Assembly: GCF_025175675.1 (NCBI RefSeq)
Contig: NZ_JANIOA010000009.1
Coordinates: 61,659-125,658, forward strand
Source of the DNA: Sedimenticola hydrogenitrophicus
Lineage (GTDB): Bacteria > Pseudomonadota > Gammaproteobacteria > Chromatiales > Chromatiaceae
Direction of reading: 5' to 3'
Length of the DNA: 64,000 nucleotides
In this document: positions 1 to 64,000 of the stretch, one piece after another
How positions within the stretch are numbered: the first letter of the stretch is position 1
How the letters are laid out: the number at the start of each line of letters is the position of its first letter
Made by a program: the position numbers and the translations under genes
Notes under the pieces: model-generated
Seen by the model: the letters and a program-made list of their open reading frames with translations, nothing else
Told to the model about the DNA's origin: nothing
Databases searched by the model: none

Positions 1-1911
1 CTCGATTTTGCCGCCATGCTGCGTTACGGCCATGAGGTGGGTGGCCTGGCGTTGCGCGCGCTGACCTTCCATGAACGGGCCTACATGCTGAAGGAGCTGG
101 GGCTCTACCTGCAGCAGCGCAAAGAGGAGTTTTATGCCCTCTCCCGGCACACCGGCGCCACCCGTTCCGACTCCTGGATCGATATCGAGGGCGGCATCGG
201 CACCCTGTTCGCCTACTCCAGCAAGGGGCGGCGCGAGCTACCCAACGGCCATGTCTATATAGATGGGCAGCCCGAGATGCTGTCGCGCAGGGGCAGCTTT
301 GTCGGCCAGCATATTTATCTGCCGCTGGAGGGGGTGGCGATCCACATCAACGCCTTCAATTTCCCCTGCTGGGGCATGCTGGAGAAGCTGGCGCCCAGTT
401 TCATCGCCGGTGTTCCCTGCATCATCAAGCCGGCCAGCCAGACCGCCTACCTGACCGAGCTGATGGTGCGCCACATGATCGAATCCGGCATTCTGCCGGA
501 GGGCTCGTTGCAGCTGATCTGCGGCAGCGTCGGCGACCTGCTGGATCACGTCACCTGCCAGGACGCGGTCACCTTCACCGGTTCCGCCTCCACCGGCCTG
601 ATGCTGCGCCGGCACCCGGCCATTCTCAACAATTCGGTGCGCTTCACCATGGAAGCGGATTCACTCAACGCCTCCATTCTCGGTCCCGATGCCGAGCCGG
701 GAAGCGAGGAGTTTGATCTCTACGTCAAGGAGGTGCTGCGGGAGATGACGGTCAAGTGCGGCCAGAAGTGCACGGCTATTCGTCGCGCCCTGGTACCGCG
801 CCACCTGGCGCCCTTTGTGATCGATGCGCTGGCGGCGCGTCTCGGTCGGATGGTGGTGGGGGATCCCGACCGGGAGGGGGTGACCATGGGCGCCCTGGCC
901 AGCAAAGACCAGTGTGCCGAGGTACGCGAGCGGATTGCCGAGCTGGCCCGCTCCTGCGAAATCGTCTATGGCGATCCGGACGAGACGGTCCCCGGTGCTG
1001 GTGCCTTCATGAAGCCGGTGCTGCTCTATTGCGATCAGCCGCTGCAGCACCGTGAGGTGCACGATGTCGAGGCGTTCGGTCCGGTCAGCACGGTGGTTCC
1101 CTACGAGGGGGTGGAGGAAGCCATTCAGCTAGCCGGGATGGGCCAGGGCAGCCTGGTCAGCTCCATCTTCACCTACGACGAGGCCTTCGCCCGGGCGATG
1201 GTAATGGGCCTGGGGGCCTGGCACGGCCGGCTGCTGATCAACAACCGCGACTGCGCCAAAGAGTCCACGGGCCACGGTTCACCGCTGCCCTATCTGATCC
1301 ATGGCGGGCCGGGCCGGGCCGGCGGCGGCCAGGAGCTGGGCGGCATTCGGGGTGTACTACACTATATGCAGTGTGTCGCGCTGCAGGGATCGCCCAGCAT
1401 GCTCACCGCCGTGAGCGACAAATGGATCCCGGGCGCCCGGCGCATCGAGGACCCGGTACATCCCTTCCGCAAGACCCTTGAAGAACTGCAGATCGGTGAG
1501 GGGATCGTTACCGAACAGCGCGTCGTGACCCTGGAGGACATCGAGCATTTCGCCGAGTTCAGCGGCGACCGCTTCTATGCCCACATGGATGAGGCGGCGG
1601 CCAGGGCCAATCCGTTCTTCGAGGGGCGGGTGGCGCACGGCTACTTTATCGTTTCGGCGGCCGCCGGCCTGTTCGTCGATCCGGCACCGGGTCCGGTGCT
1701 GGCCAATTACGGCCTGGAGCACCTGCGCTTCCTGACGCCACTGAATCCCGGAGACGCCATCCAGGTGACCTTTACCTGCAAACAGAAGGTGCCGCGGGTG
1801 AACGAGAATTATGGCGAGGTGCGCTGGGACTGCCAGGTGCGTAACCGGCACGGCGAACTGGTGGCCACCTATGACGTGTTGACGCTGGTGGCCAAGCGGC
1901 CGGCCGCCTAG
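1..1911 (+). CDS. paaZ: PaaZ, oxepin-CoA hydrolase / semialdehyde dehydrogenase, 5' truncated by window edge
   Basis: This is the bifunctional ring-opening enzyme of aerobic phenylacetyl-CoA catabolism. The C-terminal MaoC-like half hydrolyses oxepin-CoA and the N-terminal aldehyde dehydrogenase oxidises the semialdehyde. The frame is open to base 1. The family is about 680 residues, so roughly 45 N-terminal residues lie outside the window. The dehydrogenase half carries the EADSLN motif and the catalytic cysteine in GQKCTAIRR (codon 769-771). The hydratase half has SGDRFYAHMD with the catalytic aspartate at codon 1567-1569. The match with E. coli PaaZ runs over the whole visible length. The TAG stop lies inside a CTAGGAGCCTGTCG motif that also ends two mobile-like elements elsewhere. 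Whether paaABCDE lie upstream cannot be seen. Confidence 0.95.
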   Translation, partial: LDFAAMLRYGHEVGGLALRALTFHERAYMLKELGLYLQQRKEEFYALSRHTGATRSDSWIDIEGGIGTLFAYSSKGRRELPNGHVYIDGQPEMLSRRGSFVGQHIYLPLEGVAIHINAFNFPCWGMLEKLAPSFIAGVPCIIKPASQTAYLTELMVRHMIESGILPEGSLQLICGSVGDLLDHVTCQDAVTFTGSASTGLMLRRHPAILNNSVRFTMEADSLNASILGPDAEPGSEEFDLYVKEVLREMTVKCGQKCTAIRRALVPRHLAPFVIDALAARLGRMVVGDPDREGVTMGALASKDQCAEVRERIAELARSCEIVYGDPDETVPGAGAFMKPVLLYCDQPLQHREVHDVEAFGPVSTVVPYEGVEEAIQLAGMGQGSLVSSIFTYDEAFARAMVMGLGAWHGRLLINNRDCAKESTGHGSPLPYLIHGGPGRAGGGQELGGIRGVLHYMQCVALQGSPSMLTAVSDKWIPGARRIEDPVHPFRKTLEELQIGEGIVTEQRVVTLEDIEHFAEFSGDRFYAHMDEAAARANPFFEGRVAHGYFIVSAAAGLFVDPAPGPVLANYGLEHLRFLTPLNPGDAIQVTFTCKQKVPRVNENYGEVRWDCQVRNRHGELVATYDVLTLVAKRPAA

Positions 1912-1923
1912 GAGCCTGTCGCT
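1908..1923 (+). repeat. Solo end of the CTAG/CTGTCGG element family
   Basis: The bases CTAGGAGCCTGTCG match the terminal inverted repeat of the elements at 5932-6107 and 54066-54275. The CTAG includes the paaZ stop codon. No second end is visible nearby, so this is either a solo remnant or a chance match. Confidence 0.4.
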
Positions 1924-1971
1924 CCGTCGCAGGGACGCGACGATAACCCGGGGGGTGGCAGCGAGATTTTT

Positions 1972-2033
1972 AATGATACGAAAATAAAATAAATATAAAA
2001 AATATTGTATCGTTTAAAAATGCTTGCTATGTT
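1972..2033 (+). promoter_or_regulatory. Putative promoter and inverted-repeat operator of the diiron operon
   Basis: An AT-rich stretch holds two inverted arms, AATGATACG (1972-1980) and TGTATCGTT (2007-2015), 26 bases apart. A possible -35 TTGTAT (2005-2010) and a weak -10 TATGTT (2028-2033) overlap the right arm. Two-arm operators with a long spacer are known for PaaX-type repressors, and paaX is nearby. The assignment to PaaX is inference; the arms match the published E. coli half-site only partly. Confidence 0.4.
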
Positions 2034-2120
2034 TCTCCCATGCCGCAACGCGGCGCATGCGGTTTGTCTATCCACACGGCCCTGGGCGGTGTGGCTACAA
2101 AGAGTCGAGGAGCGAGAACG

Positions 2121-3146
2121 ATGAGTGAGAGAGAGCGGTTTGCAGACAAGATGGAGTTCCCCCCGGAGACCCCCCAGCCCAATATCTATCCCCTGAGCTG
2201 GGTGCGCGAGACCAGCAAGATGCAGGAGGTGTGGGAGGCCGCCCAGCGCGAGTATTGGGACCCGGAAAAACTGCCCTGGGATACCTTTGATCCGGACCAG
2301 TACAGCTGGGAAGAGCGTGAGTCGATCGCCTACTGGTGGACCCTGCTCTCGGTGTTCGACGCCTCCGCGCCACCGGTGTTTGCCGAGGCCATGATCAAGA
2401 CCTACGAGGACCATGAAGAGGATCCGGTGCGCCGCTGCTTCTTCTCGGTCACCCGGGACGAACAGAACCATGAGCAGATGTGCGGCCTCGCCATCACCAA
2501 GCTGCTGGATCACCCCGATGCCATGACCTACACCCCCAAGACCGAACTGGGCCGCAAACTGCAGCGCAACGCCAAGTGGCTCTATTTCAACGGCGGGCGT
2601 TACTGGAACGGCTACAAGCAGGCGGTCCCCAAGTACAGCCTGGCGGTGCTGTTCAGCTCCTTCCTGATGGGCGAGATCGCCGCCGCCACCATCTTCCACC
2701 AGATGGCGAAGAGCTGTGAGGAGGAGGTGTTCCAGGAGGCGTTCCGCAATATCGGTCGCGACGAGGGTCGCCACATGGCCATCTGCATGGCATTGATGGA
2801 ACGCGACTATCCGAGCCTGCCGGAGGAGAACAAGTCGGTCATCACCAAGCAGATCCGCGCTGGCTACCTGTTTCTGTCGGCGGTGCTGTATGAGCCGCCG
2901 ATGGAGTTCTGGGATCTGCCCGAGGATTTCATTGCCGTGCAGCGTGAGGCGGAGGCGATCGCGCGCAACGCCGGTTTCGGTATACCCGCGGTCGAGGAGA
3001 AGTTGGAGAACTGGCGCAGGGCGATGCTCAACCTGAAGGGGGTGCTGGATCGCTACGACATCCCGTTCCCCGCCATCCCCGAGGTGGGCATTACCGGTCA
3101 GGAAGTGCTGGATATTGATCTGGACGAGATCATTCCGATATTCTGA
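2121..3146 (+). CDS. Ferritin-like diiron oxygenase-type protein of unknown substrate
   Basis: A 341-residue protein with the signature of a ferritin/R2-like four-helix diiron protein. It has two ExxH motifs, E114-H117 in RDEQNHEQM and E215-H218 in RDEGRHMAI, plus E185 in the third helix. D80 is a candidate first-helix ligand. The start at 2121 follows GAGGAG with about 9 bases of spacing; an ATG at 2040 in the same frame would add 27 unlikely residues. It is followed on the same strand by a ferredoxin/flavin reductase (3330-4373), suggesting a two-component oxygenase. The position between paaZ and paaX suggests an aromatic or aromatic-CoA substrate. It is not PaaA, BoxB or a class I ribonucleotide reductase R2 that I recognise. 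Confidence 0.8.
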   Translation: MSERERFADKMEFPPETPQPNIYPLSWVRETSKMQEVWEAAQREYWDPEKLPWDTFDPDQYSWEERESIAYWWTLLSVFDASAPPVFAEAMIKTYEDHEEDPVRRCFFSVTRDEQNHEQMCGLAITKLLDHPDAMTYTPKTELGRKLQRNAKWLYFNGGRYWNGYKQAVPKYSLAVLFSSFLMGEIAAATIFHQMAKSCEEEVFQEAFRNIGRDEGRHMAICMALMERDYPSLPEENKSVITKQIRAGYLFLSAVLYEPPMEFWDLPEDFIAVQREAEAIARNAGFGIPAVEEKLENWRRAMLNLKGVLDRYDIPFPAIPEVGITGQEVLDIDLDEIIPIF

Positions 3147-3179
3147 GAAATTCCAGGTAACCGGGGGTGACTCGCCTCC

Positions 3180-3245
3180 CGGTTTTGTCCAGGGATTGGC
3201 GTAGGAGCAACCCCCCGTGGTTGCCCGGATGGTGGTGCTTCGTTG
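3180..3245 (+). repeat. Dispersed palindromic repeat (CAACCCCCCGTGGTTGCCC type), copy 1
   Basis: This lies between the diiron gene and its reductase. The block from TTTTGTCCAGGGATT to GTGGTTGCCCGGAT is repeated in inverted orientation around 19815-19885. It contains the small inverted repeat CAACCCCCCGTGGTTG. A second hairpin, GGGCAGGC-ACAGG-GGCCTGCCC-like, follows near 3250-3275. Confidence 0.6.
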
Positions 3246-3329
3246 GAACAGGGCAGGCACAGGGGCCTGCCCCTGCGGCGACAAGCCGGATGGCCGGGAG
3301 CGGCTTTACCCATGGTCTGGTATTAACTG

Positions 3330-4373
3330 ATGAAAAAAATCCGATTATATCCATCCGGTCACGAGGTGGAGTGCCAGCAGGGGGAGACCGTCCTGGCCGC
3401 GCTGGAAAAGGCGGGCTATGCCCTGCCCAACAACTGTCGTGCCGGGGCCTGCGGCGAATGCAAGATCAAGGTCCGGCAGGGCGAGTTCGACCAGGGCATG
3501 GTGCTGGACATGGCGCTGGCCCCGGAGGAGCGGGATCAGGGCTTCGGTCTGATGTGCATGGCCAAGCCGCTGTCGGATCTGCTGGAGATCGAATGGGGCA
3601 CCGAAGATGCGCAACCGAAGCTGTTTCCACCGCGGGAGAACGTCTCCTTCGTGGTGGTGGAGCGGCTGGTGCGCACCCATCGTATCATTGAACTGCGGTT
3701 GCGGCCGGTGGGCAAGCCGCTACGCTACTGGCCGGGCCAGTACGTGCTGGTGAACCATCCCGACAATCAGATTCCACCGCGTGCCTACTCCATCGCCAAC
3801 GCCTCACGTCCGGATGGCGAGATCAGCCTGCAGATCGCCCGGGTCGAGGGCGGCGGCATCAGCAACTGGGTGCATGCCAACCTTAAGGTGGGCGACCGGA
3901 TCAAGCTGTCGGGCCCCTACGGCACCTTCATCGGTGATCCGGCGGCCGAGACCCCGGTGCTCTGCCTGGCGGCCGGTACCGGGCTGGCGCCGATCATGGC
4001 CCTGGCCGAGGCGGCCCTGAGCCGCGGCTACCGGCAACCGGTAACGGTGCTGTTCTCGGCGCCGACCAGCGACGATCTCTACGACACCGGCCGACTCCTC
4101 CTGTGGCAGGCGAAACACCGCAACTTCAAATTCGTGCGTACCCTGACCCGGGAGCAGGGCGAAGCGCCGCTGGGGCGGATCCCGGCCATCCTGCCGGAGA
4201 TGTTCCCCGATCTCTCCCGGCACAGCGTCTATGCCGCCGGTAGCCCCGAGTTCGTGGAGGCCTGCATCGCCGCCGCCAGGGAGCTGGGTGCCAAAGAGGC
4301 ACTGATGCATACCGAGGGCTTCTTTGAGCAGCAGTCATTACCGGAAACGCCGTCGGCTGATCGGCTGCTTTGA
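3330..4373 (+). CDS. NAD(P)H:ferredoxin/flavin oxygenase reductase (2Fe-2S, FAD, NAD domains)
   Basis: A 347-residue reductase with a plant-type 2Fe-2S domain at the N terminus (CRAGACGEC, with the fourth Cys in LMCMAKP, about residues 1-90). An FAD domain follows (RAYSIAN motif, about 100-205), then an NAD(P) domain with AAGTGLAPIMAL. This order matches electron-transfer proteins of soluble diiron and Rieske oxygenases; PaaE has the reverse order. It lies 183 bases after the diiron gene on the same strand and is the likely electron donor to it. The start at ATG 3330 has no strong ribosome site, but the ferredoxin fold begins at once (KKIRLYPSGHEVE), so translation may depend on the upstream gene. 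Confidence 0.85.
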   Translation: MKKIRLYPSGHEVECQQGETVLAALEKAGYALPNNCRAGACGECKIKVRQGEFDQGMVLDMALAPEERDQGFGLMCMAKPLSDLLEIEWGTEDAQPKLFPPRENVSFVVVERLVRTHRIIELRLRPVGKPLRYWPGQYVLVNHPDNQIPPRAYSIANASRPDGEISLQIARVEGGGISNWVHANLKVGDRIKLSGPYGTFIGDPAAETPVLCLAAGTGLAPIMALAEAALSRGYRQPVTVLFSAPTSDDLYDTGRLLLWQAKHRNFKFVRTLTREQGEAPLGRIPAILPEMFPDLSRHSVYAAGSPEFVEACIAAARELGAKEALMHTEGFFEQQSLPETPSADRLL

Positions 4374-4390
4374 ATGCCGCTTGAGGGATG

Positions 4391-4566
4391 CCTGTTTCCA
4401 GGTCGGCTTTTTCCAGAGCGGTTTTTTGCTCTCGCCAAGACGCCAAGAACGCCAAGAAAAACTGATTCCTTCGTTTAAATTCCGATTCCTGCGGTCTTTG
4501 CACTCTTGGCGTTTTTGGCGAGAGAAAATGCCTTTTCTCCGTATCCACAAGTTCTGCGGACGAGCC
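4391..4566 (+). repeat. Dispersed CTCTCGCCAAGACGCCAAG repeat, copy 1
   Basis: A block of about 170 bases fills the gap between the convergent reductase and paaX genes. It matches 56537-56703 in inverted orientation. It is built from an inner inverted repeat, CTCTCGCCAAGACGCCAAG against CTTGGCGTTTTTGGCGAGAG. No coding potential is evident. It is either a mobile-like element or a structural 3' element. Confidence 0.75.
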
Positions 4567-4613
4567 ATTTTTGCTTGTTTCTATCTGTCGGACAGTGAAG
4601 TACCGAGTGCCTC

Positions 4614-5561
4614 TCAGGCCCAGGCCGCAAAGCGCTGACTGAAGCGGGGCGAGATCGGACGAAACGGACCGGCCTGGTTTTCACATAACTTCAGAATATG
4701 CTGTTCGGAGCGCGCCTCCAGGGGGCGATAGATGGCGGCGCACAGATCCTGCGCCTGTTGCCCCAGCCAGTTGTCCGGTAGCAGTTCGGCCGGTAGCTTG
4801 GGGTCCTTCAGCAGGATGCGGCGGTAGTGATGGATCAGCATGAGGCGCAGCATGAAGCAGTGCTCCGGATCTTCCTGCTCCACATGCCGGGCATTCTGCA
4901 TCGCCTTGGCCAGCGACCGGTAATGCTTGATGAAGGCGCCGTACTGCTTTTCCAGCTCGCCCAGCTTGAAACACTGACGCACCATGCCCTTGGTACCGAG
5001 TCCGTACATGGGGTCATAATTGCTCGCCCGCAGCACCACCACCTGGTTGGTGACCCCGACTTGGGCGAGGATCGCCTGGGTCTGGGTGATGGCTGCGGTC
5101 GGATGGCCATAGACATTGGGCGCGATAATGCCGTAACCGAGCCAGGTCAGCTCCTTGCGCAGCCGTGCGCGCTGCTTGGCATTGATCCCCTGGGTGCCGG
5201 TGAAAACCAGGATCCAGTCGCCATTCCACTGTTTGTTGGAGGGGTAGTAGATCAGCTCGTCGTAGCCGCTGACCTTCGCCCGGGCACTCTCGGTGAGGCG
5301 ATAATAGCTGCGCCGCCCGATCTTGCTGCTCGCGACAAAGTCATCCTTGGCCAGCCGGTAGACGGCGGTGCGCACCAGCCGTTCGTTGACGCCGAGGGGT
5401 TCCAGCAGGGCGGTGATGCTGCCGAGCCAGATCTCCCGGTCATGGGACTCCACCACATCACCGAACAGGGTGGCGACCAGCGACGGCGTGCGACTGGGAG
5501 GTTCCTTGCGAAATCCGTCCAGAATGGACTTGAGTTGTCGTTGAAAAGGGTTGCTGGTCAC
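4614..5561 (-). CDS. paaX: PaaX-family transcriptional repressor of phenylacetate catabolism
   Basis: A 315-residue protein matching PaaX over its length. It has an N-terminal winged-helix region (LFGDVVESHDREIWLGSI, then VRTAVYRLAKDDF), the conserved GDWILVFTG segment, and a C-terminal domain with QDPEHCF-like and YRRILLKDP motifs. In known systems PaaX binds phenylacetyl-CoA and releases paa promoters. The start is a GTG at 5561. It converges on the diiron/reductase operon, and its own 5' flank is packed with repeats. Its target may be the inverted repeat near 1972-2015, which is inference. Confidence 0.93.
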   Translation of the reverse strand: MTSNPFQRQLKSILDGFRKEPPSRTPSLVATLFGDVVESHDREIWLGSITALLEPLGVNERLVRTAVYRLAKDDFVASSKIGRRSYYRLTESARAKVSGYDELIYYPSNKQWNGDWILVFTGTQGINAKQRARLRKELTWLGYGIIAPNVYGHPTAAITQTQAILAQVGVTNQVVVLRASNYDPMYGLGTKGMVRQCFKLGELEKQYGAFIKHYRSLAKAMQNARHVEQEDPEHCFMLRLMLIHHYRRILLKDPKLPAELLPDNWLGQQAQDLCAAIYRPLEARSEQHILKLCENQAGPFRPISPRFSQRFAAWA

Positions 5562-5640
5562 GGTTTCTCGGTCACGGGCGGAATTGGCGTGGCTGCATTC
5601 TAGCAGCCCGCAATACTTGCGTCATGATGGATGCCTCAGT

Positions 5641-5675
5641 CCGCAAGGCAGGATAATCACCCCGTGAGTAGTTAC
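5641..5675 (+). repeat. Partial copy of the GTAACTACTCAC element family
   Basis: The bases CAAGGCAGGATAATCAC followed by CCCGTGAGTAGTTAC match the right end of the element at 28277-28483. Only this end is present. It lies in the 542-base gap between paaX and the CBS gene, which otherwise holds two more repeats and no gene. Confidence 0.6.
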
Positions 5676-5738
5676 CAGGCGGACAGACTCCCAGCCCTGC
5701 CCCTTACCCGTAAGCGGGTCGTACTGTTGTATCCAGGC

Positions 5739-5894
5739 GTAGGATGGGTGGAGCGCCTCCGTGAACTCTCCGCCGGCTCCGCCTTCCGCGCGCAACCCAT
5801 CGTGCACCTGCAACCGCATCTGAAGATGGGTTACGGCGCGCCTGACCGCCGCGAATAGCCTTCAACAAGGGTGCCGCGCCTCCACCCATCCTAC
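5739..5894. repeat. Element with GTAGGATGGGTGGAG terminal inverted repeats
   Basis: The ends GTAGGATGGGTGGAGCGC (5739) and GCGCCTCCACCCATCCTAC (ending 5894) are near-perfect inverted repeats around about 120 bases with no convincing gene. Similar TAGGATGGGT-ended repeats are common in proteobacteria. Only this copy was seen in the window. Confidence 0.6.
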
Positions 5895-5931
5895 ACGTGT
5901 GTTCATCGGTATTTGTGGGTAAAGGGCAGTC

Positions 5932-6107
5932 CTAGGAGCCTGTCGGATTTAACACTGACCTACTGCGGAAAAGCCGAATTTGGCCAGATTTTCCGATCTT
6001 TCTCGTTAAATAGGTCCACTATTCGCCTCGAAAAATCGAAAAATCGAAAAATCTGGCTCAAATCGGCTTTCCCTCGCTACGGTCGGTCAAACCCGACAGG
6101 CGCCTAG
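5932..6107. mobile_element. MITE-like element, CTAG/CTGTCGG family, copy 1 (176 bp)
   Basis: The ends are CTAGGAGCCTGTCGG and, on the other strand, CTAGGCGCCTGTCGG. The interior is near-palindromic and holds a GAAAAATC triplication near 6030-6052. It shares most of its sequence in inverted orientation with 54066-54275. No transposase is encoded, as expected for a non-autonomous element. Its right CTAG overlaps the TAG stop codon of the CBS gene. Confidence 0.75.
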
Positions 6108-6763
6108 GCTTTTTTCGGCAGGACCTCGGTGATCAGCTCGTAGCCGATCTCCTGCAGGTGCTTGTCCAGCGCCTCCGGTTCATCGGCGATGTAGCGCACG
6201 ATGGCGACACGCTGGGGGCTACCGATCTGGGAGACCGGCGAGACGACGGTGGCGATATAGCCGCCGGCGTCGTTGATCTGGTGAAGCAGGCCGCCGAGGG
6301 CGCGTGCCTTGTTGGGCAGGCTGACGGCGATGCGGGTGGTGTTGTCCAGGCCGCAGCCCATGATGTCGAGGAAGAAGTCGAGGATGTCGGTCTCGCTGAC
6401 CACCCCCACCAGCTCGCCGTCGGCGATCACCGGCAGGTTGCCGATCTTGCGGTCGCGGATCAGCTGGCCGGCCTCCTCCACCAGGGTGTCGGGGGTGCAG
6501 GTGATCACCTGGCGCACCATCAGCTCGCCGACGGTGACCTTGGAGGTGAGATAGTTGACCTCGCCCACCGACAGGGTGGTGATGGCCGAGGGTCCGGCCC
6601 GGTCCAGCTCCTTCTGGCTGAACAGGCCGATCAGGTGGTTGTTGTCATCCACCACCGGCAGGTAACGCCGGCCCTTGTCGCGCATCACCTGGGCCGCATG
6701 ACTGAGCTTCATATCCGCCGTCACGGTATCCACCTCGCGGGTCATGATCTGTTCCACATACAT
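6104..6763 (-). CDS. Tandem CBS-domain protein with C-terminal ACT-like region (AcuB-like)
   Basis: A 219-residue cytoplasmic protein with two CBS domains (IMTREVDTVTADMKLSHA at residues 6-23, LMVRQVITCTPDTLVEEA at about 82-99). A C-terminal region, IAVSLPNKARALGGLLHQI onward, resembles an ACT domain. CBS pairs usually sense adenine nucleotides. The start at 6763 is chosen because the family begins at MYVEQIM; an upstream extension would be arginine-rich and unlikely. It is the last gene after livF, separated by a 120-base gap with a REP-like palindrome. A regulatory role in aromatic acyl-CoA metabolism or transport is possible but unproven. Confidence 0.8.
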   Translation of the reverse strand: MYVEQIMTREVDTVTADMKLSHAAQVMRDKGRRYLPVVDDNNHLIGLFSQKELDRAGPSAITTLSVGEVNYLTSKVTVGELMVRQVITCTPDTLVEEAGQLIRDRKIGNLPVIADGELVGVVSETDILDFFLDIMGCGLDNTTRIAVSLPNKARALGGLLHQINDAGGYIATVVSPVSQIGSPQRVAIVRYIADEPEALDKHLQEIGYELITEVLPKKA

Positions 6764-6830
6764 AGCGTCTTCAACCTCGGTTATTTCGATTAGTAATGGT
6801 CCTGTCCCGGCAGCATACGGCGGTGCCTGA

Positions 6831-6866
6831 GTAGGAGCGGCGCCCCCGCCGCGAACATCGGCCCGG
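6831..6866. repeat. REP-like palindrome GTAGGAGCGGCGCC...GCCGCGAA
   Basis: The 120-base gap between livF and the CBS gene holds GTAGGAGCGG-CGCCCCCG-CCGCGAAC, a short inverted repeat of the REP style. It could act as an mRNA 3' stabiliser for liv or as a weak terminator. Confidence 0.45.
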
Positions 6867-6883
6867 CGCCGGTCCAAGTGCTA

Positions 6884-7606
6884 TCAATGCCCCAGATAGG
6901 CCTTCTGCACCGCCTCGTCGGCCAGCAGGGTGTCGGCGTCGGCAGTGAGCACCACCCGGCCGGTCTCCAGCACGTAGCCGCGATCGGCGATGCCCAGCGC
7001 CGCCTTGGCATTCTGCTCCACCAGCAGGATGGTGACGCCCTGCTCGTTGAGCTCACGCACCACGCGGAAGATCTCCGCCACCAGCAACGGCGCCAGCCCC
7101 ATGGAGGGCTCGTCCAGCAGTAGCAGCTTGGGCCGACCGAGCAGCGCCCGGCCCATCGCCAGCATCTGCTGCTGGCCGCCCGACAGGGTGCCTGCCGCCT
7201 GGCGGCGCTTCTCCTGGAGGATCGGGAACAGGGCGTAGATGCGCGCCATCTCCTCGGCCATCCAGGCCTTGTCCTGGCGCTGGGTGAAGCCGCCCAGCAG
7301 CAGGTTGTCCTCCACGCTCAGCGGCGCGAACACCTGGCGCCCCTCGGGGATATGGCAGATGCCGGAGCGGACGATCTTGTGCGGCGCGCTGCGGGTGATC
7401 TCGCGGCCATCGAAGACCACCCGGCCGCCGCTCGCCTTGTGCACATTGGAGATGGTGTGTAGCAGGGTGGTCTTGCCGGCGCCGTTGGCGCCCACCATGG
7501 CCACCAGCTCCCCGGGGTGCACCTCCAGGGAGATCCCGTGCAGGGCCTGGATGGGTCCGTAATGGGAGGTCAGTCCCTCCACCTGTAACAGGGCCTCAGA
7601 CGGCAT
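6884..7606 (-). CDS. livF: Branched-chain amino acid/aromatic acid ABC transporter ATPase LivF
   Basis: A 240-residue ATPase of the LivF subfamily. It has Walker A GANGAGKT (39-46), signature LSGGQQQ (141-147), and Walker B LLLLDEP (161-167) followed by SMGLAPLL, which is typical of LivF. It couples ATP hydrolysis to uptake through LivH/LivM at the inner membrane. Its start overlaps the end of livG by 11 bases, indicating translational coupling. In paa clusters such liv systems are often linked to aromatic acid uptake; the substrate here is inferred from position. Confidence 0.93.
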   Translation of the reverse strand: MPSEALLQVEGLTSHYGPIQALHGISLEVHPGELVAMVGANGAGKTTLLHTISNVHKASGGRVVFDGREITRSAPHKIVRSGICHIPEGRQVFAPLSVEDNLLLGGFTQRQDKAWMAEEMARIYALFPILQEKRRQAAGTLSGGQQQMLAMGRALLGRPKLLLLDEPSMGLAPLLVAEIFRVVRELNEQGVTILLVEQNAKAALGIADRGYVLETGRVVLTADADTLLADEAVQKAYLGH

Positions 7607-8369
7607 ACTGCACCTCTCCCCCCAGATAGGCCTCGATCACCTTCGGGTTGTTCTGTATCTCCGCCGGCAGGCCCTCGGCCAGCCGGCTGCCATAGTCGAT
7701 CACCAGGATGCGGTCGGAGACCTGCATCACCAGCCCCATGTTGTGCTCCACCAGCAGCACGCTGACCCCGGTTTGGCTGATGCGCCGGATCAGCTCGCGC
7801 ATCTCCACCGTCTCGGTGTCGTTGAGCCCGGCGGCCGGCTCGTCCATCAGCAGCAGCTTGGGCCGCGCGGCCAGGGCGCGGGCGATCTCCACCCGCTTGA
7901 GCACCCCGTAGGGGAGCGAGTCGGCGGGCTGGTGGATGTACTGTTCCAGGCCGCAGAACACCAGCGCCTCGCGCGCCCATTCCTGGGCCTGGCGCTCCTC
8001 GCGGAGGATATTGGGCAGGCGCAGGGCGGCGCTCCAGAGGCGGCTGCGGGTGCGCAGGTGGCAGCCCACCTTGACATTGTCCAGCACGCTCATGTTGAAG
8101 AACATCTGCAGGTTCTGGAAGGTGCGGGAGATGCCCATTTTGGCCACCTGATGGGGCAGCCGACCGACGATCTCCTGGCCCTGGAAGCGGATGTTCCCCT
8201 CGTTGGGGAGGTAGATGCCCGAGAGCATGTTGAACAGGGTGGTCTTGCCCGCCCCGTTGGGACCGATGACCGCGTAGACCTGGCTCTCCGGCACCTGGAA
8301 ATGGAGGTCGGCAATGGCGGTCACACCGCCAAAGGAGATGGTCAGGTCCTGTACCTCAAGCAACGCCAT
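7596..8369 (-). CDS. livG: Branched-chain amino acid/aromatic acid ABC transporter ATPase LivG
   Basis: A 257-residue ATPase with Walker A GPNGAGKT (36-43) and Walker B LLLMDEPAAGLND, the LivG-type extension after the Walker B motif. The signature loop reads LPYGVLKRVE, which departs from LSGGQ as is usual in LivG proteins. It pairs with LivF as the nucleotide-binding dimer. The gene overlaps livM by 14 bases upstream and livF by 11 bases downstream, so the block is one operon. Confidence 0.93.
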   Translation of the reverse strand: MALLEVQDLTISFGGVTAIADLHFQVPESQVYAVIGPNGAGKTTLFNMLSGIYLPNEGNIRFQGQEIVGRLPHQVAKMGISRTFQNLQMFFNMSVLDNVKVGCHLRTRSRLWSAALRLPNILREERQAQEWAREALVFCGLEQYIHQPADSLPYGVLKRVEIARALAARPKLLLMDEPAAGLNDTETVEMRELIRRISQTGVSVLLVEHNMGLVMQVSDRILVIDYGSRLAEGLPAEIQNNPKVIEAYLGGEVQYAV

Positions 8370-9399
8370 GACGCTTCTCCTCCTTCTGCGGGGCCGGCTT
8401 CTGTGGGGTGGGCTTGTGCGAGGCCGGCTCCTGCGGGGCCGGCTTGCGCGGGGTGGGTGTTGCCTGACGCCGGAGTTTGCGCAGTAGATCCCCCAGGCCG
8501 ACGAACAGCCCCTGGGGCAGGAAGATCATCATGCCCATGAGAATGCCGCCGAAGATCATCACCTCGTAATCCTCGAACACTACCAGCAGCTCGGGCAGGA
8601 AAGTGAGGATGAGGGCGCCGAGCACGGCGCCGTAGGTGGAGGCCATGCCGCCGAGCACCACCATAGTGACCAGCTCGATGGAGAAGAAGAAGCTGAACGA
8701 GTCGGGGCTCACGAAGGCTTGCTGGTGGGCGAACACGCTGCCGGCGACCGCGGCGATCAGGGCGGCGAGAACGAACACTCCGGTCTTGGTGGCGGCGGTG
8801 TTGATGCCCATCATCTCGGCAGCCACCTCGGAGCCGTGCAGGGCGCGCAGGGCGCGGCCGCTGCGCGAGTCGATGATGTTGAGGGCCAGCCAGACCACCA
8901 CCACCAGCAGAGTGCCGATGACGATATACCAACGCTGGTCGCTGTCCACGGCCCAGCCGAATAATGACAGGGTGGGTATGCCGCCGAGGCCGTCGGGGCC
9001 GCCGGTGAGCCAGCCCAGCTGGACGATGAAGATGTGCACGATGATGCCCAGTCCGAGGGTGGCCATGGCCAGGTAGTGGCCCTTGAGGCGCAGGATCGGG
9101 CGCGCCACGACATAGGCGATGACGCCGGTGAAGGCGAGACCGAGCAGCAGGGCGGGCCAGGGATTCCAGTCGTAGCGGGCGGTCAAAATGGCCGAGCTGT
9201 AGGCACCGAGGCCGAAGAAGGCGGCATGGCCCAGAGAGATCTGCCCGGCATAGCCCATCAACAGGTTGAGGCTGACCGCGAGAATGGCGTTGAGGCCGGC
9301 GGTGACGCCGACCACGGTGACGAAATAGTTATCTGGAAACAGGATCGGCAGCAGGACGATAGCCGCCGCCAGAAGGAATAATCCGCTGAGGCGTTTCAT
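8356..9399 (-). CDS. livM: ABC transporter permease LivM with an unusual Pro/Lys-rich C-terminal tail
   Basis: A 347-residue inner-membrane permease with the LivM motif GYAGQISLGHAAFFGLGAY and about ten hydrophobic segments. The start at 9399 (MKRLSGLFLL) lies 2 bases after the livH stop; a longer frame upstream runs antiphase through livH and is rejected. The last 40 or so residues are a low-complexity tail of repeated KPAPQ/KPTPQ units after LRKLRRQ. They come from a GC-rich imperfect repeat at about 8388-8460. LivM proteins normally stop shortly after the last membrane segment, so the tail is probably cytoplasmic and recent. Confidence 0.92.
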   Translation of the reverse strand: MKRLSGLFLLAAAIVLLPILFPDNYFVTVVGVTAGLNAILAVSLNLLMGYAGQISLGHAAFFGLGAYSSAILTARYDWNPWPALLLGLAFTGVIAYVVARPILRLKGHYLAMATLGLGIIVHIFIVQLGWLTGGPDGLGGIPTLSLFGWAVDSDQRWYIVIGTLLVVVVWLALNIIDSRSGRALRALHGSEVAAEMMGINTAATKTGVFVLAALIAAVAGSVFAHQQAFVSPDSFSFFFSIELVTMVVLGGMASTYGAVLGALILTFLPELLVVFEDYEVMIFGGILMGMMIFLPQGLFVGLGDLLRKLRRQATPTPRKPAPQEPASHKPTPQKPAPQKEEKRHGVA

Positions 9400-9401
9400 C
9401 G

Positions 9402-10283
9402 TTAGACCCTCTCGACCGAGGCTTTGCCGAACAGGCCGCTGGGACGGAAGAAAAGCACCAGCAGCAGGATGATGAAGCCGATCGCGTCCTTGTAACCGGA
9501 GGAGATGAGACCGGCGGAGAGGGACTCGATGATTCCCAGCAGCAGACCGCCGGCGACCGCGCCCATGGGGTTGCCCATGCCGCCGAGGATGGCGGCGGAG
9601 AAGCCCTTGAGACCGAGCATGACGCCGGTGTCGTAGGAGGTGAAGGTGATCGGGGCGATCAGTATGCCGGCCATGGCGCCGATGGCGGCGGCGATGCCGT
9701 AGGCCAGCAGCAACATGACGCCGACGTTGATGCCCACCAGATGGGCGGCGGTCTTGTTGCAGGAGCAGGCGAGGATGGCCTTGCCCAGGGTGGTGCGGTT
9801 GAAGAAGTACTGGGCGCCGAGCACCAGGGCGACGCCGCCGCCCATGACCCAGAGGCTCTGGGGCAGCACGGTGGCGTTGCCGATCTGGATCGGCGTGTTG
9901 CCGGAGAAGGGGGGCAGGGCGAACAGGTCCTTGCCCCACACCAGCAGGGCGACGCCGCGCAGGAAGATGGAGGCGCCGATGGTGATGATGATGGTGGTGA
10001 CCACCGAGGCGCCGCGGGCCGGGGCGATGGCGAAGCGCTGCAGCGCCATGCCCACCAGGGTGGTGATCAGCACGGCGCCGAGGGCGGCGGCCCACAGCGG
10101 TAGGCCGGCGTCACCGGCGGAGAGCGCCACCGCGCTCATGCCGCCAATCATCACGAACTCGCCCTGGGCGAAGTTGACCACGTCCGAGGAGTTGTAGATG
10201 ATGGCAAAGCCAAGCCCCACCAGGGCATAGGTCGAACCTACGGTGATCCCGGTGAGCAGAAACTGGAGGATCAGATCGAACAT
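9402..10283 (-). CDS. livH: ABC transporter permease LivH
   Basis: A 293-residue inner-membrane permease with the LivH features GSTYALVGLGFAIIYNSS near the N terminus and GFSAAILGGMGNPMGAV near residues 225-240. Repeated hydrophobic helices cover nearly the whole protein. It forms the membrane pore with LivM. It follows livK after a 174-base gap containing a strong hairpin, an arrangement that often gives more binding protein than permease. Confidence 0.93.
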   Translation of the reverse strand: MFDLILQFLLTGITVGSTYALVGLGFAIIYNSSDVVNFAQGEFVMIGGMSAVALSAGDAGLPLWAAALGAVLITTLVGMALQRFAIAPARGASVVTTIIITIGASIFLRGVALLVWGKDLFALPPFSGNTPIQIGNATVLPQSLWVMGGGVALVLGAQYFFNRTTLGKAILACSCNKTAAHLVGINVGVMLLLAYGIAAAIGAMAGILIAPITFTSYDTGVMLGLKGFSAAILGGMGNPMGAVAGGLLLGIIESLSAGLISSGYKDAIGFIILLLVLFFRPSGLFGKASVERV

Positions 10284-10419
10284 CCGAAAAATCCTGTGTC
10301 AGGGAGGTCAGCGAACCGCACCTGCACAAATAAACGTGCTTGAGGCAGGTTGGCGCTGCGGCACTCCCGGGTTGTAATACGGGTTGGTTGGGTGGCGAAG
10401 CCGCTCCCTGCGGGCAGTC

Positions 10420-10447
10420 GGCGGCCCGGTGTCGTCACCGGACCGCC
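10420..10447 (-). terminator. Intercistronic hairpin between livK and livH
   Basis: GGCGGCCCGGTG-TCGT-CACCGGACCGCC forms a GC-rich stem directly after the livK stop on the transcribed strand. No U-tract follows, so it is more likely an attenuator or 3' stabiliser of livK mRNA than a full terminator. Confidence 0.5.
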
Positions 10448-10457
10448 GGTCGTCGAC

Positions 10458-11606
10458 TTACTTCACAATGGTCCAGTCACCGTTCCTGATCTCTAGCATC
10501 TGGAAGGCGTCCAGGCCGAGGCCCATGTGGTCGCTCGGGCTCATGTTGAATACCCCGCCGGTGCCGGGGAACTTGCTGGTCTTCTCGATCTCGTCACGCA
10601 CCTTGGCCTTGTCGGTGGAGTCGGCGCGATCGATCGCCTCCAGGGCGATCATCAGGCCGTCATAGGCGTGGCCGCCGAAGGTGGAGACATCACCGAACTT
10701 GCTCTCGTAGAGGTTCTTGTAACCGAGCAGCACCGGGCGCTGCGGATCGCTCTCCGGCAACTGGTCGGCCACCAGCAGGGCGGCCGCCGGCAGACGTACG
10801 CCCTCGGCCGCTTCCCCGGCCAGCTCGATGTACTTCTTCGAGGCGACGCCGTGGGACTGGTAGAGCGGCAGGGTGATGCCGAGCTGACGCACGTTCTTGG
10901 TGACGATCGCCGGACCGGAACCGAAGCCGAAGTTGAGGATCGCCTGGGCGTCGGTGTCGCGGATCTTGGCCAGCTGCGCGGTCATATCGGTATCCTTGGC
11001 GCCGTACTGCTCATCGGCGACGATCTCGATATCGTAACTGGCGGCCATCGCCAGACTCTGGTTGCGCCCGGACTTGTCGAAGCCGCCGTTGCCGCTGATC
11101 AGGGCCACCTTGGCGATACCGCGACGGTTCATGTCCTCGTAGATCTTCTGTGCCGCCATGCGGTCGGTATGGGGGGTCTTGAAGGTCCACTTCTGCACCG
11201 GCTCGATGATGCTGACCGCCCCGGCCAGGGAGATGAAGGGGATCCCGGCCTTCTCCACCAGCGGCATCACCGAGAGGCTGGAACCGGAGGTGGAGCCACC
11301 GACGATCACGTCCACCTTGTCCTTCTGGATCAGGCGCTTGACGAAGTTGACCGCCTCCTTGGCATTGCCGCCGGTGTCATAGTGCATCAGCTCCACCTGG
11401 CGGCCGTCGATGCCGCCCTTGGCGTTGATGTTGTCGATGTACAGCTGCAGGGTCTTCAGCTCCGGATCGCCGAGAAACGACGCCGGGCCGGTCACGGCCA
11501 GGAAGGTGCCGATCTTGATCGGCTCCGCCGCCAGGGACTGTCCCGCCGCGCCCAGGGTGAGTGCGACGCCGATGGCCAGGGCGGTTACGCTTTTTTTAAT
11601 ATTCAT
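10458..11606 (-). CDS. livK: ABC transporter periplasmic substrate-binding protein LivK-like
   Basis: A 382-residue type I periplasmic binding protein (Leu/Ile/Val-binding family). It has a signal peptide (MNIKKSVTALAIGVALTLG with cleavage after SLA), then IKIGTFLAVTGPASFLGDPE and VDVIVGGSTSGSSLSVMPLVE, which line the ligand cleft in this family. It delivers substrate to LivHMGF. The start codon at 11606 follows AGGAG at a rather long spacing. In aromatic-degrading proteobacteria close relatives bind aromatic acids; the ligand here is not determinable from sequence. Confidence 0.92.
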   Translation of the reverse strand: MNIKKSVTALAIGVALTLGAAGQSLAAEPIKIGTFLAVTGPASFLGDPELKTLQLYIDNINAKGGIDGRQVELMHYDTGGNAKEAVNFVKRLIQKDKVDVIVGGSTSGSSLSVMPLVEKAGIPFISLAGAVSIIEPVQKWTFKTPHTDRMAAQKIYEDMNRRGIAKVALISGNGGFDKSGRNQSLAMAASYDIEIVADEQYGAKDTDMTAQLAKIRDTDAQAILNFGFGSGPAIVTKNVRQLGITLPLYQSHGVASKKYIELAGEAAEGVRLPAAALLVADQLPESDPQRPVLLGYKNLYESKFGDVSTFGGHAYDGLMIALEAIDRADSTDKAKVRDEIEKTSKFPGTGGVFNMSPSDHMGLGLDAFQMLEIRNGDWTIVK

Positions 11607-12096
11607 AACGTATGATCACTCCTCAATGCTCTGTCTGTAAGTTCTTGTGAGTCGTGCATTTGAAGGGTACCGGCATGCCGTACACCGCCAACGCAGATCA
11701 CTACTATACATTTTAATTATTACCGCGCGAAACCTGTGGTAACTCAAGTCATGCAACCCGGAGAAAATGAAAAATATTTCATGTCGTTCTGGGTATTGCA
11801 TGTGGGTTAATGCCGTTTTGAGGGCGTTCCAGCAACTCGCGGTTCACGCTGAACCGAGACAAAAACCCTTTAAATGCCACTGTTTAAGGATTCGAGCAGA
11901 GAGCATAACGGCTAGGGTATGCTGGGGTCAACAGGATATGGAAAAATGCAAAGCGCTATGATAGAGGCTGGAAGTTCATGTAACTAACTGTAAGTACAAT
12001 AAAAAATACAGTTACAAACGCAAGTAAAAATAGTTTTTTTCTGCTTTTTTTGTGTCGGAAGTGTGAAATATTTTGCCTGTTGATCCAGGCGGCGTT
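11607..12096. other. Intergenic region upstream of livK, no gene recognised
   Basis: About 490 AT-rich bases between livK and the 3' end of rpoH. On the minus strand TATAGT lies near 11700 and could be the livK -10; the -35 is weak. The rest shows no convincing reading frame, known RNA or repeat shared with the other elements of this window. Confidence 0.5.
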
Positions 12097-12126
12097 GCGG
12101 AACATGAAATATTATTCATGTTCCGC
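12097..12126 (-). terminator. Hairpin after rpoH
   Basis: A perfect 12-base inverted repeat, GCGGAACATGAA against TTCATGTTCCGC, begins 7 bases after the rpoH stop. There is no U-run on the rpoH-sense side. It is a likely 3' end structure, and termination may need Rho. Confidence 0.6.
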
Positions 12127-12132
12127 AGCAGT

Positions 12133-12981
<849 letters not shown>

Positions 12982-13009
12982 CTGAAATACCCTAGTTATT
13001 TGGTCTGGT

Positions 13010-13015
13010 ATTATA
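13010..13015 (-). promoter_or_regulatory. rpoH -10 box TATAAT
   Basis: On the minus strand a perfect TATAAT directly abuts the proximal CIRCE element. A start about 20-25 bases before the rpoH ATG would give a short leader. The -35 region lies inside the CIRCE and is weak. Confidence 0.6.
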
Positions 13016-13042
13016 TTAGCACTCTTGCATATAGGGTGCTAC
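13016..13042. promoter_or_regulatory. CIRCE-like HrcA operator, proximal to rpoH (imperfect)
   Basis: TTAGCACTC, 9-base spacer, GGGTGCTAC. The left half matches the CIRCE consensus exactly and the right half has two mismatches to GAGTGCTAA. It sits next to the rpoH -10 box. Confidence 0.75.
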
Positions 13043-13048
13043 TACATA

Positions 13049-13075
13049 TTAGCACTCGGGGGGTGGGAGTGCTAA
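13049..13075. promoter_or_regulatory. CIRCE HrcA operator, distal to rpoH (perfect)
   Basis: TTAGCACTC, 9-base spacer, GAGTGCTAA matches the CIRCE consensus in all 18 positions with the canonical spacer. It lies 33 bases further upstream of rpoH than the first copy, about three helical turns centre to centre. Confidence 0.92.
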
Positions 13076-13150
13076 TGGCCAGATTGGTTCCCGGCAATTC
13101 CAAATATGGCTTTCAATAGTCGTTTAATTATCCAGGCCCAGTTAATCAAG

Positions 13151-13230
13151 GAACCACGGATGGACACGGATTCACACAGATAGGCGATCAGAATTCTGAA
13201 TCTGTGTTTATCTGTGTGAATCCGTGGTTC
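13151..13230. repeat. Dispersed hairpin repeat (GAACCACGGAT...ATCCGTGGTTC)
   Basis: An 80-base imperfect palindrome pairs GAACCACGG and GGATTCACACAGATA with TATCTGTGTGAATCCG and CCGTGGTTC. This motif is a widespread bacterial intergenic repeat. It lies between ftsX and the rpoH operators and may end the ftsYEX transcript. The remaining bases to 13420 show nothing recognisable. Confidence 0.65.
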
Positions 13231-13420
13231 TCCAGGCTCCCGCCCAGCCATTATGCCCGGTGTTAATCAATTCGTTTGCAATGCCTCACCCCTCTGGTAC
13301 CCACCAAACCACCGGAGGGGGTCGTAGTAAATTAATTCTCGGCTAAAAATGAATCCCTGCCAAGAGATGCTGAGCTGAGGATAAGCCTTGCCATATTTAG
13401 AATTGCTGATTGGTTCCCTG

Positions 13421-14392
13421 TCAGGCGGGTTCGATCTCGTGGAGATGGCGGCCCACGGCAATCCACGAGCCGATCAGCCCCAGCAGGGTGCTGCCGCCGA
13501 GCAGGACCAGCAGGGTGGCGAAATCGATGCCGCTGAGCCGGAAGCCGCTCTGATAGAGTCCGGCCAGCTGTTCGACCGGGTTGTCCAGCAGCAACAGGGA
13601 GATGCCGACCATCAGCCAGGCGGAGATGCCGCCAAACAGACCGTACCAGGCGCCGTTGTAAAGGAAGGGCCGGCGGATGAAGGCATTGGTGCCGCCGATC
13701 AGCTTGGTGATCTCGATTTCGGCATGCCGGTTCTGGATCTCCAGGCGGATGGTGTTGCCGACAATCAGCAGTACCGACAGTCCCAGCAGCGTGGCCAGGA
13801 TGATGACACCGCGCCGGGCGATCTCGGTAATGGCGTGAAAGCGCCTGACCCACTGCAGATCGAGTTGGGCAAATTCCACCTCGCTGTGCTGCCTGAGCCT
13901 GGCGAGCAGTGCCTCGGCCGCGGCCGGTTCGGTCCGATCCGCGGCCGGTTCGACGATCAGCAGGGAGGGGAGAGGGTTCTCCTCCAGGCTATCCAGGACA
14001 CCGGCAAAGCCGCTGAGCCGGCGGAACTCGTCCAGTGCCTCGGTCCGGCCGATCAGTCGGACCCGGGTGATGGCCGGGTCGCGCCGCAGTTGGCTGGCCA
14101 GGCTGCCCGCCTGCTCGTCACTGGTCTCCTGGGTCAGGAACAGCGAGATGCTGGCGGCACCGTCCCAGTGACCGCTGAGTGATTCCACATTACCCAGCAG
14201 CAGGTAGAGGCCGGACGGCAGCGCCAGGGCGATGCCGATCACCAGGGTGGTCATCAGGGTGGAGAGGGGGGTCCTGATCAGGCGTCCCAGACTGGCCAGC
14301 GCCACTTGCAGGTGGCGCATCAGCCAGACGTCCGCACGTAGCGAACTGCGGGGGCTGATGCGGGCCGACTGTCGCTTGCGGGGTCTGCGCAT
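13421..14392 (-). CDS. ftsX: Cell-division ABC transporter permease-like protein FtsX
   Basis: A 323-residue inner-membrane protein with an N-terminal cytoplasmic segment rich in Arg. The first membrane segment (LMTTLVIGIALALPSGLYLLL) is followed by a periplasmic loop, then three C-terminal membrane helices. The segment EIQNRHAEIEITKLIGGT is conserved in FtsX. With FtsE it transmits ATP-driven changes to murein hydrolase activators at the septum. The start overlaps the ftsE stop as TGATG, so the two are translationally coupled. Confidence 0.94.
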   Translation of the reverse strand: MRRPRKRQSARISPRSSLRADVWLMRHLQVALASLGRLIRTPLSTLMTTLVIGIALALPSGLYLLLGNVESLSGHWDGAASISLFLTQETSDEQAGSLASQLRRDPAITRVRLIGRTEALDEFRRLSGFAGVLDSLEENPLPSLLIVEPAADRTEPAAAEALLARLRQHSEVEFAQLDLQWVRRFHAITEIARRGVIILATLLGLSVLLIVGNTIRLEIQNRHAEIEITKLIGGTNAFIRRPFLYNGAWYGLFGGISAWLMVGISLLLLDNPVEQLAGLYQSGFRLSGIDFATLLVLLGGSTLLGLIGSWIAVGRHLHEIEPA

Positions 14393-15069
14393 CAGTTGAC
14401 CGACTCGGCGGCGTTGTCCCGGGCCAGGCGGCTCTTTTCCAGTACCAGGATGCGCCGGTTCATGCCCGAGATCAGTTCCAGATCGTGGGTGGCGATCAGC
14501 AGGGTGACGCCGACATCGTTGAACTGCTCGAACAGGTTCATGATCTCCCGGGAGAGGGTGGGGTCCAGGTTGCCGGTGGGCTCATCGGCCAGTACCACGG
14601 GCGGTTTGCTCACCACCGCGCGGGCGATACCGACCCGCTGCTGCTCGCCGCCAGAGAGGGTGACTGGCAGGTTTTTCTCCTTACAGAGCAGCCCCACCTT
14701 GTCCAGCGCGGCGCGCACCCGGCGGCCGATCTCGATATGCCCGAGGCCGGCCACCACCAGCGGCATGGCGACGTTATCGAACACCGTGCGGTCATGGAGC
14801 AGGCGGTGATCCTGGAAGATCATGCCCACCTCGCGGCGATGATAGGGGATCTGGCCGCGGCCCAGCCGGGTCAGGTTGCGCCCGGCCACCCGCACCTGCC
14901 CCCGGGTGCTCCGCTCCAGCAGTCCGATCAGCTTGAGCAGGGTGCTCTTGCCGGCGCCCGAGTGTCCGGTGAGAAACACCATCTCGCCCGGATCGATATG
15001 GAAGCTGACGTTGCTCAGCCCCTCATGTCCGCCGGGGTAGCGTTTGGTGACGTTGTCAAAGTGGATCAT
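14392..15069 (-). CDS. ftsE: Cell-division ABC ATPase FtsE
   Basis: A 225-residue ATPase with Walker A GHSGAGKST (about 35-43), signature LSGGEQQRVGIARA and Walker B VVLADEPTGNLDP. The N terminus MIHFDNVTKRYPGG is typical for FtsE. It acts on the cytoplasmic side of the divisome with FtsX. It lies 20 bases downstream of ftsY. Confidence 0.95.
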   Translation of the reverse strand: MIHFDNVTKRYPGGHEGLSNVSFHIDPGEMVFLTGHSGAGKSTLLKLIGLLERSTRGQVRVAGRNLTRLGRGQIPYHRREVGMIFQDHRLLHDRTVFDNVAMPLVVAGLGHIEIGRRVRAALDKVGLLCKEKNLPVTLSGGEQQRVGIARAVVSKPPVVLADEPTGNLDPTLSREIMNLFEQFNDVGVTLLIATHDLELISGMNRRILVLEKSRLARDNAAESVN

Positions 15070-15089
15070 AGGCAGTGGCTATGTTGGGT

Positions 15090-16097
15090 CTATTCCGCAA
15101 ACAGGGCGTTGACGAATTCAGTGCCGTCAAAGTGGCGCAGGTCTTCGATGGTTTCGCCGACCCCGATAAAGCGGATCGGCAGACCGAGCTTCTCGGCGAT
15201 GGCGAAGACGATGCCGCCCTTGGCCGTACCGTCGAGCTTGGTCAGGGTGATGCCGGTCAGGCCCACCGTCTGGTTGAACTGGACCGCCTGATTGAGCGCA
15301 TTCTGTCCGGTGGTGGCATCCACCACCAGCATCACCTCGTGGGGGGCGTCGGGATCGATCTTCTTCATCACCCGGGCGATCTTGGCCAGCTCCTCCATCA
15401 GGTTGCCCTTGGTGTGGAGGCGTCCGGCGGTATCGGCAATCAGCACATCGATGCCACGTGCGGTGGCTGCCTGCAGGGCGTCGAAGATCACCGAGGCGGA
15501 GTCTGCACCGGTGTGTTGGGCCACCACCGGGATGCCGTTGCGCTCGCCCCAGCTCTGCAACTGCTCCACCGCCGCGGCGCGGAAGGTATCCCCGGCGGCC
15601 AGCATGACACTCTGCCCCTCGTCCCGCAGCCGCTTGGCCAGCTTGCCGATGGTGGTGGTCTTGCCGGCCCCGTTGATGCCGACCATCAGGATCACCTGGG
15701 GTCTGCCGGGTTCGGCCTGGCGGACCGGTCGCTCACAGCGGTTGAGGATCTGCTCCAGCTGTTGCTTCAGTATCGCCGTCAGGCGTTCCGGGTCGGACAG
15801 CTCCTTGCGTCTTACCCGTCCGGTCAGGTCATCGATAATGCGGCTGGTGGCGTCCACCCCCACATCCGCCATCAGCAGCAGGGTCTCCAGCTCCTCCAGC
15901 AGGTCGGTATCGATGCTCTTGCGGCCCAGTACCAGATTGGCCAGTCCATCGGTGAAGTTGCTGCGGGTCTTTACCAGGCGGTTCTTGAGGCGGGCAAACA
16001 GGCCCTCTTTCCCTTCTGGCCTTACCTCCGGCTCCGCGGCACTGGCGGGCTCGCTCGGGGTCTCCTGGGGGGGTGTTTTCTTTCCAAATCCAAACAT
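15090..16097 (-). CDS. ftsY: Signal recognition particle receptor FtsY
   Basis: A 335-residue SRP GTPase. It has an acidic N-terminal region (to about residue 45), an N domain (LFARLKNRLVKTRSNF onward), and a G domain with G1 GINGAGKTTT, DTAGRLHTK and TKLDGTAKGG. The acidic A region is short compared with E. coli FtsY. It docks ribosome-SRP complexes at the inner membrane. It is first in the ftsYEX operon and diverges from the M16 peptidase genes across 200 bases. Confidence 0.96.
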   Translation of the reverse strand: MFGFGKKTPPQETPSEPASAAEPEVRPEGKEGLFARLKNRLVKTRSNFTDGLANLVLGRKSIDTDLLEELETLLLMADVGVDATSRIIDDLTGRVRRKELSDPERLTAILKQQLEQILNRCERPVRQAEPGRPQVILMVGINGAGKTTTIGKLAKRLRDEGQSVMLAAGDTFRAAAVEQLQSWGERNGIPVVAQHTGADSASVIFDALQAATARGIDVLIADTAGRLHTKGNLMEELAKIARVMKKIDPDAPHEVMLVVDATTGQNALNQAVQFNQTVGLTGITLTKLDGTAKGGIVFAIAEKLGLPIRFIGVGETIEDLRHFDGTEFVNALFAE

Positions 16098-16298
16098 GCT
16101 GGTTTATCCGCTATGCCATTGAACTGATGACAACAGCTCTTGTCTCTTGTAAGGGAATCCGGTGCTGGACCCAATGTTGGATCCAGTGCCGCACTGTGAA
16201 AATAATCCGCCGGTCGGTTTTAAATGCTAAAGTCGGATCGTAACATTTTGCGGGGAATCAACCTATCCCTGTTGCGCCGATGTCGGGCACAGGGTGTC

Positions 16299-17690
16299 AT
16301 GGAACACATTATGAGACTACTCCTCAGTGCAGCGTTGCTGCTGCTTTCCGGCCCGGTATTGGCCGAATCCCTGGTGACGGAAAACCTGGTGCACGAGACC
16401 GTGCTCGATAACGGCATGAAAGTGATCGTCAAGGAGGATCACCGGGCGCCGATCATGGTCTCCCAGGTCTGGTACAAGGTGGGGTCCTCCTACGAACCGG
16501 ACGGCTTCACCGGCCTCTCCCATGCCCTTGAGCACATGATGTTCAAGGGGACCGAGAGCCATCCTCCCGGTGAGTTCTCCCGCATCATTGCCGCCAACGG
16601 CGGCAGCGAGAACGCCTTTACCGGGCGCGATTACACCGCCTATTTCCAGACCATGTCCAACGACCGGCTGGAGATTTCCCTGGAGCTGGAGGCGGACCGG
16701 ATGCGCAATCTGACCCTGCCGGCCGAGGAGTTCGCCAAGGAGATCGAGGTGATAAAGGAGGAGCGCCGCCTGCGTACCGAGGATAAGCCGACCGGGCAGC
16801 TCTATGAACAGTTCACGGCACTGAGCTACCGTAGCCTGCCCTATGCCAACCCGGTGATCGGCTGGATGAATGACCTGGAACAGATGCGGGTGGAGGATCT
16901 GGCCGCCTGGTACCGGCGCTGGTATGCACCCAACAACGCCACCCTGGTGGTGGTCGGGGATGTGGAGCCGCAAGCCGTATTCCAGTTGGCCAGGAAGTAT
17001 TTCGGTCCGCTGAAGCAGGAGCAGATACCGGTACTCAAGCCGCTGCGGGAGCCGCCACAGAAGGGCGAGGTCCGTTCCGTGGTCAAAATACCCGCTAATG
17101 AACCCTACCTGCTAATGGGCTACAAGACCCCGGCAGCGACCTCGGCGGAGCGTCCCTGGGAGCCCTATGCGCTGGAGATGCTGGTGGCGATACTGGATGG
17201 CGGCAACAGCTCCCGCTTCAGCCGCAATCTGGTCCGCGGCAGCGAGGTGGCCGTCTCGGCCAGCGCCGGCTACAACGCCTTCACCCGCCTGCCGGGGATG
17301 CTGACGCTCGACGGGACCCCGGCCAGGGGTCGCGACATCGGCCAACTGGAGAAGGCATTGCGTGAGGAGATCGCTCGCCTGCACAGCGATCCGGTGACCG
17401 AAGAGGAGTTGGAGCGGGTGCGGACCCAGGTGATCGCCTCCAAGGTGTTCGAGCTCGATTCGGTATTCTATCAGGCGATGGAGATCGGCACGCTGGAGAC
17501 CATCGGGCTCGACTGGCGATTGATCGACCAGTATGTGGAGGAGTTGAAGAAGGTAACCCCGGAACAGGTGCGTGAGGTGGCGCAACGTTACCTGCGGGAT
17601 GAGAATCTGACCGTCACCCTATTGCAGCCGCTGCCGATGGACGACGGCAAACCGGTGCGCAGCTCGACAGGGGGACGTCATGGGAGTTAA
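16299..17690 (+). CDS. Periplasmic M16-family zinc metallopeptidase (catalytic subunit)
   Basis: A 463-residue pitrilysin-family peptidase with a signal peptide (RLLLSAALLLLSGPVLA). It has the inverted zinc motif HALEH (75-79) and the third ligand at E155 in VIKEE, so it should be active. The start at 16299 follows AGGG; 16311 and 16224 are alternatives. It is paired with a second M16 protein lacking the zinc motif, as in two-subunit processing peptidases. The next gene overlaps its end by 11 bases. A role in periplasmic peptide processing is inferred. Confidence 0.9.
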   Translation: MEHIMRLLLSAALLLLSGPVLAESLVTENLVHETVLDNGMKVIVKEDHRAPIMVSQVWYKVGSSYEPDGFTGLSHALEHMMFKGTESHPPGEFSRIIAANGGSENAFTGRDYTAYFQTMSNDRLEISLELEADRMRNLTLPAEEFAKEIEVIKEERRLRTEDKPTGQLYEQFTALSYRSLPYANPVIGWMNDLEQMRVEDLAAWYRRWYAPNNATLVVVGDVEPQAVFQLARKYFGPLKQEQIPVLKPLREPPQKGEVRSVVKIPANEPYLLMGYKTPAATSAERPWEPYALEMLVAILDGGNSSRFSRNLVRGSEVAVSASAGYNAFTRLPGMLTLDGTPARGRDIGQLEKALREEIARLHSDPVTEEELERVRTQVIASKVFELDSVFYQAMEIGTLETIGLDWRLIDQYVEELKKVTPEQVREVAQRYLRDENLTVTLLQPLPMDDGKPVRSSTGGRHGS

Positions 17691-19170
17691 GACGATGGGA
17701 TTTAGGGCTCGCGCAAGAATAATTTCGCAGTACCGAGGGCGTAACTGGGCTCCGTTGGCAAGGCACGCTTTGCAGGCAATGGCCGTTCCCTTGCCAAAAA
17801 GCGTAACGCCGCCAGCGGGGTCCAGTTGCGACCGAATACCGAAACTTATTTTGGCGCGAGCCCTTGGAATGCTGGTACTGTTGTTGATGCTGCTCCCGGT
17901 CCAGCTCTGGGCCGCGCCGGCGATCCAGAGCTGGACCACCGAAAAGGGCGCCCGGGTGCTGTTCGTACCGGCCCCGGAGCTGCCTATGCTGGATCTGCGG
18001 GTGGTGTTCGATGGCGGCAGTGCGCGCGGGGCCATTCCCGGTGTCGCCTCACTCACCAGCGCGTTGCTGGAAGAGGGGGCCGGTGACTGGGATGCCGATG
18101 AGATCGCCCAGCGGCTGGACAGCGTCGGTGCCAAGATGTCGGCCAGCTCTCAGCGCGACATGGCCTCGCTGACCGTGCGCACCCTGACCGAGAAGCGGGC
18201 GCTGACCGAGACCATGGACACGGTGGCCCAGGTGCTGGGCGCGCCGCGATTCGATCCGCTGGCCTTCGAGCGCAACCGCAAGGCGATGCTGGTGTCGCTG
18301 AATCATGACGAGCAGTCACCCGGCACGGTGGCCCAACGGACCTTTATGCACACCCTGTTCGGGGAGCATCCCTATGCCGCCCAGGTGGAGGGCACCCAGG
18401 AGTCCCTGGCGCGCGTCACCCGCGAGGATGTGATCACCCACTATAAAAAATACTATGTGGCGAAGAATGCGGTGATCGCCATTGTCGGCGCGGTGGAGCG
18501 CGCCGAGGCCGAGCATCTGGCGGAGCTGGTCAGCAGCGGTCTGCAGCCGGGAGAGCGGGCGCCCGAACTGCCTCAGGTGTCCGATCTGCAGGCCTCGCGG
18601 ACCCTGGTCCTGCCGTTCCCCTCCAGCCAGTCGCATATCCTGATGGGGCAGCCCGGCATGCAGCGGGGTGATCCGGACTACTTCGTGCTTTACGTGGGCA
18701 ACCATATCCTCGGTGGCAGCGGCCTGGTCTCGCAACTGAGTGACGAGGTGCGGGAGAAACGGGGCCTCTCCTACAGTGTCTACAGCTACTTCTCACCCAT
18801 GCGCCGGAACGGCCCGTTCCTGATTGGCGCCCAGACCCAGAACGCCAAGGCCGCGGAGACCCTGGAGGTGATCCGCCAGACCCTGGCCCGGTTTATCGAG
18901 CAGGGACCGGGCGAGACGGAGCTGACCGCCGCCAAGCAGAACATCACCGGTGGATTCCCGCTGCGCATCGCCAGTAACAGCAAGATCCTGGAGTACATCG
19001 CCATGCTGGGTTTCTACGACCTGCCGCTGGACTATCTCGATACCTTTGTCGACAACATCAACAGCGTCACCAGCGAACAGATCCGCGACGCCTTCCAGCG
19101 CCGCATCAAGCCGGATCAATTGCTCACCGTGGTGGTGGGCAATGAGCAGACGCCGGCGCCGGCCAACTGA
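17680..19170 (+). CDS. M16-family peptidase-like protein without zinc motif, N terminus carrying an in-frame element insertion
   Basis: A 496-residue partner of the preceding peptidase. The HxxEH position is replaced by TSALLEEGAG, so it is probably a non-catalytic subunit. A family motif is kept in the C-terminal domain (GLVSQLSDEVREKRGLSYSV). Bases 17704-17865 are a copy of a 161-162 base repeat found at two other intergenic sites. Removing 54 codons restores a clean signal peptide (MGF joined to GMLVLLLMLLPVQLWA). The present protein either carries about 54 odd, Arg-rich residues before its hydrophobic core or starts internally at ATG 17869. Start 17680 has a GGGG ribosome site. Confidence 0.88.
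   Translation: MGVKTMGFRARARIISQYRGRNWAPLARHALQAMAVPLPKSVTPPAGSSCDRIPKLILARALGMLVLLLMLLPVQLWAAPAIQSWTTEKGARVLFVPAPELPMLDLRVVFDGGSARGAIPGVASLTSALLEEGAGDWDADEIAQRLDSVGAKMSASSQRDMASLTVRTLTEKRALTETMDTVAQVLGAPRFDPLAFERNRKAMLVSLNHDEQSPGTVAQRTFMHTLFGEHPYAAQVEGTQESLARVTREDVITHYKKYYVAKNAVIAIVGAVERAEAEHLAELVSSGLQPGERAPELPQVSDLQASRTLVLPFPSSQSHILMGQPGMQRGDPDYFVLYVGNHILGGSGLVSQLSDEVREKRGLSYSVYSYFSPMRRNGPFLIGAQTQNAKAAETLEVIRQTLARFIEQGPGETELTAAKQNITGGFPLRIASNSKILEYIAMLGFYDLPLDYLDTFVDNINSVTSEQIRDAFQRRIKPDQLLTVVVGNEQTPAPAN
17704..17865 (+). mobile_element. MITE-like element, GGGCTCGCGC family, copy 1, inside a coding sequence
   Basis: The terminal inverted repeats AGGGCTCGCGCAAGAATAA and, on the other strand, AGGGCTCGCGCCAAAATAA flank about 120 bases matching 45251-45412 and 55209-55370. 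There is no transposase. The insertion length of about 162 is a multiple of three and the frame through it is open. Confidence 0.85.
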
Positions 19171-19175
19171 AGCCG

Positions 19176-19772
19176 TTGGTGAAACCGCGACAGCATGGAT
19201 CGGGTTCCGGCCCGGGCGCCGGACAGCGCAACCAGATACGCCTGATCGGCGGGACGCATCGCGGGCGGCGCCTGGAGTTTCCCGACAGTCCCGGATTGCG
19301 TCCCACCGCCGATCGCACCCGCGAGACCCTGTTCAACTGGCTGCAGCCGCTGCTCCCCGGGGCGCGCTGTCTGGACCTGTTTGCCGGCAGCGGCGCGCTG
19401 GGTTTTGAGGCGGCTTCCCGCGGCGCCGGAGCGGTGACCCTGCTGGAGCAGGATCCGCGGGTGGCCGGCCAGCTGGAGGCCAACCGGGCGCTGCTGGGGC
19501 TTACGCAGATGGATATCCAGCAGGCGGATGCACTGGACTGGCTCGATCGGGAGCCACGGCCGTTCGATATCGTTTTCCTCGACCCCCCCTTCGCCGATCA
19601 CCTGCTTACAGAGTGCTGCGGCAAACTGGAGCGGCGCGGCTGGCTGGGGAGCGATCCGCGTATCTACCTGGAGTGGGACCTGCACGGCCCAGCCCCCGAA
19701 TTCCCCGCGCACTGGATCCGGCTGAAAGAGAAAAAGGCCGGTCAGGTGGCCTACGCGCTCTATACCCGCTGA
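19176..19772 (+). CDS. rsmD: 16S rRNA (guanine966-N2)-methyltransferase RsmD
   Basis: A 198-residue SAM-dependent methyltransferase with RLIGGTHRGRRLEFP at the start of the conserved region, the SAM motif DLFAGSGALGFEA and the catalytic motif FLDPPF. It modifies G966 of 16S rRNA. The start is TTG 19176 or GTG 19179; both are non-ATG and lie only 5-8 bases after the upstream stop, so coupling is likely. Gene order rsmD-coaD-ferredoxin is common in gammaproteobacteria. Confidence 0.93.
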   Translation: MVKPRQHGSGSGPGAGQRNQIRLIGGTHRGRRLEFPDSPGLRPTADRTRETLFNWLQPLLPGARCLDLFAGSGALGFEAASRGAGAVTLLEQDPRVAGQLEANRALLGLTQMDIQQADALDWLDREPRPFDIVFLDPPFADHLLTECCGKLERRGWLGSDPRIYLEWDLHGPAPEFPAHWIRLKEKKAGQVAYALYTR

Positions 19773-19797
19773 TCCCCGGCGCTGCGGGTTCGCCGCT

Positions 19798-19880
19798 GTG
19801 CCTGCCCTTTTTCCGGATGCCCGGGAACATCGGGCAACCACGGGGGGTTGCCCCTACATCCATCCCTGGACAAAAAAATC
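19798..19880 (-). repeat. Dispersed palindromic repeat (CAACCACGGGGGGTTGCCC type), copy 2
   Basis: Inverted relative to the copy at 3180-3245, with the same order of TGTCCAGGGAT and CAACCCCCCGTGGTTGCCC on the minus strand. It includes GGGCAACCACGGGGGGTTGCCC, which is self-complementary at its ends. It occupies the first part of the 339-base gap between rsmD and coaD. Confidence 0.6.
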
Positions 19881-19900
19881 GGGAAAATGCGATTTCTCAT

Positions 19901-19928
19901 TTGACTTTGTCACATCCGATACTATTAT
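19901..19928 (+). promoter_or_regulatory. Sigma-70 promoter upstream of coaD
   Basis: TTGACT, 16 bases, TATTAT. This is close to consensus and would start transcription near 19935, leaving a leader of about 175 bases before coaD. The leader holds no structure I recognise as a riboswitch. Confidence 0.6.
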
Positions 19929-20039
19929 CTCGCACCCTGGGGAATAAAATGGGCTCGATCCGCGTTACGCCGGGGATCGGTCTCTTCGCGGTAAGGTACG
20001 GCGCCGAAATCGAACCATCGCCGTCATCCGTTACCATAA

Positions 20040-20591
<552 letters not shown>

Positions 20592-20605
20592 CCTAGAAGA
20601 TATGA

Positions 20606-20881
<276 letters not shown>

Positions 20882-20901
20882 TCCTGTCTGCAATCCGGAA
20901 T

Positions 20902-20931
20902 AAAAAGGCCCCGCTACCACGGGGCCTTTTT
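20902..20931. terminator. Bidirectional intrinsic terminator
   Basis: AAAAAGGCCCCG, loop CTACCA, CGGGGCCTTTTT. A GC stem with a U-tract on one strand and an A-tract giving a U-run on the other serves both the ferredoxin gene and the convergent 2-oxoacid oxidoreductase operon. Confidence 0.9.
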
Positions 20932-21037
20932 ATTCCAGGGAGAGACTTGTACCGCCGAGGCCAGGATATGCGGGCGAAATATGGAAAAGATTGCCCCTCG
21001 GGCATAGCGCCGCCGACAGTACTTTACCGGGTCGGAG

Positions 21038-21892
21038 TCAATTTTGATCCGGGACAACGAACCGTGCCGCCAGCTGGTCGGTGGTGATCGGTTGTCGGCG
21101 CGCCGGCGTTGCGGACCCGGCAGGGGGTGGCGCCCGGAACAACACCCCCGTGGCCAGCTGATCCCCCTGCTGCAGATGCTGGGCGGCCAGCAACGGATCG
21201 GCGGTGGTGGCCCCGCTCTGCTCATGCACGGTCTGTTTCCACGCCCGCTGTTCCGGATGGTAGGTGATGCAAGGGCTCAGCACATGGATAAAGGCGAAGC
21301 CGGGATACTCGATCCCCTGGATCAGCAGCTCGGTCAGTCCGCCAGGATCACCGGAAAATCCCCGCGCAATAAAGCCCGCGCCCGCGGCCAGAGCGATGGC
21401 GGCCGGGTTGAAACCAGGTAGCCCGGTGCCGTGGGGCGTCAGCCGGCTGCCGGTCCAGTCCGGCGGCGTGGTGGGCGAGGCCTGCCCCTTGGTCATGCCG
21501 TACACCTGGTTGTCCATGACGATGTAGGTGAGGTCCAGGTTGCGCCGGCAGGCGTGGATGAAGTGGTTGCCGCCGATGGAAAAACCGTCGCCGTCGCCGC
21601 CGGCCACCAGCACCGTCAGCTCCGGCCGCGCCGCCTTCAGCCCGCTGGCGAGGGGCAGGGCGCGGCCGTGAATGCCGTGGAAACCGTAGACATGGGTGTA
21701 GGCGGGCAACCGGGATGAGCAGCCGATGCCGGAGACTACCGCCACCTGCTCCCGGGGCAGGGCCAGCTGGGCCAGCGCCTTGGTGATGGCGCTGAGCACG
21801 GCGAAGTGGCCGCAGCCGGCGCACCAGACCGGCTTGACGTCCGACTTGTAATCCTTCGGCTTCAGGGATGGCAGGGGAGGTGGGCCGTGCAT
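21038..21892 (-). CDS. 2-oxoacid:ferredoxin oxidoreductase, beta subunit (KorB-like)
   Basis: A 284-residue thiamine diphosphate-binding subunit. C24 and C27 in CAGCGH, C58 in GIGCSS and C208 in LSPC can hold one [4Fe-4S] cluster as in two-subunit KorAB enzymes. The TPP motif runs from GDGDG (99-103) to DNQVYGMTKGQ. It decarboxylates a 2-oxoacid, probably 2-oxoglutarate, and passes electrons to ferredoxin, possibly the one at 20636. It starts 1 base after the alpha-subunit stop. Confidence 0.92.
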   Translation of the reverse strand: MHGPPPLPSLKPKDYKSDVKPVWCAGCGHFAVLSAITKALAQLALPREQVAVVSGIGCSSRLPAYTHVYGFHGIHGRALPLASGLKAARPELTVLVAGGDGDGFSIGGNHFIHACRRNLDLTYIVMDNQVYGMTKGQASPTTPPDWTGSRLTPHGTGLPGFNPAAIALAAGAGFIARGFSGDPGGLTELLIQGIEYPGFAFIHVLSPCITYHPEQRAWKQTVHEQSGATTADPLLAAQHLQQGDQLATGVLFRAPPPAGSATPARRQPITTDQLAARFVVPDQN

Positions 21893-21893
21893 C

Positions 21894-23693
21894 TTATGCT
21901 CCTTGCATTACGCGGTTGACGATCTCCCCGGGCCGCAGCGGCAGCGGACCGGGGCGCGCCAGGGAGCCGGCACCGGGCGGCAACAGCTTGCGCGCGTTGA
22001 GGTGGTCATAGAACTGACCGCCGTGGTTCTGTTCCACCACCAGCAGATGGGACGCGTCGGCGATGGCCGCGCGGAACGCCGCCTCGGGGATCGGCGAAAG
22101 CAGGCGCAGCGCCACGCTGCGTGTCGGGTGACCGGACCGGGTGAGCCGTTCAGCCGCCTCCCGCACGGCGCCGCTGGCGGAGCCCCAGGTGATCAGGCAG
22201 ATAGCCCCTGCGCCGCCGATCTCGGCCCAGTCATCGCCGTAATCGAAACCGGTCAGCTTGTCACGCCGCTTGTCCAGCTGCTGTTGATGGTCGGCGGCGG
22301 TCGCCGAGGGCGTCCCCCGCTGGTCGTGTTCCAGTCCATCGGCAGTAAACATGCAGCCGGCATCCCCCGGGATGGCCATCGGCGAGACCGCGTCATCGGT
22401 GAGGGTGTAGCGCTGATAATGGGTCCGATCCACTGCCCGCTTGCGGCTGCCTTTCAATCCCGGTGCGCGGGGCGGATCGATCACCGCCCGAGCCTGCCCC
22501 AGGAACTGGTCGGTGAGCACAATGGCCACGGTTTGCAGTGTCTCGGCCAGCTTCACCGCCCACTCGGTGGTAAAGACACTATCGCGGATGGAAAGCGCGG
22601 CGAGCACCAGGTGTGGGGCGTCGCCATGCAGGCCGTAGAGGGCGAGATTGAGATCGGACTGCTCGGATTTGGTCGGGATGCCGGTGGAGGGGCCGCCGCG
22701 CATCACGTTGCTGACCACAATCGGCGTCTCGCTGGCCACGGCCAGGCCGAGCCCCTCCATCATCAGGCTGAGGCCGGGACCGGAGGTGGCGGTGAGGGCG
22801 GGGATGCCGCCGAAGGAGGCGCCGATGATCATGTTGACGGAGGCCAGCTCATCCTCCGCCTGCACCAGTTCGCCGCCCAGCCGCTCCAGGTTGGGCGCCA
22901 GCCACTCCAGCAGCTCGCTGGCCGGGGTGATGGGGTAGGCGGCGACAAAGCGGATGCCGCCCTGCAGGGCGCCCAGGCCGCACGCCTCGTTGCCGCTGAT
23001 ATTCCAGCGTTTTGGAGGCACCACGGGGGCGCTCAGCGGCAGCGGCCGGGGGGCGGGCGGTGCCGCGGCGTAACCCTGCTCAATACAGCGCAGGCCGGCA
23101 CCGACGATGGTCTCGCCTTTCGGTTTCAGCAGATCGCAGGCGGCGGTGCACAGCGTCTCCAGCGGTATACCCAACAGTTGCCCCAGCAGGCCCAGCCCCA
23201 CCATGTTGGCGCGGCCGTTCTCCGTCGCTTCGGCCAGTCGGGTCAGCGGCGTGGCGATCCGTCTTTGCGTCGCGCCGTCAAAGCACGGCGGTATGTCGCC
23301 CCTGTCGCTGTCATGCAGGATGATCGTGTCGGCACCGACCGGCAGCTCGTCGGCAAAGCGGTCGACGTGGAGCCAGTCCAGGGCTAACAGGAGATCGAAG
23401 CGGTCATCCAGGTTCTCCACCGGCTGCTCGGCCAGACGCAGCATGATGGCGGATTCACCGCCGCGGATCTGCGGACCCGACGAGCGCGCCAGCAGCGCAT
23501 AGAGACCCATCCGGGCAATACTCTCCAGGAGTATTTTTCCGCAGGTCACCACCCCGGTGCCCCCGGAACCGATGATGGACACGGAGAGGCTGCGGGTCGC
23601 GGTAAGATCGGTTTTCCTGTCCACGGGTGACTCCCTGCGCCGGCCTGCGGACCGCTCTGGCGGGAGGGTCACAGGTTGCTTTTCGATTTTCAT
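21894..23693 (-). CDS. 2-oxoacid:ferredoxin oxidoreductase, fused gamma-alpha subunit (KorA-like)
   Basis: A 599-residue fusion. The N-terminal third is the gamma domain (IIGSGGTGVVTCGKILLES, SSGPQIRGGESA). The rest is the pyrimidine-binding alpha domain (AAYPITPASELLEWLA, SGPGLSLMMEGLG, RGGPSTGIPTKSEQSDL). The GPSTG(I/L)PT stretch is typical of Kor rather than pyruvate enzymes. The start at 23693 has GGAAG at good spacing. A 16-base palindrome 26 bases upstream may be an operator. In an aerobic genome this suggests an oxygen-tolerant form or low-oxygen use. Confidence 0.92.
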   Translation of the reverse strand: MKIEKQPVTLPPERSAGRRRESPVDRKTDLTATRSLSVSIIGSGGTGVVTCGKILLESIARMGLYALLARSSGPQIRGGESAIMLRLAEQPVENLDDRFDLLLALDWLHVDRFADELPVGADTIILHDSDRGDIPPCFDGATQRRIATPLTRLAEATENGRANMVGLGLLGQLLGIPLETLCTAACDLLKPKGETIVGAGLRCIEQGYAAAPPAPRPLPLSAPVVPPKRWNISGNEACGLGALQGGIRFVAAYPITPASELLEWLAPNLERLGGELVQAEDELASVNMIIGASFGGIPALTATSGPGLSLMMEGLGLAVASETPIVVSNVMRGGPSTGIPTKSEQSDLNLALYGLHGDAPHLVLAALSIRDSVFTTEWAVKLAETLQTVAIVLTDQFLGQARAVIDPPRAPGLKGSRKRAVDRTHYQRYTLTDDAVSPMAIPGDAGCMFTADGLEHDQRGTPSATAADHQQQLDKRRDKLTGFDYGDDWAEIGGAGAICLITWGSASGAVREAAERLTRSGHPTRSVALRLLSPIPEAAFRAAIADASHLLVVEQNHGGQFYDHLNARKLLPPGAGSLARPGPLPLRPGEIVNRVMQGA

Positions 23694-23718
23694 ACTCGCA
23701 CTTCCCGCACAGGAAAGT

Positions 23719-23734
23719 AATGATAAAAATCATT
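23719..23734. promoter_or_regulatory. Palindrome AATGATAAAAATCATT upstream of korA
   Basis: AATGAT-AAAA-ATCATT lies 26 bases upstream of the KorA start. It resembles part of a Fur box but with altered spacing, so the regulator is uncertain. An iron-responsive control of an iron-sulfur enzyme would make sense, as inference. Confidence 0.35.
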
Positions 23735-23798
23735 CCCGGAATAAAAAGGTCCGTCTGATTTCCAGCCCTTGCGCGTCGCCTTGCCCGGTCGCCTGTTC

Positions 23799-23843
23799 AC
23801 CCTCCCAATTGGGAGGTGCCGAATACACTCCCTTACGCATAAT
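23799..23843 (+). promoter_or_regulatory. Palindromic activator-type site with -10 box, upstream of SH3 lipoprotein gene
   Basis: ACCCTCCCAATTGGGAGGTG (23799-23818) contains the perfect palindrome CCTCCCAATTGGGAGG. A possible -10 CATAAT lies at 23838-23843. The palindrome centre is about 41.5 bases before the expected start, the usual place for a class II activator. A near-identical site is at 29824-29839. Confidence 0.55.
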
Positions 23844-23954
23844 GAAGCTGTGGCAGTGACGAATGCAGGTCAGGATGGGCCGGTCGTTGTGGCGAATGAA
23901 GGATGCCAATGAATTTCCGGTTCGCTAAGCCGGTTCGCTAGGGAGGTGCAGACA

Positions 23955-24806
23955 ATGAACAGGAAACTTCGTTATGCGGTACCGATTGTGGCGGCGTTTG
24001 CCGTGGGCTGCAACAGCACCACGGGAAGCCTGAGCAAGGAGAATATGGGCTCTACCCTGGGGGCGGTCGGCGGCGCGCTGATCGGTGCCAAGGTGGCGGG
24101 CGGCAACAACCGCTGGCTCGGTGCCGCCATCGGTGGGGCGCTGGGATTCTATGCCGGCAAGGTAATCGGTCGGAACCTGGATGAGCGGGACCGTCAGGCG
24201 CTGGCGGCGCAGACCATCGAGGTACTGGATCAGCCAACCGCCTCGGTCTCCACCTGGCAGAGTGATCGCAGCGGTGCCGCGGCGGAGATAAAGACCGGGG
24301 AAATCAGCTACAAAAGCGAACCCCGCGAAGTGAAACGACTGGCGACGGTTGAGGCCGTTCCCAACATCCGCCTGGAGAGCCGGCAGTACCAGACCACCTC
24401 GGCCCTGCGGGTGCGATCCGGCCCGGGTACCCGCTATCAAACCATCACCACGCTGCAACCCGGTGACCGGGTCGATTCCGCCGGACGTACCGAAAATGGC
24501 TGGCTGATGCTGGCCAAGAAAGGGATAACGGTCGGCTATGTGCATGGCGACTATGTCACACCCTATAACCCCATCGAGCAGGCGAAGGCCGAGGGTATCG
24601 ATCTGGACAGTGTCGCGGTCGAATCCCTGCCCCGTCAGGAGGGGTTTGCCGGTATCGACCTGGACAACATGGAGACGACCACATCCACCGTCACCGCGCA
24701 ACTGGGTTGCCGCGATGTGCAGATCAGCGTCACCACCGACCAGGGCACGGAAAACGAGACTACCCAGGCGTGTCAGAAGCCGGATGGCGTCTGGGAGCTG
24801 GGTTGA
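23955..24806 (+). CDS. Lipoprotein with glycine zipper and bacterial SH3 domain
   Basis: A 283-residue exported lipoprotein (lipobox AVGC, Cys19). A glycine-zipper segment, LGAVGGALIGAKVAGG and LGAAIGGALGFYAGK, spans about residues 36-75. An SH3b domain (LRVRSGPGTRYQTITTL to YVHGDYVTPY) covers about 150-200. The start at 23955 is set by GGGAGG eight bases upstream; a GTG at 23946 is rejected because it overlaps that site. It likely sits in the envelope, with SH3b binding peptidoglycan. It is followed 12 bases later by a large exported unknown, probably one operon under the palindromic site at 23799. Confidence 0.85.
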   Translation: MNRKLRYAVPIVAAFAVGCNSTTGSLSKENMGSTLGAVGGALIGAKVAGGNNRWLGAAIGGALGFYAGKVIGRNLDERDRQALAAQTIEVLDQPTASVSTWQSDRSGAAAEIKTGEISYKSEPREVKRLATVEAVPNIRLESRQYQTTSALRVRSGPGTRYQTITTLQPGDRVDSAGRTENGWLMLAKKGITVGYVHGDYVTPYNPIEQAKAEGIDLDSVAVESLPRQEGFAGIDLDNMETTTSTVTAQLGCRDVQISVTTDQGTENETTQACQKPDGVWELG

Positions 24807-24818
24807 AGGAGGCTTGTC

Positions 24819-27242
24819 ATGTGCGAAAAAGTCGGGTCCACCGGCCTTGCCCTGTTGCTCTGTTTCAGCAGCACGGCCAGCGCGGACAAGATGTTGGCGC
24901 ATAGCAAATCCCTGGGGATGTCGTTTACCGCCCTGGGGGATACCTGGTGCGCGCCGGAGGTAAGGATGCGGATCGACGCTGCGGACGCCGGAAAATTCGC
25001 CACGCCCGACTATGGCGACATTATCCAGCGCCTTGGCCAGGTGATGGCCCGGGAATGCCCCGATGCCGAGCGGTTGTCCCTCGCCGGCAGGAGTGACGGC
25101 CGGCTGGTATGGAGTGGCGACGCCGGGAAAGGCGACGGATGGCGTATCCGGCAGCCGGCGACAGCCTCCGCGGCGAAGACACCCGACAGTGAAAAAACCG
25201 GGCCGGCGGCCCCTGAGGTAGTAGCCGAAATCCCGTCTGCCGCACCGCCGGATGTGAGCGTCGACACACCTCTCTCAAGTCAGCCTGCGGTGGCGGCACC
25301 CGCGGCACCGGTTCCAGCGCGGCAAGCCGTGAACGTAGCTTCATCCGCGCAGGCGCCTGTCGAAGCGGTGGCGCGGATGGATCGGATGGAGGATCAGATG
25401 GAAATCGCCGGAGGGAAGCCCGGCACACCCGCATCGGCAGCGATCCGAATCCCCGATTGCGAGGCGATCGTGACCTGGGCCTCCAGGGCCTACCAGGAGG
25501 ATAAGGACACGTTACGGACCAGCGACGGCGGCCGGCTGTTCCAAAGCGGCACCTGGCTGCTCTCGGGGTTCAAGGACGAATACTGGATACCGGTGTTCGG
25601 CGCGCCGTTCCCCGAAACCACGCCGGCCGAGTACGCGAAATTCGCGCAAACCGCGGAAGCCTGCCGGCGGGAACGGCGGCCCGAGATGCTGGGCCTGCCA
25701 CGTGGCCATCCACGACGCGACTTCCTGGGCGGTGCCGACGATTACGTGCTGCGTGCCGCCCTCGGCCGACAGCTCAACCCGCAGACCGCGGCACCGGTGC
25801 TGGCGCGCTACAAGGCCGCCTACAAGGCATACAGTGAAGCAATCGTAACCCGCGACGCGCAATTCAGCGCGCTGAAGAGCCTGCCGCCCGAAAAGGAGAG
25901 CTTCACGACCCTGGACGCGATGAAGAAGGATAAAAAGCTGATTGCCCTGGGTCCGCAGCGGGCGCGGCATGTGCAGCTTCTGGAGGCCGCCACGCTCGAC
26001 CTCGCCGACCGGATGGTCATGGCGGCGGCCGAGGAGATCAAGAAATTCCCCGAAAGCCTTGATGGGCTGCGCGGTCTGATCGCCTACCGGGCGACGGCGC
26101 GGGCGGAGCTCAGCAGCTACAAGAGCAGAAAGGTGCAGGAGTTCCTGGCTATCGAGGCGGAGCGGACCAATGCCCTGGCAGCGGCGGCGTTGCCGGGATT
26201 CGTCGCCGAACTGCTGGCGGCGCCGGCCAGCGCCGAAGGCAAGGCGACGGTGCAGGCGGCCGTCAACAAACTGTTCCCGCAACAACCGCTGCCACGCAAC
26301 ATCCGCGCCTACCGCAAGGCGGTGACGAAGCGGCTGGCCAAGATCGACGAGGAGATAAAGAGCGTCGCCTGCAATGGCACCCTGGCCAGGCACGACTTGA
26401 GCGGCGACGCCGCCACGCCGCTGCTCGGGCCGGGCGGTGAATTCACCTTCGGCGCCTTCGTCTGCGCGCTCACCGACAAGGGTCTCGCCTTCGGCGAGTA
26501 CAAGAAGCCGGGGTTCTTTGGCAGCACACACGAGCTGGTCATGCAGATACCGTCGGGCCCCTCCCTGGTCTTCGAGATGGAGCTGGTGGAGGCCATCAAG
26601 GGTAAGCCGAAGATGCTGGTCGGCACCCGCATGAAGGACCCGACCCGGACGCGGGACCTGACCGTGACGGCCTGGCAGGAATTGGCTGCGGAACTGACCG
26701 GCTACACGCCCCCGGGCATCGCAGGGGAGGAGTTGCTGCCGGCCGCGCAGGCCAAGCTCGACAGCACGCCACAGGGGTGCGTGACAACAGTCTATACCCA
26801 GAGCGTGACTGCCTTCCCCGTCACTCTGCAGGCGGGGGCGATGGACCGGGACACCATCCGGCGGTTCGCACTGCTTGGCGATCTCGGCCTCATCGAAGTG
26901 GAAGAGCGGCCGAGCCAGAACGTCTCCTACCGGAACTACCGCTACACCCTGACCGCGATGGCCGAACCCTACTTCCAGGGTAAGCACGGCCTGTGTTTCG
27001 CCAAGCTCGCGGCCGAGGACATCAGCGATATCTCGGCACCGTTCAAGCGCGACGGACGCACCTATGTGACGGGCATCCTGGAAGCATCCCCCATTCTGCC
27101 CGAATTCGCTCTCGATCCACGATTCGCACAGGCGGTGGATGGACCGATTCGCGGCCTGATCAACTCGATGAAGACCGGCCAGGCCATACAGTCCAAGGTT
27201 ACCTTCGTCCGGACCGACGCAGGCTGGAAAGCTTCGAACTAG
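24819..27242 (+). CDS. Large exported protein of unknown function
   Basis: An 807-residue protein I do not recognise. An N-terminal hydrophobic segment (GSTGLALLLCFSSTASA) suggests export. A Pro/Ala-rich linker at about 115-185 separates a small N-terminal domain from the body. The middle (about 330-510) is charged and helical with possible coiled coil. The C-terminal part contains two domain-like stretches with conserved-looking Cys in VACNGTL, FVCALTD and HGLCFAKL. The start at 24819 has an ideal AAGGAGG site. It is cotranscribed with the SH3 lipoprotein, so an envelope role is likely. Confidence 0.75.
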   Translation: MCEKVGSTGLALLLCFSSTASADKMLAHSKSLGMSFTALGDTWCAPEVRMRIDAADAGKFATPDYGDIIQRLGQVMARECPDAERLSLAGRSDGRLVWSGDAGKGDGWRIRQPATASAAKTPDSEKTGPAAPEVVAEIPSAAPPDVSVDTPLSSQPAVAAPAAPVPARQAVNVASSAQAPVEAVARMDRMEDQMEIAGGKPGTPASAAIRIPDCEAIVTWASRAYQEDKDTLRTSDGGRLFQSGTWLLSGFKDEYWIPVFGAPFPETTPAEYAKFAQTAEACRRERRPEMLGLPRGHPRRDFLGGADDYVLRAALGRQLNPQTAAPVLARYKAAYKAYSEAIVTRDAQFSALKSLPPEKESFTTLDAMKKDKKLIALGPQRARHVQLLEAATLDLADRMVMAAAEEIKKFPESLDGLRGLIAYRATARAELSSYKSRKVQEFLAIEAERTNALAAAALPGFVAELLAAPASAEGKATVQAAVNKLFPQQPLPRNIRAYRKAVTKRLAKIDEEIKSVACNGTLARHDLSGDAATPLLGPGGEFTFGAFVCALTDKGLAFGEYKKPGFFGSTHELVMQIPSGPSLVFEMELVEAIKGKPKMLVGTRMKDPTRTRDLTVTAWQELAAELTGYTPPGIAGEELLPAAQAKLDSTPQGCVTTVYTQSVTAFPVTLQAGAMDRDTIRRFALLGDLGLIEVEERPSQNVSYRNYRYTLTAMAEPYFQGKHGLCFAKLAAEDISDISAPFKRDGRTYVTGILEASPILPEFALDPRFAQAVDGPIRGLINSMKTGQAIQSKVTFVRTDAGWKASN

Positions 27243-27257
27243 GGTAAAATTGATGCC

Positions 27258-28136
27258 TCACGCCGCTGCCCTGGACAGGGTGGCGCGTCGCAGATGGACG
27301 AAAACAGCCGTCACCAGGTACATGATCAGGGAATAGACCGCCGCCGGTACCGCCATGGCCGGTGCCGCCAACAGGCCCGCCGCGATGGCGATCGCGGTAC
27401 CGCCGCTCTGCATGCCGGTCTCGATCACGATGGCGGTGGTCTGCTGCGGCCGCAGATTGGTCAGCAGGGCGAGGGCATAGGCACAAGCCATGCCCAGCAG
27501 GCACAGGGTCAAGGCAGCGGGACCGGCGGCCAGCAGCATATCCGGCAGTTTCTGGCGTTCGCGGTATACCAGTGCCGCGATCAGCAGGACCAGCGCGGTC
27601 ACCGCGATCCGAATTACATAGGGTCTGGCTCTGTCGGTAAAAGCGGGCGCGAAATGTTGCAGCGCCATACCGATCAGGGTCGGCAGCAGTACCATCTGCA
27701 CCACGCGTTCCGAAATATCCGCAAAGCCCAGGGTCAACGCGGTATCGGTATCGGTATCGGCGAACAGGCGCGCGGCAATGCTGACATAGAGGGGGATGGT
27801 GACCACGGGAAGCAGCTTGCTGACCGCGGTCAGCGTCAGTGACAGGGCGGCATCACCCCGCGCCAGGTAGGTAAACAGGGTTGAAGTCGAGGCCGACGGA
27901 CTGGCCGCCAGCAGTACCAGGCCGATACTCAGTTCGGCCGTCAATGGAAAAGTTCCAGCCACCAGAAAGGCCAATCCGGGGAAAACCACAAACATGGTCA
28001 GCAGACCGATCCCGGCGGCATGCGGCATGCCCAGCAGGGCGGTAAAGTCGCTTACCCGCAGGCTCATGCCGACGCCCAGCATCATCGCGGCGATCACCAG
28101 CGGCAGTAGCACCTGTATCGGAATACCCGCTTCCAT
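27258..28136 (-). CDS. Bile acid:sodium symporter (BASS) family transporter
   Basis: A 292-residue membrane protein with about nine hydrophobic helices. The BASS-type motifs are LVLLAASPSASTSTLFTYLARGDAAL-like in the first half (two sodium-binding Ser/Thr stretches) and ETGMQSGGTAIAIA in the second half. It imports an organic anion, unknown here. The start at 28136 (MEAGIPIQVLL) is preferred to upstream alternatives that would add a proline-rich leader. A loop encoded by three tandem GGTATC units on the plus strand reads DTDTDT (around 27741-27758). It converges with the 24819 gene at a 15-base gap. Confidence 0.85.
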   Translation of the reverse strand: MEAGIPIQVLLPLVIAAMMLGVGMSLRVSDFTALLGMPHAAGIGLLTMFVVFPGLAFLVAGTFPLTAELSIGLVLLAASPSASTSTLFTYLARGDAALSLTLTAVSKLLPVVTIPLYVSIAARLFADTDTDTALTLGFADISERVVQMVLLPTLIGMALQHFAPAFTDRARPYVIRIAVTALVLLIAALVYRERQKLPDMLLAAGPAALTLCLLGMACAYALALLTNLRPQQTTAIVIETGMQSGGTAIAIAAGLLAAPAMAVPAAVYSLIMYLVTAVFVHLRRATLSRAAA

Positions 28137-28276
28137 GGCCGTCGCCCTCGCGTACCGGGGGTTGCGCGGGCCGCCGCCTGGCAACCCTGATGGAATCTAC
28201 TGTAGCACCTGGCGTGGGAAATTGTCGTCCCCAGGGTGGCGTAGCGCAGTGCCGCCATCGGGTTGGTGATTGAGTA

Positions 28277-28483
28277 GTAACTACTCACGGGGTGAATGGC
28301 TTGTCTTGTTGGCCGATCTTGATGGCGCCTCGAATCCGGTCCCTTTTTCAGATTCAAGCCTGCCCTTGTTTGAGCGGAGCGAGTTTGGGCAGGCGCTGAA
28401 AATGGGGCCGGATTCGAGGAGACAAGCCATCACGTGAGGCCGGCAAGGCAGGCTAATCACTTAAAGGCCGGGTAAGTAGTTAC
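28277..28483. mobile_element. MITE-like element, GTAACTACTCAC family, full copy (207 bp)
   Basis: The ends GTAACTACTCAC and GTAAGTAGTTAC are inverted repeats. Inner inverted repeats (GGCTTGTC..GACAAGCC, GAATCCGG..CCGGATTC, CCTGCCC..GGGCAGG) make almost the whole unit a long hairpin. A short copy lies at 31040-31106 and one end at 5641-5675. No gene is inside. The adjacent 28137-28276 also lacks a gene. Confidence 0.75.
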
Positions 28484-28484
28484 A

Positions 28485-28512
28485 TTGAGTAATCGTAAAT
28501 CCCGACTATTAT
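28485..28512 (+). promoter_or_regulatory. Sigma-70-like promoter for the LuxR-type gene
   Basis: TTGAGT, 16 bases, TATTAT starts 2 bases after the element end at 28483. It predicts a leader of about 130 bases before the regulator gene at 28648. The element may therefore have reshaped the upstream region of this promoter. Confidence 0.5.
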
Positions 28513-28647
28513 AGGGGGGAATAGCCGTTAACTTCTTCTGCATTAGCGCCTATTCACATTGAAAGCGAACTGTTTTTCGAGTTGGCGTCAGCCGGGGAAA
28601 GGGGCGGATCACCACCGGCGTGTTGAGCGGCCGCCAGGAGCCTGATT

Positions 28648-29799
28648 ATGGAGCGGCATCAGCGGTTAATCGACCAGATCTACGCGGCGGCGCTCGATGC
28701 GTCCGGCTGGCCGGTTGTCATGGAGTCCATGGAGCAGAAATTCGGTTGTATCGCCTCGGGCATTTATACCGCCCACCCCTACTCGGGGCGGGTGTCGCTG
28801 ACCGAACTGCGGGGCATCGATGCGGAACTGCTGGAGACCTACATCAACCACTTCCTGCTCGACAACCCCTGGCAAGCGGTCCCGTCACTGCAGCGGCAGG
28901 GGTGCGTCCGCACCGACGCCGCGCTCGATCGTCATTACAAGCAGCCGGGCTTCTATCACAAGACGGAGTTGTACAACGACTGGATGAAACCCCAGGATTT
29001 CATCCATACCCTGGGTGTCAATCTGTACGTGGACAGTCACTCCCAGACCAAGTGCTTTCTCTATCGGCCACGGCAGATGGGGGCGTTCTCAACGCATGAT
29101 GTTGCCCGTTTCAAGTGGATCGCCGGTCATCTTGCCAATGCGGTGTGCGTGGCGCGGCGACTTTCGATTCAGCGCTCCATGATCGACGACCTGCAGGGTG
29201 TCGTCGATCGGATGGCGCTGGGAGTGGTGTTTCTCGACCCGGCAGGACATATCCTGCAGGCCAACCGTTTTGCCGAAGAGTTGCTCGGGCGGCATGATGG
29301 CGTGTTGACGAGGGAGTCCCGAGTGGTCGCCAGCCACCGTAAGGACCAGGGAAAACTGAATGGGGCGATGCGTTGTGCATTGGCGGCGCGCTATGGAGAC
29401 ACCCCGGGCGCGGCGCACATGGTCAGCCTGCGCCGGCCGGATGGAAAGCAGCCTCTCTGCGCCATACTCGTTCCCCTGTCTTGTGGAGATTCCGGACCAT
29501 TTTTGATGGAGAAGGCGGCCATCGCGCTGATCCTGAACGATCCGGAATGTGATTCCCTCATCTCAACGGATTGGCTGCGGCAGCGTTTTCAGTTCAACTC
29601 CACGGAGGCCCGACTGGCGCAGGACCTGAGTCGTGGTTGCGACCTGCGCCAGGCGGCGGGCAAGGCGGGCATCACCTACCAAACCGCACGCTGGTACCTG
29701 AAAGGGATTTTCCAGAAGACCGGCGTCGACCGGCAGGCGGAGCTGGTCCGTCTGCTGCTATCGGAACAGATCATGCTGCGCCAGCACCAGGCGCGGTAA
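28648..29799 (+). CDS. LuxR-family transcriptional regulator with unknown N-terminal sensor
   Basis: A 383-residue regulator. The C-terminal HTH (TEARLAQDLSRGCDLRQAAG, then YQTARWYLKGIFQKTGVDRQ) is of the LuxR/FixJ type. Residues 1-165 form an unknown domain and about 175-280 look PAS-like (GVVFLDPAGHILQANRFAEE). No phosphoacceptor receiver and no recognised autoinducer domain are seen. The start at 28648 follows CAGGAG. Two near-identical palindromes flank it at a distance, at 23801-23816 and 29824-29839, and are candidate binding sites. Confidence 0.85.
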   Translation: MERHQRLIDQIYAAALDASGWPVVMESMEQKFGCIASGIYTAHPYSGRVSLTELRGIDAELLETYINHFLLDNPWQAVPSLQRQGCVRTDAALDRHYKQPGFYHKTELYNDWMKPQDFIHTLGVNLYVDSHSQTKCFLYRPRQMGAFSTHDVARFKWIAGHLANAVCVARRLSIQRSMIDDLQGVVDRMALGVVFLDPAGHILQANRFAEELLGRHDGVLTRESRVVASHRKDQGKLNGAMRCALAARYGDTPGAAHMVSLRRPDGKQPLCAILVPLSCGDSGPFLMEKAAIALILNDPECDSLISTDWLRQRFQFNSTEARLAQDLSRGCDLRQAAGKAGITYQTARWYLKGIFQKTGVDRQAELVRLLLSEQIMLRQHQAR

Positions 29800-29823
29800 C
29801 CGGTCCCTCTTCAACAAGCGAAC

Positions 29824-29867
29824 CCTCCCGATTGGGAGGTGTATCTCCCGGACTACTTGGGTAAAAC
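29824..29867 (+). promoter_or_regulatory. Palindromic activator-type site upstream of the zinc-ribbon gene
   Basis: CCTCCCGATTGGGAGG (29824-29839) differs by one base from the palindrome at 23801-23816. A possible -10 (TAAAAC, 29862-29867) is at nearly the same distance as in the other site. It lies just after the LuxR-type gene. Confidence 0.5.
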
Positions 29868-29936
29868 AGAGTTGCGCACGACCCTGTGCCGTATCAGGGT
29901 TGGGAGGTTGCTTTCATATCGCAAGGAGGAGAGGAA

Positions 29937-30278
29937 ATGGCGCTTATCGAATGTACAGAGTGTGGAAACCGTCTCTCTGACGCGGCCGCCACATGCCCGA
30001 CCTGCGGCGCGCCGGTGCCACGGACCCCCGGCCCCGAGCAGGAACAGTGCCCGTTTTGCATGGCCCTGGTCAGCAGCCATGCAACAACTTGCCCCAGCTG
30101 CCTGGCGAAGAAAGGCTACCTGTATGAACCCCGCTACGGTGTGTTCGGAAAAACGGGCACCCTGATCTGGGGGGTGGTGGTGCCGGCAATCACCGTCATC
30201 GGAATCCCGTTTTCACTCTATGCCGCCTACCGGCTGTATGTAACCGGCCCCCGATGGTTTCAGACCCGTCACGCCTGA
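29937..30278 (+). CDS. Double zinc-ribbon membrane protein
   Basis: A 113-residue protein with two zinc ribbons: C6/C9 with C20/C23, and C38/C41 with C52/C55. One membrane helix follows (LIWGVVVPAITVIGIPFSLY, about 77-96) and then a short basic tail. The ribosome site AAGGAGG is ideal. Function is unknown; such proteins may anchor or regulate membrane partners. The gene sits downstream of a palindrome also found at 23801, so it may be controlled by the neighbouring LuxR-type protein. Confidence 0.8.
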   Translation: MALIECTECGNRLSDAAATCPTCGAPVPRTPGPEQEQCPFCMALVSSHATTCPSCLAKKGYLYEPRYGVFGKTGTLIWGVVVPAITVIGIPFSLYAAYRLYVTGPRWFQTRHA

Positions 30279-30403
30279 TACGGTCCGTACCGGCGGCTGT
30301 TTGCGACTGGCCACTGGTTTGCTGGGTGGTTGGGGGTGATCCCGGCGCTGTGCGTTTATACGACTATGCGTCTGTCAATTGAATCAAAAAAGGAGACATT
30401 CCG

Positions 30404-30997
30404 ATGCCGATAGAAAACGTCTACAAAGGTAAAAAGCTGCTGTATAAATTTGCGGTGTACAGGCTTTCCGGAACTGTCCAGAGTGAGAATACGCGCAGCG
30501 AAACGGAGGTGAGTGGCAAGATTTATGGTGGCGGAACAAATTCCACCTATGGCACCGTTGCGCCAGTCCAGGGAGAGATAAAATCCGAAACTATCCGCTA
30601 TCAGACTATCTTCCTGAAGGAGGATGATGGAACTGAGCACGCGCTTGAACTTGTCGACTTGGTAGTGCCATGTCGTGAGGGTCATAAGGTGACACTGTGG
30701 CGTTTGGGAAAAGATCTTTGGTTTCAAGTCCACAATCAAACAACAAACCAGTTCTATACATACGGCAAGTTGAAAAAGCTGGTCTATCCCAAGGTCGCGT
30801 ACTTCGTTCTTGGCATATTGTTTGGCATCTATGCTGTAGATAAAAATCACACAGGAGGGAAGTACTTGTTGGCTCTTCTATTCGCAATCTTGATAGGTCT
30901 GGCAATAGCCACCATTCCCTGTGGAATAGTGGCGTGGATGCGCGAAAAGGCAATTTTCGGCGCGGCCAATGCACCAAACATGGTATTGGCAAAATAG
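30404..30997 (+). CDS. Membrane protein of unknown function, atypical composition
   Basis: A 197-residue protein I do not recognise. Residues 1-130 are predicted soluble with beta-rich character (GKIYGGGTNSTYGTV). Two helices follow near the C terminus (VAYFVLGILFGIYAV and LLALLFAILIGLAIATIPCG). A strong site AAAAGGAGAC precedes the ATG. The coding sequence is visibly less GC-rich than its neighbours, suggesting recent acquisition. A partial GTAACTACTCAC-type element follows at 31040. Confidence 0.7.
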   Translation: MPIENVYKGKKLLYKFAVYRLSGTVQSENTRSETEVSGKIYGGGTNSTYGTVAPVQGEIKSETIRYQTIFLKEDDGTEHALELVDLVVPCREGHKVTLWRLGKDLWFQVHNQTTNQFYTYGKLKKLVYPKVAYFVLGILFGIYAVDKNHTGGKYLLALLFAILIGLAIATIPCGIVAWMREKAIFGAANAPNMVLAK

Positions 30998-31039
30998 CAG
31001 CAAGCCAATATCGAGCTCGGGTAATCATCAACAAATGAG

Positions 31040-31106
31040 GTACCTACTCACCCGGTCTGTACGTGATTGGCCTGCCTTGTCGGCCTATCGCCCCGTGAGT
31101 GGTTGC
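31040..31106. repeat. Short copy of the GTAACTACTCAC element family
   Basis: GTACCTACTCACCCGG at the left and CCCCGTGAGTGGTTGC at the right enclose GTGATTGGCCTGCCTTGTCGG, which matches the inner right part of 28277-28483 in inverted form. It appears to be an internally deleted or rearranged copy. Confidence 0.55.
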
Positions 31107-31121
31107 CAAAGGAGATAAGTT

Positions 31122-31478
31122 ATGAAAACCATTAACATGGGCAGTTTTCGCAATTGCTTCGCTCTCGTGGTATTGACTGGTTTGGCGGCCTGCGGGGGCG
31201 GCGATCCGATTGACAGCCGTGCTGTCCTAATGGCCTCTTGCGAAACGAGCCAGGGCATCGGCTGGCTCAAGCGTGAGTACGGTAACAGCTACTGTGATTG
31301 CTGGGCGGATCAAGCGAAGGATGTCCTGAGCGGCGAGAACTACCAGACGCTCGTAAAGGCTGCCCAGGCGGAGACGGCGGCAGCGGACAAGGCCGATCGA
31401 GAAAAAATCATTCGTCGGCATACGGAGATATACTCGACCGTGTCCGATGTTGCTAAGCGTTGCGCAAAGGCGAGCTAG
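31122..31478 (+). CDS. Small lipoprotein of unknown function
   Basis: A 118-residue lipoprotein with lipobox LAAC (Cys24) and a Cys-containing body (SCETSQGIGWLKREYG, YCDCWADQA, RCAKAS). The paired cysteines suggest disulfides in the periplasm. It is mostly helical. The ribosome site AAAGGAGA is strong. It lies directly after the short element at 31040. I know no function. Confidence 0.75.
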   Translation: MKTINMGSFRNCFALVVLTGLAACGGGDPIDSRAVLMASCETSQGIGWLKREYGNSYCDCWADQAKDVLSGENYQTLVKAAQAETAAADKADREKIIRRHTEIYSTVSDVAKRCAKAS

Positions 31479-31623
31479 GCAGATCCTCATCCCGCCCAGC
31501 GCTAGATGACGCCGTCCCGGGCGACGCCTGTTTCAGCATGTCGTCACGAGCCGGTTTCCGGTAGAATACGCGGCTGACCCGTCTCCAACCAGCCACCGAA
31601 TCGCACCGGAGCTTCTGTAATAG

Positions 31624-32517
31624 ATGCGCGCCTTTGCCTACTTTATCCTGCTCATGCTGGTGTCGCTGCTGCTCAGCGCCCTGCTCAACCATCCCCTCTA
31701 CGGCCTGTTGCAGGAGAGCATGAGCAAGGGGCCGCATAAACTGATCAATACCGTGGCCAAGCTGATCGCGATTCCGGGATTTATCCTGATTCTCCGCCAC
31801 TTCGCCATCGACAACCGGCGCGGGCTGGGCTACGGACTCGCCAGGCCGGCGTTTCTCCGCGACCTGCTGTGGGGCTGGCTCAGTGGCCTGTCGATCCTGC
31901 TGCTGCTGAGCGCCGGTCTGCTCCTGTTCGGCGTACGCAGCATCGATTTCCCCGCCGAAGCGTGGCTGCCGCTGTTGTTGAAAACCACCCTGGTGGCCCT
32001 GATCGGCGGTCTGCTGATCGGTTTTATCGAAGAGACCTTTTTCCGCGGCGGGCTGTTCGGGGCCATCCGCCGTGATCACGGTTTCGTGGTGACGATGCTG
32101 CTCTCCAGCCTGTTCTATGCCGGTCTGCACTTCATCGACCCGCCGCCGCTTGCCGGCGCCGAGGCGCAGGCCTGGTACAGCGGCCTGCTGATACTCTCCG
32201 GCGCCTTCTCCCAGTTTGCCGAATGGCGGATATTCGACTCATTCGTCGCCCTGTTCGGCCTCGGGGTCTTCTTCGCGGTGGTGCGCGAGCGCACCGGCAA
32301 CATCGCCTACTGCATCGGCCTGCATGCGGGGTTCGTTTTTGTCATCAAGATTGCGCGCAAGTTCAGCGACCTCAATCCTGACAGTGCCTTCAGCTTCATG
32401 GTGGGCAGTTACGACGGCATGATCGGCTACCTGTCGGCGGCCGGCCTGCTGATCCATACCCTCCTGGTCTATCGTTTCTGGCGTCGGCCGAAGGCTACCC
32501 ATGTTTGTACGGAATAA
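31624..32517 (+). CDS. CPBP (CAAX protease/bacteriocin-processing-like) intramembrane protease
   Basis: A 297-residue membrane protein with the CPBP motifs EETFFRG (E136, E137, R141) and FYAGLHF, plus a third conserved region toward the C terminus (IGLHAGFVFVI). About eight hydrophobic helices are seen. Members are Rce1-like intramembrane proteases or scaffold proteins. The ribosome site is weak (GGAG at 12 bases). It has no obvious substrate gene beside it and converges with the copper sensor gene. Confidence 0.85.
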   Translation: MRAFAYFILLMLVSLLLSALLNHPLYGLLQESMSKGPHKLINTVAKLIAIPGFILILRHFAIDNRRGLGYGLARPAFLRDLLWGWLSGLSILLLLSAGLLLFGVRSIDFPAEAWLPLLLKTTLVALIGGLLIGFIEETFFRGGLFGAIRRDHGFVVTMLLSSLFYAGLHFIDPPPLAGAEAQAWYSGLLILSGAFSQFAEWRIFDSFVALFGLGVFFAVVRERTGNIAYCIGLHAGFVFVIKIARKFSDLNPDSAFSFMVGSYDGMIGYLSAAGLLIHTLLVYRFWRRPKATHVCTE

Positions 32518-32576
32518 TTCTCGTCACGGAGAATCAACCGTTCGAGCGGTTATGCGTGGTGAATTTGCCCATGAGT

Positions 32577-34004
32577 TCAGGGCTTCGGGTGAGGACTCGG
32601 TGAATCAACGCCTGACGGCAGCAGCAGGGTAAAGCGCGTGATGCCATCGGCCGAACTCACGGTGACATCCCCGCCGTGGGCGCTCAATATGGAGCAGGTG
32701 ATCGCCAGGCCCAGTCCCGAACCCTCGGTGTTCCGGTGGTGCGCGCTGTCGGCCCGATAGAAGCGATTGAAGAGTCGGGGCAGATGCTTGGCCGGGATAC
32801 AGGGGCCGGTGTTTTCCACGGTCAGCTGGACCGAGCCATCTTCCTGCTTGCCGATTCTGACGGTTACGGACTCACCTGCCGGTGTATAGCAAAGCGCGTT
32901 GGACAGCAGATTGCTGATGGCCCGACGCAACATGAGACGATCGCCGAGGATGGCCCCATCCCCCTCGGCCGAGAGTTGGATCTCCTTCTCCTCCGCCAGT
33001 GCGTCATAGAACTCCAGTAGCTCTGCCACCTCATCAGCCAGTTCGAGTTGTTCCCGTTTCGGGATGAGCTGCTGGTTATCCGCCTTGGCGAGAAACAACA
33101 TGTCGCTGATCATCCGGGACAGGCGCTCAAACTCCTCCTCGTTGGAGGCCAGTATGTTCCGGTAGTCGTCGACGGTTCTGGTTTTCGACAGGGTGACCTG
33201 GGTTTGGGTCAGCAGATTGCTCACCGGTGTTCTCAGTTCATGGGCGAGGTCGGACGAAAAATCCGACAGCCTCTGAAACGACTCCTCCAGCCGGGAGAGC
33301 ATTTCATTCAGGGTGCTGGTCAGGTCGGCCAGTTCCAGGGGCATTGTCTCCGCGGGCAGGCGCGTGTGCAGCCGGTTCGCGGTAATGTCCTCGGCCTTGC
33401 GCTTGATCGACTGCAGCGGCATCAGTCCCCAGCAGACGACAAGCCAGCCAAGCAGGCCCGTGGCGATGCTGGTCAGCGCGATGAACACCCAGAGGCTCTT
33501 GCGAAAAGAGCGCATGAAATGTTCGTGATCGGATATCTCGGTGGCAATCACTACGGTATAGGGGGAGCCGGTATCACTATTGGAGACGCTGGTTTCTGAT
33601 ATGCCGCGCCATACGAGTCCATTATCGGCGGTCCATTTGCCCAGATATCCCGAATCATTCGCAGTGAAATGCTCTAGTAATTTTGGTGGCGGCTCGAGTC
33701 CGGCCTGGGCGCGTACCCACCGCCAGTCGTGCCCGATAACGGCAATGACCAGATTGTTATACCCAATCAACGCATCATCCAGCCGACTCGTAAAGGTTTC
33801 ACCATCAGGAGTTGTAAGCGCCTTTTCGAGGATGTGCCTGACCTGTTTCATTTTACCGCTCAGCATCACACGGTCCTGCTCTTCGAAATGGTGTTCCTGC
33901 GAGTGCATGACGTACCACCCCAGCAGCGACAGCGCGAGCGCCGACAACAATGCAAACCATAAGGTCAGGCGAAGCGTTAGCGATCGACTATGTAACAGGC
34001 TCAA
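32577..34004 (-). CDS. cusS: Heavy-metal sensor histidine kinase CusS-like
   Basis: A 475-residue membrane kinase of the CusS/CopS family. The first membrane segment is at about 13-33, a periplasmic sensor loop runs to about 168, and the second membrane segment is at about 170-192. HAMP follows, with the H-box [12 protein letters not shown] (His255), then N-box and ATP-binding GSGLGLAI. It senses periplasmic copper or silver and phosphorylates CusR. It overlaps the regulator gene by 4 bases (ATGA). Confidence 0.93.
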
Positions 34005-34678
34005 TCCGTAACCTCCAGAACATAGCCCATGCCTCGCACCGTGTGGATCAACTTGGGTTCGAAATCCTCGTCAATCTTCATGCGCAGGCGCTTGATGGCC
34101 ACTTCGATAACATTGGTGTCGCTGTCAAAGTTCATGTCCCAGACCTGGGAGGCGATTAGTGAACGGGGCAGCACCTCTCCCTGGCGGCGGAGCAATAACT
34201 CCAGCAAGGCGAACTCCTTGGCGGTCAGGTCGATGCGTCTCCCCGCACGGACCACCCGGCGCCGCAGGAGGTCCAGCACAAGATCGGCTATCTTCAACGA
34301 CGTGGATTCCTTCGTTTTCGCGCCGCGACGTAACAGCGTTCGCACGCGCGCCAGCAACTCCGTAAAGGCAAACGGTTTCACCAGGTAATCATCCGCGCCC
34401 AGTTCCAGCCCCTTGACCCGGTCTTCAACCTGATCCCGGGCGGTTAGGAAGAGTACCGGTATCTCCTTGCCGGCGCGCCGTATCCCATGCAATACCTGCC
34501 AGCCGTCCATGTCCGGCACCATGACATCGAGTATCGCCAGGTCATAGCTCTCGGTTAGCGCGAGATGAAGGCCATCCAGGCCATTGTCCGTCAGATCGAC
34601 CATAAAGCCGGCCTCGGCCAAACCCTTTTTAAGGTATGTGCCTGTCTTCGGTTCATCTTCCATTACCAGGATTTTCAT
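34001..34678 (-). CDS. cusR: Heavy-metal response regulator CusR-like
   Basis: A 225-residue OmpR/PhoB-type regulator. The receiver has Asp51 in LAILDVMVP and Lys in VKPFAF. The C-terminal winged helix ends with [17 protein letters not shown] and [11 protein letters not shown]. It is transcribed divergently from the cupredoxin and efflux genes. A perfect palindrome, GATTACA-N4-TGTAATC, at 34747-34764 is its probable operator for both directions. Confidence 0.95.
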
Positions 34679-34746
34679 AAGCTCTCTCCACCAGGATGCC
34701 GCGACTGCCGGTGCATATTACGCCACTTCCGGTAGCGGATCGCAAA

Positions 34747-34764
34747 GATTACAGAAATGTAATC
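34747..34764. promoter_or_regulatory. CusR/CopR-type copper box
   Basis: GATTACAGAAATGTAATC is a perfect 7-4-7 inverted repeat in the 200-base divergent region between cusR and the cupredoxin gene. The placement fits a CusR/CopR operator; binding is inferred. Confidence 0.7.
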
Positions 34765-34878
34765 CTCCCGCCAGTTTTCTGTTGGTTTGAGGCAAGCAGA
34801 ATGGCATTGCCGACATCGGATGATTCGGTGTTTTCAATGGATGCCCAGCAATATTTTAACCCGATTAAAAGGTGGTTT

Positions 34879-35409
34879 ATGAGAAAGAGAATTTCAATTC
34901 TGGTTCTGGCTGCGATGCCTGCCCTTGCATTGGCGGCGGGTGGCAACGCCGGCAGTCATGGTATGGACGACCATCAGATGCCGCAAGGCCATGACACGGC
35001 CCATGACATGACAAGGATGTTAAAGGACAAGCACGCCATGGTTGCGGGGAAGCCGGGGGATTCCACCAAGGCAAGTCGCACCATCGAAGTCACCATGGGC
35101 GACAGCATGCGTTTCTCGCCGAGCAATATTCGCGTCAGCAAGGGGGAGACCGTTCGTTTCTTCCTCAAGAACCAGGGCAAGATCCTGCACGAGATGGTGA
35201 TCGGAACCCAGGATGAATTCGACGTGCACGCCTCCATGATGCGCCAGATGCCGGACATGTCGCATATCGAATCGAATGTGATCAGCCTGAGCTCCGGACA
35301 GAGTGGAGACCTGGTGTGGCAATTCACTCAATCCGGCACGGTTGATTTCGCCTGCCTGCAACCGGGCCATCGGGAATCCGGCATGGCGGGTAAGGTCACG
35401 GTTAACTGA
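34879..35409 (+). CDS. Periplasmic copper-resistance cupredoxin (CopI-like)
   Basis: A 176-residue exported protein with signal peptide MRKRISILVLAAMPALALAA. A Met/His-rich stretch (residues 28-55) is followed by a cupredoxin domain. The type 1 copper ligands are visible as H104, C159, H164 and M169 (FACLQPGHRESGM). It likely binds or oxidises copper in the periplasm. The start at 34879 has an AGG-type site, and upstream in-frame codons are not supported. It is first in the copper effector block, with cusC starting 146 bases later. Confidence 0.9.
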   Translation: MRKRISILVLAAMPALALAAGGNAGSHGMDDHQMPQGHDTAHDMTRMLKDKHAMVAGKPGDSTKASRTIEVTMGDSMRFSPSNIRVSKGETVRFFLKNQGKILHEMVIGTQDEFDVHASMMRQMPDMSHIESNVISLSSGQSGDLVWQFTQSGTVDFACLQPGHRESGMAGKVTVN

Positions 35410-35555
35410 TTCCATGGGACGGGGCCAACGCATGCGCCCCGGCCCTGTGGGAAACACAAAGGTATTCGGCCATATGTTGTCGCTGAACAAAAACAGTGGT
35501 TGGAAATCCCTGCCCGGGTGGAAACCGCCCGGCAACAATTCCAGGAGTTACAACA

Positions 35556-36875
35556 ATGCGAGTGCTTACGCATGCGTTGATCATCGTGCTTGGTGCCACC
35601 ATGCCATGGATGGCGATCAATGCCGAGACGGCCGGGCTGACGCTTGACAAGGCGATCCGGATAGCTGTCACCACCGACCCCTGGATCATGGGCAGCCGTT
35701 ATCAGGAGACGGCGCTGGCGGACGAGGCCGTTGCCGCCGCCACGCTGCCTGATCCCAGGGTCAGCGTGATGGCGGCCAACCTGCCCACCGACGGATTCGA
35801 TTTAGGCCAGGAGGCGATGACGCAGCTTACAGTAGGTGTCACCCAGATGTTTCCACGCGGTGACAGTCGGGCGCTCGCGCGGCGACAGAAGCAGCAATCC
35901 AGTTTGCAGCAGCCGTTACTGCGATTGGATCGCGAGGCTAATGTGGCCGCCACTGTGAGCCAGCTGTGGCTGGAGGCGTTCAAGGCCGGGGAGAGCATTC
36001 GCCTGATTGAAGGCGATCGCGCCCTGTTCGAACAACTGGTGGATGCTGCCGAGGCGAGTTATGCCACGGCCCTCGGACGGGCTCGCCAGCAGGATGTGAT
36101 CCGCGCGCAACTGGAGTTGACGCGCCTGGATGATCGCCTCGCCGCACTGAACCAGCAGAAGGAATCGGCGCAGCAACAATTGTCCGAATGGGTTGGCGAG
36201 CTGGCGGACAGTACACCTGCCGGTCCTTTGCCCATGCTGGAGCTGCCCGCGCCGGCACTGTTGATGGATAACCGGCCACTCTCCCAGCCGCTCTCCAGGC
36301 AAGACTGGTATGAATGGTTGCGCCTGCATCCGGCGGTGCAGGCCGAGGACCGCCGGATAGATTCCATGGCAACAGGGGTTGAACTGGCCCGGCAGAAGTA
36401 CCAGCCGGAATGGGGCGTCAGCGCGCAATACGGTTATCGCGCCGAGGACCCCATGGGGCGAGAGCGCGCCAATCTGTTTTCCGTCGGCGTAAGTTTTGAT
36501 TTGCCGTTGTTCACTTCCAACCGGCAGGACAGGGACGTCAGCGCCGCCGTGGCCCGTGCCGAGGCCGTTAAAACCGACAAATTACTCCTGGTCCGGCAAT
36601 TGATGGCGAAACTGGAAACGGCACGAGTGCAACTCAGACGCCTGGACCAGCGGCAAACGCTTTACCAGCGGCAACTGCTACCGCAGATGAGTGAACAGGC
36701 CGAGGCCGCCCTTGGCGCCTACAACAACGACGACGGCGACTTCGCGGAAGCCGTGCGCTCACGCATCGCCGAGCTCAACACCAAAATCGACGCCCTCGCC
36801 ATCGCAGTGGATCGGCAGAAAACCATCGCGCAGATCAGGTACCTGCTTGCCCAGGTGCCCACGGCGAACGGTTGA
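35556..36875 (+). CDS. cusC: Outer-membrane efflux channel, CusC/CzcC-type (TolC family)
   Basis: A 439-residue outer-membrane factor with a signal peptide (MRVLTHALIIVLGATMPWM). Helical heptad regions fit the TolC fold, with FSVGVSFDLPLF in the second repeat. It forms the exit duct for the RND pump encoded next. The start at 35556 has CAGGAG eight bases upstream. It precedes cusB by about 70 bases on the same strand. Confidence 0.88.
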   Translation: MRVLTHALIIVLGATMPWMAINAETAGLTLDKAIRIAVTTDPWIMGSRYQETALADEAVAAATLPDPRVSVMAANLPTDGFDLGQEAMTQLTVGVTQMFPRGDSRALARRQKQQSSLQQPLLRLDREANVAATVSQLWLEAFKAGESIRLIEGDRALFEQLVDAAEASYATALGRARQQDVIRAQLELTRLDDRLAALNQQKESAQQQLSEWVGELADSTPAGPLPMLELPAPALLMDNRPLSQPLSRQDWYEWLRLHPAVQAEDRRIDSMATGVELARQKYQPEWGVSAQYGYRAEDPMGRERANLFSVGVSFDLPLFTSNRQDRDVSAAVARAEAVKTDKLLLVRQLMAKLETARVQLRRLDQRQTLYQRQLLPQMSEQAEAALGAYNNDDGDFAEAVRSRIAELNTKIDALAIAVDRQKTIAQIRYLLAQVPTANG

Positions 36876-36945
36876 AAGAGGGCGCTTGAACCTGAAATGC
36901 ATAATTGACCGCCTCACTACAAAGCAAGTGGCTTAGGAATTGAAC

Positions 36946-38385
36946 ATGAAGAGCATGATGAAAAAATTAGGGTTGGTCACCATCGGTGTGTTGGCGGGTG
37001 CCGCCGGGGTATGGACGGCTGGCGACGGGTTGAACGTGGCGGCCCAGACCGAAAGCGGTGATCGCCAGCCGCTCTACTGGGTCGCGCCGATGGACCCGAA
37101 TTACAAACGTGACAAACCGGGCAAGTCACCCATGGGCATGGACCTGATCCCGGTGTATGAAGAGGCCACCGCTGGCGACACTCCGGGTACGGTGCGCATT
37201 TCGTCGGATGTCATCAACAACCTGGGGGTACGTACCACTCGCGTCGAACGAGGTGCTATCGAAACGGAAATTCAGACCGTCGGCTATGTGCAATACGACG
37301 AGGATGAACTGGTGCATATTCATCCCCGGGTGGAAGGTTGGATCGAGCGGCTGTATGTGAAGGCCGAGGGGAACCCGGTCGCCAAGGGTGCGCCACTCTA
37401 CGCCATCTATTCGCCCACGCTGGTCAATGCCCAGGAGGAGCTGGTACTGGCGCTCAAGCGGGACAATCCACGGCTTGTCAGGGCCGCACAGGATCGGCTC
37501 GCGGCCTTGCAGTTACCCCGTTCGGTGATCGCGGAGTTGAAGAAGAGCCGAAAGGTGCGCCAGACCATCACTTTTTATGCGCCACAATCCGGCGTACTGG
37601 ACAATCTCGACGTGCGGGAAGGCATGTTTGTCAAGCCGGGCATGCGGATGATGAGTATCGGCGTGCCGGAGAACATCTGGGTGGTTGGCGAAGTGTTCGA
37701 ACGCCAGGCGGCGCTGATCGCCGCGGGCGATGAGGTGCGCATGCGCCTGGATTATCTTCCGGGCCGGGATTGGAGCGGTAGCATCGATTACGTCTACCCG
37801 AGCCTCAACAGCAAAACGCGCACCGCCCGAATCCGCACCCAATTCGACAATGCCGACGGCGTACTCAAGCCGGGCATGTTTGCCCAACTGGTGATCAGTC
37901 CACGTCAACTCCAGGAGACGCTGTTTGTTCCGCGAGAGGCATTGATCCGCACCGGCGGCCAGTCACGCGTGGTCATGGCGCTGGGTGAGGGCAAGTACAA
38001 GTCCATCCAGGTGACGGTTGGCCGTATCAGTGACCGCCAGGTGGAAATCCTCTCCGGGCTTGAAGAGGGCGAACAGATTGTTACCTCGGCGCAGTTCCTG
38101 CTCGATTCCGAATCCAGCAAGAGTTCGGATTTCAAGCGGATGGCATCCGCGGCGGAGGATGTACCCGAGGCGATGCAGGCAATGGATCAAGGCCAGCATC
38201 AGGGCATGAGTGCTGACAGCATGCCGGAGATGGATCACGGCCAGCATCAGGGAATGAGTGCTGAAAGCATGCCGGAGATGGATCACAGCCAGCATCAGGG
38301 AATGAATGCTGAAAGTATGCAAGAGATGGATCATACCCAGCATCAGGGCATGAACATGATGACCAGCGAAAAGAAGGGGCAGTGA
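36946..38385 (+). CDS. cusB: RND periplasmic adaptor CusB with heavy-metal-binding domain and His/Met tail repeats
   Basis: A 479-residue membrane-fusion protein. After the N-terminal membrane anchor comes a heavy-metal-binding domain (YWVAPMDPNY, KSPMGMDLIPVYE, about 45-73). The barrel-sandwich and beta-barrel regions follow (VGYVQYDEDELVHIHPRVEG, FVPREALIRTG). The last 60 residues are a tandem repeat of 16 residues (unit MDHGQHQGMSAESMPE), very rich in Met and His. It bridges CusA and CusC and hands copper to the pump. Start 36946; a TTG at 36940 is possible. It ends one base before the cusA start. Confidence 0.92.
   Translation: MKSMMKKLGLVTIGVLAGAAGVWTAGDGLNVAAQTESGDRQPLYWVAPMDPNYKRDKPGKSPMGMDLIPVYEEATAGDTPGTVRISSDVINNLGVRTTRVERGAIETEIQTVGYVQYDEDELVHIHPRVEGWIERLYVKAEGNPVAKGAPLYAIYSPTLVNAQEELVLALKRDNPRLVRAAQDRLAALQLPRSVIAELKKSRKVRQTITFYAPQSGVLDNLDVREGMFVKPGMRMMSIGVPENIWVVGEVFERQAALIAAGDEVRMRLDYLPGRDWSGSIDYVYPSLNSKTRTARIRTQFDNADGVLKPGMFAQLVISPRQLQETLFVPREALIRTGGQSRVVMALGEGKYKSIQVTVGRISDRQVEILSGLEEGEQIVTSAQFLLDSESSKSSDFKRMASAAEDVPEAMQAMDQGQHQGMSADSMPEMDHGQHQGMSAESMPEMDHSQHQGMNAESMQEMDHTQHQGMNMMTSEKKGQ
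38182..38355 (+). repeat. 48-bp in-frame tandem repeat in cusB
   Basis: Units begin at 38182, 38230, 38278 and 38326 (the last partial). Each codes for 16 residues with the pattern MD-x-x-QHQGM-x-A-x-SM-x-E. Slippage could change copy number without shifting the frame. Confidence 0.9.
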
Positions 38386-38386
38386 A

Positions 38387-41300
38387 ATGATTGAAGCCCT
38401 CATTCGCTGGTCCGTCAGCAACCGTTTCTTTGTGCTGCTGGCGACCCTGATTCTGGTTGGGGTGGGCCTCTACTCGTTGAAGAACACGCCGGTGGATGCC
38501 CTGCCGGATCTGTCCGATGTGCAGGTGATCATCAAGACCAGCTACCCGGGCCAGGCACCCCAGGTGGTGGAAGATCAGGTCACCTATCCCCTCACCACCG
38601 CCATGCTGTCGGTGCCGGGCGCGACGACGGTGCGCGGCTACTCGTTCTTCGGCGACTCCTATGTCTACGTGATTTTCGATGACAAGACGGACGCCTACTG
38701 GGCCCGTTCGCGGGTGTTGGAATACCTGTCACAGGTGGCACCGACGCTGCCGCCCAGTGCGCGGCCGCAGCTGGGGCCCGATGCAACGGGCGTCGGCTGG
38801 GTCTACCTCTATGCCCTGGCAGACAAAACCGGCGAGCACGACCTCAGTCAACTGCGTAGTCTGCAGGACTGGTTTCTGAAATACGAACTGCAAACCGTGC
38901 CCGGTGTCTCCGAAGTGGCCGCGCTCGGCGGCATGATCAAGCAGTATCAGGTGATGGTGAACCCGGAAAAGCTGCGTGCCTTCGGCATGCCGCTGTCCCA
39001 CATCCAGACGGCGATCCAGCGCGGCAATCAGGAGGTGGGTGCCTCGGTCGTGGAGATGGCGGAGGCCGAGTACATGGTGCGGGCCACCGGCTATATCCAG
39101 AATATCGAAGACCTGGGCAATATTCCGCTCGGGCTGGATGCCAACGGCACGCCGCTATTGCTCAAGGAGGTCGCCGATATCGAACTGGGACCGCAGATGC
39201 GCCGGGGCATCGCCGAGCTTAACGGCGAGGGTGAAACCGTCGGTGGCATCGTGGTCATGCGCTTTGGCGAAAACGCCCAGAAGACCATCGACGGGGTCAA
39301 GGCCAAACTGGAAAAACTCAAGGCGGGGCTGCCGGATGGCGTCGAGATTGTCACGGTGTACGACCGCTCCGGCCTGATCGAGCGCGCGGTGGAAAACCTC
39401 TGGCACAAGCTGCTGGAGGAGTTCATCGTCGTCGCCCTGGTGTGCATGGTGTTCCTGTTCCATGTGCGCTCGTCGCTAGTCGCCATCATCAGCCTTCCGG
39501 TGGGGATACTCACCGCCTTCATCATCATGCACTGGCAGGGACTCAATGCCAATATCATGTCGTTGGGGGGCATCGCGATTGCCATCGGCGCCATGATCGA
39601 CGGCGCCATCGTGATGATCGAGAACATGCACAAGCATATGGAGCGCACACCGCTGACCAGGGAGAACCGCTGGCGGCTGGTGGCCGAATCGGCGGCCGAA
39701 GTGGGGCCGGCGCTGTTTTTTAGCCTGCTGATCATCACCGTCAGCTTCGTGCCGGTGTTTACCCTGGAGGCGCAGGAGGGGCGCATGTTCTCCCCGCTCG
39801 CCTTCACCAAGACCTACGCCATGGCCGCCAGTGCGGCGCTGTCGGTAACCCTGGTGCCGGTGCTGATGGGATTGTTTATTCGCGGCAAGGTGCTTCCCGA
39901 ACATAAAAATCCAATCAATCGGATTTTGATCGGCGGCTATATGCCGGTGCTCAAAACGGTTTTGCGTTTTCCGAAGACAACACTCGTCCTGACGTTGCTG
40001 GTTACGCTTATCGGCTTCTGGCCGGTGAACAAAATCGGCAGCGAGTTCATCCCGCCGCTGGACGAGGGTGACCTGATGTACATGCCCACCACCTATCCGG
40101 GACTGTCCATCGGCAAGGCGCGTGAACTGCTGCAGCAGACCGATAAGCTGATCGCCACGGTGCCGGAAGTGGAAACCGTGTTTGGCAAGATCGGCCGGGC
40201 GGAAACCGCTACCGACCCCGCGCCCCTGACCATGGTCGAGACCTTTATCCAGCTCAAGCCCAGAGAGCAGTGGCGTGCGGGCATGACAACGGAGAAATTG
40301 AAAAAGGAGCTGGATGCGCTGGTCAAACTGCCGGGACTGACCAACGCCTGGGTAATGCCTATCAAGACCCGCATCGATATGTTGGCCACCGGCATCAAGA
40401 CGCCCGTGGGGATCAAGGTTGCGGGAGAGGATCTTGCCCAGATCCAGCAGATCGGCCAGCAATTGGAACGGATCCTCAAGGATGTCCCGGGCACGGCCTC
40501 GGTCTATTCCGAGCGGGTCGCCGGTGGCCGCTATATCAAGGTGGATATCGAGCGCGCCAGGGCGGCGCGCTACGGCCTCAATATCGCCGATGTGCAACAG
40601 ATTGTCTCCACGGCCATTGGCGGCATGAATGTCAGCCAGACCATCGAAGGGTTGGAACGCTACCCGATCAACCTGCGCTATCCGCAGGACTATCGTGATT
40701 CGCCCGAGCAACTCGCTCTGTTGCCCATCGTTACGCCGGCCGGCCAGCGCATCGCGCTCGCCGATGTGGCCCGTGTCTACGTGGAGGACGGCCCGCCGGC
40801 TATCAAGAGCGAAAACGCGCGTCTCAACGGCTGGACCTTCGTCGATATCGAGGGGGTGGACGTGGGCAGCTACGTACAAAAGGCCATGGCGGTGGTGGAC
40901 GACCAGCTCAAGTTGCCCGCCGGCTATTCCGTGGTCTGGTCCGGGCAGTATGAATACATGCTGCGCGCCAAGGAGAAGCTGACCTATGTGGTGCCGATGA
41001 CCCTGATGATTATCGTGGTGTTGCTGTACATGAACTTCCGTCGCTTTACCGAGGTGGTCATCATCCTCAGCACCCTGCCCCTGGCCATGGTGGGCTCGGT
41101 CTGGCTGATGTATCTGCTGGGTTACAACTTCTCCGTCGCGGTGGGTGTCGGTTTCATTGCGCTGGCCGGCGTGGCGGTGGAAATCGGCGTGATCATGCTG
41201 GTTTATCTCAATCAGGCGTACCTGCAGATGCAGGCCAAATGCGAGAAGCAGGGCGTGCATCCCAGACAGGAGACCCTGCGGCACGCGGTACTGCATGGCG

Positions 41301-41527
41301 CGGTGTTGCGCGTACGCCCGGTCATGATGACCGCCGCCGCCATTATCGGTGGCCTGCTGCCGATCATGTATGGCAGCGGTACCGGGTCGGAAGTGATGAG
41401 CCGTATCGCCGCCCCCATGGTCGGCGGTATGGCCAGCGCCCTAGTGCTGACGCTAGTGGTGCTGCCGACAGTTTATTACCTGTGGAAAAGCCGCGAACTG
41501 GGCGAGGAGGAGACGATGAAAAAGTAA
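38387..41527 (+). CDS. cusA: Copper/silver RND efflux transporter CusA
   Basis: A 1046-residue heavy-metal RND pump. The N terminus MIEALIRWSVSNRFFVLL, the proton-relay helix IAIGAMIDGAIVMIENMHKH and the twelve-helix, two-loop layout are those of CusA/SilA. Met residues in the periplasmic cleft (for example in KTRIDMLATGIKTPVG) fit monovalent copper or silver specificity. It exports metal with CusB and CusC. The length equals E. coli CusA almost exactly. Confidence 0.96.
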   Translation: MIEALIRWSVSNRFFVLLATLILVGVGLYSLKNTPVDALPDLSDVQVIIKTSYPGQAPQVVEDQVTYPLTTAMLSVPGATTVRGYSFFGDSYVYVIFDDKTDAYWARSRVLEYLSQVAPTLPPSARPQLGPDATGVGWVYLYALADKTGEHDLSQLRSLQDWFLKYELQTVPGVSEVAALGGMIKQYQVMVNPEKLRAFGMPLSHIQTAIQRGNQEVGASVVEMAEAEYMVRATGYIQNIEDLGNIPLGLDANGTPLLLKEVADIELGPQMRRGIAELNGEGETVGGIVVMRFGENAQKTIDGVKAKLEKLKAGLPDGVEIVTVYDRSGLIERAVENLWHKLLEEFIVVALVCMVFLFHVRSSLVAIISLPVGILTAFIIMHWQGLNANIMSLGGIAIAIGAMIDGAIVMIENMHKHMERTPLTRENRWRLVAESAAEVGPALFFSLLIITVSFVPVFTLEAQEGRMFSPLAFTKTYAMAASAALSVTLVPVLMGLFIRGKVLPEHKNPINRILIGGYMPVLKTVLRFPKTTLVLTLLVTLIGFWPVNKIGSEFIPPLDEGDLMYMPTTYPGLSIGKARELLQQTDKLIATVPEVETVFGKIGRAETATDPAPLTMVETFIQLKPREQWRAGMTTEKLKKELDALVKLPGLTNAWVMPIKTRIDMLATGIKTPVGIKVAGEDLAQIQQIGQQLERILKDVPGTASVYSERVAGGRYIKVDIERARAARYGLNIADVQQIVSTAIGGMNVSQTIEGLERYPINLRYPQDYRDSPEQLALLPIVTPAGQRIALADVARVYVEDGPPAIKSENARLNGWTFVDIEGVDVGSYVQKAMAVVDDQLKLPAGYSVVWSGQYEYMLRAKEKLTYVVPMTLMIIVVLLYMNFRRFTEVVIILSTLPLAMVGSVWLMYLLGYNFSVAVGVGFIALAGVAVEIGVIMLVYLNQAYLQMQAKCEKQGVHPRQETLRHAVLHGAVLRVRPVMMTAAAIIGGLLPIMYGSGTGSEVMSRIAAPMVGGMASALVLTLVVLPTVYYLWKSRELGEEETMKK

Positions 41528-41607
41528 TGGCGCGTGATGGGGATTGACCTGTCCGAATCGGGTCGAAAAATACTAAACAAACATGATAAACACGAAAGGA
41601 TAAAACG

Positions 41608-42852
41608 ATGGAAAAGCGATTAAGCGTGATTGGGCTGGCGGTAGTGACCGGCCTGGCGGGATTTTCGTCAACGGCCATGGCCGATGGCGATGTGACCACA
41701 CTGAAAGATTGGTTCGCGAAAGGTGATGTGAAGGGTGCCCTGAAGTCATACTACTTTGCCCAGGATTTTGACGGCGCGGGTAAAAACGACAGCCGTATCT
41801 GGGTCAACGGTGGTTATCTTTCATACTCAACCGGTACCTTCAACGGCCTGCGGCTGGGGGGAGAGTTCCAGGCGTCGTTTGTCGGCAGCAAGGATGATCT
41901 CGATGGGAAAACCGCCGGCAGCTTAGACGCGGAAGGCGCTGTCCTCTCGGAGGCGTACCTGCAGTATGATCTCAACAACACCCGGTTCAAGGGTGGCCGG
42001 CAGCACTTCGCTTCGCCGCTGGTGGCCAATTCCGGATCGAGGCTGATCAAGGAATCGTTTGAAATGTATTCCCTGAAAAACAGCGATATCCCTGATACCG
42101 AAGTGACGGCCGGTTGGGTGTCGAAGTACCAGACCCGTACCGACAAGTCATTCTATGGCGATAACGCGTTTGTGCGGTTCGAGACCAACGGCACGGGAAG
42201 ACCCGGTGACTTTTATGATGTCGGGGATGACGGCATGTGGATCCTGTCAGTGAAAAATTCATCCCTTGGGGGACTGGATCTTCAGGCGCAGTACGCCGAT
42301 GTTGTCGATGAGGTACGGGGGATTTATGCAGACGCGAAGTACAGCTTTGACGCCGCCTACAGACCGTATGTGGCCGCGCAGTACTACCATACCGACTGGG
42401 ATGATGCGGCCCTGGACAACAATGACCTGGTCGGCCTGAAGGCCGGTGTACGCCTGCCGGCGCTGGCGGGTGTCGATCTATTCGCCGGGTATACGACCGC
42501 CGGTGGCGATGCCGGTGATGCCAGGGTTTTCCGTGGTCTGGGGCAGGGGGCCTATTATCAGTACACCGCCACCACTAAGACAGCGGGTGTCGGCGCCTTT
42601 GAGGCAGGCACGGATGCCTATCAGCTCGGGATTGCCTACAAAAATGCCGGTGTATCCGGCAGGTTGCTCTATACCGCTTTCGACAATCCCGCGGCTGGCG
42701 CGGATCTTGATGAATGGACGCTCAATTTTCAGTACAAGTTTGGCGGTCAGTTTGAAAACCTGGTCGCCTCCGTGGATTTTTCCATACTGGACTATGAAAA
42801 CAGTGCCAATGATGCCACGGATCTCAGGACGCGGTTGATCTATAACTTCTAA
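41608..42852 (+). CDS. OprD-family outer-membrane porin
   Basis: A 414-residue outer-membrane beta-barrel. It has a signal peptide (RLSVIGLAVVTGLAGFSSTAMA), then LKDWFAKGDVKGALKSYYFAQDF as in OprD-type porins, alternating beta strands and a terminal Phe (RLIYNF). It lies 80 bases after cusA and before a strong hairpin, so it is probably the last gene of the copper operon. A role in copper-linked permeability is inferred from position. Confidence 0.85.
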   Translation: MEKRLSVIGLAVVTGLAGFSSTAMADGDVTTLKDWFAKGDVKGALKSYYFAQDFDGAGKNDSRIWVNGGYLSYSTGTFNGLRLGGEFQASFVGSKDDLDGKTAGSLDAEGAVLSEAYLQYDLNNTRFKGGRQHFASPLVANSGSRLIKESFEMYSLKNSDIPDTEVTAGWVSKYQTRTDKSFYGDNAFVRFETNGTGRPGDFYDVGDDGMWILSVKNSSLGGLDLQAQYADVVDEVRGIYADAKYSFDAAYRPYVAAQYYHTDWDDAALDNNDLVGLKAGVRLPALAGVDLFAGYTTAGGDAGDARVFRGLGQGAYYQYTATTKTAGVGAFEAGTDAYQLGIAYKNAGVSGRLLYTAFDNPAAGADLDEWTLNFQYKFGGQFENLVASVDFSILDYENSANDATDLRTRLIYNF

Positions 42853-42869
42853 CATTCAACGCCCCAAAT

Positions 42870-42900
42870 GACAGTTGCCGTGGTTTACACGGCAACTGTC
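42870..42900 (+). terminator. Hairpin terminator after the copper operon
   Basis: GACAGTTGCCGTG, loop GTTTA, CACGGCAACTGTC is a perfect 13-base stem starting 18 bases after the porin stop. There is no long U-tract, so it may be Rho-assisted or a stabiliser. Confidence 0.65.
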
Positions 42901-42969
42901 GGGAATCCTCACTGGTTGCGCTTTCCCAGCCGCAACGCCGGGAAAGCGCACGGTGCGTATCAATACAAA

Positions 42970-43335
42970 TCAACCATTGGTGTACAACGCCTCATACTGG
43001 AGGCGCTCTTCATCGGTCATGGCCGTAACCGGGTGGGGTGTACCGTGATCAAATTCATCGGTGTGCACGACCTTGCCTTTTTCAAATCCGTAGCTGTGCT
43101 GGGGCGGCACATACCCGAGCTCATTCCCGGCGTAGCTCCAGCCAGCGGAATCCACCGGATTATTGCGAAACTCCTCCAGTTCCTGATTCACCTCGGCGCG
43201 GCTTTTGCTGCTGGGCGTGGCATGGGGCGTCCAGCCGATCTGGTCATCGACCCAGCTCCAGCCGTTGTCGGCAAAGGCGGCAGGGACGATGAATGCGCTG
43301 AGGGTCAGGGCAATGACGGATTTTTTGATAGACAT
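42970..43335 (-). CDS. Small exported DUF4148-like protein
   Basis: A 121-residue protein with signal peptide MSIKKSVIALTLSAFIVPAAFA. The body is rich in Trp, Tyr and His (GWSWVDDQIGW, GWSYAGNELGYVPPQHSYGF) with SRAEVNQELEEFRNNP, the DUF4148-like segment. A strong ribosome site AGGAG precedes the ATG. Family function is unknown; members occur in metal-response loci. A half copper-box lies about 100 bases upstream. It converges with the copper operon. Confidence 0.8.
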   Translation of the reverse strand: MSIKKSVIALTLSAFIVPAAFADNGWSWVDDQIGWTPHATPSSKSRAEVNQELEEFRNNPVDSAGWSYAGNELGYVPPQHSYGFEKGKVVHTDEFDHGTPHPVTAMTDEERLQYEALYTNG

Positions 43336-43794
43336 AATGAATCTCCTATAACGGTTTGATTAGTGAATTTACTCGGTACTTCGGGAAACCGTGACGCCAT
43401 CTTAGGGGGGTGATCCCAACAGGACGCTGACCTGGAGATTACATTTATGATAGGTGGTTGCGCTTGGCGCTGGCAGGGGACTGGTTTGCAACGTGCCTGA
43501 AACGGCGTCACTCACACTCCGTGGGGATTCTCACCTGGCAGGGGGTTATCCGCCCTTGTCGCGACGCTGTGGCATGAATCGGGGTAGCATCCTGGCCGCA
43601 ACTCCTCGGTTGAGGAAATAAAGGAATAAGTAAATAAAAACGGTACAGTTGGTCTGAATGTATGTTTAACTAGGCTACGCAAAGAGGATATCGGATAGAA
43701 AGTGGTCTTACCATTATTGAGACCCTTGTCATTAACTTCCCGTCATAAACGGGTCTTGGTTGACAAACAGTCGAGTGCGATTCGATAACGGCTT
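43336..43794. other. Intergenic region with degenerate copper box and a promoter near its end
   Basis: About 460 bases without a recognised gene. At 43437-43454 GATTACA-TTTA-TGATAGG keeps one exact half of the copper box seen at 34747. At 43760-43765 TTGACA is followed 18 bases later by GATAAC (43784-43789), placing transcription start almost at the GTG of the next gene. No repeat families from elsewhere were seen. Confidence 0.4.
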
Positions 43795-45192
43795 GTGAAC
43801 AGATCAGAAAACAGCCCCAACGATTTTCCCGCTCGCTATCAGGAGAGTGATTCAGGGCGGCGCATTTTTATCCTCCTGCTGGTGGTACTCTGCATCAGTT
43901 TCGGCGGCTATTACCTCATCTTCCGCTTCGCCACCGAAAGCATCGATAACCAGGCCCGGGCCGAGATGAAAAGCCGGGTCGAGGTGGCCCTGGATATCGA
44001 GTCGCGACGGCTGGGCGATCTGCTCACTGAATACGCCTATTGGGATGTCGCCCATAAAAACCTGATTCAGCAGCCCGATCCACAGTGGGCCGATGAAAAT
44101 ATCGGCACCTACATGGCTGACAATCTCTTGATCGCCCTGTCCATTGCCGTGCGCGGCGACAATAGCGAAGCCATCGCCTTTCGTGACGGAAAGCAGGCCA
44201 CCGGGGTACTGGCCGGTCTCAGGCGGGCCGGGCTCGATAAACTGGTCCCCGTTATCCGCGCGGACACCAGCCGGCCCGATCCCCAAAATGCCTTTATAGA
44301 CATCGACGGGCAATTGATGCTGCTGGCGGTGGATACCTTCACTCCCGAGTTTGAGCGCAGCCCGGCGGCGGACGGCGCCTACCTGTTGATCGCCAGGAGC
44401 ATCAGTCCCGAATATATTGCGACCATCGGTGAGCTTTATAAAATCCCCAATCTGCGTTTTGCCGGCGGGGCCGCCATCGACCCGGCCCTGTCCCATACCA
44501 TCCAGGACCTGGAGGCGAAATCCCGGCTCACCCTGGCCTGGGATGAACGCTCTCCGGCAAGGAACACCTCCCACCGGATCGCCTTGCCCCTGACCGCGAC
44601 CTTTCTGCTGATGGTCGTGATCAGTGGCTGGATCATCCGCATGGATATCGGTCGCCGTCAGCAGCAGGAGCAGATGCTGCGGGAGCTGGCAACCCACGAT
44701 CCACTCACCGGGATCTACAATCGCCGGCAGTTTTTCCGCTTGGCACATCGGGAACTGGGCAGGACCAATCGAGAGAAAATCGCCATGAGCCTGCTGATCC
44801 TCGATCTCGATCACTTCAAGCAGGTGAATGATCAATATGGTCATGTCGCCGGTGATCAGTTGCTGATCAACACCGCCAAGGTGCTTTTCGACGGCCTTCG
44901 GGAGTTTGATGTCATCGCCCGTTATGGGGGCGAGGAGTTTGTCATACTCCTGCCCAATACCAATCTGACGCAGGCACAGGAGATCGCTGAGCGTTTAAGA
45001 GTACTGGTTGAACAGTCGGTGCTCCTGTTTCGGAAAGTACCGCTCCAGGTAACGGTCAGTATTGGCATCACGACGTACCGTTACAAGGAGGAGCCGCGTG
45101 AGCTGCTGGCCCGCGCGGACCACGCCCTTTATGCCGCCAAAAGCGCGGGCCGCAATCAATGTCATGTGGCCGGCAGCCACAGCCCGGACTAG
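43795..45192 (+). CDS. Membrane diguanylate cyclase with CHASE4-like sensor
   Basis: A 465-residue protein. The first membrane helix (IFILLLVVLCISFGGYYLIF) is followed by a periplasmic CHASE4-like domain (VALDIESRRLGDLLTEYAYW, about 60-255). A second helix (about 265-283) and a GGDEF domain follow. The active-site GGEEF is intact at 378-382, with an inhibitory RxxD site at 369-372. It makes cyclic di-GMP in response to an unknown periplasmic cue. Start is GTG 43795, with an in-frame stop 6 bases upstream and no ribosome site, so translation may be leaderless. Confidence 0.9.
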   Translation: MNRSENSPNDFPARYQESDSGRRIFILLLVVLCISFGGYYLIFRFATESIDNQARAEMKSRVEVALDIESRRLGDLLTEYAYWDVAHKNLIQQPDPQWADENIGTYMADNLLIALSIAVRGDNSEAIAFRDGKQATGVLAGLRRAGLDKLVPVIRADTSRPDPQNAFIDIDGQLMLLAVDTFTPEFERSPAADGAYLLIARSISPEYIATIGELYKIPNLRFAGGAAIDPALSHTIQDLEAKSRLTLAWDERSPARNTSHRIALPLTATFLLMVVISGWIIRMDIGRRQQQEQMLRELATHDPLTGIYNRRQFFRLAHRELGRTNREKIAMSLLILDLDHFKQVNDQYGHVAGDQLLINTAKVLFDGLREFDVIARYGGEEFVILLPNTNLTQAQEIAERLRVLVEQSVLLFRKVPLQVTVSIGITTYRYKEEPRELLARADHALYAAKSAGRNQCHVAGSHSPD

Positions 45193-45250
45193 CAGCCTGC
45201 TCGGCAGGCCTGCGTGAACCGACAGGCCGGCCGCGGATTGATCACTCCTT

Positions 45251-45412
45251 AGGACCCGCGCAAGAATAATTCCGTAGTACCGAGGGCGTTCCTGGGCCAC
45301 GCTGGCAAGGCACGCTTTGCAGGCAATGGCCGCTCCCTTGCCAAAAAGCGTAACGCCGCCAGCGGGGTCCAGGGGCGACCGAATACAGGAACTTATTCTT
45401 GCGCGGGTCCTT
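45251..45412. mobile_element. MITE-like element, GGGCTCGCGC family, copy 2
   Basis: Perfect terminal inverted repeats AGGACCCGCGCAAGAATAA at both ends enclose an interior that matches copies 1 and 3. It occupies most of the 356-base gap between the diguanylate cyclase and nfeD genes. The end variant GGACCC is present at both termini, as if ends co-vary. Confidence 0.85.
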
Positions 45413-45548
45413 ATAGACAGTATCCTCTCCCCGCCCCGGTGTGATCCGCCGCCGGGAACAGACCCCCCTTATCCGCTAGCGGATGACGTCCAGACGCAAT
45501 ATTCGGGCTGGGCCTTCTATACTTAACTCGGTAGAAGGTGAGGCAGGT

Positions 45549-47024
45549 ATGAACGGACTGGATACCAGACTCGGGCTGCTGATGTGGTTTCTGTTGGCGG
45601 TGCTGACGACGCCGGTAGCGGCGGTGGAGCCGGCGACGCCACCGCCCGGGGCGCTATGGATGCTGAAACTCGATGGCGTGGTCGGGCCCTCTACGGCCGA
45701 CTATCTGGTGCGTGGGCTCGAGCGGGCGGCGGAAGCGGAGGCGGCGGCCGTGCTGGTGCGCATCGACACCCCCGGCGGGCTGGACAGCTCCATGCGCGAT
45801 ATGATCGCGGGGGTGCTGGCCTCCGCGATTCCGGTAATCTGTCATGTGGCGCCCGGGGGCGCGCGGGCCGCCAGTGCCGGGACCTTTCTGCTCTACAGCT
45901 GCCATATCGCGGCGATGGCGCCGGCCACCAATCTCGGCGCGGCGACCCCGGTCTCGATCGGTACACCGATGAGTCCGTCACCGGAGCGGGAGCGTCCGTC
46001 CCCGAAGGAGCCGTCGTCGAAGGAGCAGACCCCATCCGCCGATGGGGCCTCGAAAGATCAGGCCGCACCGGGTGATGCGACTCCGCAAGGTGATGCCGAT
46101 AGCAAGGACGACGACGCTGCGGACTCCCTACTGCCGAAGAGCGCGATGGAGCGCAAGGTGACCAACGATGCCGTGGCCTACATCCGCAGCCTTGCCGAGC
46201 TGCGCGGGCGCAATGCCGACTGGGCCGAAAAGGCGGTGCGCCAGGGGGCGAGCCTGAGCGCCGCCCGCGCCCTGGAGATGGGGGTGATCGACCTGGTGGC
46301 GGCCGATACCGAGACGCTGTTGAAGGCGCTGCAGGGCAAGCGCGTGAAGATCGGCGAGCGGGAGGTTACGCTCGATCTCGCCACCGCCCCACGAGTGGTC
46401 CACGACCCGGACTGGCGGAGTGAGTTCCTCGCCGTGATCACCAATCCCAATGTCGCCTATGTGTTGATGTTGCTGGGCCTGTACGGGTTGATCTTCGAGT
46501 TCTCCAACCCCGGCTTCGGCCTGCCCGGCATCCTCGGCGCAACCTGCCTGCTGGTGGCACTCTACGCCTTTCAGATACTGCCGGTCAGCTATGCCGGTCT
46601 CGCCCTGATGCTGCTCGGCGTGGGGCTGATCGCCGCCGAGGTGATGATGCCGAGTTTCGGCGTGTTCGGCATCGGCGGGCTGATCGCCTTCGTTATCGGC
46701 TCGATTATGTTGATGGATACCGACATCCCCGCCTACCAGGTGGCCATGCCGGTGATCGTGGCACTGGCGCTGATGACCGGTGCGATGCTGTTCATGGTGC
46801 TGGGCATGGCGATGCGTTCCCATCGACGCCCCCGGGTCTACGGTGCGGACCTGGCGATCGATCAGTGTGTGACCATCGAACAAGTCAATGCCGATCTGGC
46901 CCTGGCCCGTTACGAGGGGGAGCTCTGGTCGGTGCGCTGTAGTGAACCGCTGGCCCCCGGCGACCGGGTCCGGGTCAAGGCTATCGATGGACTAACCCTT
47001 GTGGTCGACAAGCTGGAGGAGTGA
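45549..47024 (+). CDS. NfeD-family membrane serine protease (long form)
   Basis: A 491-residue NfeD protein. It has a signal/anchor segment, then a ClpP-like protease domain with the likely nucleophile Ser109 ([11 protein letters not shown]) and [17 protein letters not shown]. Four to five membrane helices and a C-terminal OB-fold NfeD domain ([20 protein letters not shown]) follow. A charged low-complexity insert (about 140-190, Ser/Pro/Lys/Asp-rich) interrupts the protease domain. The start at 45549 matches the signal peptide. It is paired with the slipin gene, its usual partner in membrane quality control. Confidence 0.9.
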
Positions 47025-47025
47025 G

Positions 47026-47820
47026 ATGGCGGGCGGATACTACTTTGTCTTAACCTTACTGGTCATCATCGTCATGATGTTGATCATGATGTTCCGCGTC
47101 CTGCGCGAGTATGAGCGGGGTGTCATCTTCATGCTCGGGCGCTTCTATCGGGTCAAGGGGCCGGGTCTGATCATCGTCGTGCCGGTGATCCAGCAGATGG
47201 TCCGGGTCGATCTGCGGACGCTGGTCATGGATGTGCCGACCCAGGATGTGATCTCGCTGGATAACGTCTCGGTCAAGGTCAACGCCGTGATCTATTTCCG
47301 GGTGGTGGACCCGGAACGGGCGATCATCCATGTCGAGAACTATCTTGAGGCGACCAGCCAGCTCTCCCAGACCACCCTGCGTTCGGTCCTGGGCCAGCAT
47401 GAGCTTGACGACATGCTCTCTGCGCGTGACAAACTCAATATCGATATCCAGCAGATCCTGGACAAACAGACCGACGCCTGGGGTATCAAGGTCGCCAATG
47501 TGGAGATCAAGCATGTCGATCTGGATGAAAGCATGATCCGCGCCATCGCCAAGCAGGCGGAGGCGGAGCGTTCCAGACGCGCCAAGGTAATCCACGCCAT
47601 GGGTGAGTTGGAAGCGTCGGAAAAGCTGCTTCAGGCGGCCCAGATACTGGCCAAACAGCCGCAGGCGCTGCAGTTGCGCTATATGCAGACCCTGACCGAG
47701 ATCACCGGCCAGAATACCCACACCATCGTGTTTCCGCTGCCGATCGACCTGATCAACCAGTGGACCGGTAAAGGGGGCGGGGAGAGCATGGCGGTGGTTG
47801 AACGCAATGAAGGCAAATAA
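47026..47820 (+). CDS. Slipin/stomatin-like SPFH membrane protein
   Basis: A 264-residue SPFH protein. It has an N-terminal membrane hairpin ([17 protein letters not shown]), then the SPFH domain ([38 protein letters not shown]) and a coiled-coil tail ([18 protein letters not shown]). It forms oligomers in the membrane and is a known substrate or partner of NfeD proteases. It starts one base after the nfeD stop. Confidence 0.93.
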
Positions 47821-47904
47821 TGGTAACTTCGCAATAACTTTGCACACTACATGCAGGAGGCCGGAAGCCTGTTTGCGTGCATACGTCGCTTCATGAACAA
47901 TGCC

Positions 47905-48072
47905 CGATCATGGCCGAATGGCACCTACTTAAGCCAAGAGCCACCGTCATTCCGGCGCAGGCCGGAATCCAGACTGCTTAATAGTGCGGTATTCCTGGAT
48001 TCCGGCCTGCGCCGGAATGACGAAAATCCTGCAATTCGCCTTAAGTAAGTGCCATTTCGATCATGGCCGAAT
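47905..48072. repeat. Nested palindromic element with 15-bp direct-repeat flanks
   Basis: Outer inverted repeats (ATGGCACCTACTTAAG and CTTAAGTAAGTGCCAT) enclose the well-known CATTCCGGCGCAGGCCGGAAT hairpin pair. The whole is flanked by direct repeats with the core GATCATGGCCGAAT at 47906-47919 and 48059-48072, resembling a target-site duplication. It lies in the 565-base gap between slipin and coxB, which has no gene. Confidence 0.65.
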
Positions 48073-48140
48073 CTGGATGGTAATCAAGAAACCTTATAAA
48101 ACACCGGCAGATAGTAAAGGAATAAGATCGGTTCCAACGT

Positions 48141-48168
48141 TTGAATAACTCCATCCATCAACTATGCT
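48141..48168 (+). promoter_or_regulatory. Possible promoter upstream of coxB
   Basis: TTGAAT, 16 bases, TATGCT. The boxes are moderate matches to sigma-70; start near 48175 would leave about 210 bases of leader. It could serve the oxidase operon. Confidence 0.35.
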
Positions 48169-48385
48169 TAGGGTGCTGTCTTGATCGTAGCATCAGGTGC
48201 ATGGCAACCGCCCTGTTGTTCACCGGCTCGCCTGTTACTCATCTGACACCCATTCGCTACTTTCAGAGTAAGCATCTAAAGCTGTAGCCAGATTTGGCCA
48301 CCGCACCCAAGTATTTGACCATGTGAAGTTCAGGCCAAAAAAAAGCCATCGCTGCTAGTCGCAATCGCTGGAGTTGGAGGCTGCA

Positions 48386-49507
48386 TTGAACTGGATAAAA
48401 GGAAAAATTACCGGTCTTTTCATGGTGCTGCCTGGGCTGGCGGCATCTCCGGCCCAGGCTGATTTCGCCCTCAACATGCGTCAAGGCGTGACCCCGATCA
48501 GTCGGGAGATCTATGACCTGCACATGATTATCCTGTGGATCTGTGTGGCCATTGGCGCGCTGGTTTTCGGTGCGATGTTTTACAGCATTGTCCGGCATCG
48601 TCGTTCGAAAGGCGCGGTGGCGGCAAAATTTCACGAGAGCACCCTGGTCGAGGTGATCTGGACCCTGGTGCCCAGCCTGATCCTGGTGGCGATGGCGATC
48701 CCGGCGACCCGGACCCTGATTGCCATGGAGGATACCAGCGATCCCGATCTGACCATTCAGGTCACCGGCTACCAGTGGAAGTGGCACTATCGCTACCTGG
48801 ATGATGAGGTCAGTTTTTTCAGCCTGCTGGCGACCCCGAGTGACCAGATCAAGAACCGTTCTCCCAAGGGTGAAAACTATCTGCTCGAAGTGGATGAGCC
48901 GCTGGTATTGCCGATCCGAAAAAAGATACGTTTTCTGCTCGGGTCCAATGATGTCATCCACGCCTGGTGGGTGCCCGATCTGGGTTGGAAGCGCGACGCC
49001 ATTCCCGGTTTCATCAACGAGTCCTGGACCTGGATAGAAGAGCCCGGCACCTACCGCGGCCAGTGTGCCGAGCTGTGCGGTCGGGATCACGGCTTTATGC
49101 CGATCGTGGTGGAGGCCAAGACCGAGGAGGAGTACCGGCAGTGGGTCGAAAGCCGGAAAGTGGCGCAACGCAGTGAACAGGCCCTGGCGGAGCAGGAGTG
49201 GGGCCTGGAGCAACTGGTCGAGCGGGGCGAGGATGTCTACAACAAGATCTGCGCCGCCTGCCATCAGCCGGGGGGCGTCGGCATCCCCAATGTCTTCCCG
49301 GCGCTCAAGGGCAGTCCGGTAGCGACCGGCCCGGTGGATGCGCATATCGAGATCGTGATGAAGGGAAAACAGGGTACGGCGATGCAGGCGTTTGCCGACC
49401 AGCTGTCCGACCTGGATATCGCCGCGGTGATCAGCTATGAGCGCAATGCCTTCGGCAACGATAGCGGAGACATGGTGCAGCCGGCCCAGATAAAGTCAGC
49501 GCGCTGA
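48386..49507 (+). CDS. coxB: Cytochrome c oxidase subunit II with fused C-terminal cytochrome c
   Basis: A 373-residue subunit II. It has a signal peptide, two membrane helices and the CuA site (GQCAELCGRDHGFM, with the upstream His in NDVIHAWWVP). A C-terminal haem c domain has CAACH. It takes electrons from cytochrome c into the aa3 oxidase. The start is a TTG at 48386 preceded by GGAGG; a TTG at 48374 is the alternative. The next gene, coxA, follows 10 bases later. Confidence 0.95.
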   Translation: MNWIKGKITGLFMVLPGLAASPAQADFALNMRQGVTPISREIYDLHMIILWICVAIGALVFGAMFYSIVRHRRSKGAVAAKFHESTLVEVIWTLVPSLILVAMAIPATRTLIAMEDTSDPDLTIQVTGYQWKWHYRYLDDEVSFFSLLATPSDQIKNRSPKGENYLLEVDEPLVLPIRKKIRFLLGSNDVIHAWWVPDLGWKRDAIPGFINESWTWIEEPGTYRGQCAELCGRDHGFMPIVVEAKTEEEYRQWVESRKVAQRSEQALAEQEWGLEQLVERGEDVYNKICAACHQPGGVGIPNVFPALKGSPVATGPVDAHIEIVMKGKQGTAMQAFADQLSDLDIAAVISYERNAFGNDSGDMVQPAQIKSAR

Positions 49508-49517
49508 GGAGAATCCC

Positions 49518-51113
49518 ATGACCGAATCGGTACACGCACATGCAGATGAAAAACCGCCCGGTCTCTGGCGCTGGGTGGTGACCACCAACCACAAGGATAT
49601 CGGCACGCTCTACCTGCTGTTTGCGCTGCTGATGTTCTTTATCGGTGGCAGCATGTCGATGGTGATCCGCACCGAGCTGTTTCAGCCGGGGCTGCAGTTT
49701 ACCGATCCCCTGTTTTTTAATCAGATGACCACCATGCATGCGCTGGTGATGATCTTCGGTGCGGTGATGCCGGCCTTTGTCGGCCTGGCCAACTGGCAGA
49801 TCCCGCTGATGATCGGCGCGCCCGACATGGCCTTCCCGCGCATGAATAACTGGAGCTTCTGGATTCTGCCATTCGCCTTCAGCATGCTGTTGAGTACCCT
49901 GTTCATGCCCGGCGGTGCCCCCGCCGGGGGCTGGACCATGTACCCGCCGCTGGTGTTGATGACCGGCGACGCCTTCCCCTACCTGATCTTCTCGATTCAT
50001 CTCATGGGCCTGTCGTCGCTGATGGGGGCGATCAATATCATCGTCACCATCCTGAATATGCGAACCCCGGACATGAACCTGATGAAGATGCCGCTGTTTG
50101 TCTGGACCTGGCTGGTGACCGCCTTTCTGCTCATCGCCGCCATGCCGGTACTGGCCGGGGTGGTTACCATGTTGCTCACCGACCGCTTTTTTGGCAGCAG
50201 TTTCTTCAATGCCGCCGGCGGCGGGGACCCGGTGATGTTCCAGCACATCTTCTGGTTCTTCGGCCATCCCGAGGTCTACATCATGATCCTCCCCGCCTTT
50301 GGCGTGGTCTCGACCATCATCCCCACCTTCGCGCGCAAGCCCCTGTTCGGCTACGCCTCGATGGTCTATGCCACCGCCTCCATCGCCTTTCTCTCCTTCA
50401 TCGTCTGGGCCCATCACATGTTCACCGTGGGCATGCCGCTGGCCGCCGAGCTGTTCTTCATGTACAGCACCATGCTGATCGCGGTGCCCACCGGGGTGAA
50501 GATCTTCAACTGGGTCTCCACCATGTGGCGCGGCTCCATGACCTTCGAGACGCCGATGCTGTGGGCGATCTCCTTTGTCGTGCTGTTTACCATCGGCGGA
50601 TTCTCCGGGTTGATGCTGGCCATCACGCCCGCCGATTTCCAATACCAGGACACCTATTTCGTGGTCGCCCATTTCCACTATGTGCTGGTCACCGGTTCGG
50701 TGTTCGGGATCTTCGGCGCGGTCTATTACTGGTTGCCGAAATGGACCGGGAATATGTACAACGAGCGCCTGGGTAAAATCCATTTCTGGTGCTCCATCGT
50801 GTTCTCCAATCTGCTCTATTTCCCGCAACATTTTCTCGGCCTGGCCGGGATGCCACGACGGGTGCCGGATTACGCCATCCAGTTCACCGACTGGAACCAG
50901 GTCTCGTCCATCGGTGGTATCGGCTTTGGACTCACTCAGCTGATCTTTGTCTATATCGTTTTCCAGACCATACGTTCCGGCAGCAAAGCCCCGGCCCGGG
51001 TCTGGGACGGTGCGATCGGACTGGAGTGGAGCGTGCCCTCGCCGGCACCCTATCACACCTTCCAGGAGCCGCCGAAGCTGGCGGAGGGCGAGTTGCAGCA
51101 TGAGGGGACCTGA
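49518..51113 (+). CDS. coxA: Cytochrome c oxidase subunit I (A1 type)
   Basis: A 531-residue haem-copper oxidase with the haem and CuB ligands including FGHPEVYI. The Glu of this motif marks an A1-type proton path. D-channel residues appear in APDMAFPRMNN. Twelve membrane helices are evident. It reduces oxygen to water and pumps protons at the inner membrane. The ribosome site GAGGAG is good. Operon context coxB-coxA-cox11-coxC is standard. Confidence 0.98.
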   Translation: MTESVHAHADEKPPGLWRWVVTTNHKDIGTLYLLFALLMFFIGGSMSMVIRTELFQPGLQFTDPLFFNQMTTMHALVMIFGAVMPAFVGLANWQIPLMIGAPDMAFPRMNNWSFWILPFAFSMLLSTLFMPGGAPAGGWTMYPPLVLMTGDAFPYLIFSIHLMGLSSLMGAINIIVTILNMRTPDMNLMKMPLFVWTWLVTAFLLIAAMPVLAGVVTMLLTDRFFGSSFFNAAGGGDPVMFQHIFWFFGHPEVYIMILPAFGVVSTIIPTFARKPLFGYASMVYATASIAFLSFIVWAHHMFTVGMPLAAELFFMYSTMLIAVPTGVKIFNWVSTMWRGSMTFETPMLWAISFVVLFTIGGFSGLMLAITPADFQYQDTYFVVAHFHYVLVTGSVFGIFGAVYYWLPKWTGNMYNERLGKIHFWCSIVFSNLLYFPQHFLGLAGMPRRVPDYAIQFTDWNQVSSIGGIGFGLTQLIFVYIVFQTIRSGSKAPARVWDGAIGLEWSVPSPAPYHTFQEPPKLAEGELQHEGT

Positions 51114-51116
51114 GCC

Positions 51117-51236
51117 GTGCAGCCGCGAACCAACGCTCATCAGTACAGCCGCCGGCGCAATAATATGCTGTTGGCGTTGCTTCTGTTCCTGGCCGCACTG
51201 ACATTTTTCGGTGCCATTATCCTGACTCATCTGTGA
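51117..51236 (+). CDS. Small single-helix protein of the cox operon
   Basis: A 39-residue protein starting at GTG 51117, three bases after the coxA stop, and ending three bases before cox11. It has a basic N-terminal segment (HQYSRRRNNM) and one membrane helix (LLALLLFLAALTFFGAIIL). Small proteins of this kind occur between coxA and cox11 in many gammaproteobacteria and are thought to help oxidase assembly. Function here is inferred from position. Confidence 0.7.
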   Translation: MQPRTNAHQYSRRRNNMLLALLLFLAALTFFGAIILTHL

Positions 51237-51239
51237 CCC

Positions 51240-51794
51240 GTGAAGCAATCGGCCCGACAGCAGAGCAATCGGACACTGGCATTGAAGCTGGCCGGTATCA
51301 CCCTGGCCATGTTCGGTTTCGGCTTTGCCCTGGTGCCGTTGTATGAGGTGTTTTGTGATATCACCGGCCTCAACGGCAAGGGCGTCAAGCAGATCACGGC
51401 GATGGATCCGACGACGGTCGACGGTAGCCGCTGGGTGACGGTGGAGTTTCTCTCCGGCAGCAACCTGGCCGGGGGCTGGGAGTTCCGTCCGAGCCAATCC
51501 AGGTTGCGGGTGCAACCGGGCAGGCTCTACACGGTGAGCTATCAGGCGCGAAACCCCACGGATCAGGCGATGACGGTGCGGGCGGTCTCCAGTATCGCGC
51601 CGGGAACCGCCGCCGGTTACGTCAGCAAGCTGGAGTGTTTCTGTTTCCGGCAACAGCGTTTTGCTCCCGCAGAGCAGCGAATGATGCCGGTGCGATTTAT
51701 GGTGGACAGGGCGTTGCCCCCCGAGGTGGGCACCATCAGCATCGCCTATACCCTGTTCAACAGCTTGAACCGGGAGGCCGCTCCCGGCTCGTGA
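51240..51794 (+). CDS. ctaG: Cytochrome c oxidase assembly protein CtaG/Cox11
   Basis: A 184-residue CuB-insertion chaperone. It has one N-terminal membrane helix (LALKLAGITLAMFGFGFALVP) and a periplasmic immunoglobulin-like domain with the copper-binding CFCF motif (LECFCFRQQRFAP). VPLYEVFCDITGLNGK is the family signature. The start is GTG 51240. Its place between coxA and coxC is typical. Confidence 0.95.
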   Translation: MKQSARQQSNRTLALKLAGITLAMFGFGFALVPLYEVFCDITGLNGKGVKQITAMDPTTVDGSRWVTVEFLSGSNLAGGWEFRPSQSRLRVQPGRLYTVSYQARNPTDQAMTVRAVSSIAPGTAAGYVSKLECFCFRQQRFAPAEQRMMPVRFMVDRALPPEVGTISIAYTLFNSLNREAAPGS

Positions 51795-51835
51795 GGCGGG
51801 CGCGGATTTTCCAAGCCACAACGGAGCACTTGGAC

Positions 51836-52711
51836 ATGTCTTCAGCAACCGAGAGATATTACTTGCCGCACAACAGCTATTGGCCGATCCTCGGCTCCAT
51901 CGGGCTGTGCGCGCTGTTCGTAGGCTTTGCCCGCCTGCTCACCGGTGCGAACATCGGCAGTACCTTGATGATATTTGGCGGATTGATCATGGTGCTGATG
52001 CTGGTCGGCTGGTTCGGAACGGTGATCCGTGAAAGCCAGTCCGGCAGCTATAACCAGCAGGTGGGACGCTCCTACCGCTGGGGCATGTGCTGGTTTATCT
52101 TCTCCGAGGTGATGTTCTTCGGGGCATTTTTTGCCGCGCTTTTTTACGCCCGGGTGCTCTCCGTCCCCTGGCTGGGCGGCGAGGGTGGCGAGGCCAGTAC
52201 CCATCTGTTTCTCTGGCCCGATTTCATCGCCGCCTGGCCGCTGCTGCAACTGCCCGACGCCAGTCAGTTCAGTGTGGCCAAGGCGCCCATGGAGGCCGCC
52301 GGGATTCCCGCGCTGAATACCCTGATCCTGCTCTCCAGCGCGGCCACGGTGACCTGGGCCCATTGGGCGCTCAAGGCGGAGCGGCGTCGCCAGCTGATCG
52401 TCGGGCTGATCCTGACCGTTTCGCTGGGGCTGCTGTTTCTCGCGCTACAGGCCTACGAATACCGGCACGCCTTCACCGAACTCAATCTGAGTATCGGTTC
52501 CGGCATCTACGGTACCACCTTCATCATGCTGACCGGGTTCCATGGTCTGCACGTAACGGTGGGGGCGATCATGCTGATGGTCGTTCTGGGGCGCAGTCTC
52601 GCCGGCCATTTCACCCCGCTCGGCCATTTCGCCTTTGAAGCCAGCGCCTGGTACTGGCACTTTGTCGACGTGGTCTGGCTGCTCCTGTTTACCTTCGTCT
52701 ACTGGTTATGA
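51836..52711 (+). CDS. coxC: Cytochrome c oxidase subunit III
   Basis: A 291-residue membrane protein with seven helices. Conserved subunit III segments are WGMCWFIFSEVMFFGAFF and TGFHGLHVTVGAIML, with the terminal WYWHFVDVVWLLLF. The start at 51836 gives the expected N terminus (MSSATERYYLPHNSYWP); a longer frame from 51635 overlaps cox11 and is rejected. It stabilises subunit I. It overlaps surf1 by 4 bases. Confidence 0.96.
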   Translation: MSSATERYYLPHNSYWPILGSIGLCALFVGFARLLTGANIGSTLMIFGGLIMVLMLVGWFGTVIRESQSGSYNQQVGRSYRWGMCWFIFSEVMFFGAFFAALFYARVLSVPWLGGEGGEASTHLFLWPDFIAAWPLLQLPDASQFSVAKAPMEAAGIPALNTLILLSSAATVTWAHWALKAERRRQLIVGLILTVSLGLLFLALQAYEYRHAFTELNLSIGSGIYGTTFIMLTGFHGLHVTVGAIMLMVVLGRSLAGHFTPLGHFAFEASAWYWHFVDVVWLLLFTFVYWL

Positions 52712-53511
52712 GCCCGGCCCATCCCCAGCCCCATTCCCAGCGCCGTAGCGTCGCGCCGCGGTCGATCCGTGGTCTGCCGATAGCGCCAGGAGGTTACCGT
52801 TTCCGGCCGACCCGATGGATGACGCTGCTGAGCCTGGTGCTGGTTTCGCTGCTGACCTCCCTGGGTGTTTGGCAACTGCAGCGCGCGGATGCGAAGGCAC
52901 GGTTGATAGCGCACTTCGAGCAGAACAGCGCCCAGCCGGTACTGCAGCTGAACGCCACCGATTTTACCGATCCACGGCTCATCAATCGCCTGGGAGCGGT
53001 TACCGGCCAGTTCAGGGATACCCCCGTTATCCTGCTCAACAATCAACTCCTTGGGGGGCGGCTGGGATTTCACCGGTTCGCGCTGTTCCAGCTGGCGGGC
53101 TCCGACAGGCACCTGCTGGTCAACCGGGGCTGGGTCCCCGCGAACGCCGAGGGCAAGCCGCTGCTCGGCGACCCGGCTTTACGCCCGCGCGATCAGGAAC
53201 TGCGGGGCATGCTGGTGGCCGCGCCGCGTCCCGGGATGCGGCTGGGGGAGTTGCGCTATCGAGCCGACGCACCGCTGCTGGAGCTGCCCTATCTCGACCT
53301 TGCCTGGCTGCGCCAGGTGCTGGCAGTGGATCTGCAGCCACTGGTCCTGTTGCAGGATGCGCGGATCATCGAGCACTACAGGCAGCAGCGGCAGGCCACC
53401 TGGCTCAATCCGCAACGTCACCGGGGTTATGCGCTGATGTGGTTTTCCCTGGCCCTGGCCCTGGGTGTTATCTACCTGGTGACCAATCTGAAGCGAACCG
53501 ACCCGGGTTGA
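52708..53511 (+). CDS. SURF1-family oxidase assembly protein
   Basis: A 267-residue SURF1 protein with two membrane helices (LLSLVLVSLLTSLGVWQLQR near residues 40-59 and the C-terminal ALMWFSLALALGVIYLV). The family signature VNRGWVP is present. It helps insert haem a into subunit I. The N-terminal extension of about 35 residues is longer than usual and basic. The ATG overlaps the coxC stop (ATGA). Confidence 0.9.
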   Translation: MSPAHPQPHSQRRSVAPRSIRGLPIAPGGYRFRPTRWMTLLSLVLVSLLTSLGVWQLQRADAKARLIAHFEQNSAQPVLQLNATDFTDPRLINRLGAVTGQFRDTPVILLNNQLLGGRLGFHRFALFQLAGSDRHLLVNRGWVPANAEGKPLLGDPALRPRDQELRGMLVAAPRPGMRLGELRYRADAPLLELPYLDLAWLRQVLAVDLQPLVLLQDARIIEHYRQQRQATWLNPQRHRGYALMWFSLALALGVIYLVTNLKRTDPG

Positions 53512-53583
53512 CCGGCCACGAGCGGGGCCGGCACGGAGTCGGAATTGCCCACCGCGGAGGGTGGTCCGCGGAGGAGGTTCGGT

Positions 53584-54069
53584 ATGGTGATGCATTATGA
53601 AATGCCCGAGTCACGGGGCGAGGTGTTCATTGTCCGTCCCAACAACTCCCTCAAGTGGCGGCATGCCAAGCTGCTGTTCAATGTGATTGCCGTGGTGATG
53701 CTGGGTATCGGGCTGGTCTTCTGGTCGCTGGGTGCCTGGCTTGTGTTCCCCTTCATCGTCGCGGAGCTGGTGGTGCTCGCCTGCGTCTTCTACCGGACTT
53801 CATTGAAGGTCTACTCCCGTGAGGTGATCGCGGTCGAGCCATCGGCGATACGGGTGATACAGGGGGGCGATCAACCGGTGTTTCAGGTCCGGCCTCCACT
53901 GGCGCGGGTGAATCTTCAGCGGGGTGACAGCCGGCTGGCGGCCGCACACCTCTACCTGCAGTCGGCTGAATCGGAAGTGGAAATCGGCGAATGTCTGGTG
54001 GAGTCCGAGCGCGAGGCCCTGGCCAATGATCTGTCCCGTGCCGTGGCCGCCTGCGGTTTCAGGCGCTAG
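53584..54069 (+). CDS. DUF2244 integral membrane protein
   Basis: A 161-residue protein with two membrane helices (about 30-75) and a soluble C-terminal domain. FIVRPNNSLKWRHAKLLFN fits DUF2244, often found with oxidase clusters. The start at 53584 has GGAGGAGG upstream; TTG 53545 is rejected. Its TAG stop is part of the CTAG end of the element at 54066-54275, so the insertion touches the very last codon. Confidence 0.8.
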   Translation: MVMHYEMPESRGEVFIVRPNNSLKWRHAKLLFNVIAVVMLGIGLVFWSLGAWLVFPFIVAELVVLACVFYRTSLKVYSREVIAVEPSAIRVIQGGDQPVFQVRPPLARVNLQRGDSRLAAAHLYLQSAESEVEIGECLVESEREALANDLSRAVAACGFRR

Positions 54070-54275
54070 GAGCCTGTCGGGTTTGACCGACCGTAGCGAG
54101 GGAAAGCCGAATTGAGCCAGATTTTTTGATCTTTCGAGGCGAGGAGTGGTGCAGGGATGCACCGTTTACGGACCTAAGGATGGAATAGTGGACCTATTTA
54201 ACGAGAAAGATCGGAAAATATGGCCAAATTCGGCTTTTCCGCAGTAGGTCAGTGTTAAACCCGACAGGCTCCTAG
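54066..54275. mobile_element. MITE-like element, CTAG/CTGTCGG family, copy 2 (210 bp)
   Basis: Ends CTAGGAGCCTGTCGGGTTT and, on the other strand, CTAGGAGCCTGTCGGGTTT are perfect inverted repeats. The interior matches 5932-6107 in the opposite orientation, plus about 35 extra bases (GAGTGGTGCAGGGATGCACC and following). It fills most of the 345-base gap before fpr, which shows nothing else. Confidence 0.8.
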
Positions 54276-54414
54276 TCCACTGGTGCAACAGCATGATCTG
54301 TGTGGTTGCAGTTCCCGTATAAGCTGATTCCAACAAGTTATTTTTGCAGCAAACCGCCCGGCGTTATGGTCAATACCATCAACAATGGCATTTACCAGGG
54401 CAGGGCTGGATGTA

Positions 54415-55188
54415 ATGAGCAATCTTATACGTGAACGGGTGATCAGCGTGCATCACTGGAACGACACGCTGTTCAGTTTCAAAACCAGCCGCAACGACGC
54501 GTTTCGTTTCCACAATGGCCACTTCACCATGATCGGCATCGAGGTGGAGGGGCGGCCGCTGATGCGTGCCTACAGCATCGCCAGCGCGAACTACGAGGAC
54601 GAGCTGGAATTCTTCAGCATCAAGGTGCCGGATGGCCCCCTCACCTCGCGGCTGCAGAAGATTCAGGCCGGGGATGAACTGTTGCTCAGCAAGAAACCCA
54701 CCGGCACCCTCATCGCCGATCACCTGCTGCCGGGCAAGCGTCTCTATCTGCTGGCCACCGGCACCGGTCTGGCGCCCTTCCTCAGCATCATCAAGGATCC
54801 GGATATCTACGAGCGCTACGACAAGGTGATCCTCACCCATGGCGTACGCTATGTTTCGGAGTTGGCCTACCGAAAAATGATTATCGAGGAGCTGCCGCAA
54901 AACGAATATTTCGGCGACCTAGTGCGGGAAAAGCTGATCTATTATCCCACCGTCACGCGGGAGCCATTCCCCAACCAGGGCCGCCTGACCGACCTGATGG
55001 AGAGCGGCAAGCTGTTTGAAGATATCGGTCTGCCGGCGTTTGACCGGGAGAATGACCGGTTCATGGTCTGCGGCAGCCCCGGCATGCTACGGGACACCTG
55101 TGCGATCCTCCAGCGTCGCGGCTTCGAGGAGTCGCGCCACGGGGTGCAGGGGAGTTATGTCATCGAGCGGGCGTTTGTCGAGTCCTGA
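54415..55188 (+). CDS. fpr: Ferredoxin--NADP+ reductase (Fpr)
   Basis: A 257-residue FAD enzyme of the bacterial Fpr subclass. It has the FAD motif RAYSIASANYEDELEF, NADP-binding GTGLAPFLSIIKDP and the C-terminal ERAFVES. It moves electrons between NADPH and ferredoxin or flavodoxin. The start at 54415 (MSNLIRERV) is typical; the ribosome site is weak. It lies downstream of the element at 54066-54275 and has no obvious operon partner. Confidence 0.94.
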   Translation: MSNLIRERVISVHHWNDTLFSFKTSRNDAFRFHNGHFTMIGIEVEGRPLMRAYSIASANYEDELEFFSIKVPDGPLTSRLQKIQAGDELLLSKKPTGTLIADHLLPGKRLYLLATGTGLAPFLSIIKDPDIYERYDKVILTHGVRYVSELAYRKMIIEELPQNEYFGDLVREKLIYYPTVTREPFPNQGRLTDLMESGKLFEDIGLPAFDRENDRFMVCGSPGMLRDTCAILQRRGFEESRHGVQGSYVIERAFVES

Positions 55189-55208
55189 CCACGCCCGCCG
55201 TCAGGCTT

Positions 55209-55370
55209 AGGGCTCGCGCAAGAATAATTTCGTAGTACCGAGGGCGTCACTGGGCCATGCCGGCAAGGCGCGCTTTGCAGGCAATGGCTGTTCCCTTGGC
55301 AAAAAGCGTAACGCCGGCGGCGTGGTCCAGTGGCGATCGAATACCGAAACTTATTTTTGCGCGAGTCCTT
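55209..55370. mobile_element. MITE-like element, GGGCTCGCGC family, copy 3
   Basis: Ends AGGGCTCGCGCAAGAATAA and AGGACTCGCGCAAAAATAA (other strand), interior matching copies 1 and 2. Its right edge coincides with the TAA stop of the glycine-zipper gene at 55369-55371. Confidence 0.85.
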
Positions 55371-55695
55371 AGCAGCGGCCTTTCTTGGCCTGCCCGGGGG
55401 GACAGAAGCGGCTGGGCTCCCGGTAGCGGGGTAGCGGTTCCACCTCGATCACGCGTCCATGGCTTTCCCGCTTCTCGGGATAGTCGCCCTGGGTATTGAT
55501 CGTGGTACCGATGGCGGCTCCGGCGGCGCTGCCTATGATGGCACCTTCGCGACCCCCGATCTCCGCACCGGCGGCACCGCCCAGGGCGCCACCAATGCCG
55601 CCGCCTATGGCAGCATCCACGGTCAGATTGTCGGCATGAGCCAGGCTTGTTGCGGTGATAAAGAAAAGACAGGTCAGTCCTTGTACAACGTTCAT
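55369..55695 (-). CDS. Small exported glycine-zipper protein
   Basis: A 108-residue protein with a signal peptide (LTCLFFITATSLAHA). A glycine-zipper region, AAIGGGIGGALGGAAGAEIGG and AIIGSAAGAAIG, spans about residues 28-65. The C terminus is basic with two Cys (FCPPGQAKKGRC). It probably inserts into or lines the envelope. ATG 55695 is chosen with a G-rich site upstream; GTG 55701 is possible. The stop codon lies at the edge of the element at 55209-55370. Confidence 0.75.
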   Translation of the reverse strand: MNVVQGLTCLFFITATSLAHADNLTVDAAIGGGIGGALGGAAGAEIGGREGAIIGSAAGAAIGTTINTQGDYPEKRESHGRVIEVEPLPRYREPSRFCPPGQAKKGRC

Positions 55696-55947
55696 ATTCA
55701 CAACCCCCGGTGATGGTCACTCTTGTTCTCGGTGCAGGCGGATTTCGCATGCAAACGAGAGCATGGTATCAGAAGGCGTGCCCGGATAGTGTGTCGTCAG
55801 ACACAAACCCCGGGGGCCAGTGCGCTAAGCGAATAGTTGGCGGCCCAGCAAAAAACCGACTACGGTCGCCCGGCACGGTTGTGCCTGAAGTCGGACAATA
55901 CCCCCAGGCACACCCCTGCGCTTACCGGCGGGCAATGCCCTCTCCCA

Positions 55948-56418
55948 CTAACTGACGCTGCCCTGCACGCAGAATACCTTGCCTTTGTAGCCCTGACGGA
56001 TGCGCTGGGTAATGGTTTGGCACTCTCTGCTGACATAACTGGAGGGGATGCCGTAGAAAATAAACCGCGCATCCCGTTCGCCATCGGTCCCCCTGTCGAG
56101 AGCGATATAACTGGCCGGAATTTTCTCGTTCACGAACAGTTTCCTGTAACGTGCGCTGATCTCTTTTTTACAGTCGGACTTGACCTCTACCTCGCCCAGG
56201 GTTTTCAGCGTGTTTGCCCAGACCAGTGCCGCACGGGCCGTGCAATCGGCCAACGAGTTCATTTTGCCGAAGCCGACCAGTTGCACGTTCGAGGCACGGA
56301 TATTGATGCGGATCTCGGCGTAGTAGGGATCGGTGACCGTGGTTTGGAAGGGGGAGTGATTGTGATAGATGTAATAGCCTACGGCTATCAGGGCCAACGC
56401 GATGATTATGCCTTTCAC
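55948..56418 (-). CDS. Membrane-anchored protein of unknown function
   Basis: A 156-residue protein with one N-terminal helix (GIIIALALIAVGYYIY) and a soluble domain outside the membrane. Cys pairs (DCTARAA, DCKKEIS, ECQTITQ, FCVQGS) may form disulfides. I know no family. Start GTG 56418 has GGAAG upstream; a longer reading to 56484 would add basic residues before the anchor and is less likely. Gap 55702-55947 holds no gene I can support. Confidence 0.65.
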   Translation of the reverse strand: MKGIIIALALIAVGYYIYHNHSPFQTTVTDPYYAEIRINIRASNVQLVGFGKMNSLADCTARAALVWANTLKTLGEVEVKSDCKKEISARYRKLFVNEKIPASYIALDRGTDGERDARFIFYGIPSSYVSRECQTITQRIRQGYKGKVFCVQGSVS

Positions 56419-56536
56419 GGTACGCTTCCTTGTGAAGTGGGCCGGCGGGTCGTAGCGGGACCGGCAAGCCGTGGTTAAAATCAATGGCCAGAATATATCA
56501 GATTTATTTTCCTCGGGCGACCGGCGTTACGAAAAT

Positions 56537-56703
56537 TAGCTCGTCCACAGAACTGGTGGATATGCAGAGAAGGCATTTTCTCTCGCCAAGAGCGCAAAGA
56601 CCGCAGGAAGCGGAATATAAGCGAATAAATCAGTTTTTCTTGGCGTTCTTGGCGTCTTGGCGAGAGCAGAAAAAACCGCTCTGGGAAAAGCCGACCGGAA
56701 GCA
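56537..56703 (-). repeat. Dispersed CTCTCGCCAAGACGCCAAG repeat, copy 2
   Basis: Inverted relative to 4391-4566 and about 80 percent alike by eye. It includes the same inner inverted repeat of TCTTGGCG units. It occupies the first part of the 533-base gap before the patatin gene; the rest holds the tandem repeat below. Confidence 0.75.
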
Positions 56704-56824
56704 TGCACCCCGGCATTATTTGTTCCTGCGGATCATGTGCTTGGTGCTGGTCTTAGGTAATACATCAACCCACGAATTATGCGGAGGAGCCCGAAAATTA
56801 TTCCATTTCCGGGGTTGCCTCACC

Positions 56825-56884
56825 CTGCCGGCCGTGTGGGTGGCACAAAATGTCCTGCCAGCCGTGTGGGTGGCACAAAATGTC
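56825..56884 (+). repeat. 30-bp direct tandem duplication upstream of the patatin gene
   Basis: Two units, 56825-56854 and 56855-56884, differ at one base (CTGCCGGCC against CTGCCAGCC) and share GTGTGGGTGGCAC and AAAATGTC. They sit 68 bases before the patatin start and may affect its promoter. Confidence 0.85.
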
Positions 56885-56951
56885 ATTTGACCTTCCTCTC
56901 GGAGCCGGTTACCTTGATCCTATGCTGCAGCGCAACAAAGGAGTGGATGCC

Positions 56952-57983
56952 ATGCCTGAACATGAACGGGTCACCAATCTGGCCCTGCAGGGGGGCGGCG
57001 CCCATGGCGCCTTTACCTGGGGGGTGTTGGACCGCCTGCTGGAGGAGGCGTGGCTTGGCTTCGAGGCGGTCAGCGGCACCAGTGCCGGGGCCATGAATGC
57101 GGCGCTGCTGGCTTGTGGTTATGCCCAGGGTGGGCGGCCGGGGGCGAGGGACAAGCTGAGTGAATTCTGGAGCGAGTTGGGCACGCAGGCCAGCATGAGT
57201 TTTGTCAGTTCAGATCATGAACTGAGCCGGCAGGCGGGACACAGTATTGAATATTCCCCCCTGTATCAGGCGCTGATGACCCTGGGCTGGTTCCTGTCGC
57301 CTTATCAGTTCAACCCGCTGGCACTCAATCCCCTGCGTGATCTGGTGGAGCGGGTGATCGACTTTTCCGTCTTCAGTGAGCCGGAAACGATCCGTCTGTA
57401 TATCGCCACCACGCAGGTGAGAACGGGCAAGATCCGGGTATTCGAAAACCACGAGTTATCTCCCGATGTGCTGCTGGCCTCGGCCTGTCTGCCCACCGTC
57501 CATCACAGCATCGAGATCGACGGCGAGCCATACTGGGACGGGGCCTACAGCGGCAATCCCGCTATTTTCCCGCTGCTGAGTCAGGGCAAAAGCGATGACA
57601 TCATTATCGTGTTGCTCACGCCGCTACGGCATGACAGTGATCCCGATAGCGCCGCGCAGATCAGGACCCGGGCGCAGGAACTCGGCTTCAGCGCCTCGTT
57701 CCTGCGGGAGATGCGCGCCATCGCCGATATCAAGCAGCGCTACGGCAGGTCGCGCTACGTGCTGGGCAGATTCGAGCGCAAGGTGCGGGATCTCAAGATC
57801 CATCTCATCGAGGCCAATGACCTGATGAATTCGCTGAACCATACCAGCCGACTGAACACCCACGCCTCGTTCCTGGAGATGTTGCGTGACCAGGGCCGGG
57901 ATTACGCCCAGGCCTGGCTGGACGACAACCGGCACCACCTGGGCCGGCATAGCTCGGTGGACCTGCTGGAGCTGTTCACCTGA
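56952..57983 (+). CDS. Patatin-like phospholipase
   Basis: A 343-residue patatin. It has oxyanion loop GGGAHG (14-19), nucleophile Ser44 in GTSAG (42-46) and the dyad Asp196 in DGAYSG. It hydrolyses acyl chains from lipids, and the cytoplasmic location is suggested by the lack of a signal peptide. The start at 56952 has GGAG nine bases upstream. A second hydrolase, of the DUF900 type, is encoded convergently next to it. Confidence 0.9.
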   Translation: MPEHERVTNLALQGGGAHGAFTWGVLDRLLEEAWLGFEAVSGTSAGAMNAALLACGYAQGGRPGARDKLSEFWSELGTQASMSFVSSDHELSRQAGHSIEYSPLYQALMTLGWFLSPYQFNPLALNPLRDLVERVIDFSVFSEPETIRLYIATTQVRTGKIRVFENHELSPDVLLASACLPTVHHSIEIDGEPYWDGAYSGNPAIFPLLSQGKSDDIIIVLLTPLRHDSDPDSAAQIRTRAQELGFSASFLREMRAIADIKQRYGRSRYVLGRFERKVRDLKIHLIEANDLMNSLNHTSRLNTHASFLEMLRDQGRDYAQAWLDDNRHHLGRHSSVDLLELFT

Positions 57984-58052
57984 GCTGGGCAGGGTGTGTT
58001 TGCCGCCCGGACAATCGGCCCCGGGGGCGGACATCCTACGGGTCGGGCGGCC

Positions 58053-59027
58053 CTATTCCCGGATGATGGTGGTGCGGCGGAACTCCTCGTCGGGGAAGAC
58101 GCGGCCCGACAGCAGCGCCTCGAAAATGTGCTCGAATACCAGGCCCGGCTTCCCCGCGACGATTCCGGACCGGAAGTAGGTGTGCCCCTTGGGATTGTCG
58201 TAGAGGTTGTTGACGTCGTCGCAATCCACCGCGTACACGTTGGCGGGTGCGAGTTGCATATCCTCCGGTCCGGTGTGCCCCAGGCGCCGGGAGGCGATCT
58301 TGTTTCTCAGGTTGGAGGCCTTGCTGGCGCGCAGGGCCAGGTCGTCGGAAGCGTAGTAGACAATCACGTTGCGTGAGGCGTGGCAGATGTGTTCGCCCCG
58401 GTTGCCCGGCTGCAGCGATTCGTTGACGATATCGGCGGCCACCAGGAAGGTGTTTCTGAAGATGAGCGGCACCCCGTCCGCCAGGTCATAGCGGTTCCAG
58501 GCCGCCAGGGTCTCGCGCAGCACCCTGTTGCCCATGGAATGGGCCAGGACGTTGATGCGCTTGAGGCAGGGGTCGGCCTGTGGATTGTATTTTTCTGAAT
58601 TGCGCCAGTGCACGAATTTTTCCAGGATGCGCGCGAACGAGTAGGCGCTTGAGTCGGCAGATTTCTGGTCATCCCAGTAGTCCTTGACCACACCGAAATC
58701 GTTGTCGCAGGGCCAGATCAGCGGCACCACCAGCACCTCGTCTGCTTTCTTTTCGTCGCACAGCGTCTGGAACTCCTCCACGGCACGGAGTATGTCCTCC
58801 GGAAGATTGGAAAAGCCGTGAATATAAAAGAGTAGCTGCCGCTGCGGGGCGAGTTTCAGCCGGGTGAGGAACTCGATACTGCCGATCTCCCGGTAGGCCT
58901 GGTCGTCGGTCTTTTCGCAGAAGAAGATGGAGTTGCTTGACGCATTGTTATCCAGGTCGAAATCAAATTTGCGCCCGGCGCGGGAACGGATGCTCTGCTT
59001 CGGGAAGCGATTGGTGATGAACAGCAT
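58053..59027 (-). CDS. Alpha/beta hydrolase, DUF900 family
   Basis: A 324-residue hydrolase without signal peptide. The nucleophile elbow is AHSMG (Ser164), with HG at 70-71 in LLFYIHGFSN as oxyanion region, both typical of DUF900. The substrate is unknown; lipid or ester hydrolysis is likely. The start at 59027 follows GAGGAAAGG. It converges with the patatin gene across 70 bases. Confidence 0.85.
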   Translation of the reverse strand: MLFITNRFPKQSIRSRAGRKFDFDLDNNASSNSIFFCEKTDDQAYREIGSIEFLTRLKLAPQRQLLFYIHGFSNLPEDILRAVEEFQTLCDEKKADEVLVVPLIWPCDNDFGVVKDYWDDQKSADSSAYSFARILEKFVHWRNSEKYNPQADPCLKRINVLAHSMGNRVLRETLAAWNRYDLADGVPLIFRNTFLVAADIVNESLQPGNRGEHICHASRNVIVYYASDDLALRASKASNLRNKIASRRLGHTGPEDMQLAPANVYAVDCDDVNNLYDNPKGHTYFRSGIVAGKPGLVFEHIFEALLSGRVFPDEEFRRTTIIRE

Positions 59028-59275
59028 GTCGCCTTTCCTCCTGTTCTGTCGGTGTTGTCGGGGGAGGTGCAATATCCTGTCGTGTATTCGTCGGTTATTG
59101 TTCCCTGCCGGTTTGAACCGATGCGCGAATACCGCCCGGAAGCGGCGTTGTTCCTTCAATCACTTAGGAGATTAGCAGAGAATGGACCTCCCATCGGGGT
59201 GCGCTTTCCTGTGGGATCAGTGGCCGGCGTCAGGGAGCGCCCCCGGGGGGTATCCGAGAGGCCTGCCGGCGAGGC

Positions 59276-60553
59276 TCAGCGTGCGGTCAGCTTGATCTCT
59301 ATGCGCCGGTTCTGGCGGTAGGCCGCCTCGCTGCCGGCCGGGTTCAGCGGGTGGAACTCGGCAAAGCCGGTGGCCGCCATGCGCCGCGGTGGGATGCCCT
59401 GACTGGCCAGATAGCGCAGCACGGAGACGGCGCGCGCCGTGGAGAGCTCCCAGTTGGAGGCGAACTGGGTACTCCGGATCGGCACCCGGTCGGTATGTCC
59501 GTCGATACGCAGGATCCAGTCGATCTGCTCGGGGATGATCTTGATCACGTCGCGCAGTACCCGGGCCAGTTCATCGAGCTGGCGCTGCCCTTCGGCGCCC
59601 AGCTCGGCCGAACCCGAATCGAACAGCAGCTCCGACTGGAACAGGAAGCGGTCGCCCTTGACCTGGATGTAGGGGTTGGACTTGAGCAGCCCGCTGAGTT
59701 GGCCGAAGAAGTCCGAGCGGTAGCGCTCCAGCTCGTTGACCCGCCGCGCCAGCTCCACATTGAGCCGTTTACCCAGATCGCTGATCTCGGCCTGCTGCGC
59801 CTGCTTGTCCTTCTCGGCCTGGGCCAGCGCCTGGTTGATCTCCGCCAACTGGGAGCGCAGTCCATCAATCATCCGCCGCAGCAGGGCCACCTCGGCCTGG
59901 GCGTCGGCGGAGAGGCGGCGCTCCTGCTCCAGCGCCTGGTTCTGCTCACTGACCAGGGCGCTGAGGGCCTGGATGCGGATCTTCCGCTCCTCGATCTCCA
60001 CCTGTGCCAGATGGGTGCGCTCGTTGGCGTCGGCCAACTGTGCCTCCAGCGCCTTGCTGCGATCGCGCAGCTGGGTCGCCTCATCGCTCTGCTGGCGGAG
60101 GTTGGCGCTGAGGTTGCCGATCTCCGCCTCCAGCCGGGTGCGTAGCTGCCGCAGCCGGTCGATATCCTGCTGCAGGCTGGCGATGTTGAGCAACTGCTGT
60201 TCGATCTGTTGGCGATCGGCCGCCTGCGCCTGGGTCAACTGCTCCATCCGGCCGGCCAGTTCGAATTTCTCCTCCGTGAGTTGGGTGATCAGCCCGGACA
60301 GGTCCTCGACGTTGGCCACCAGGGTCCGGTTCTTCTGCTGCTCCAGGCCGAGCTCCGCGGTCAGTTGCTGGAGGCGCTGCTCCAGGTCGCCCAGTTCGGT
60401 CTCCTGGCTGGAGAGGATCTGGGACAGCATGAACTGGGCGAAGGTGAAGACCAGCAGGACGAAGATGACCAGCATGAGCAGGGCGGCCAGGGCATCGACG
60501 TAGCCCGGCCAGACATTGACGTTGCGACGGTTGCGGCGGGAGATGGCGGACAT
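59276..60553 (-). CDS. MotB/OmpA-like protein with long coiled coil
   Basis: A 425-residue inner-membrane protein. One N-terminal helix (ALAALLMLVIFVLLVFTFAQF) carries Asp near its start (YVDALAALL), the proton-site position of MotB/TolR. About 230 residues of coiled coil follow (residues 50-285), then an OmpA-type peptidoglycan-binding domain (RIDGHTDRVPI, ELSTARAVSVLRYL, NRRIEIKLTA). It follows the MotA-like gene by 7 bases. This looks like a proton-driven stator not tied to a flagellum; its work is unknown. Confidence 0.85.
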   Translation of the reverse strand: MSAISRRNRRNVNVWPGYVDALAALLMLVIFVLLVFTFAQFMLSQILSSQETELGDLEQRLQQLTAELGLEQQKNRTLVANVEDLSGLITQLTEEKFELAGRMEQLTQAQAADRQQIEQQLLNIASLQQDIDRLRQLRTRLEAEIGNLSANLRQQSDEATQLRDRSKALEAQLADANERTHLAQVEIEERKIRIQALSALVSEQNQALEQERRLSADAQAEVALLRRMIDGLRSQLAEINQALAQAEKDKQAQQAEISDLGKRLNVELARRVNELERYRSDFFGQLSGLLKSNPYIQVKGDRFLFQSELLFDSGSAELGAEGQRQLDELARVLRDVIKIIPEQIDWILRIDGHTDRVPIRSTQFASNWELSTARAVSVLRYLASQGIPPRRMAATGFAEFHPLNPAGSEAAYRQNRRIEIKLTAR

Positions 60554-60560
60554 GGGGGCC

Positions 60561-61448
60561 TCAGTTGCCGCCCGTGCCGGGTCGCCCGGTCTCTGCCTCG
60601 TCCTCCGTCGGCGGCGCGGTATCGTTTGCCGGCGGTGCTGCATCACCTGCTGGCGGCGCCTGGCGGCGCTGATCCTGCTTCTCTCTCAGCTGTTGGCTCA
60701 GGCGCTGTTCCAGGTTGTCGGCATCCTCGATCAGGGGCTGGCTGCCGGGCTCGTCGATCAGCTGGGTGACGCCGGAGAGCCACTCCTCCAGGTCGTTGAA
60801 GAAGCGGTTCTGGGCGTGGCCGGCGAGGATGTCGAGGAAGCCCAGCACCAGGGAGCCGCCGAGACCGAACAGCGACGAGCTGAAGGCGGTACCCATGCCG
60901 GTCAGCGGCTGCTGCAGTCCGGCCTTGAGCTGCTGGAACACGGCGGCGAAGTCGCGATTGCCCACGTCCAGCCCGGCGATTACGCTGCTCACCGAGGAGA
61001 TGGTGCCGAGCAGGCCCCAGAAGGTACCGAGCAGGCCGAGAAAGACCAGCAGCCCGATCATGTAACGGGAGATCTCCCGCGACTCGTCGAGGCGCGCGCG
61101 AATGCCGTCAAGGACGGTCCTCAGCGAGAGGGCGGAGAGGCGGAAACGGTCCTTGCGCCGCCCGTGCAGATGCCGCGCCAGGGGCTTGAGCAGACGCGGG
61201 CTCTCCGCCAGCGAGATCCCCGCCTCCCCGGTGCGGAACAGGGTGATCCAGCGGATCTCCGGTTCCAGGATCAGCACCTGGCGCGCATTGATGATGATAC
61301 CGATCAGCAGGGCGCCCATGATCAGGGAGTTGAAGCCCCAGTTGGCCATGAAGGCGGTCTGCAGCGGCACAAACAGCAGCAGGCAGACGCCGGCGACCAC
61401 CGCCAGATAGATGCCCATCCAGAGCAGGGAGTGACGTGGATTGCTCAT
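60561..61448 (-). CDS. MotA/TolQ/ExbB-family proton-channel protein
   Basis: A 295-residue membrane protein. It has two N-terminal helices (IYLAVVAGVCLLLFVPLQ, LIMGALLIGIIINAR) and the MotA/TolQ domain (IGLLVFLGLLGTFWGLLGTI, then LTGMGTAFSSSLFGLGGSLVLG). The C-terminal 40 residues are Pro/Asp/Glu-rich low complexity. It should form a pentameric channel with the MotB-like protein. The pair has no flagellar, Tol or Ton neighbours. Confidence 0.87.
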   Translation of the reverse strand: MSNPRHSLLWMGIYLAVVAGVCLLLFVPLQTAFMANWGFNSLIMGALLIGIIINARQVLILEPEIRWITLFRTGEAGISLAESPRLLKPLARHLHGRRKDRFRLSALSLRTVLDGIRARLDESREISRYMIGLLVFLGLLGTFWGLLGTISSVSSVIAGLDVGNRDFAAVFQQLKAGLQQPLTGMGTAFSSSLFGLGGSLVLGFLDILAGHAQNRFFNDLEEWLSGVTQLIDEPGSQPLIEDADNLEQRLSQQLREKQDQRRQAPPAGDAAPPANDTAPPTEDEAETGRPGTGGN

Positions 61449-61608
61449 GACTTGAGAAACCTCCCGAAAGCCGAGCTGCCACCATACTCCGGGACGCCAT
61501 GGGGTTCAACGGGGGCACAAAGCGCGGCGCCGGGGTGACCACTGACGGAGGCCAAAACTGTGACCGGAGTGGAACAAGCGGGTCCGATCCGGTCTTCAAG
61601 GCGCCGAT

Positions 61609-62856
61609 TCAGGTATCGGGCTCCGCCTCGGTCGGACCCACCCGGCGGTGCGCGGTCGCTTCGCTGATCCCCAGGCGGCGGAACAGCAGTGCCATGAAGA
61701 CGATGCCAGCGGCGCCGGCCAGCATCAGCCAGCGCGTCTCCTGCCAGCCCCCGGCGTAGGTGGCCAGCGCCGCCAGGGCCGGAGGGCCCAGCAGCTGGCC
61801 CAGGTGCGACCCCTGTACCAGCATGCCGTTGACGGTGCCGATCTGGCCGCGGGTGGGGGCCACGGCGGGCGCGCCGGAAAGGGCCGCCCCGGGGGTCATG
61901 CCGCCGAAGAAGGAGAAGGCCAGGCAGAGCAGAAACCGGGTCGTATCGGCGAAGCCGTCGTTGAACAGGCCCAGGGCGGTGAGGCCGAGGCCGAGGCCGG
62001 AGATCAGCAGGGCGGACCAGCGTGGCACCCCCCAGCGCAACAACCAGCCGACCGCCAGGTTGCCGGGGATATTGGCGGCCACCACCAGCGCGGTCAGCAG
62101 CCCGGTCATCTCCAGCGACAGGCCACGCTCCTCCACCAGGAAGCTGGGCAGCCAGGCCATCAGGGAGATCCACTGCAGGGTGTAGAAGCCGAAGCCGAGG
62201 CTCAGCAGCCAGGGTCCCGGCGCGCGTAGGGTGAGCTGGATATTCTCCAGCAGGCCGTGTTCGGGGGGTGCGGCCGCCGTGCCTGCCCGCTTGCCACTCC
62301 CCTCCTTCAGCCAGACCAGGAGCAGCCAGAGCAGCGAGACGAGCGCGATCAGCAGCCAGATCGCCCGCCAACCCATGAGCGTGACCAGCAGCGGTGTGAA
62401 GATCATGGCGAGGGCCATGCCGGCCGGCATGTAGGTGGTCCAGATGCCGAGCGCGAGCTGCAGATCCTTGAGCGCCGTGGCCCGCATGATCAGCACCGGT
62501 GCCGAGACCGCCACGGCGATGAACCCGAACCCCTCGATGACGCGGCTCAGCAACAGCATCTCGCCGGAACCGGCCAGGCCGCCGACCAAGCTGCCCAGGC
62601 CCAGGGTCCCGAGACCGAGCATGGCCATTCGTCGAGCTCCGAGGCGATCGGCGAAGGTGCCCGCGGCGATGCCGAATGCCATGCCGGTCAGGCTGAACAC
62701 CGACATGATCCAGCCGCCCACGATCAGGCTGATGGGAATCTGGGCGCGGATCTCTGGCAGCGCTGATGGGGCCTTGCCGTAATGGGCCGCCGCGATAATG
62801 CCGGCCGTCAGGGCGATCAACACGGCGCCCCAGTTTGTCTTCGATGGCGGCTGCAT
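61609..62856 (-). CDS. Major facilitator superfamily transporter (CynX/NimT-like)
   Basis: A 415-residue membrane protein with twelve predicted helices. The MFS signature GTFADRLGARRMAMLG lies between helices 2 and 3, and a central loop at about 195-215 is Gly/Lys-rich. It resembles the cyanate/nitrate-type CynX branch by eye. The substrate is unknown. The 160-base gap to the motA-like gene shows nothing recognisable. Confidence 0.88.
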   Translation of the reverse strand: MQPPSKTNWGAVLIALTAGIIAAAHYGKAPSALPEIRAQIPISLIVGGWIMSVFSLTGMAFGIAAGTFADRLGARRMAMLGLGTLGLGSLVGGLAGSGEMLLLSRVIEGFGFIAVAVSAPVLIMRATALKDLQLALGIWTTYMPAGMALAMIFTPLLVTLMGWRAIWLLIALVSLLWLLLVWLKEGSGKRAGTAAAPPEHGLLENIQLTLRAPGPWLLSLGFGFYTLQWISLMAWLPSFLVEERGLSLEMTGLLTALVVAANIPGNLAVGWLLRWGVPRWSALLISGLGLGLTALGLFNDGFADTTRFLLCLAFSFFGGMTPGAALSGAPAVAPTRGQIGTVNGMLVQGSHLGQLLGPPALAALATYAGGWQETRWLMLAGAAGIVFMALLFRRLGISEATAHRRVGPTEAEPDT

Positions 62857-62870
62857 TGGCCCTCGCTATT

Positions 62871-62888
62871 GAGTCGGAGTCGGAGTCG
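62871..62888. repeat. Hexanucleotide GAGTCG x3
   Basis: Three perfect GAGTCG units just upstream of the MFS start (minus strand). It may be slippage-prone and could alter spacing in the MFS promoter. Confidence 0.7.
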
Positions 62889-63032
62889 GCCGGCTATTCT
62901 TACCGGTATGGCTGATTTATTCCACCAGTGGTTTCAAATGCAACCTGATCCGTTGGAGAGGAGCGTGGTAGGTATTTCGGTGCTCGGGAGCGGTTCCTCC
63001 ACAGCCACCGCCTTCCTGGGTTAACCGCTCCA

Positions 63033-63545
63033 TCAGATGGGTTTCACGTCATGGCTGATCGCGATAGCCGGTGCCTGAGACAGTGTCTGATAGACTACGC
63101 AGTAACGTTCCGTCAGTTTCAACAGCGAATCCAGCTTTTCCGGGTCGGCGTCGCAATCGAGCTCGAAATGGAGCCGGATCCGTTGGAATCCGACTCCGAC
63201 CTCTCTCGCCACCCCCAGGGTACCGCGAAAGTCCAGATCGCCCTCCACGTTCACCGTGGCGTCTCGCAGGTCGATGCCGATGGCCGTCGCCACCGCGCTG
63301 AGTGTCACCCCGGCACAGGCGGCCAGCGCCTCGAGCAACATGTCTCCCGAACAGGCCGAGAGGCCGTCGCCGCCGGTGGCCGGATGCAGCCCGGCCTCCA
63401 CCAGGGCCTTACCGGTTTCGATCCGGCAGGTGATACCTTCACCAATCCGGGAGCGCGCCCGAAGGGTGATCAATGCCGTTTCCGGCTGTTCCCGGTATTG
63501 CCGCTTCAAGGGGGCCTGGAGTGCCCGAATCTCGTCTGTGTTCAT
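63033..63545 (-). CDS. OsmC-family peroxidase-like protein
   Basis: A 170-residue OsmC/Ohr-superfamily protein. Cys77 (LEALAACAGVTL) and Cys149 (TERYCVVYQTL) sit where the redox cysteines of OsmC proteins lie; Cys65 is extra. It may reduce organic hydroperoxides. The start at 63545 is chosen because AGGAGG lies six bases upstream; 63563 would add six residues. It is read away from the window end and not coupled to the MFS gene. Confidence 0.87.
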   Translation of the reverse strand: MNTDEIRALQAPLKRQYREQPETALITLRARSRIGEGITCRIETGKALVEAGLHPATGGDGLSACSGDMLLEALAACAGVTLSAVATAIGIDLRDATVNVEGDLDFRGTLGVAREVGVGFQRIRLHFELDCDADPEKLDSLLKLTERYCVVYQTLSQAPAIAISHDVKPI

Positions 63546-63743
63546 CTGCGCCTCCTGGGACATGGACTCATCCTTGGCCGACAGTGGGGACTGGCCGGCC
63601 CCTGGAAACCAGTGTAGCCGCTGTGGGGCGGGACAATTCTTCAGACACCCAACTTTCTTCTCACCAACTATTCTGTAGATTTCAATTCGAGCGGGTAACT
63701 ACACGTATCAATAAGTTATGGCTGTCCTTGTTTTATCTGTAAG

Positions 63744-63996
63744 CCCCTCGCCTTTAGGCGACGGATGGCGAGATATGAGGTTTTCGGGTTGATGGGAGCT
63801 GCATGAAAGCTTGAACGAAGGGTCCCTTCTCCCCCAGGGAGAAGGATAGGATGAGGGGGTCAACATCAGGACGCCATGGCTCGTTCTACTTCATTCACTT
63901 TAATTTTCCTCTTCAGGGAAAGGGGGAATCGGCCGAATGGCCGATCGATCCGGCTTTCAGCCGTAACCGGAAGCCACCGGCTTTAGCCGGTGGAGT
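63744..63996. repeat. Hairpin-ended element, IS200/IS605-like ends without transposase
   Basis: At 63744-63764 CCCCTCGCC-TTTA-GGCGACGG and at 63974-63993 CCACCGGC-TTTA-GCCGGTGG followed by AGTTTTC are TTTA-loop hairpins of the kind seen at IS200/IS605 ends. Between them lies a common CCTTCTCCC-CCA-GGGAGAAGG hairpin (63825-63845). No transposase or TnpB gene is visible before the window ends, so this may be a remnant or the edge of an element continuing outside. Confidence 0.5.
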
Positions 63997-64000
63997 TTTC

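Follow-up and report, generated by a model that had tools for sequence, protein, structure and literature searches.

Predicted HrcA operators before rpoH in Sedimenticola hydrogenitrophicus, the distal one overlapping a sigma-E promoter-like sequence

The textbook model of the gammaproteobacterial heat-shock response derives from Escherichia coli, and in other bacteria GroEL keeps the repressor HrcA active. The promoter rpoHP3 of E. coli rpoH is described as sigma-E dependent (PMC2215328, PMC3490749), and the SigE of Bordetella is reported to transcribe its own rpoH (fam) in vitro (PMC3490749). The groESL operon of proteobacteria is presented as being under dual control by CIRCE and sigma-32 (PMC545781, PMC3989490). 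For Geobacter sulfurreducens an earlier study had predicted a CIRCE ahead of rpoH (PMC545781); HrcA control of rpoH is therefore not new in principle, as the initial annotation of the present DNA had suspected.

The locus of Sedimenticola hydrogenitrophicus described here shares with the Geobacter HrcA/CIRCE regulon the operator consensus and the targets, namely groESL, hrcA-grpE-dnaK-dnaJ and rpoH (PMC545781). However, the part of that report consulted gives one site at the Geobacter rpoH and does not mention an overlap with sigma-E, whereas here two sites precede the gene and the distal one overlaps a sequence resembling a sigma-E promoter, an arrangement shared by many families of Gammaproteobacteria. 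The likeness to E. coli rpoHP3 consists of GAAC, a spacing of 16 nucleotides and TCNNA before rpoH (the E. coli K-12 upstream region reads GAACTT-N16-TCTGA), and ftsX is the next gene upstream in both genomes. No CIRCE is present in the E. coli rpoH upstream sequence that was read, and E. coli, included among the control genomes, gave no HrcA match. As in the dual control of groESL, a repressor and an alternative sigma factor would act on one operon; there, however, the repressor meets sigma-32 at a chaperone gene, while here its site would coincide with a sigma-E promoter of rpoH, which encodes sigma-32 itself.

The features of the window, by which we mean the whole analysed stretch of 64,000 nucleotides, are the following:

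12133..12981, minus strand: rpoH, encoding the 282-aa heat-shock sigma factor RpoH (equivalog model TIGR02392, 399.1 bits against a cut-off of 323.1)
13010..13015, minus strand: TATAAT, directly next to the proximal CIRCE and predicted to be a housekeeping -10 (GTGCTAATATAATACC is unchanged across an alignment of six genomes)
13013..13021, minus strand: alternative extended -10, TGC-TAATAT, formed by the right arm of the proximal CIRCE and the next three bases
13016..13042, minus strand: proximal CIRCE, GTAGCACCC-N9-GAGTGCTAA, predicted weaker HrcA operator, 2 mismatches
13049..13075, minus strand: distal CIRCE, TTAGCACTC-N9-GAGTGCTAA, predicted HrcA operator, 0 mismatches
13064..13068, minus strand: predicted sigma-E -10, TCCCA, half inside the left arm of the distal CIRCE, at N16 spacing from GAACCA
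13085..13091, minus strand: predicted sigma-E -35, GGAACCA, 5 of 7 to GGAACTT

The closest named RpoH among the matches listed belongs to a Sedimenticola MAG (93% identity). The initial annotation had placed a perfect and a two-mismatch CIRCE directly upstream of rpoH, about 33 bases apart, with the second touching a TATAAT box, and each of these details is exact, the start-to-start distance being 33. The proximal site is separated from the rpoH start codon by 34 nt. This pair comprises all the CIRCE with up to 3 mismatches in the window; the chance expectation is a mean of 0.01 per window, and two sites occurred in 0 of 100 shuffles, so that a chance palindrome was rejected. In an alignment the distal CIRCE is identical in the four nearest relatives and carries one change in G067. 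The counterparts of the proximal CIRCE in the nearest relatives have 3-5 mismatches, and its left arm drifts within the genus from 2 to 5.

The genome (4.7 Mb in 132 contigs) contains four CIRCE with up to 3 mismatches: the rpoH pair and single sites ahead of groES and of hrcA. The presence of hrcA and of a CIRCE at groESL, which the initial annotation had proposed to check, was thus confirmed, and an absence of hrcA was discarded as an explanation: the HrcA product matches both the DNA-binding domain (PF03444, 29 bits, cut-off 21) and the C-terminal domain (PF01628, 223.7 bits, cut-off 22.2). Downstream of hrcA, on the same strand, lie grpE, dnaK and dnaJ (grpE and dnaJ were named by eye). 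Motifs read by eye are a sigma-32-like CTTGACT-N13-CCCTAT in the groES upstream region, in addition to its own CIRCE, and TTGACA-N17-GATAAT ahead of the CIRCE of hrcA. Since both chaperone operons, groESL and hrcA-grpE-dnaK-dnaJ, retain a CIRCE and the sigma-32-like sequence is found at groES as well, a feed-forward loop is predicted. The simple series circuit, in which the two heat-shock systems would be wired in series instead of in parallel as first proposed, was therefore rejected.

CIRCE before rpoH are widespread. Among the matches listed, 23 of 80 named rpoH loci have a CIRCE with up to 5 mismatches upstream. In the 50 named genomes searched for hrcA, which comprise all 23 with the site and 27 of the 57 without, both gene and site were found in 22, only the site in 1 (L026), only hrcA in 1 (L049) and neither in 26. 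The sample from the family of the window held 96 genomes, 91 of them with a strong rpoH match (G013, G014, G021, G039 and G089 had none), and 90 upstream regions were used, G001 being omitted. A CIRCE with up to 3 mismatches was found in 52 of the 90, 47 from hrcA-positive and 5 from hrcA-negative genomes, and all 38 genomes without one are hrcA-positive; related genomes are non-independent samples in these and all other family and class counts. The 38 genomes imply that hrcA can persist without control of rpoH and that, within the family, hrcA is no predictor of the site. The recurrence of CIRCE before rpoH in many genomes supports the proposal of the initial annotation that HrcA represses rpoH, although repression as such is predicted from sequence.

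The five family genomes with a CIRCE at rpoH in which an hrcA match was not found (G005, G011, G060, G088, G094) have a completeness of 69-98% and may lack contigs. In G080 (L098) the hrcA match (G080:C1:1943323-1943834) is split into two parts, of which the second contains stops, and the distal site at rpoH deviates at 5 positions; this could be decay or an assembly error. In G036, of the same genus, hrcA is matched without a break and rpoH has two better sites.

A side-by-side reading of the rpoH regions revealed GGAACTT just ahead of the distal CIRCE, a sigma-E promoter-like sequence that the earlier reading had left out. In the window it takes the form GAACCA-N16-TCCCA, with the same 16-nt spacing as at E. 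coli rpoH. Its -35 matches at only 5 of 7 positions, which makes the use of sigma-E in this very genome less sure; some of the nearest relatives have GGAACTT or GGAACTA there, and GGAAC is kept across the genus. The genome encodes RpoE (TIGR02939, 319.1 bits), and the next gene is rseA (RseA_N, 63.8 bits). A scan with the sigma-70 consensus gave no promoter at the CIRCE, its two hits lying more than 110 nt upstream of them.

The 75 CIRCE-bearing rpoH regions (52 from the family and 23 named) reduce to 70 distinct ones, of which one is short of upstream DNA. GAAC starts at position -15 relative to the CIRCE in 40 and at -16 in 7, that is, in 47 of the remaining 69, but at these positions it precedes only 1 of 30 groES and 0 of 31 hrcA control CIRCE. 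The groES control consists of 30 fetched loci rather than every groES match; the hrcA control leaves out 22 of 53 loci, some of them short of upstream DNA, in which no CIRCE with up to 3 mismatches was found at a distance of 400 nt or less from the BLAST-projected start. At such a spacing the sigma-E -10 would be composed of the last TC of the left CIRCE arm and the first three loop bases. The third loop base is A, giving TCNNA, in 38 of the 47 GAAC-embedded rpoH CIRCE as against 9 of the 61 groES and hrcA controls (Fisher 3e-12), and in 8 of 35 rpoH CIRCE not preceded by GAAC. The idea that GAAC and the loop A form a flank common to all CIRCE was rejected, as the combination is nearly absent at groES and hrcA. 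Taken together, GAAC and the loop A give GAACTT-N16-TCNNA over the rpoH CIRCE, the layout of E. coli rpoHP3. We therefore predict that the distal HrcA operator is laid on an rpoHP3-type sigma-E promoter sequence of rpoH.

The promoter-like sequence also occurs on its own. Of the 57 named regions in which rpoH lacks a CIRCE, 24 have GAAC-N18-TCNNA within 350 nt, compared with a mean of 0.6 and a maximum of 4 in shuffles that preserve base composition only, which indicates that a sigma-E-type promoter exists independently of the operator. In 24 of the 75 CIRCE-bearing rpoH regions no CIRCE stands at the embedded spacing. Sixteen of these 24 (13 of 19 from the family and 3 of 5 named) have GAAC-N18/19-TCNNA elsewhere in the stretch that begins 60 nt ahead of their first CIRCE.

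The pattern GAACTT-N9-CIRCE, with up to 3 mismatches, was matched by 188 of 369 genomes of the class, a loose figure, since the search also admits CIRCE whose -35 is poor. Of the 150 matches listed, 82 have an intact GAAC, which amounts to at least 81 genomes from 44 families (families counted by hand). The third loop base, which is outside the search pattern, is A in 75 of these 82 and in 23 of the other 68. All 24 GAAC loci that were fetched lie 14-70 nt upstream of rpoH in the same orientation. Six loci lacking GAAC were fetched too: one precedes rpoH in the same orientation, two stand ahead of rpoH but read from the opposite strand, two are at groES, and one gave no match to the three genes tried. 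An hrcA gene was found in 78 of the 81 GAAC-composite genomes (hand count; G239, G322 and G373 gave no match) versus 268 of 369 overall. A second scan of 299 genomes of the phylum, with up to 2 mismatches and 212 genomes outside the class (hand count), matched 12 genomes, two of them outside the class and neither of those with an intact GAAC. It added five new GAAC loci, four before rpoH and one before clpB, so that among the fetched GAAC loci of both scans 28 of 29 precede rpoH on the same strand. The exception (L304:1501-1542 of G217, a gammaproteobacterial genome) has GAACTT and a perfect CIRCE 107 nt before the clpB reading frame, and the layout is thus not confined to rpoH.

The initial annotation had regarded the tandem arrangement as notable. 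The two sites are real, but the pair is not peculiar to this genome, as 12 of the 75 CIRCE-bearing rpoH regions have two CIRCE, each with up to 3 mismatches, at a spacing of 31-34 bp. An additional CIRCE with up to 5 mismatches lies at +31 to +34 in 15 of the 47 regions with an embedded CIRCE, while the 123 other offset windows tried gave 0 each. A Kangiellaceae MAG (L084:2833-2890) has a tandem of CIRCE before rpoH, 31 bp apart, with no GAAC at the embedded spacing. The rpoH CIRCE without GAAC differ from the others in their bases: the third arm base is G (TTGGCA) in 22 of 35, versus 2 of 30 at groES, 3 of 31 at hrcA and 7 of 47 among the embedded sites, and a T stands three bases past the site in 34 of 35, versus 0 of 30, 6 of 31 and 30 of 47, respectively. 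Together these bases yield TTGGCA-18-TAAAAT or TAATAT, which is sigma-70-like; the T is common at embedded sites too and therefore does not single out the proximal one. Across the six aligned genomes GTGCTAATATAATACC does not vary, whereas the left arm of the proximal site drifts; that operator may thus be weak in these genomes, and some of its conservation may be that of a promoter. The simplest reading of the two-site layout would be one operator per promoter.

We consider it probable that HrcA represses rpoH through two CIRCE, the distal one covering a sigma-E promoter and the proximal one a housekeeping promoter, in the manner of a feed-forward gate. The predicted sigma-E -10 lies partly inside the distal CIRCE, and the housekeeping promoter likely shares bases with the proximal one. 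When GroEL is free, HrcA would bind the CIRCE and block RNA polymerase with sigma-E or sigma-70 at rpoH; when GroEL is occupied by unfolded protein, HrcA would be released and rpoH transcribed. Sigma-32 would then add to the effect of HrcA release at groESL and hrcA-grpE-dnaK-dnaJ themselves. Under envelope stress, sigma-E would bring rpoH to its full level only when the cytoplasm is short of chaperone capacity as well.

One alternative is that HrcA does repress rpoH, but that the two sites, some three helical turns from each other, work together as a cooperative pair, and that sigma-E has no role in this genome. The narrow spacing of 31-34 bp, the weak -35 of the window and the tandem of the Kangiellaceae MAG speak for such a pair. 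However, GAAC and the -10 triplet stand at a fixed spacing in most relatives, GGAAC is kept in the genus and many rpoH regions have a single site, so we regard this explanation as unlikely. Still less probable, in our estimation, is that the CIRCE mainly hold or titrate HrcA, or just trim rpoH, while the level of the sigma factor is set post-transcriptionally, as in E. coli, with a small effect on heat shock. Post-transcriptional control is established for rpoH of E. coli, and the 38 of 90 family regions that have no CIRCE in spite of hrcA imply that the link is dispensable; yet the distal site lies across the predicted promoter, not beside it, and is kept across many families. That the palindromes match by chance or are bound by a factor other than HrcA appears very improbable given the chance mean of 0.01 per window, their agreement with the groES and hrcA CIRCE of the same genome and the excess of hrcA in the GAAC-composite genomes. 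Nothing speaks for it directly, the sites without an hrcA match (five family genomes, L026, G239, G322 and G373) belonging to possibly incomplete assemblies.

The two-promoter reading of this locus can be extended, and here we see the chances as even, to many Gammaproteobacteria that bear HrcA. In these the HrcA operator would be built into the sigma-E promoter of rpoH through shared bases, forming a gate that fires strongly only with the envelope-stress sigma factor active and GroEL-dependent HrcA off, and the repressor-free promoter of E. coli would be a stripped-down form left after the loss of hrcA. If this is true in many families, the sigma-E, HrcA and sigma-32 systems are one circuit there and the wiring of E. 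coli is a special case. What may be new is the overlap of promoter and operator, together with its spread and the layout with two promoters: no description of an HrcA operator on a sigma-E promoter of rpoH was found in the open literature, searched by title and opening abstract, a scope beyond which most subscription papers lie. The 2003 study of beta-, gamma- and epsilon-proteobacteria by Permina and Gelfand, cited in PMC545781, may include CIRCE at gammaproteobacterial rpoH, and RegPrecise may have rpoH under HrcA.

Between ftsX and rpoH the window also holds an inverted repeat (13154-13227) that is built from a dispersed element. A reversed control pattern has 0 matches in the genome, while one arm of the repeat (ATCTGTGTGAATCCGTGG, up to 2 mismatches) is present in 115 copies, 56 forward and 59 reverse.
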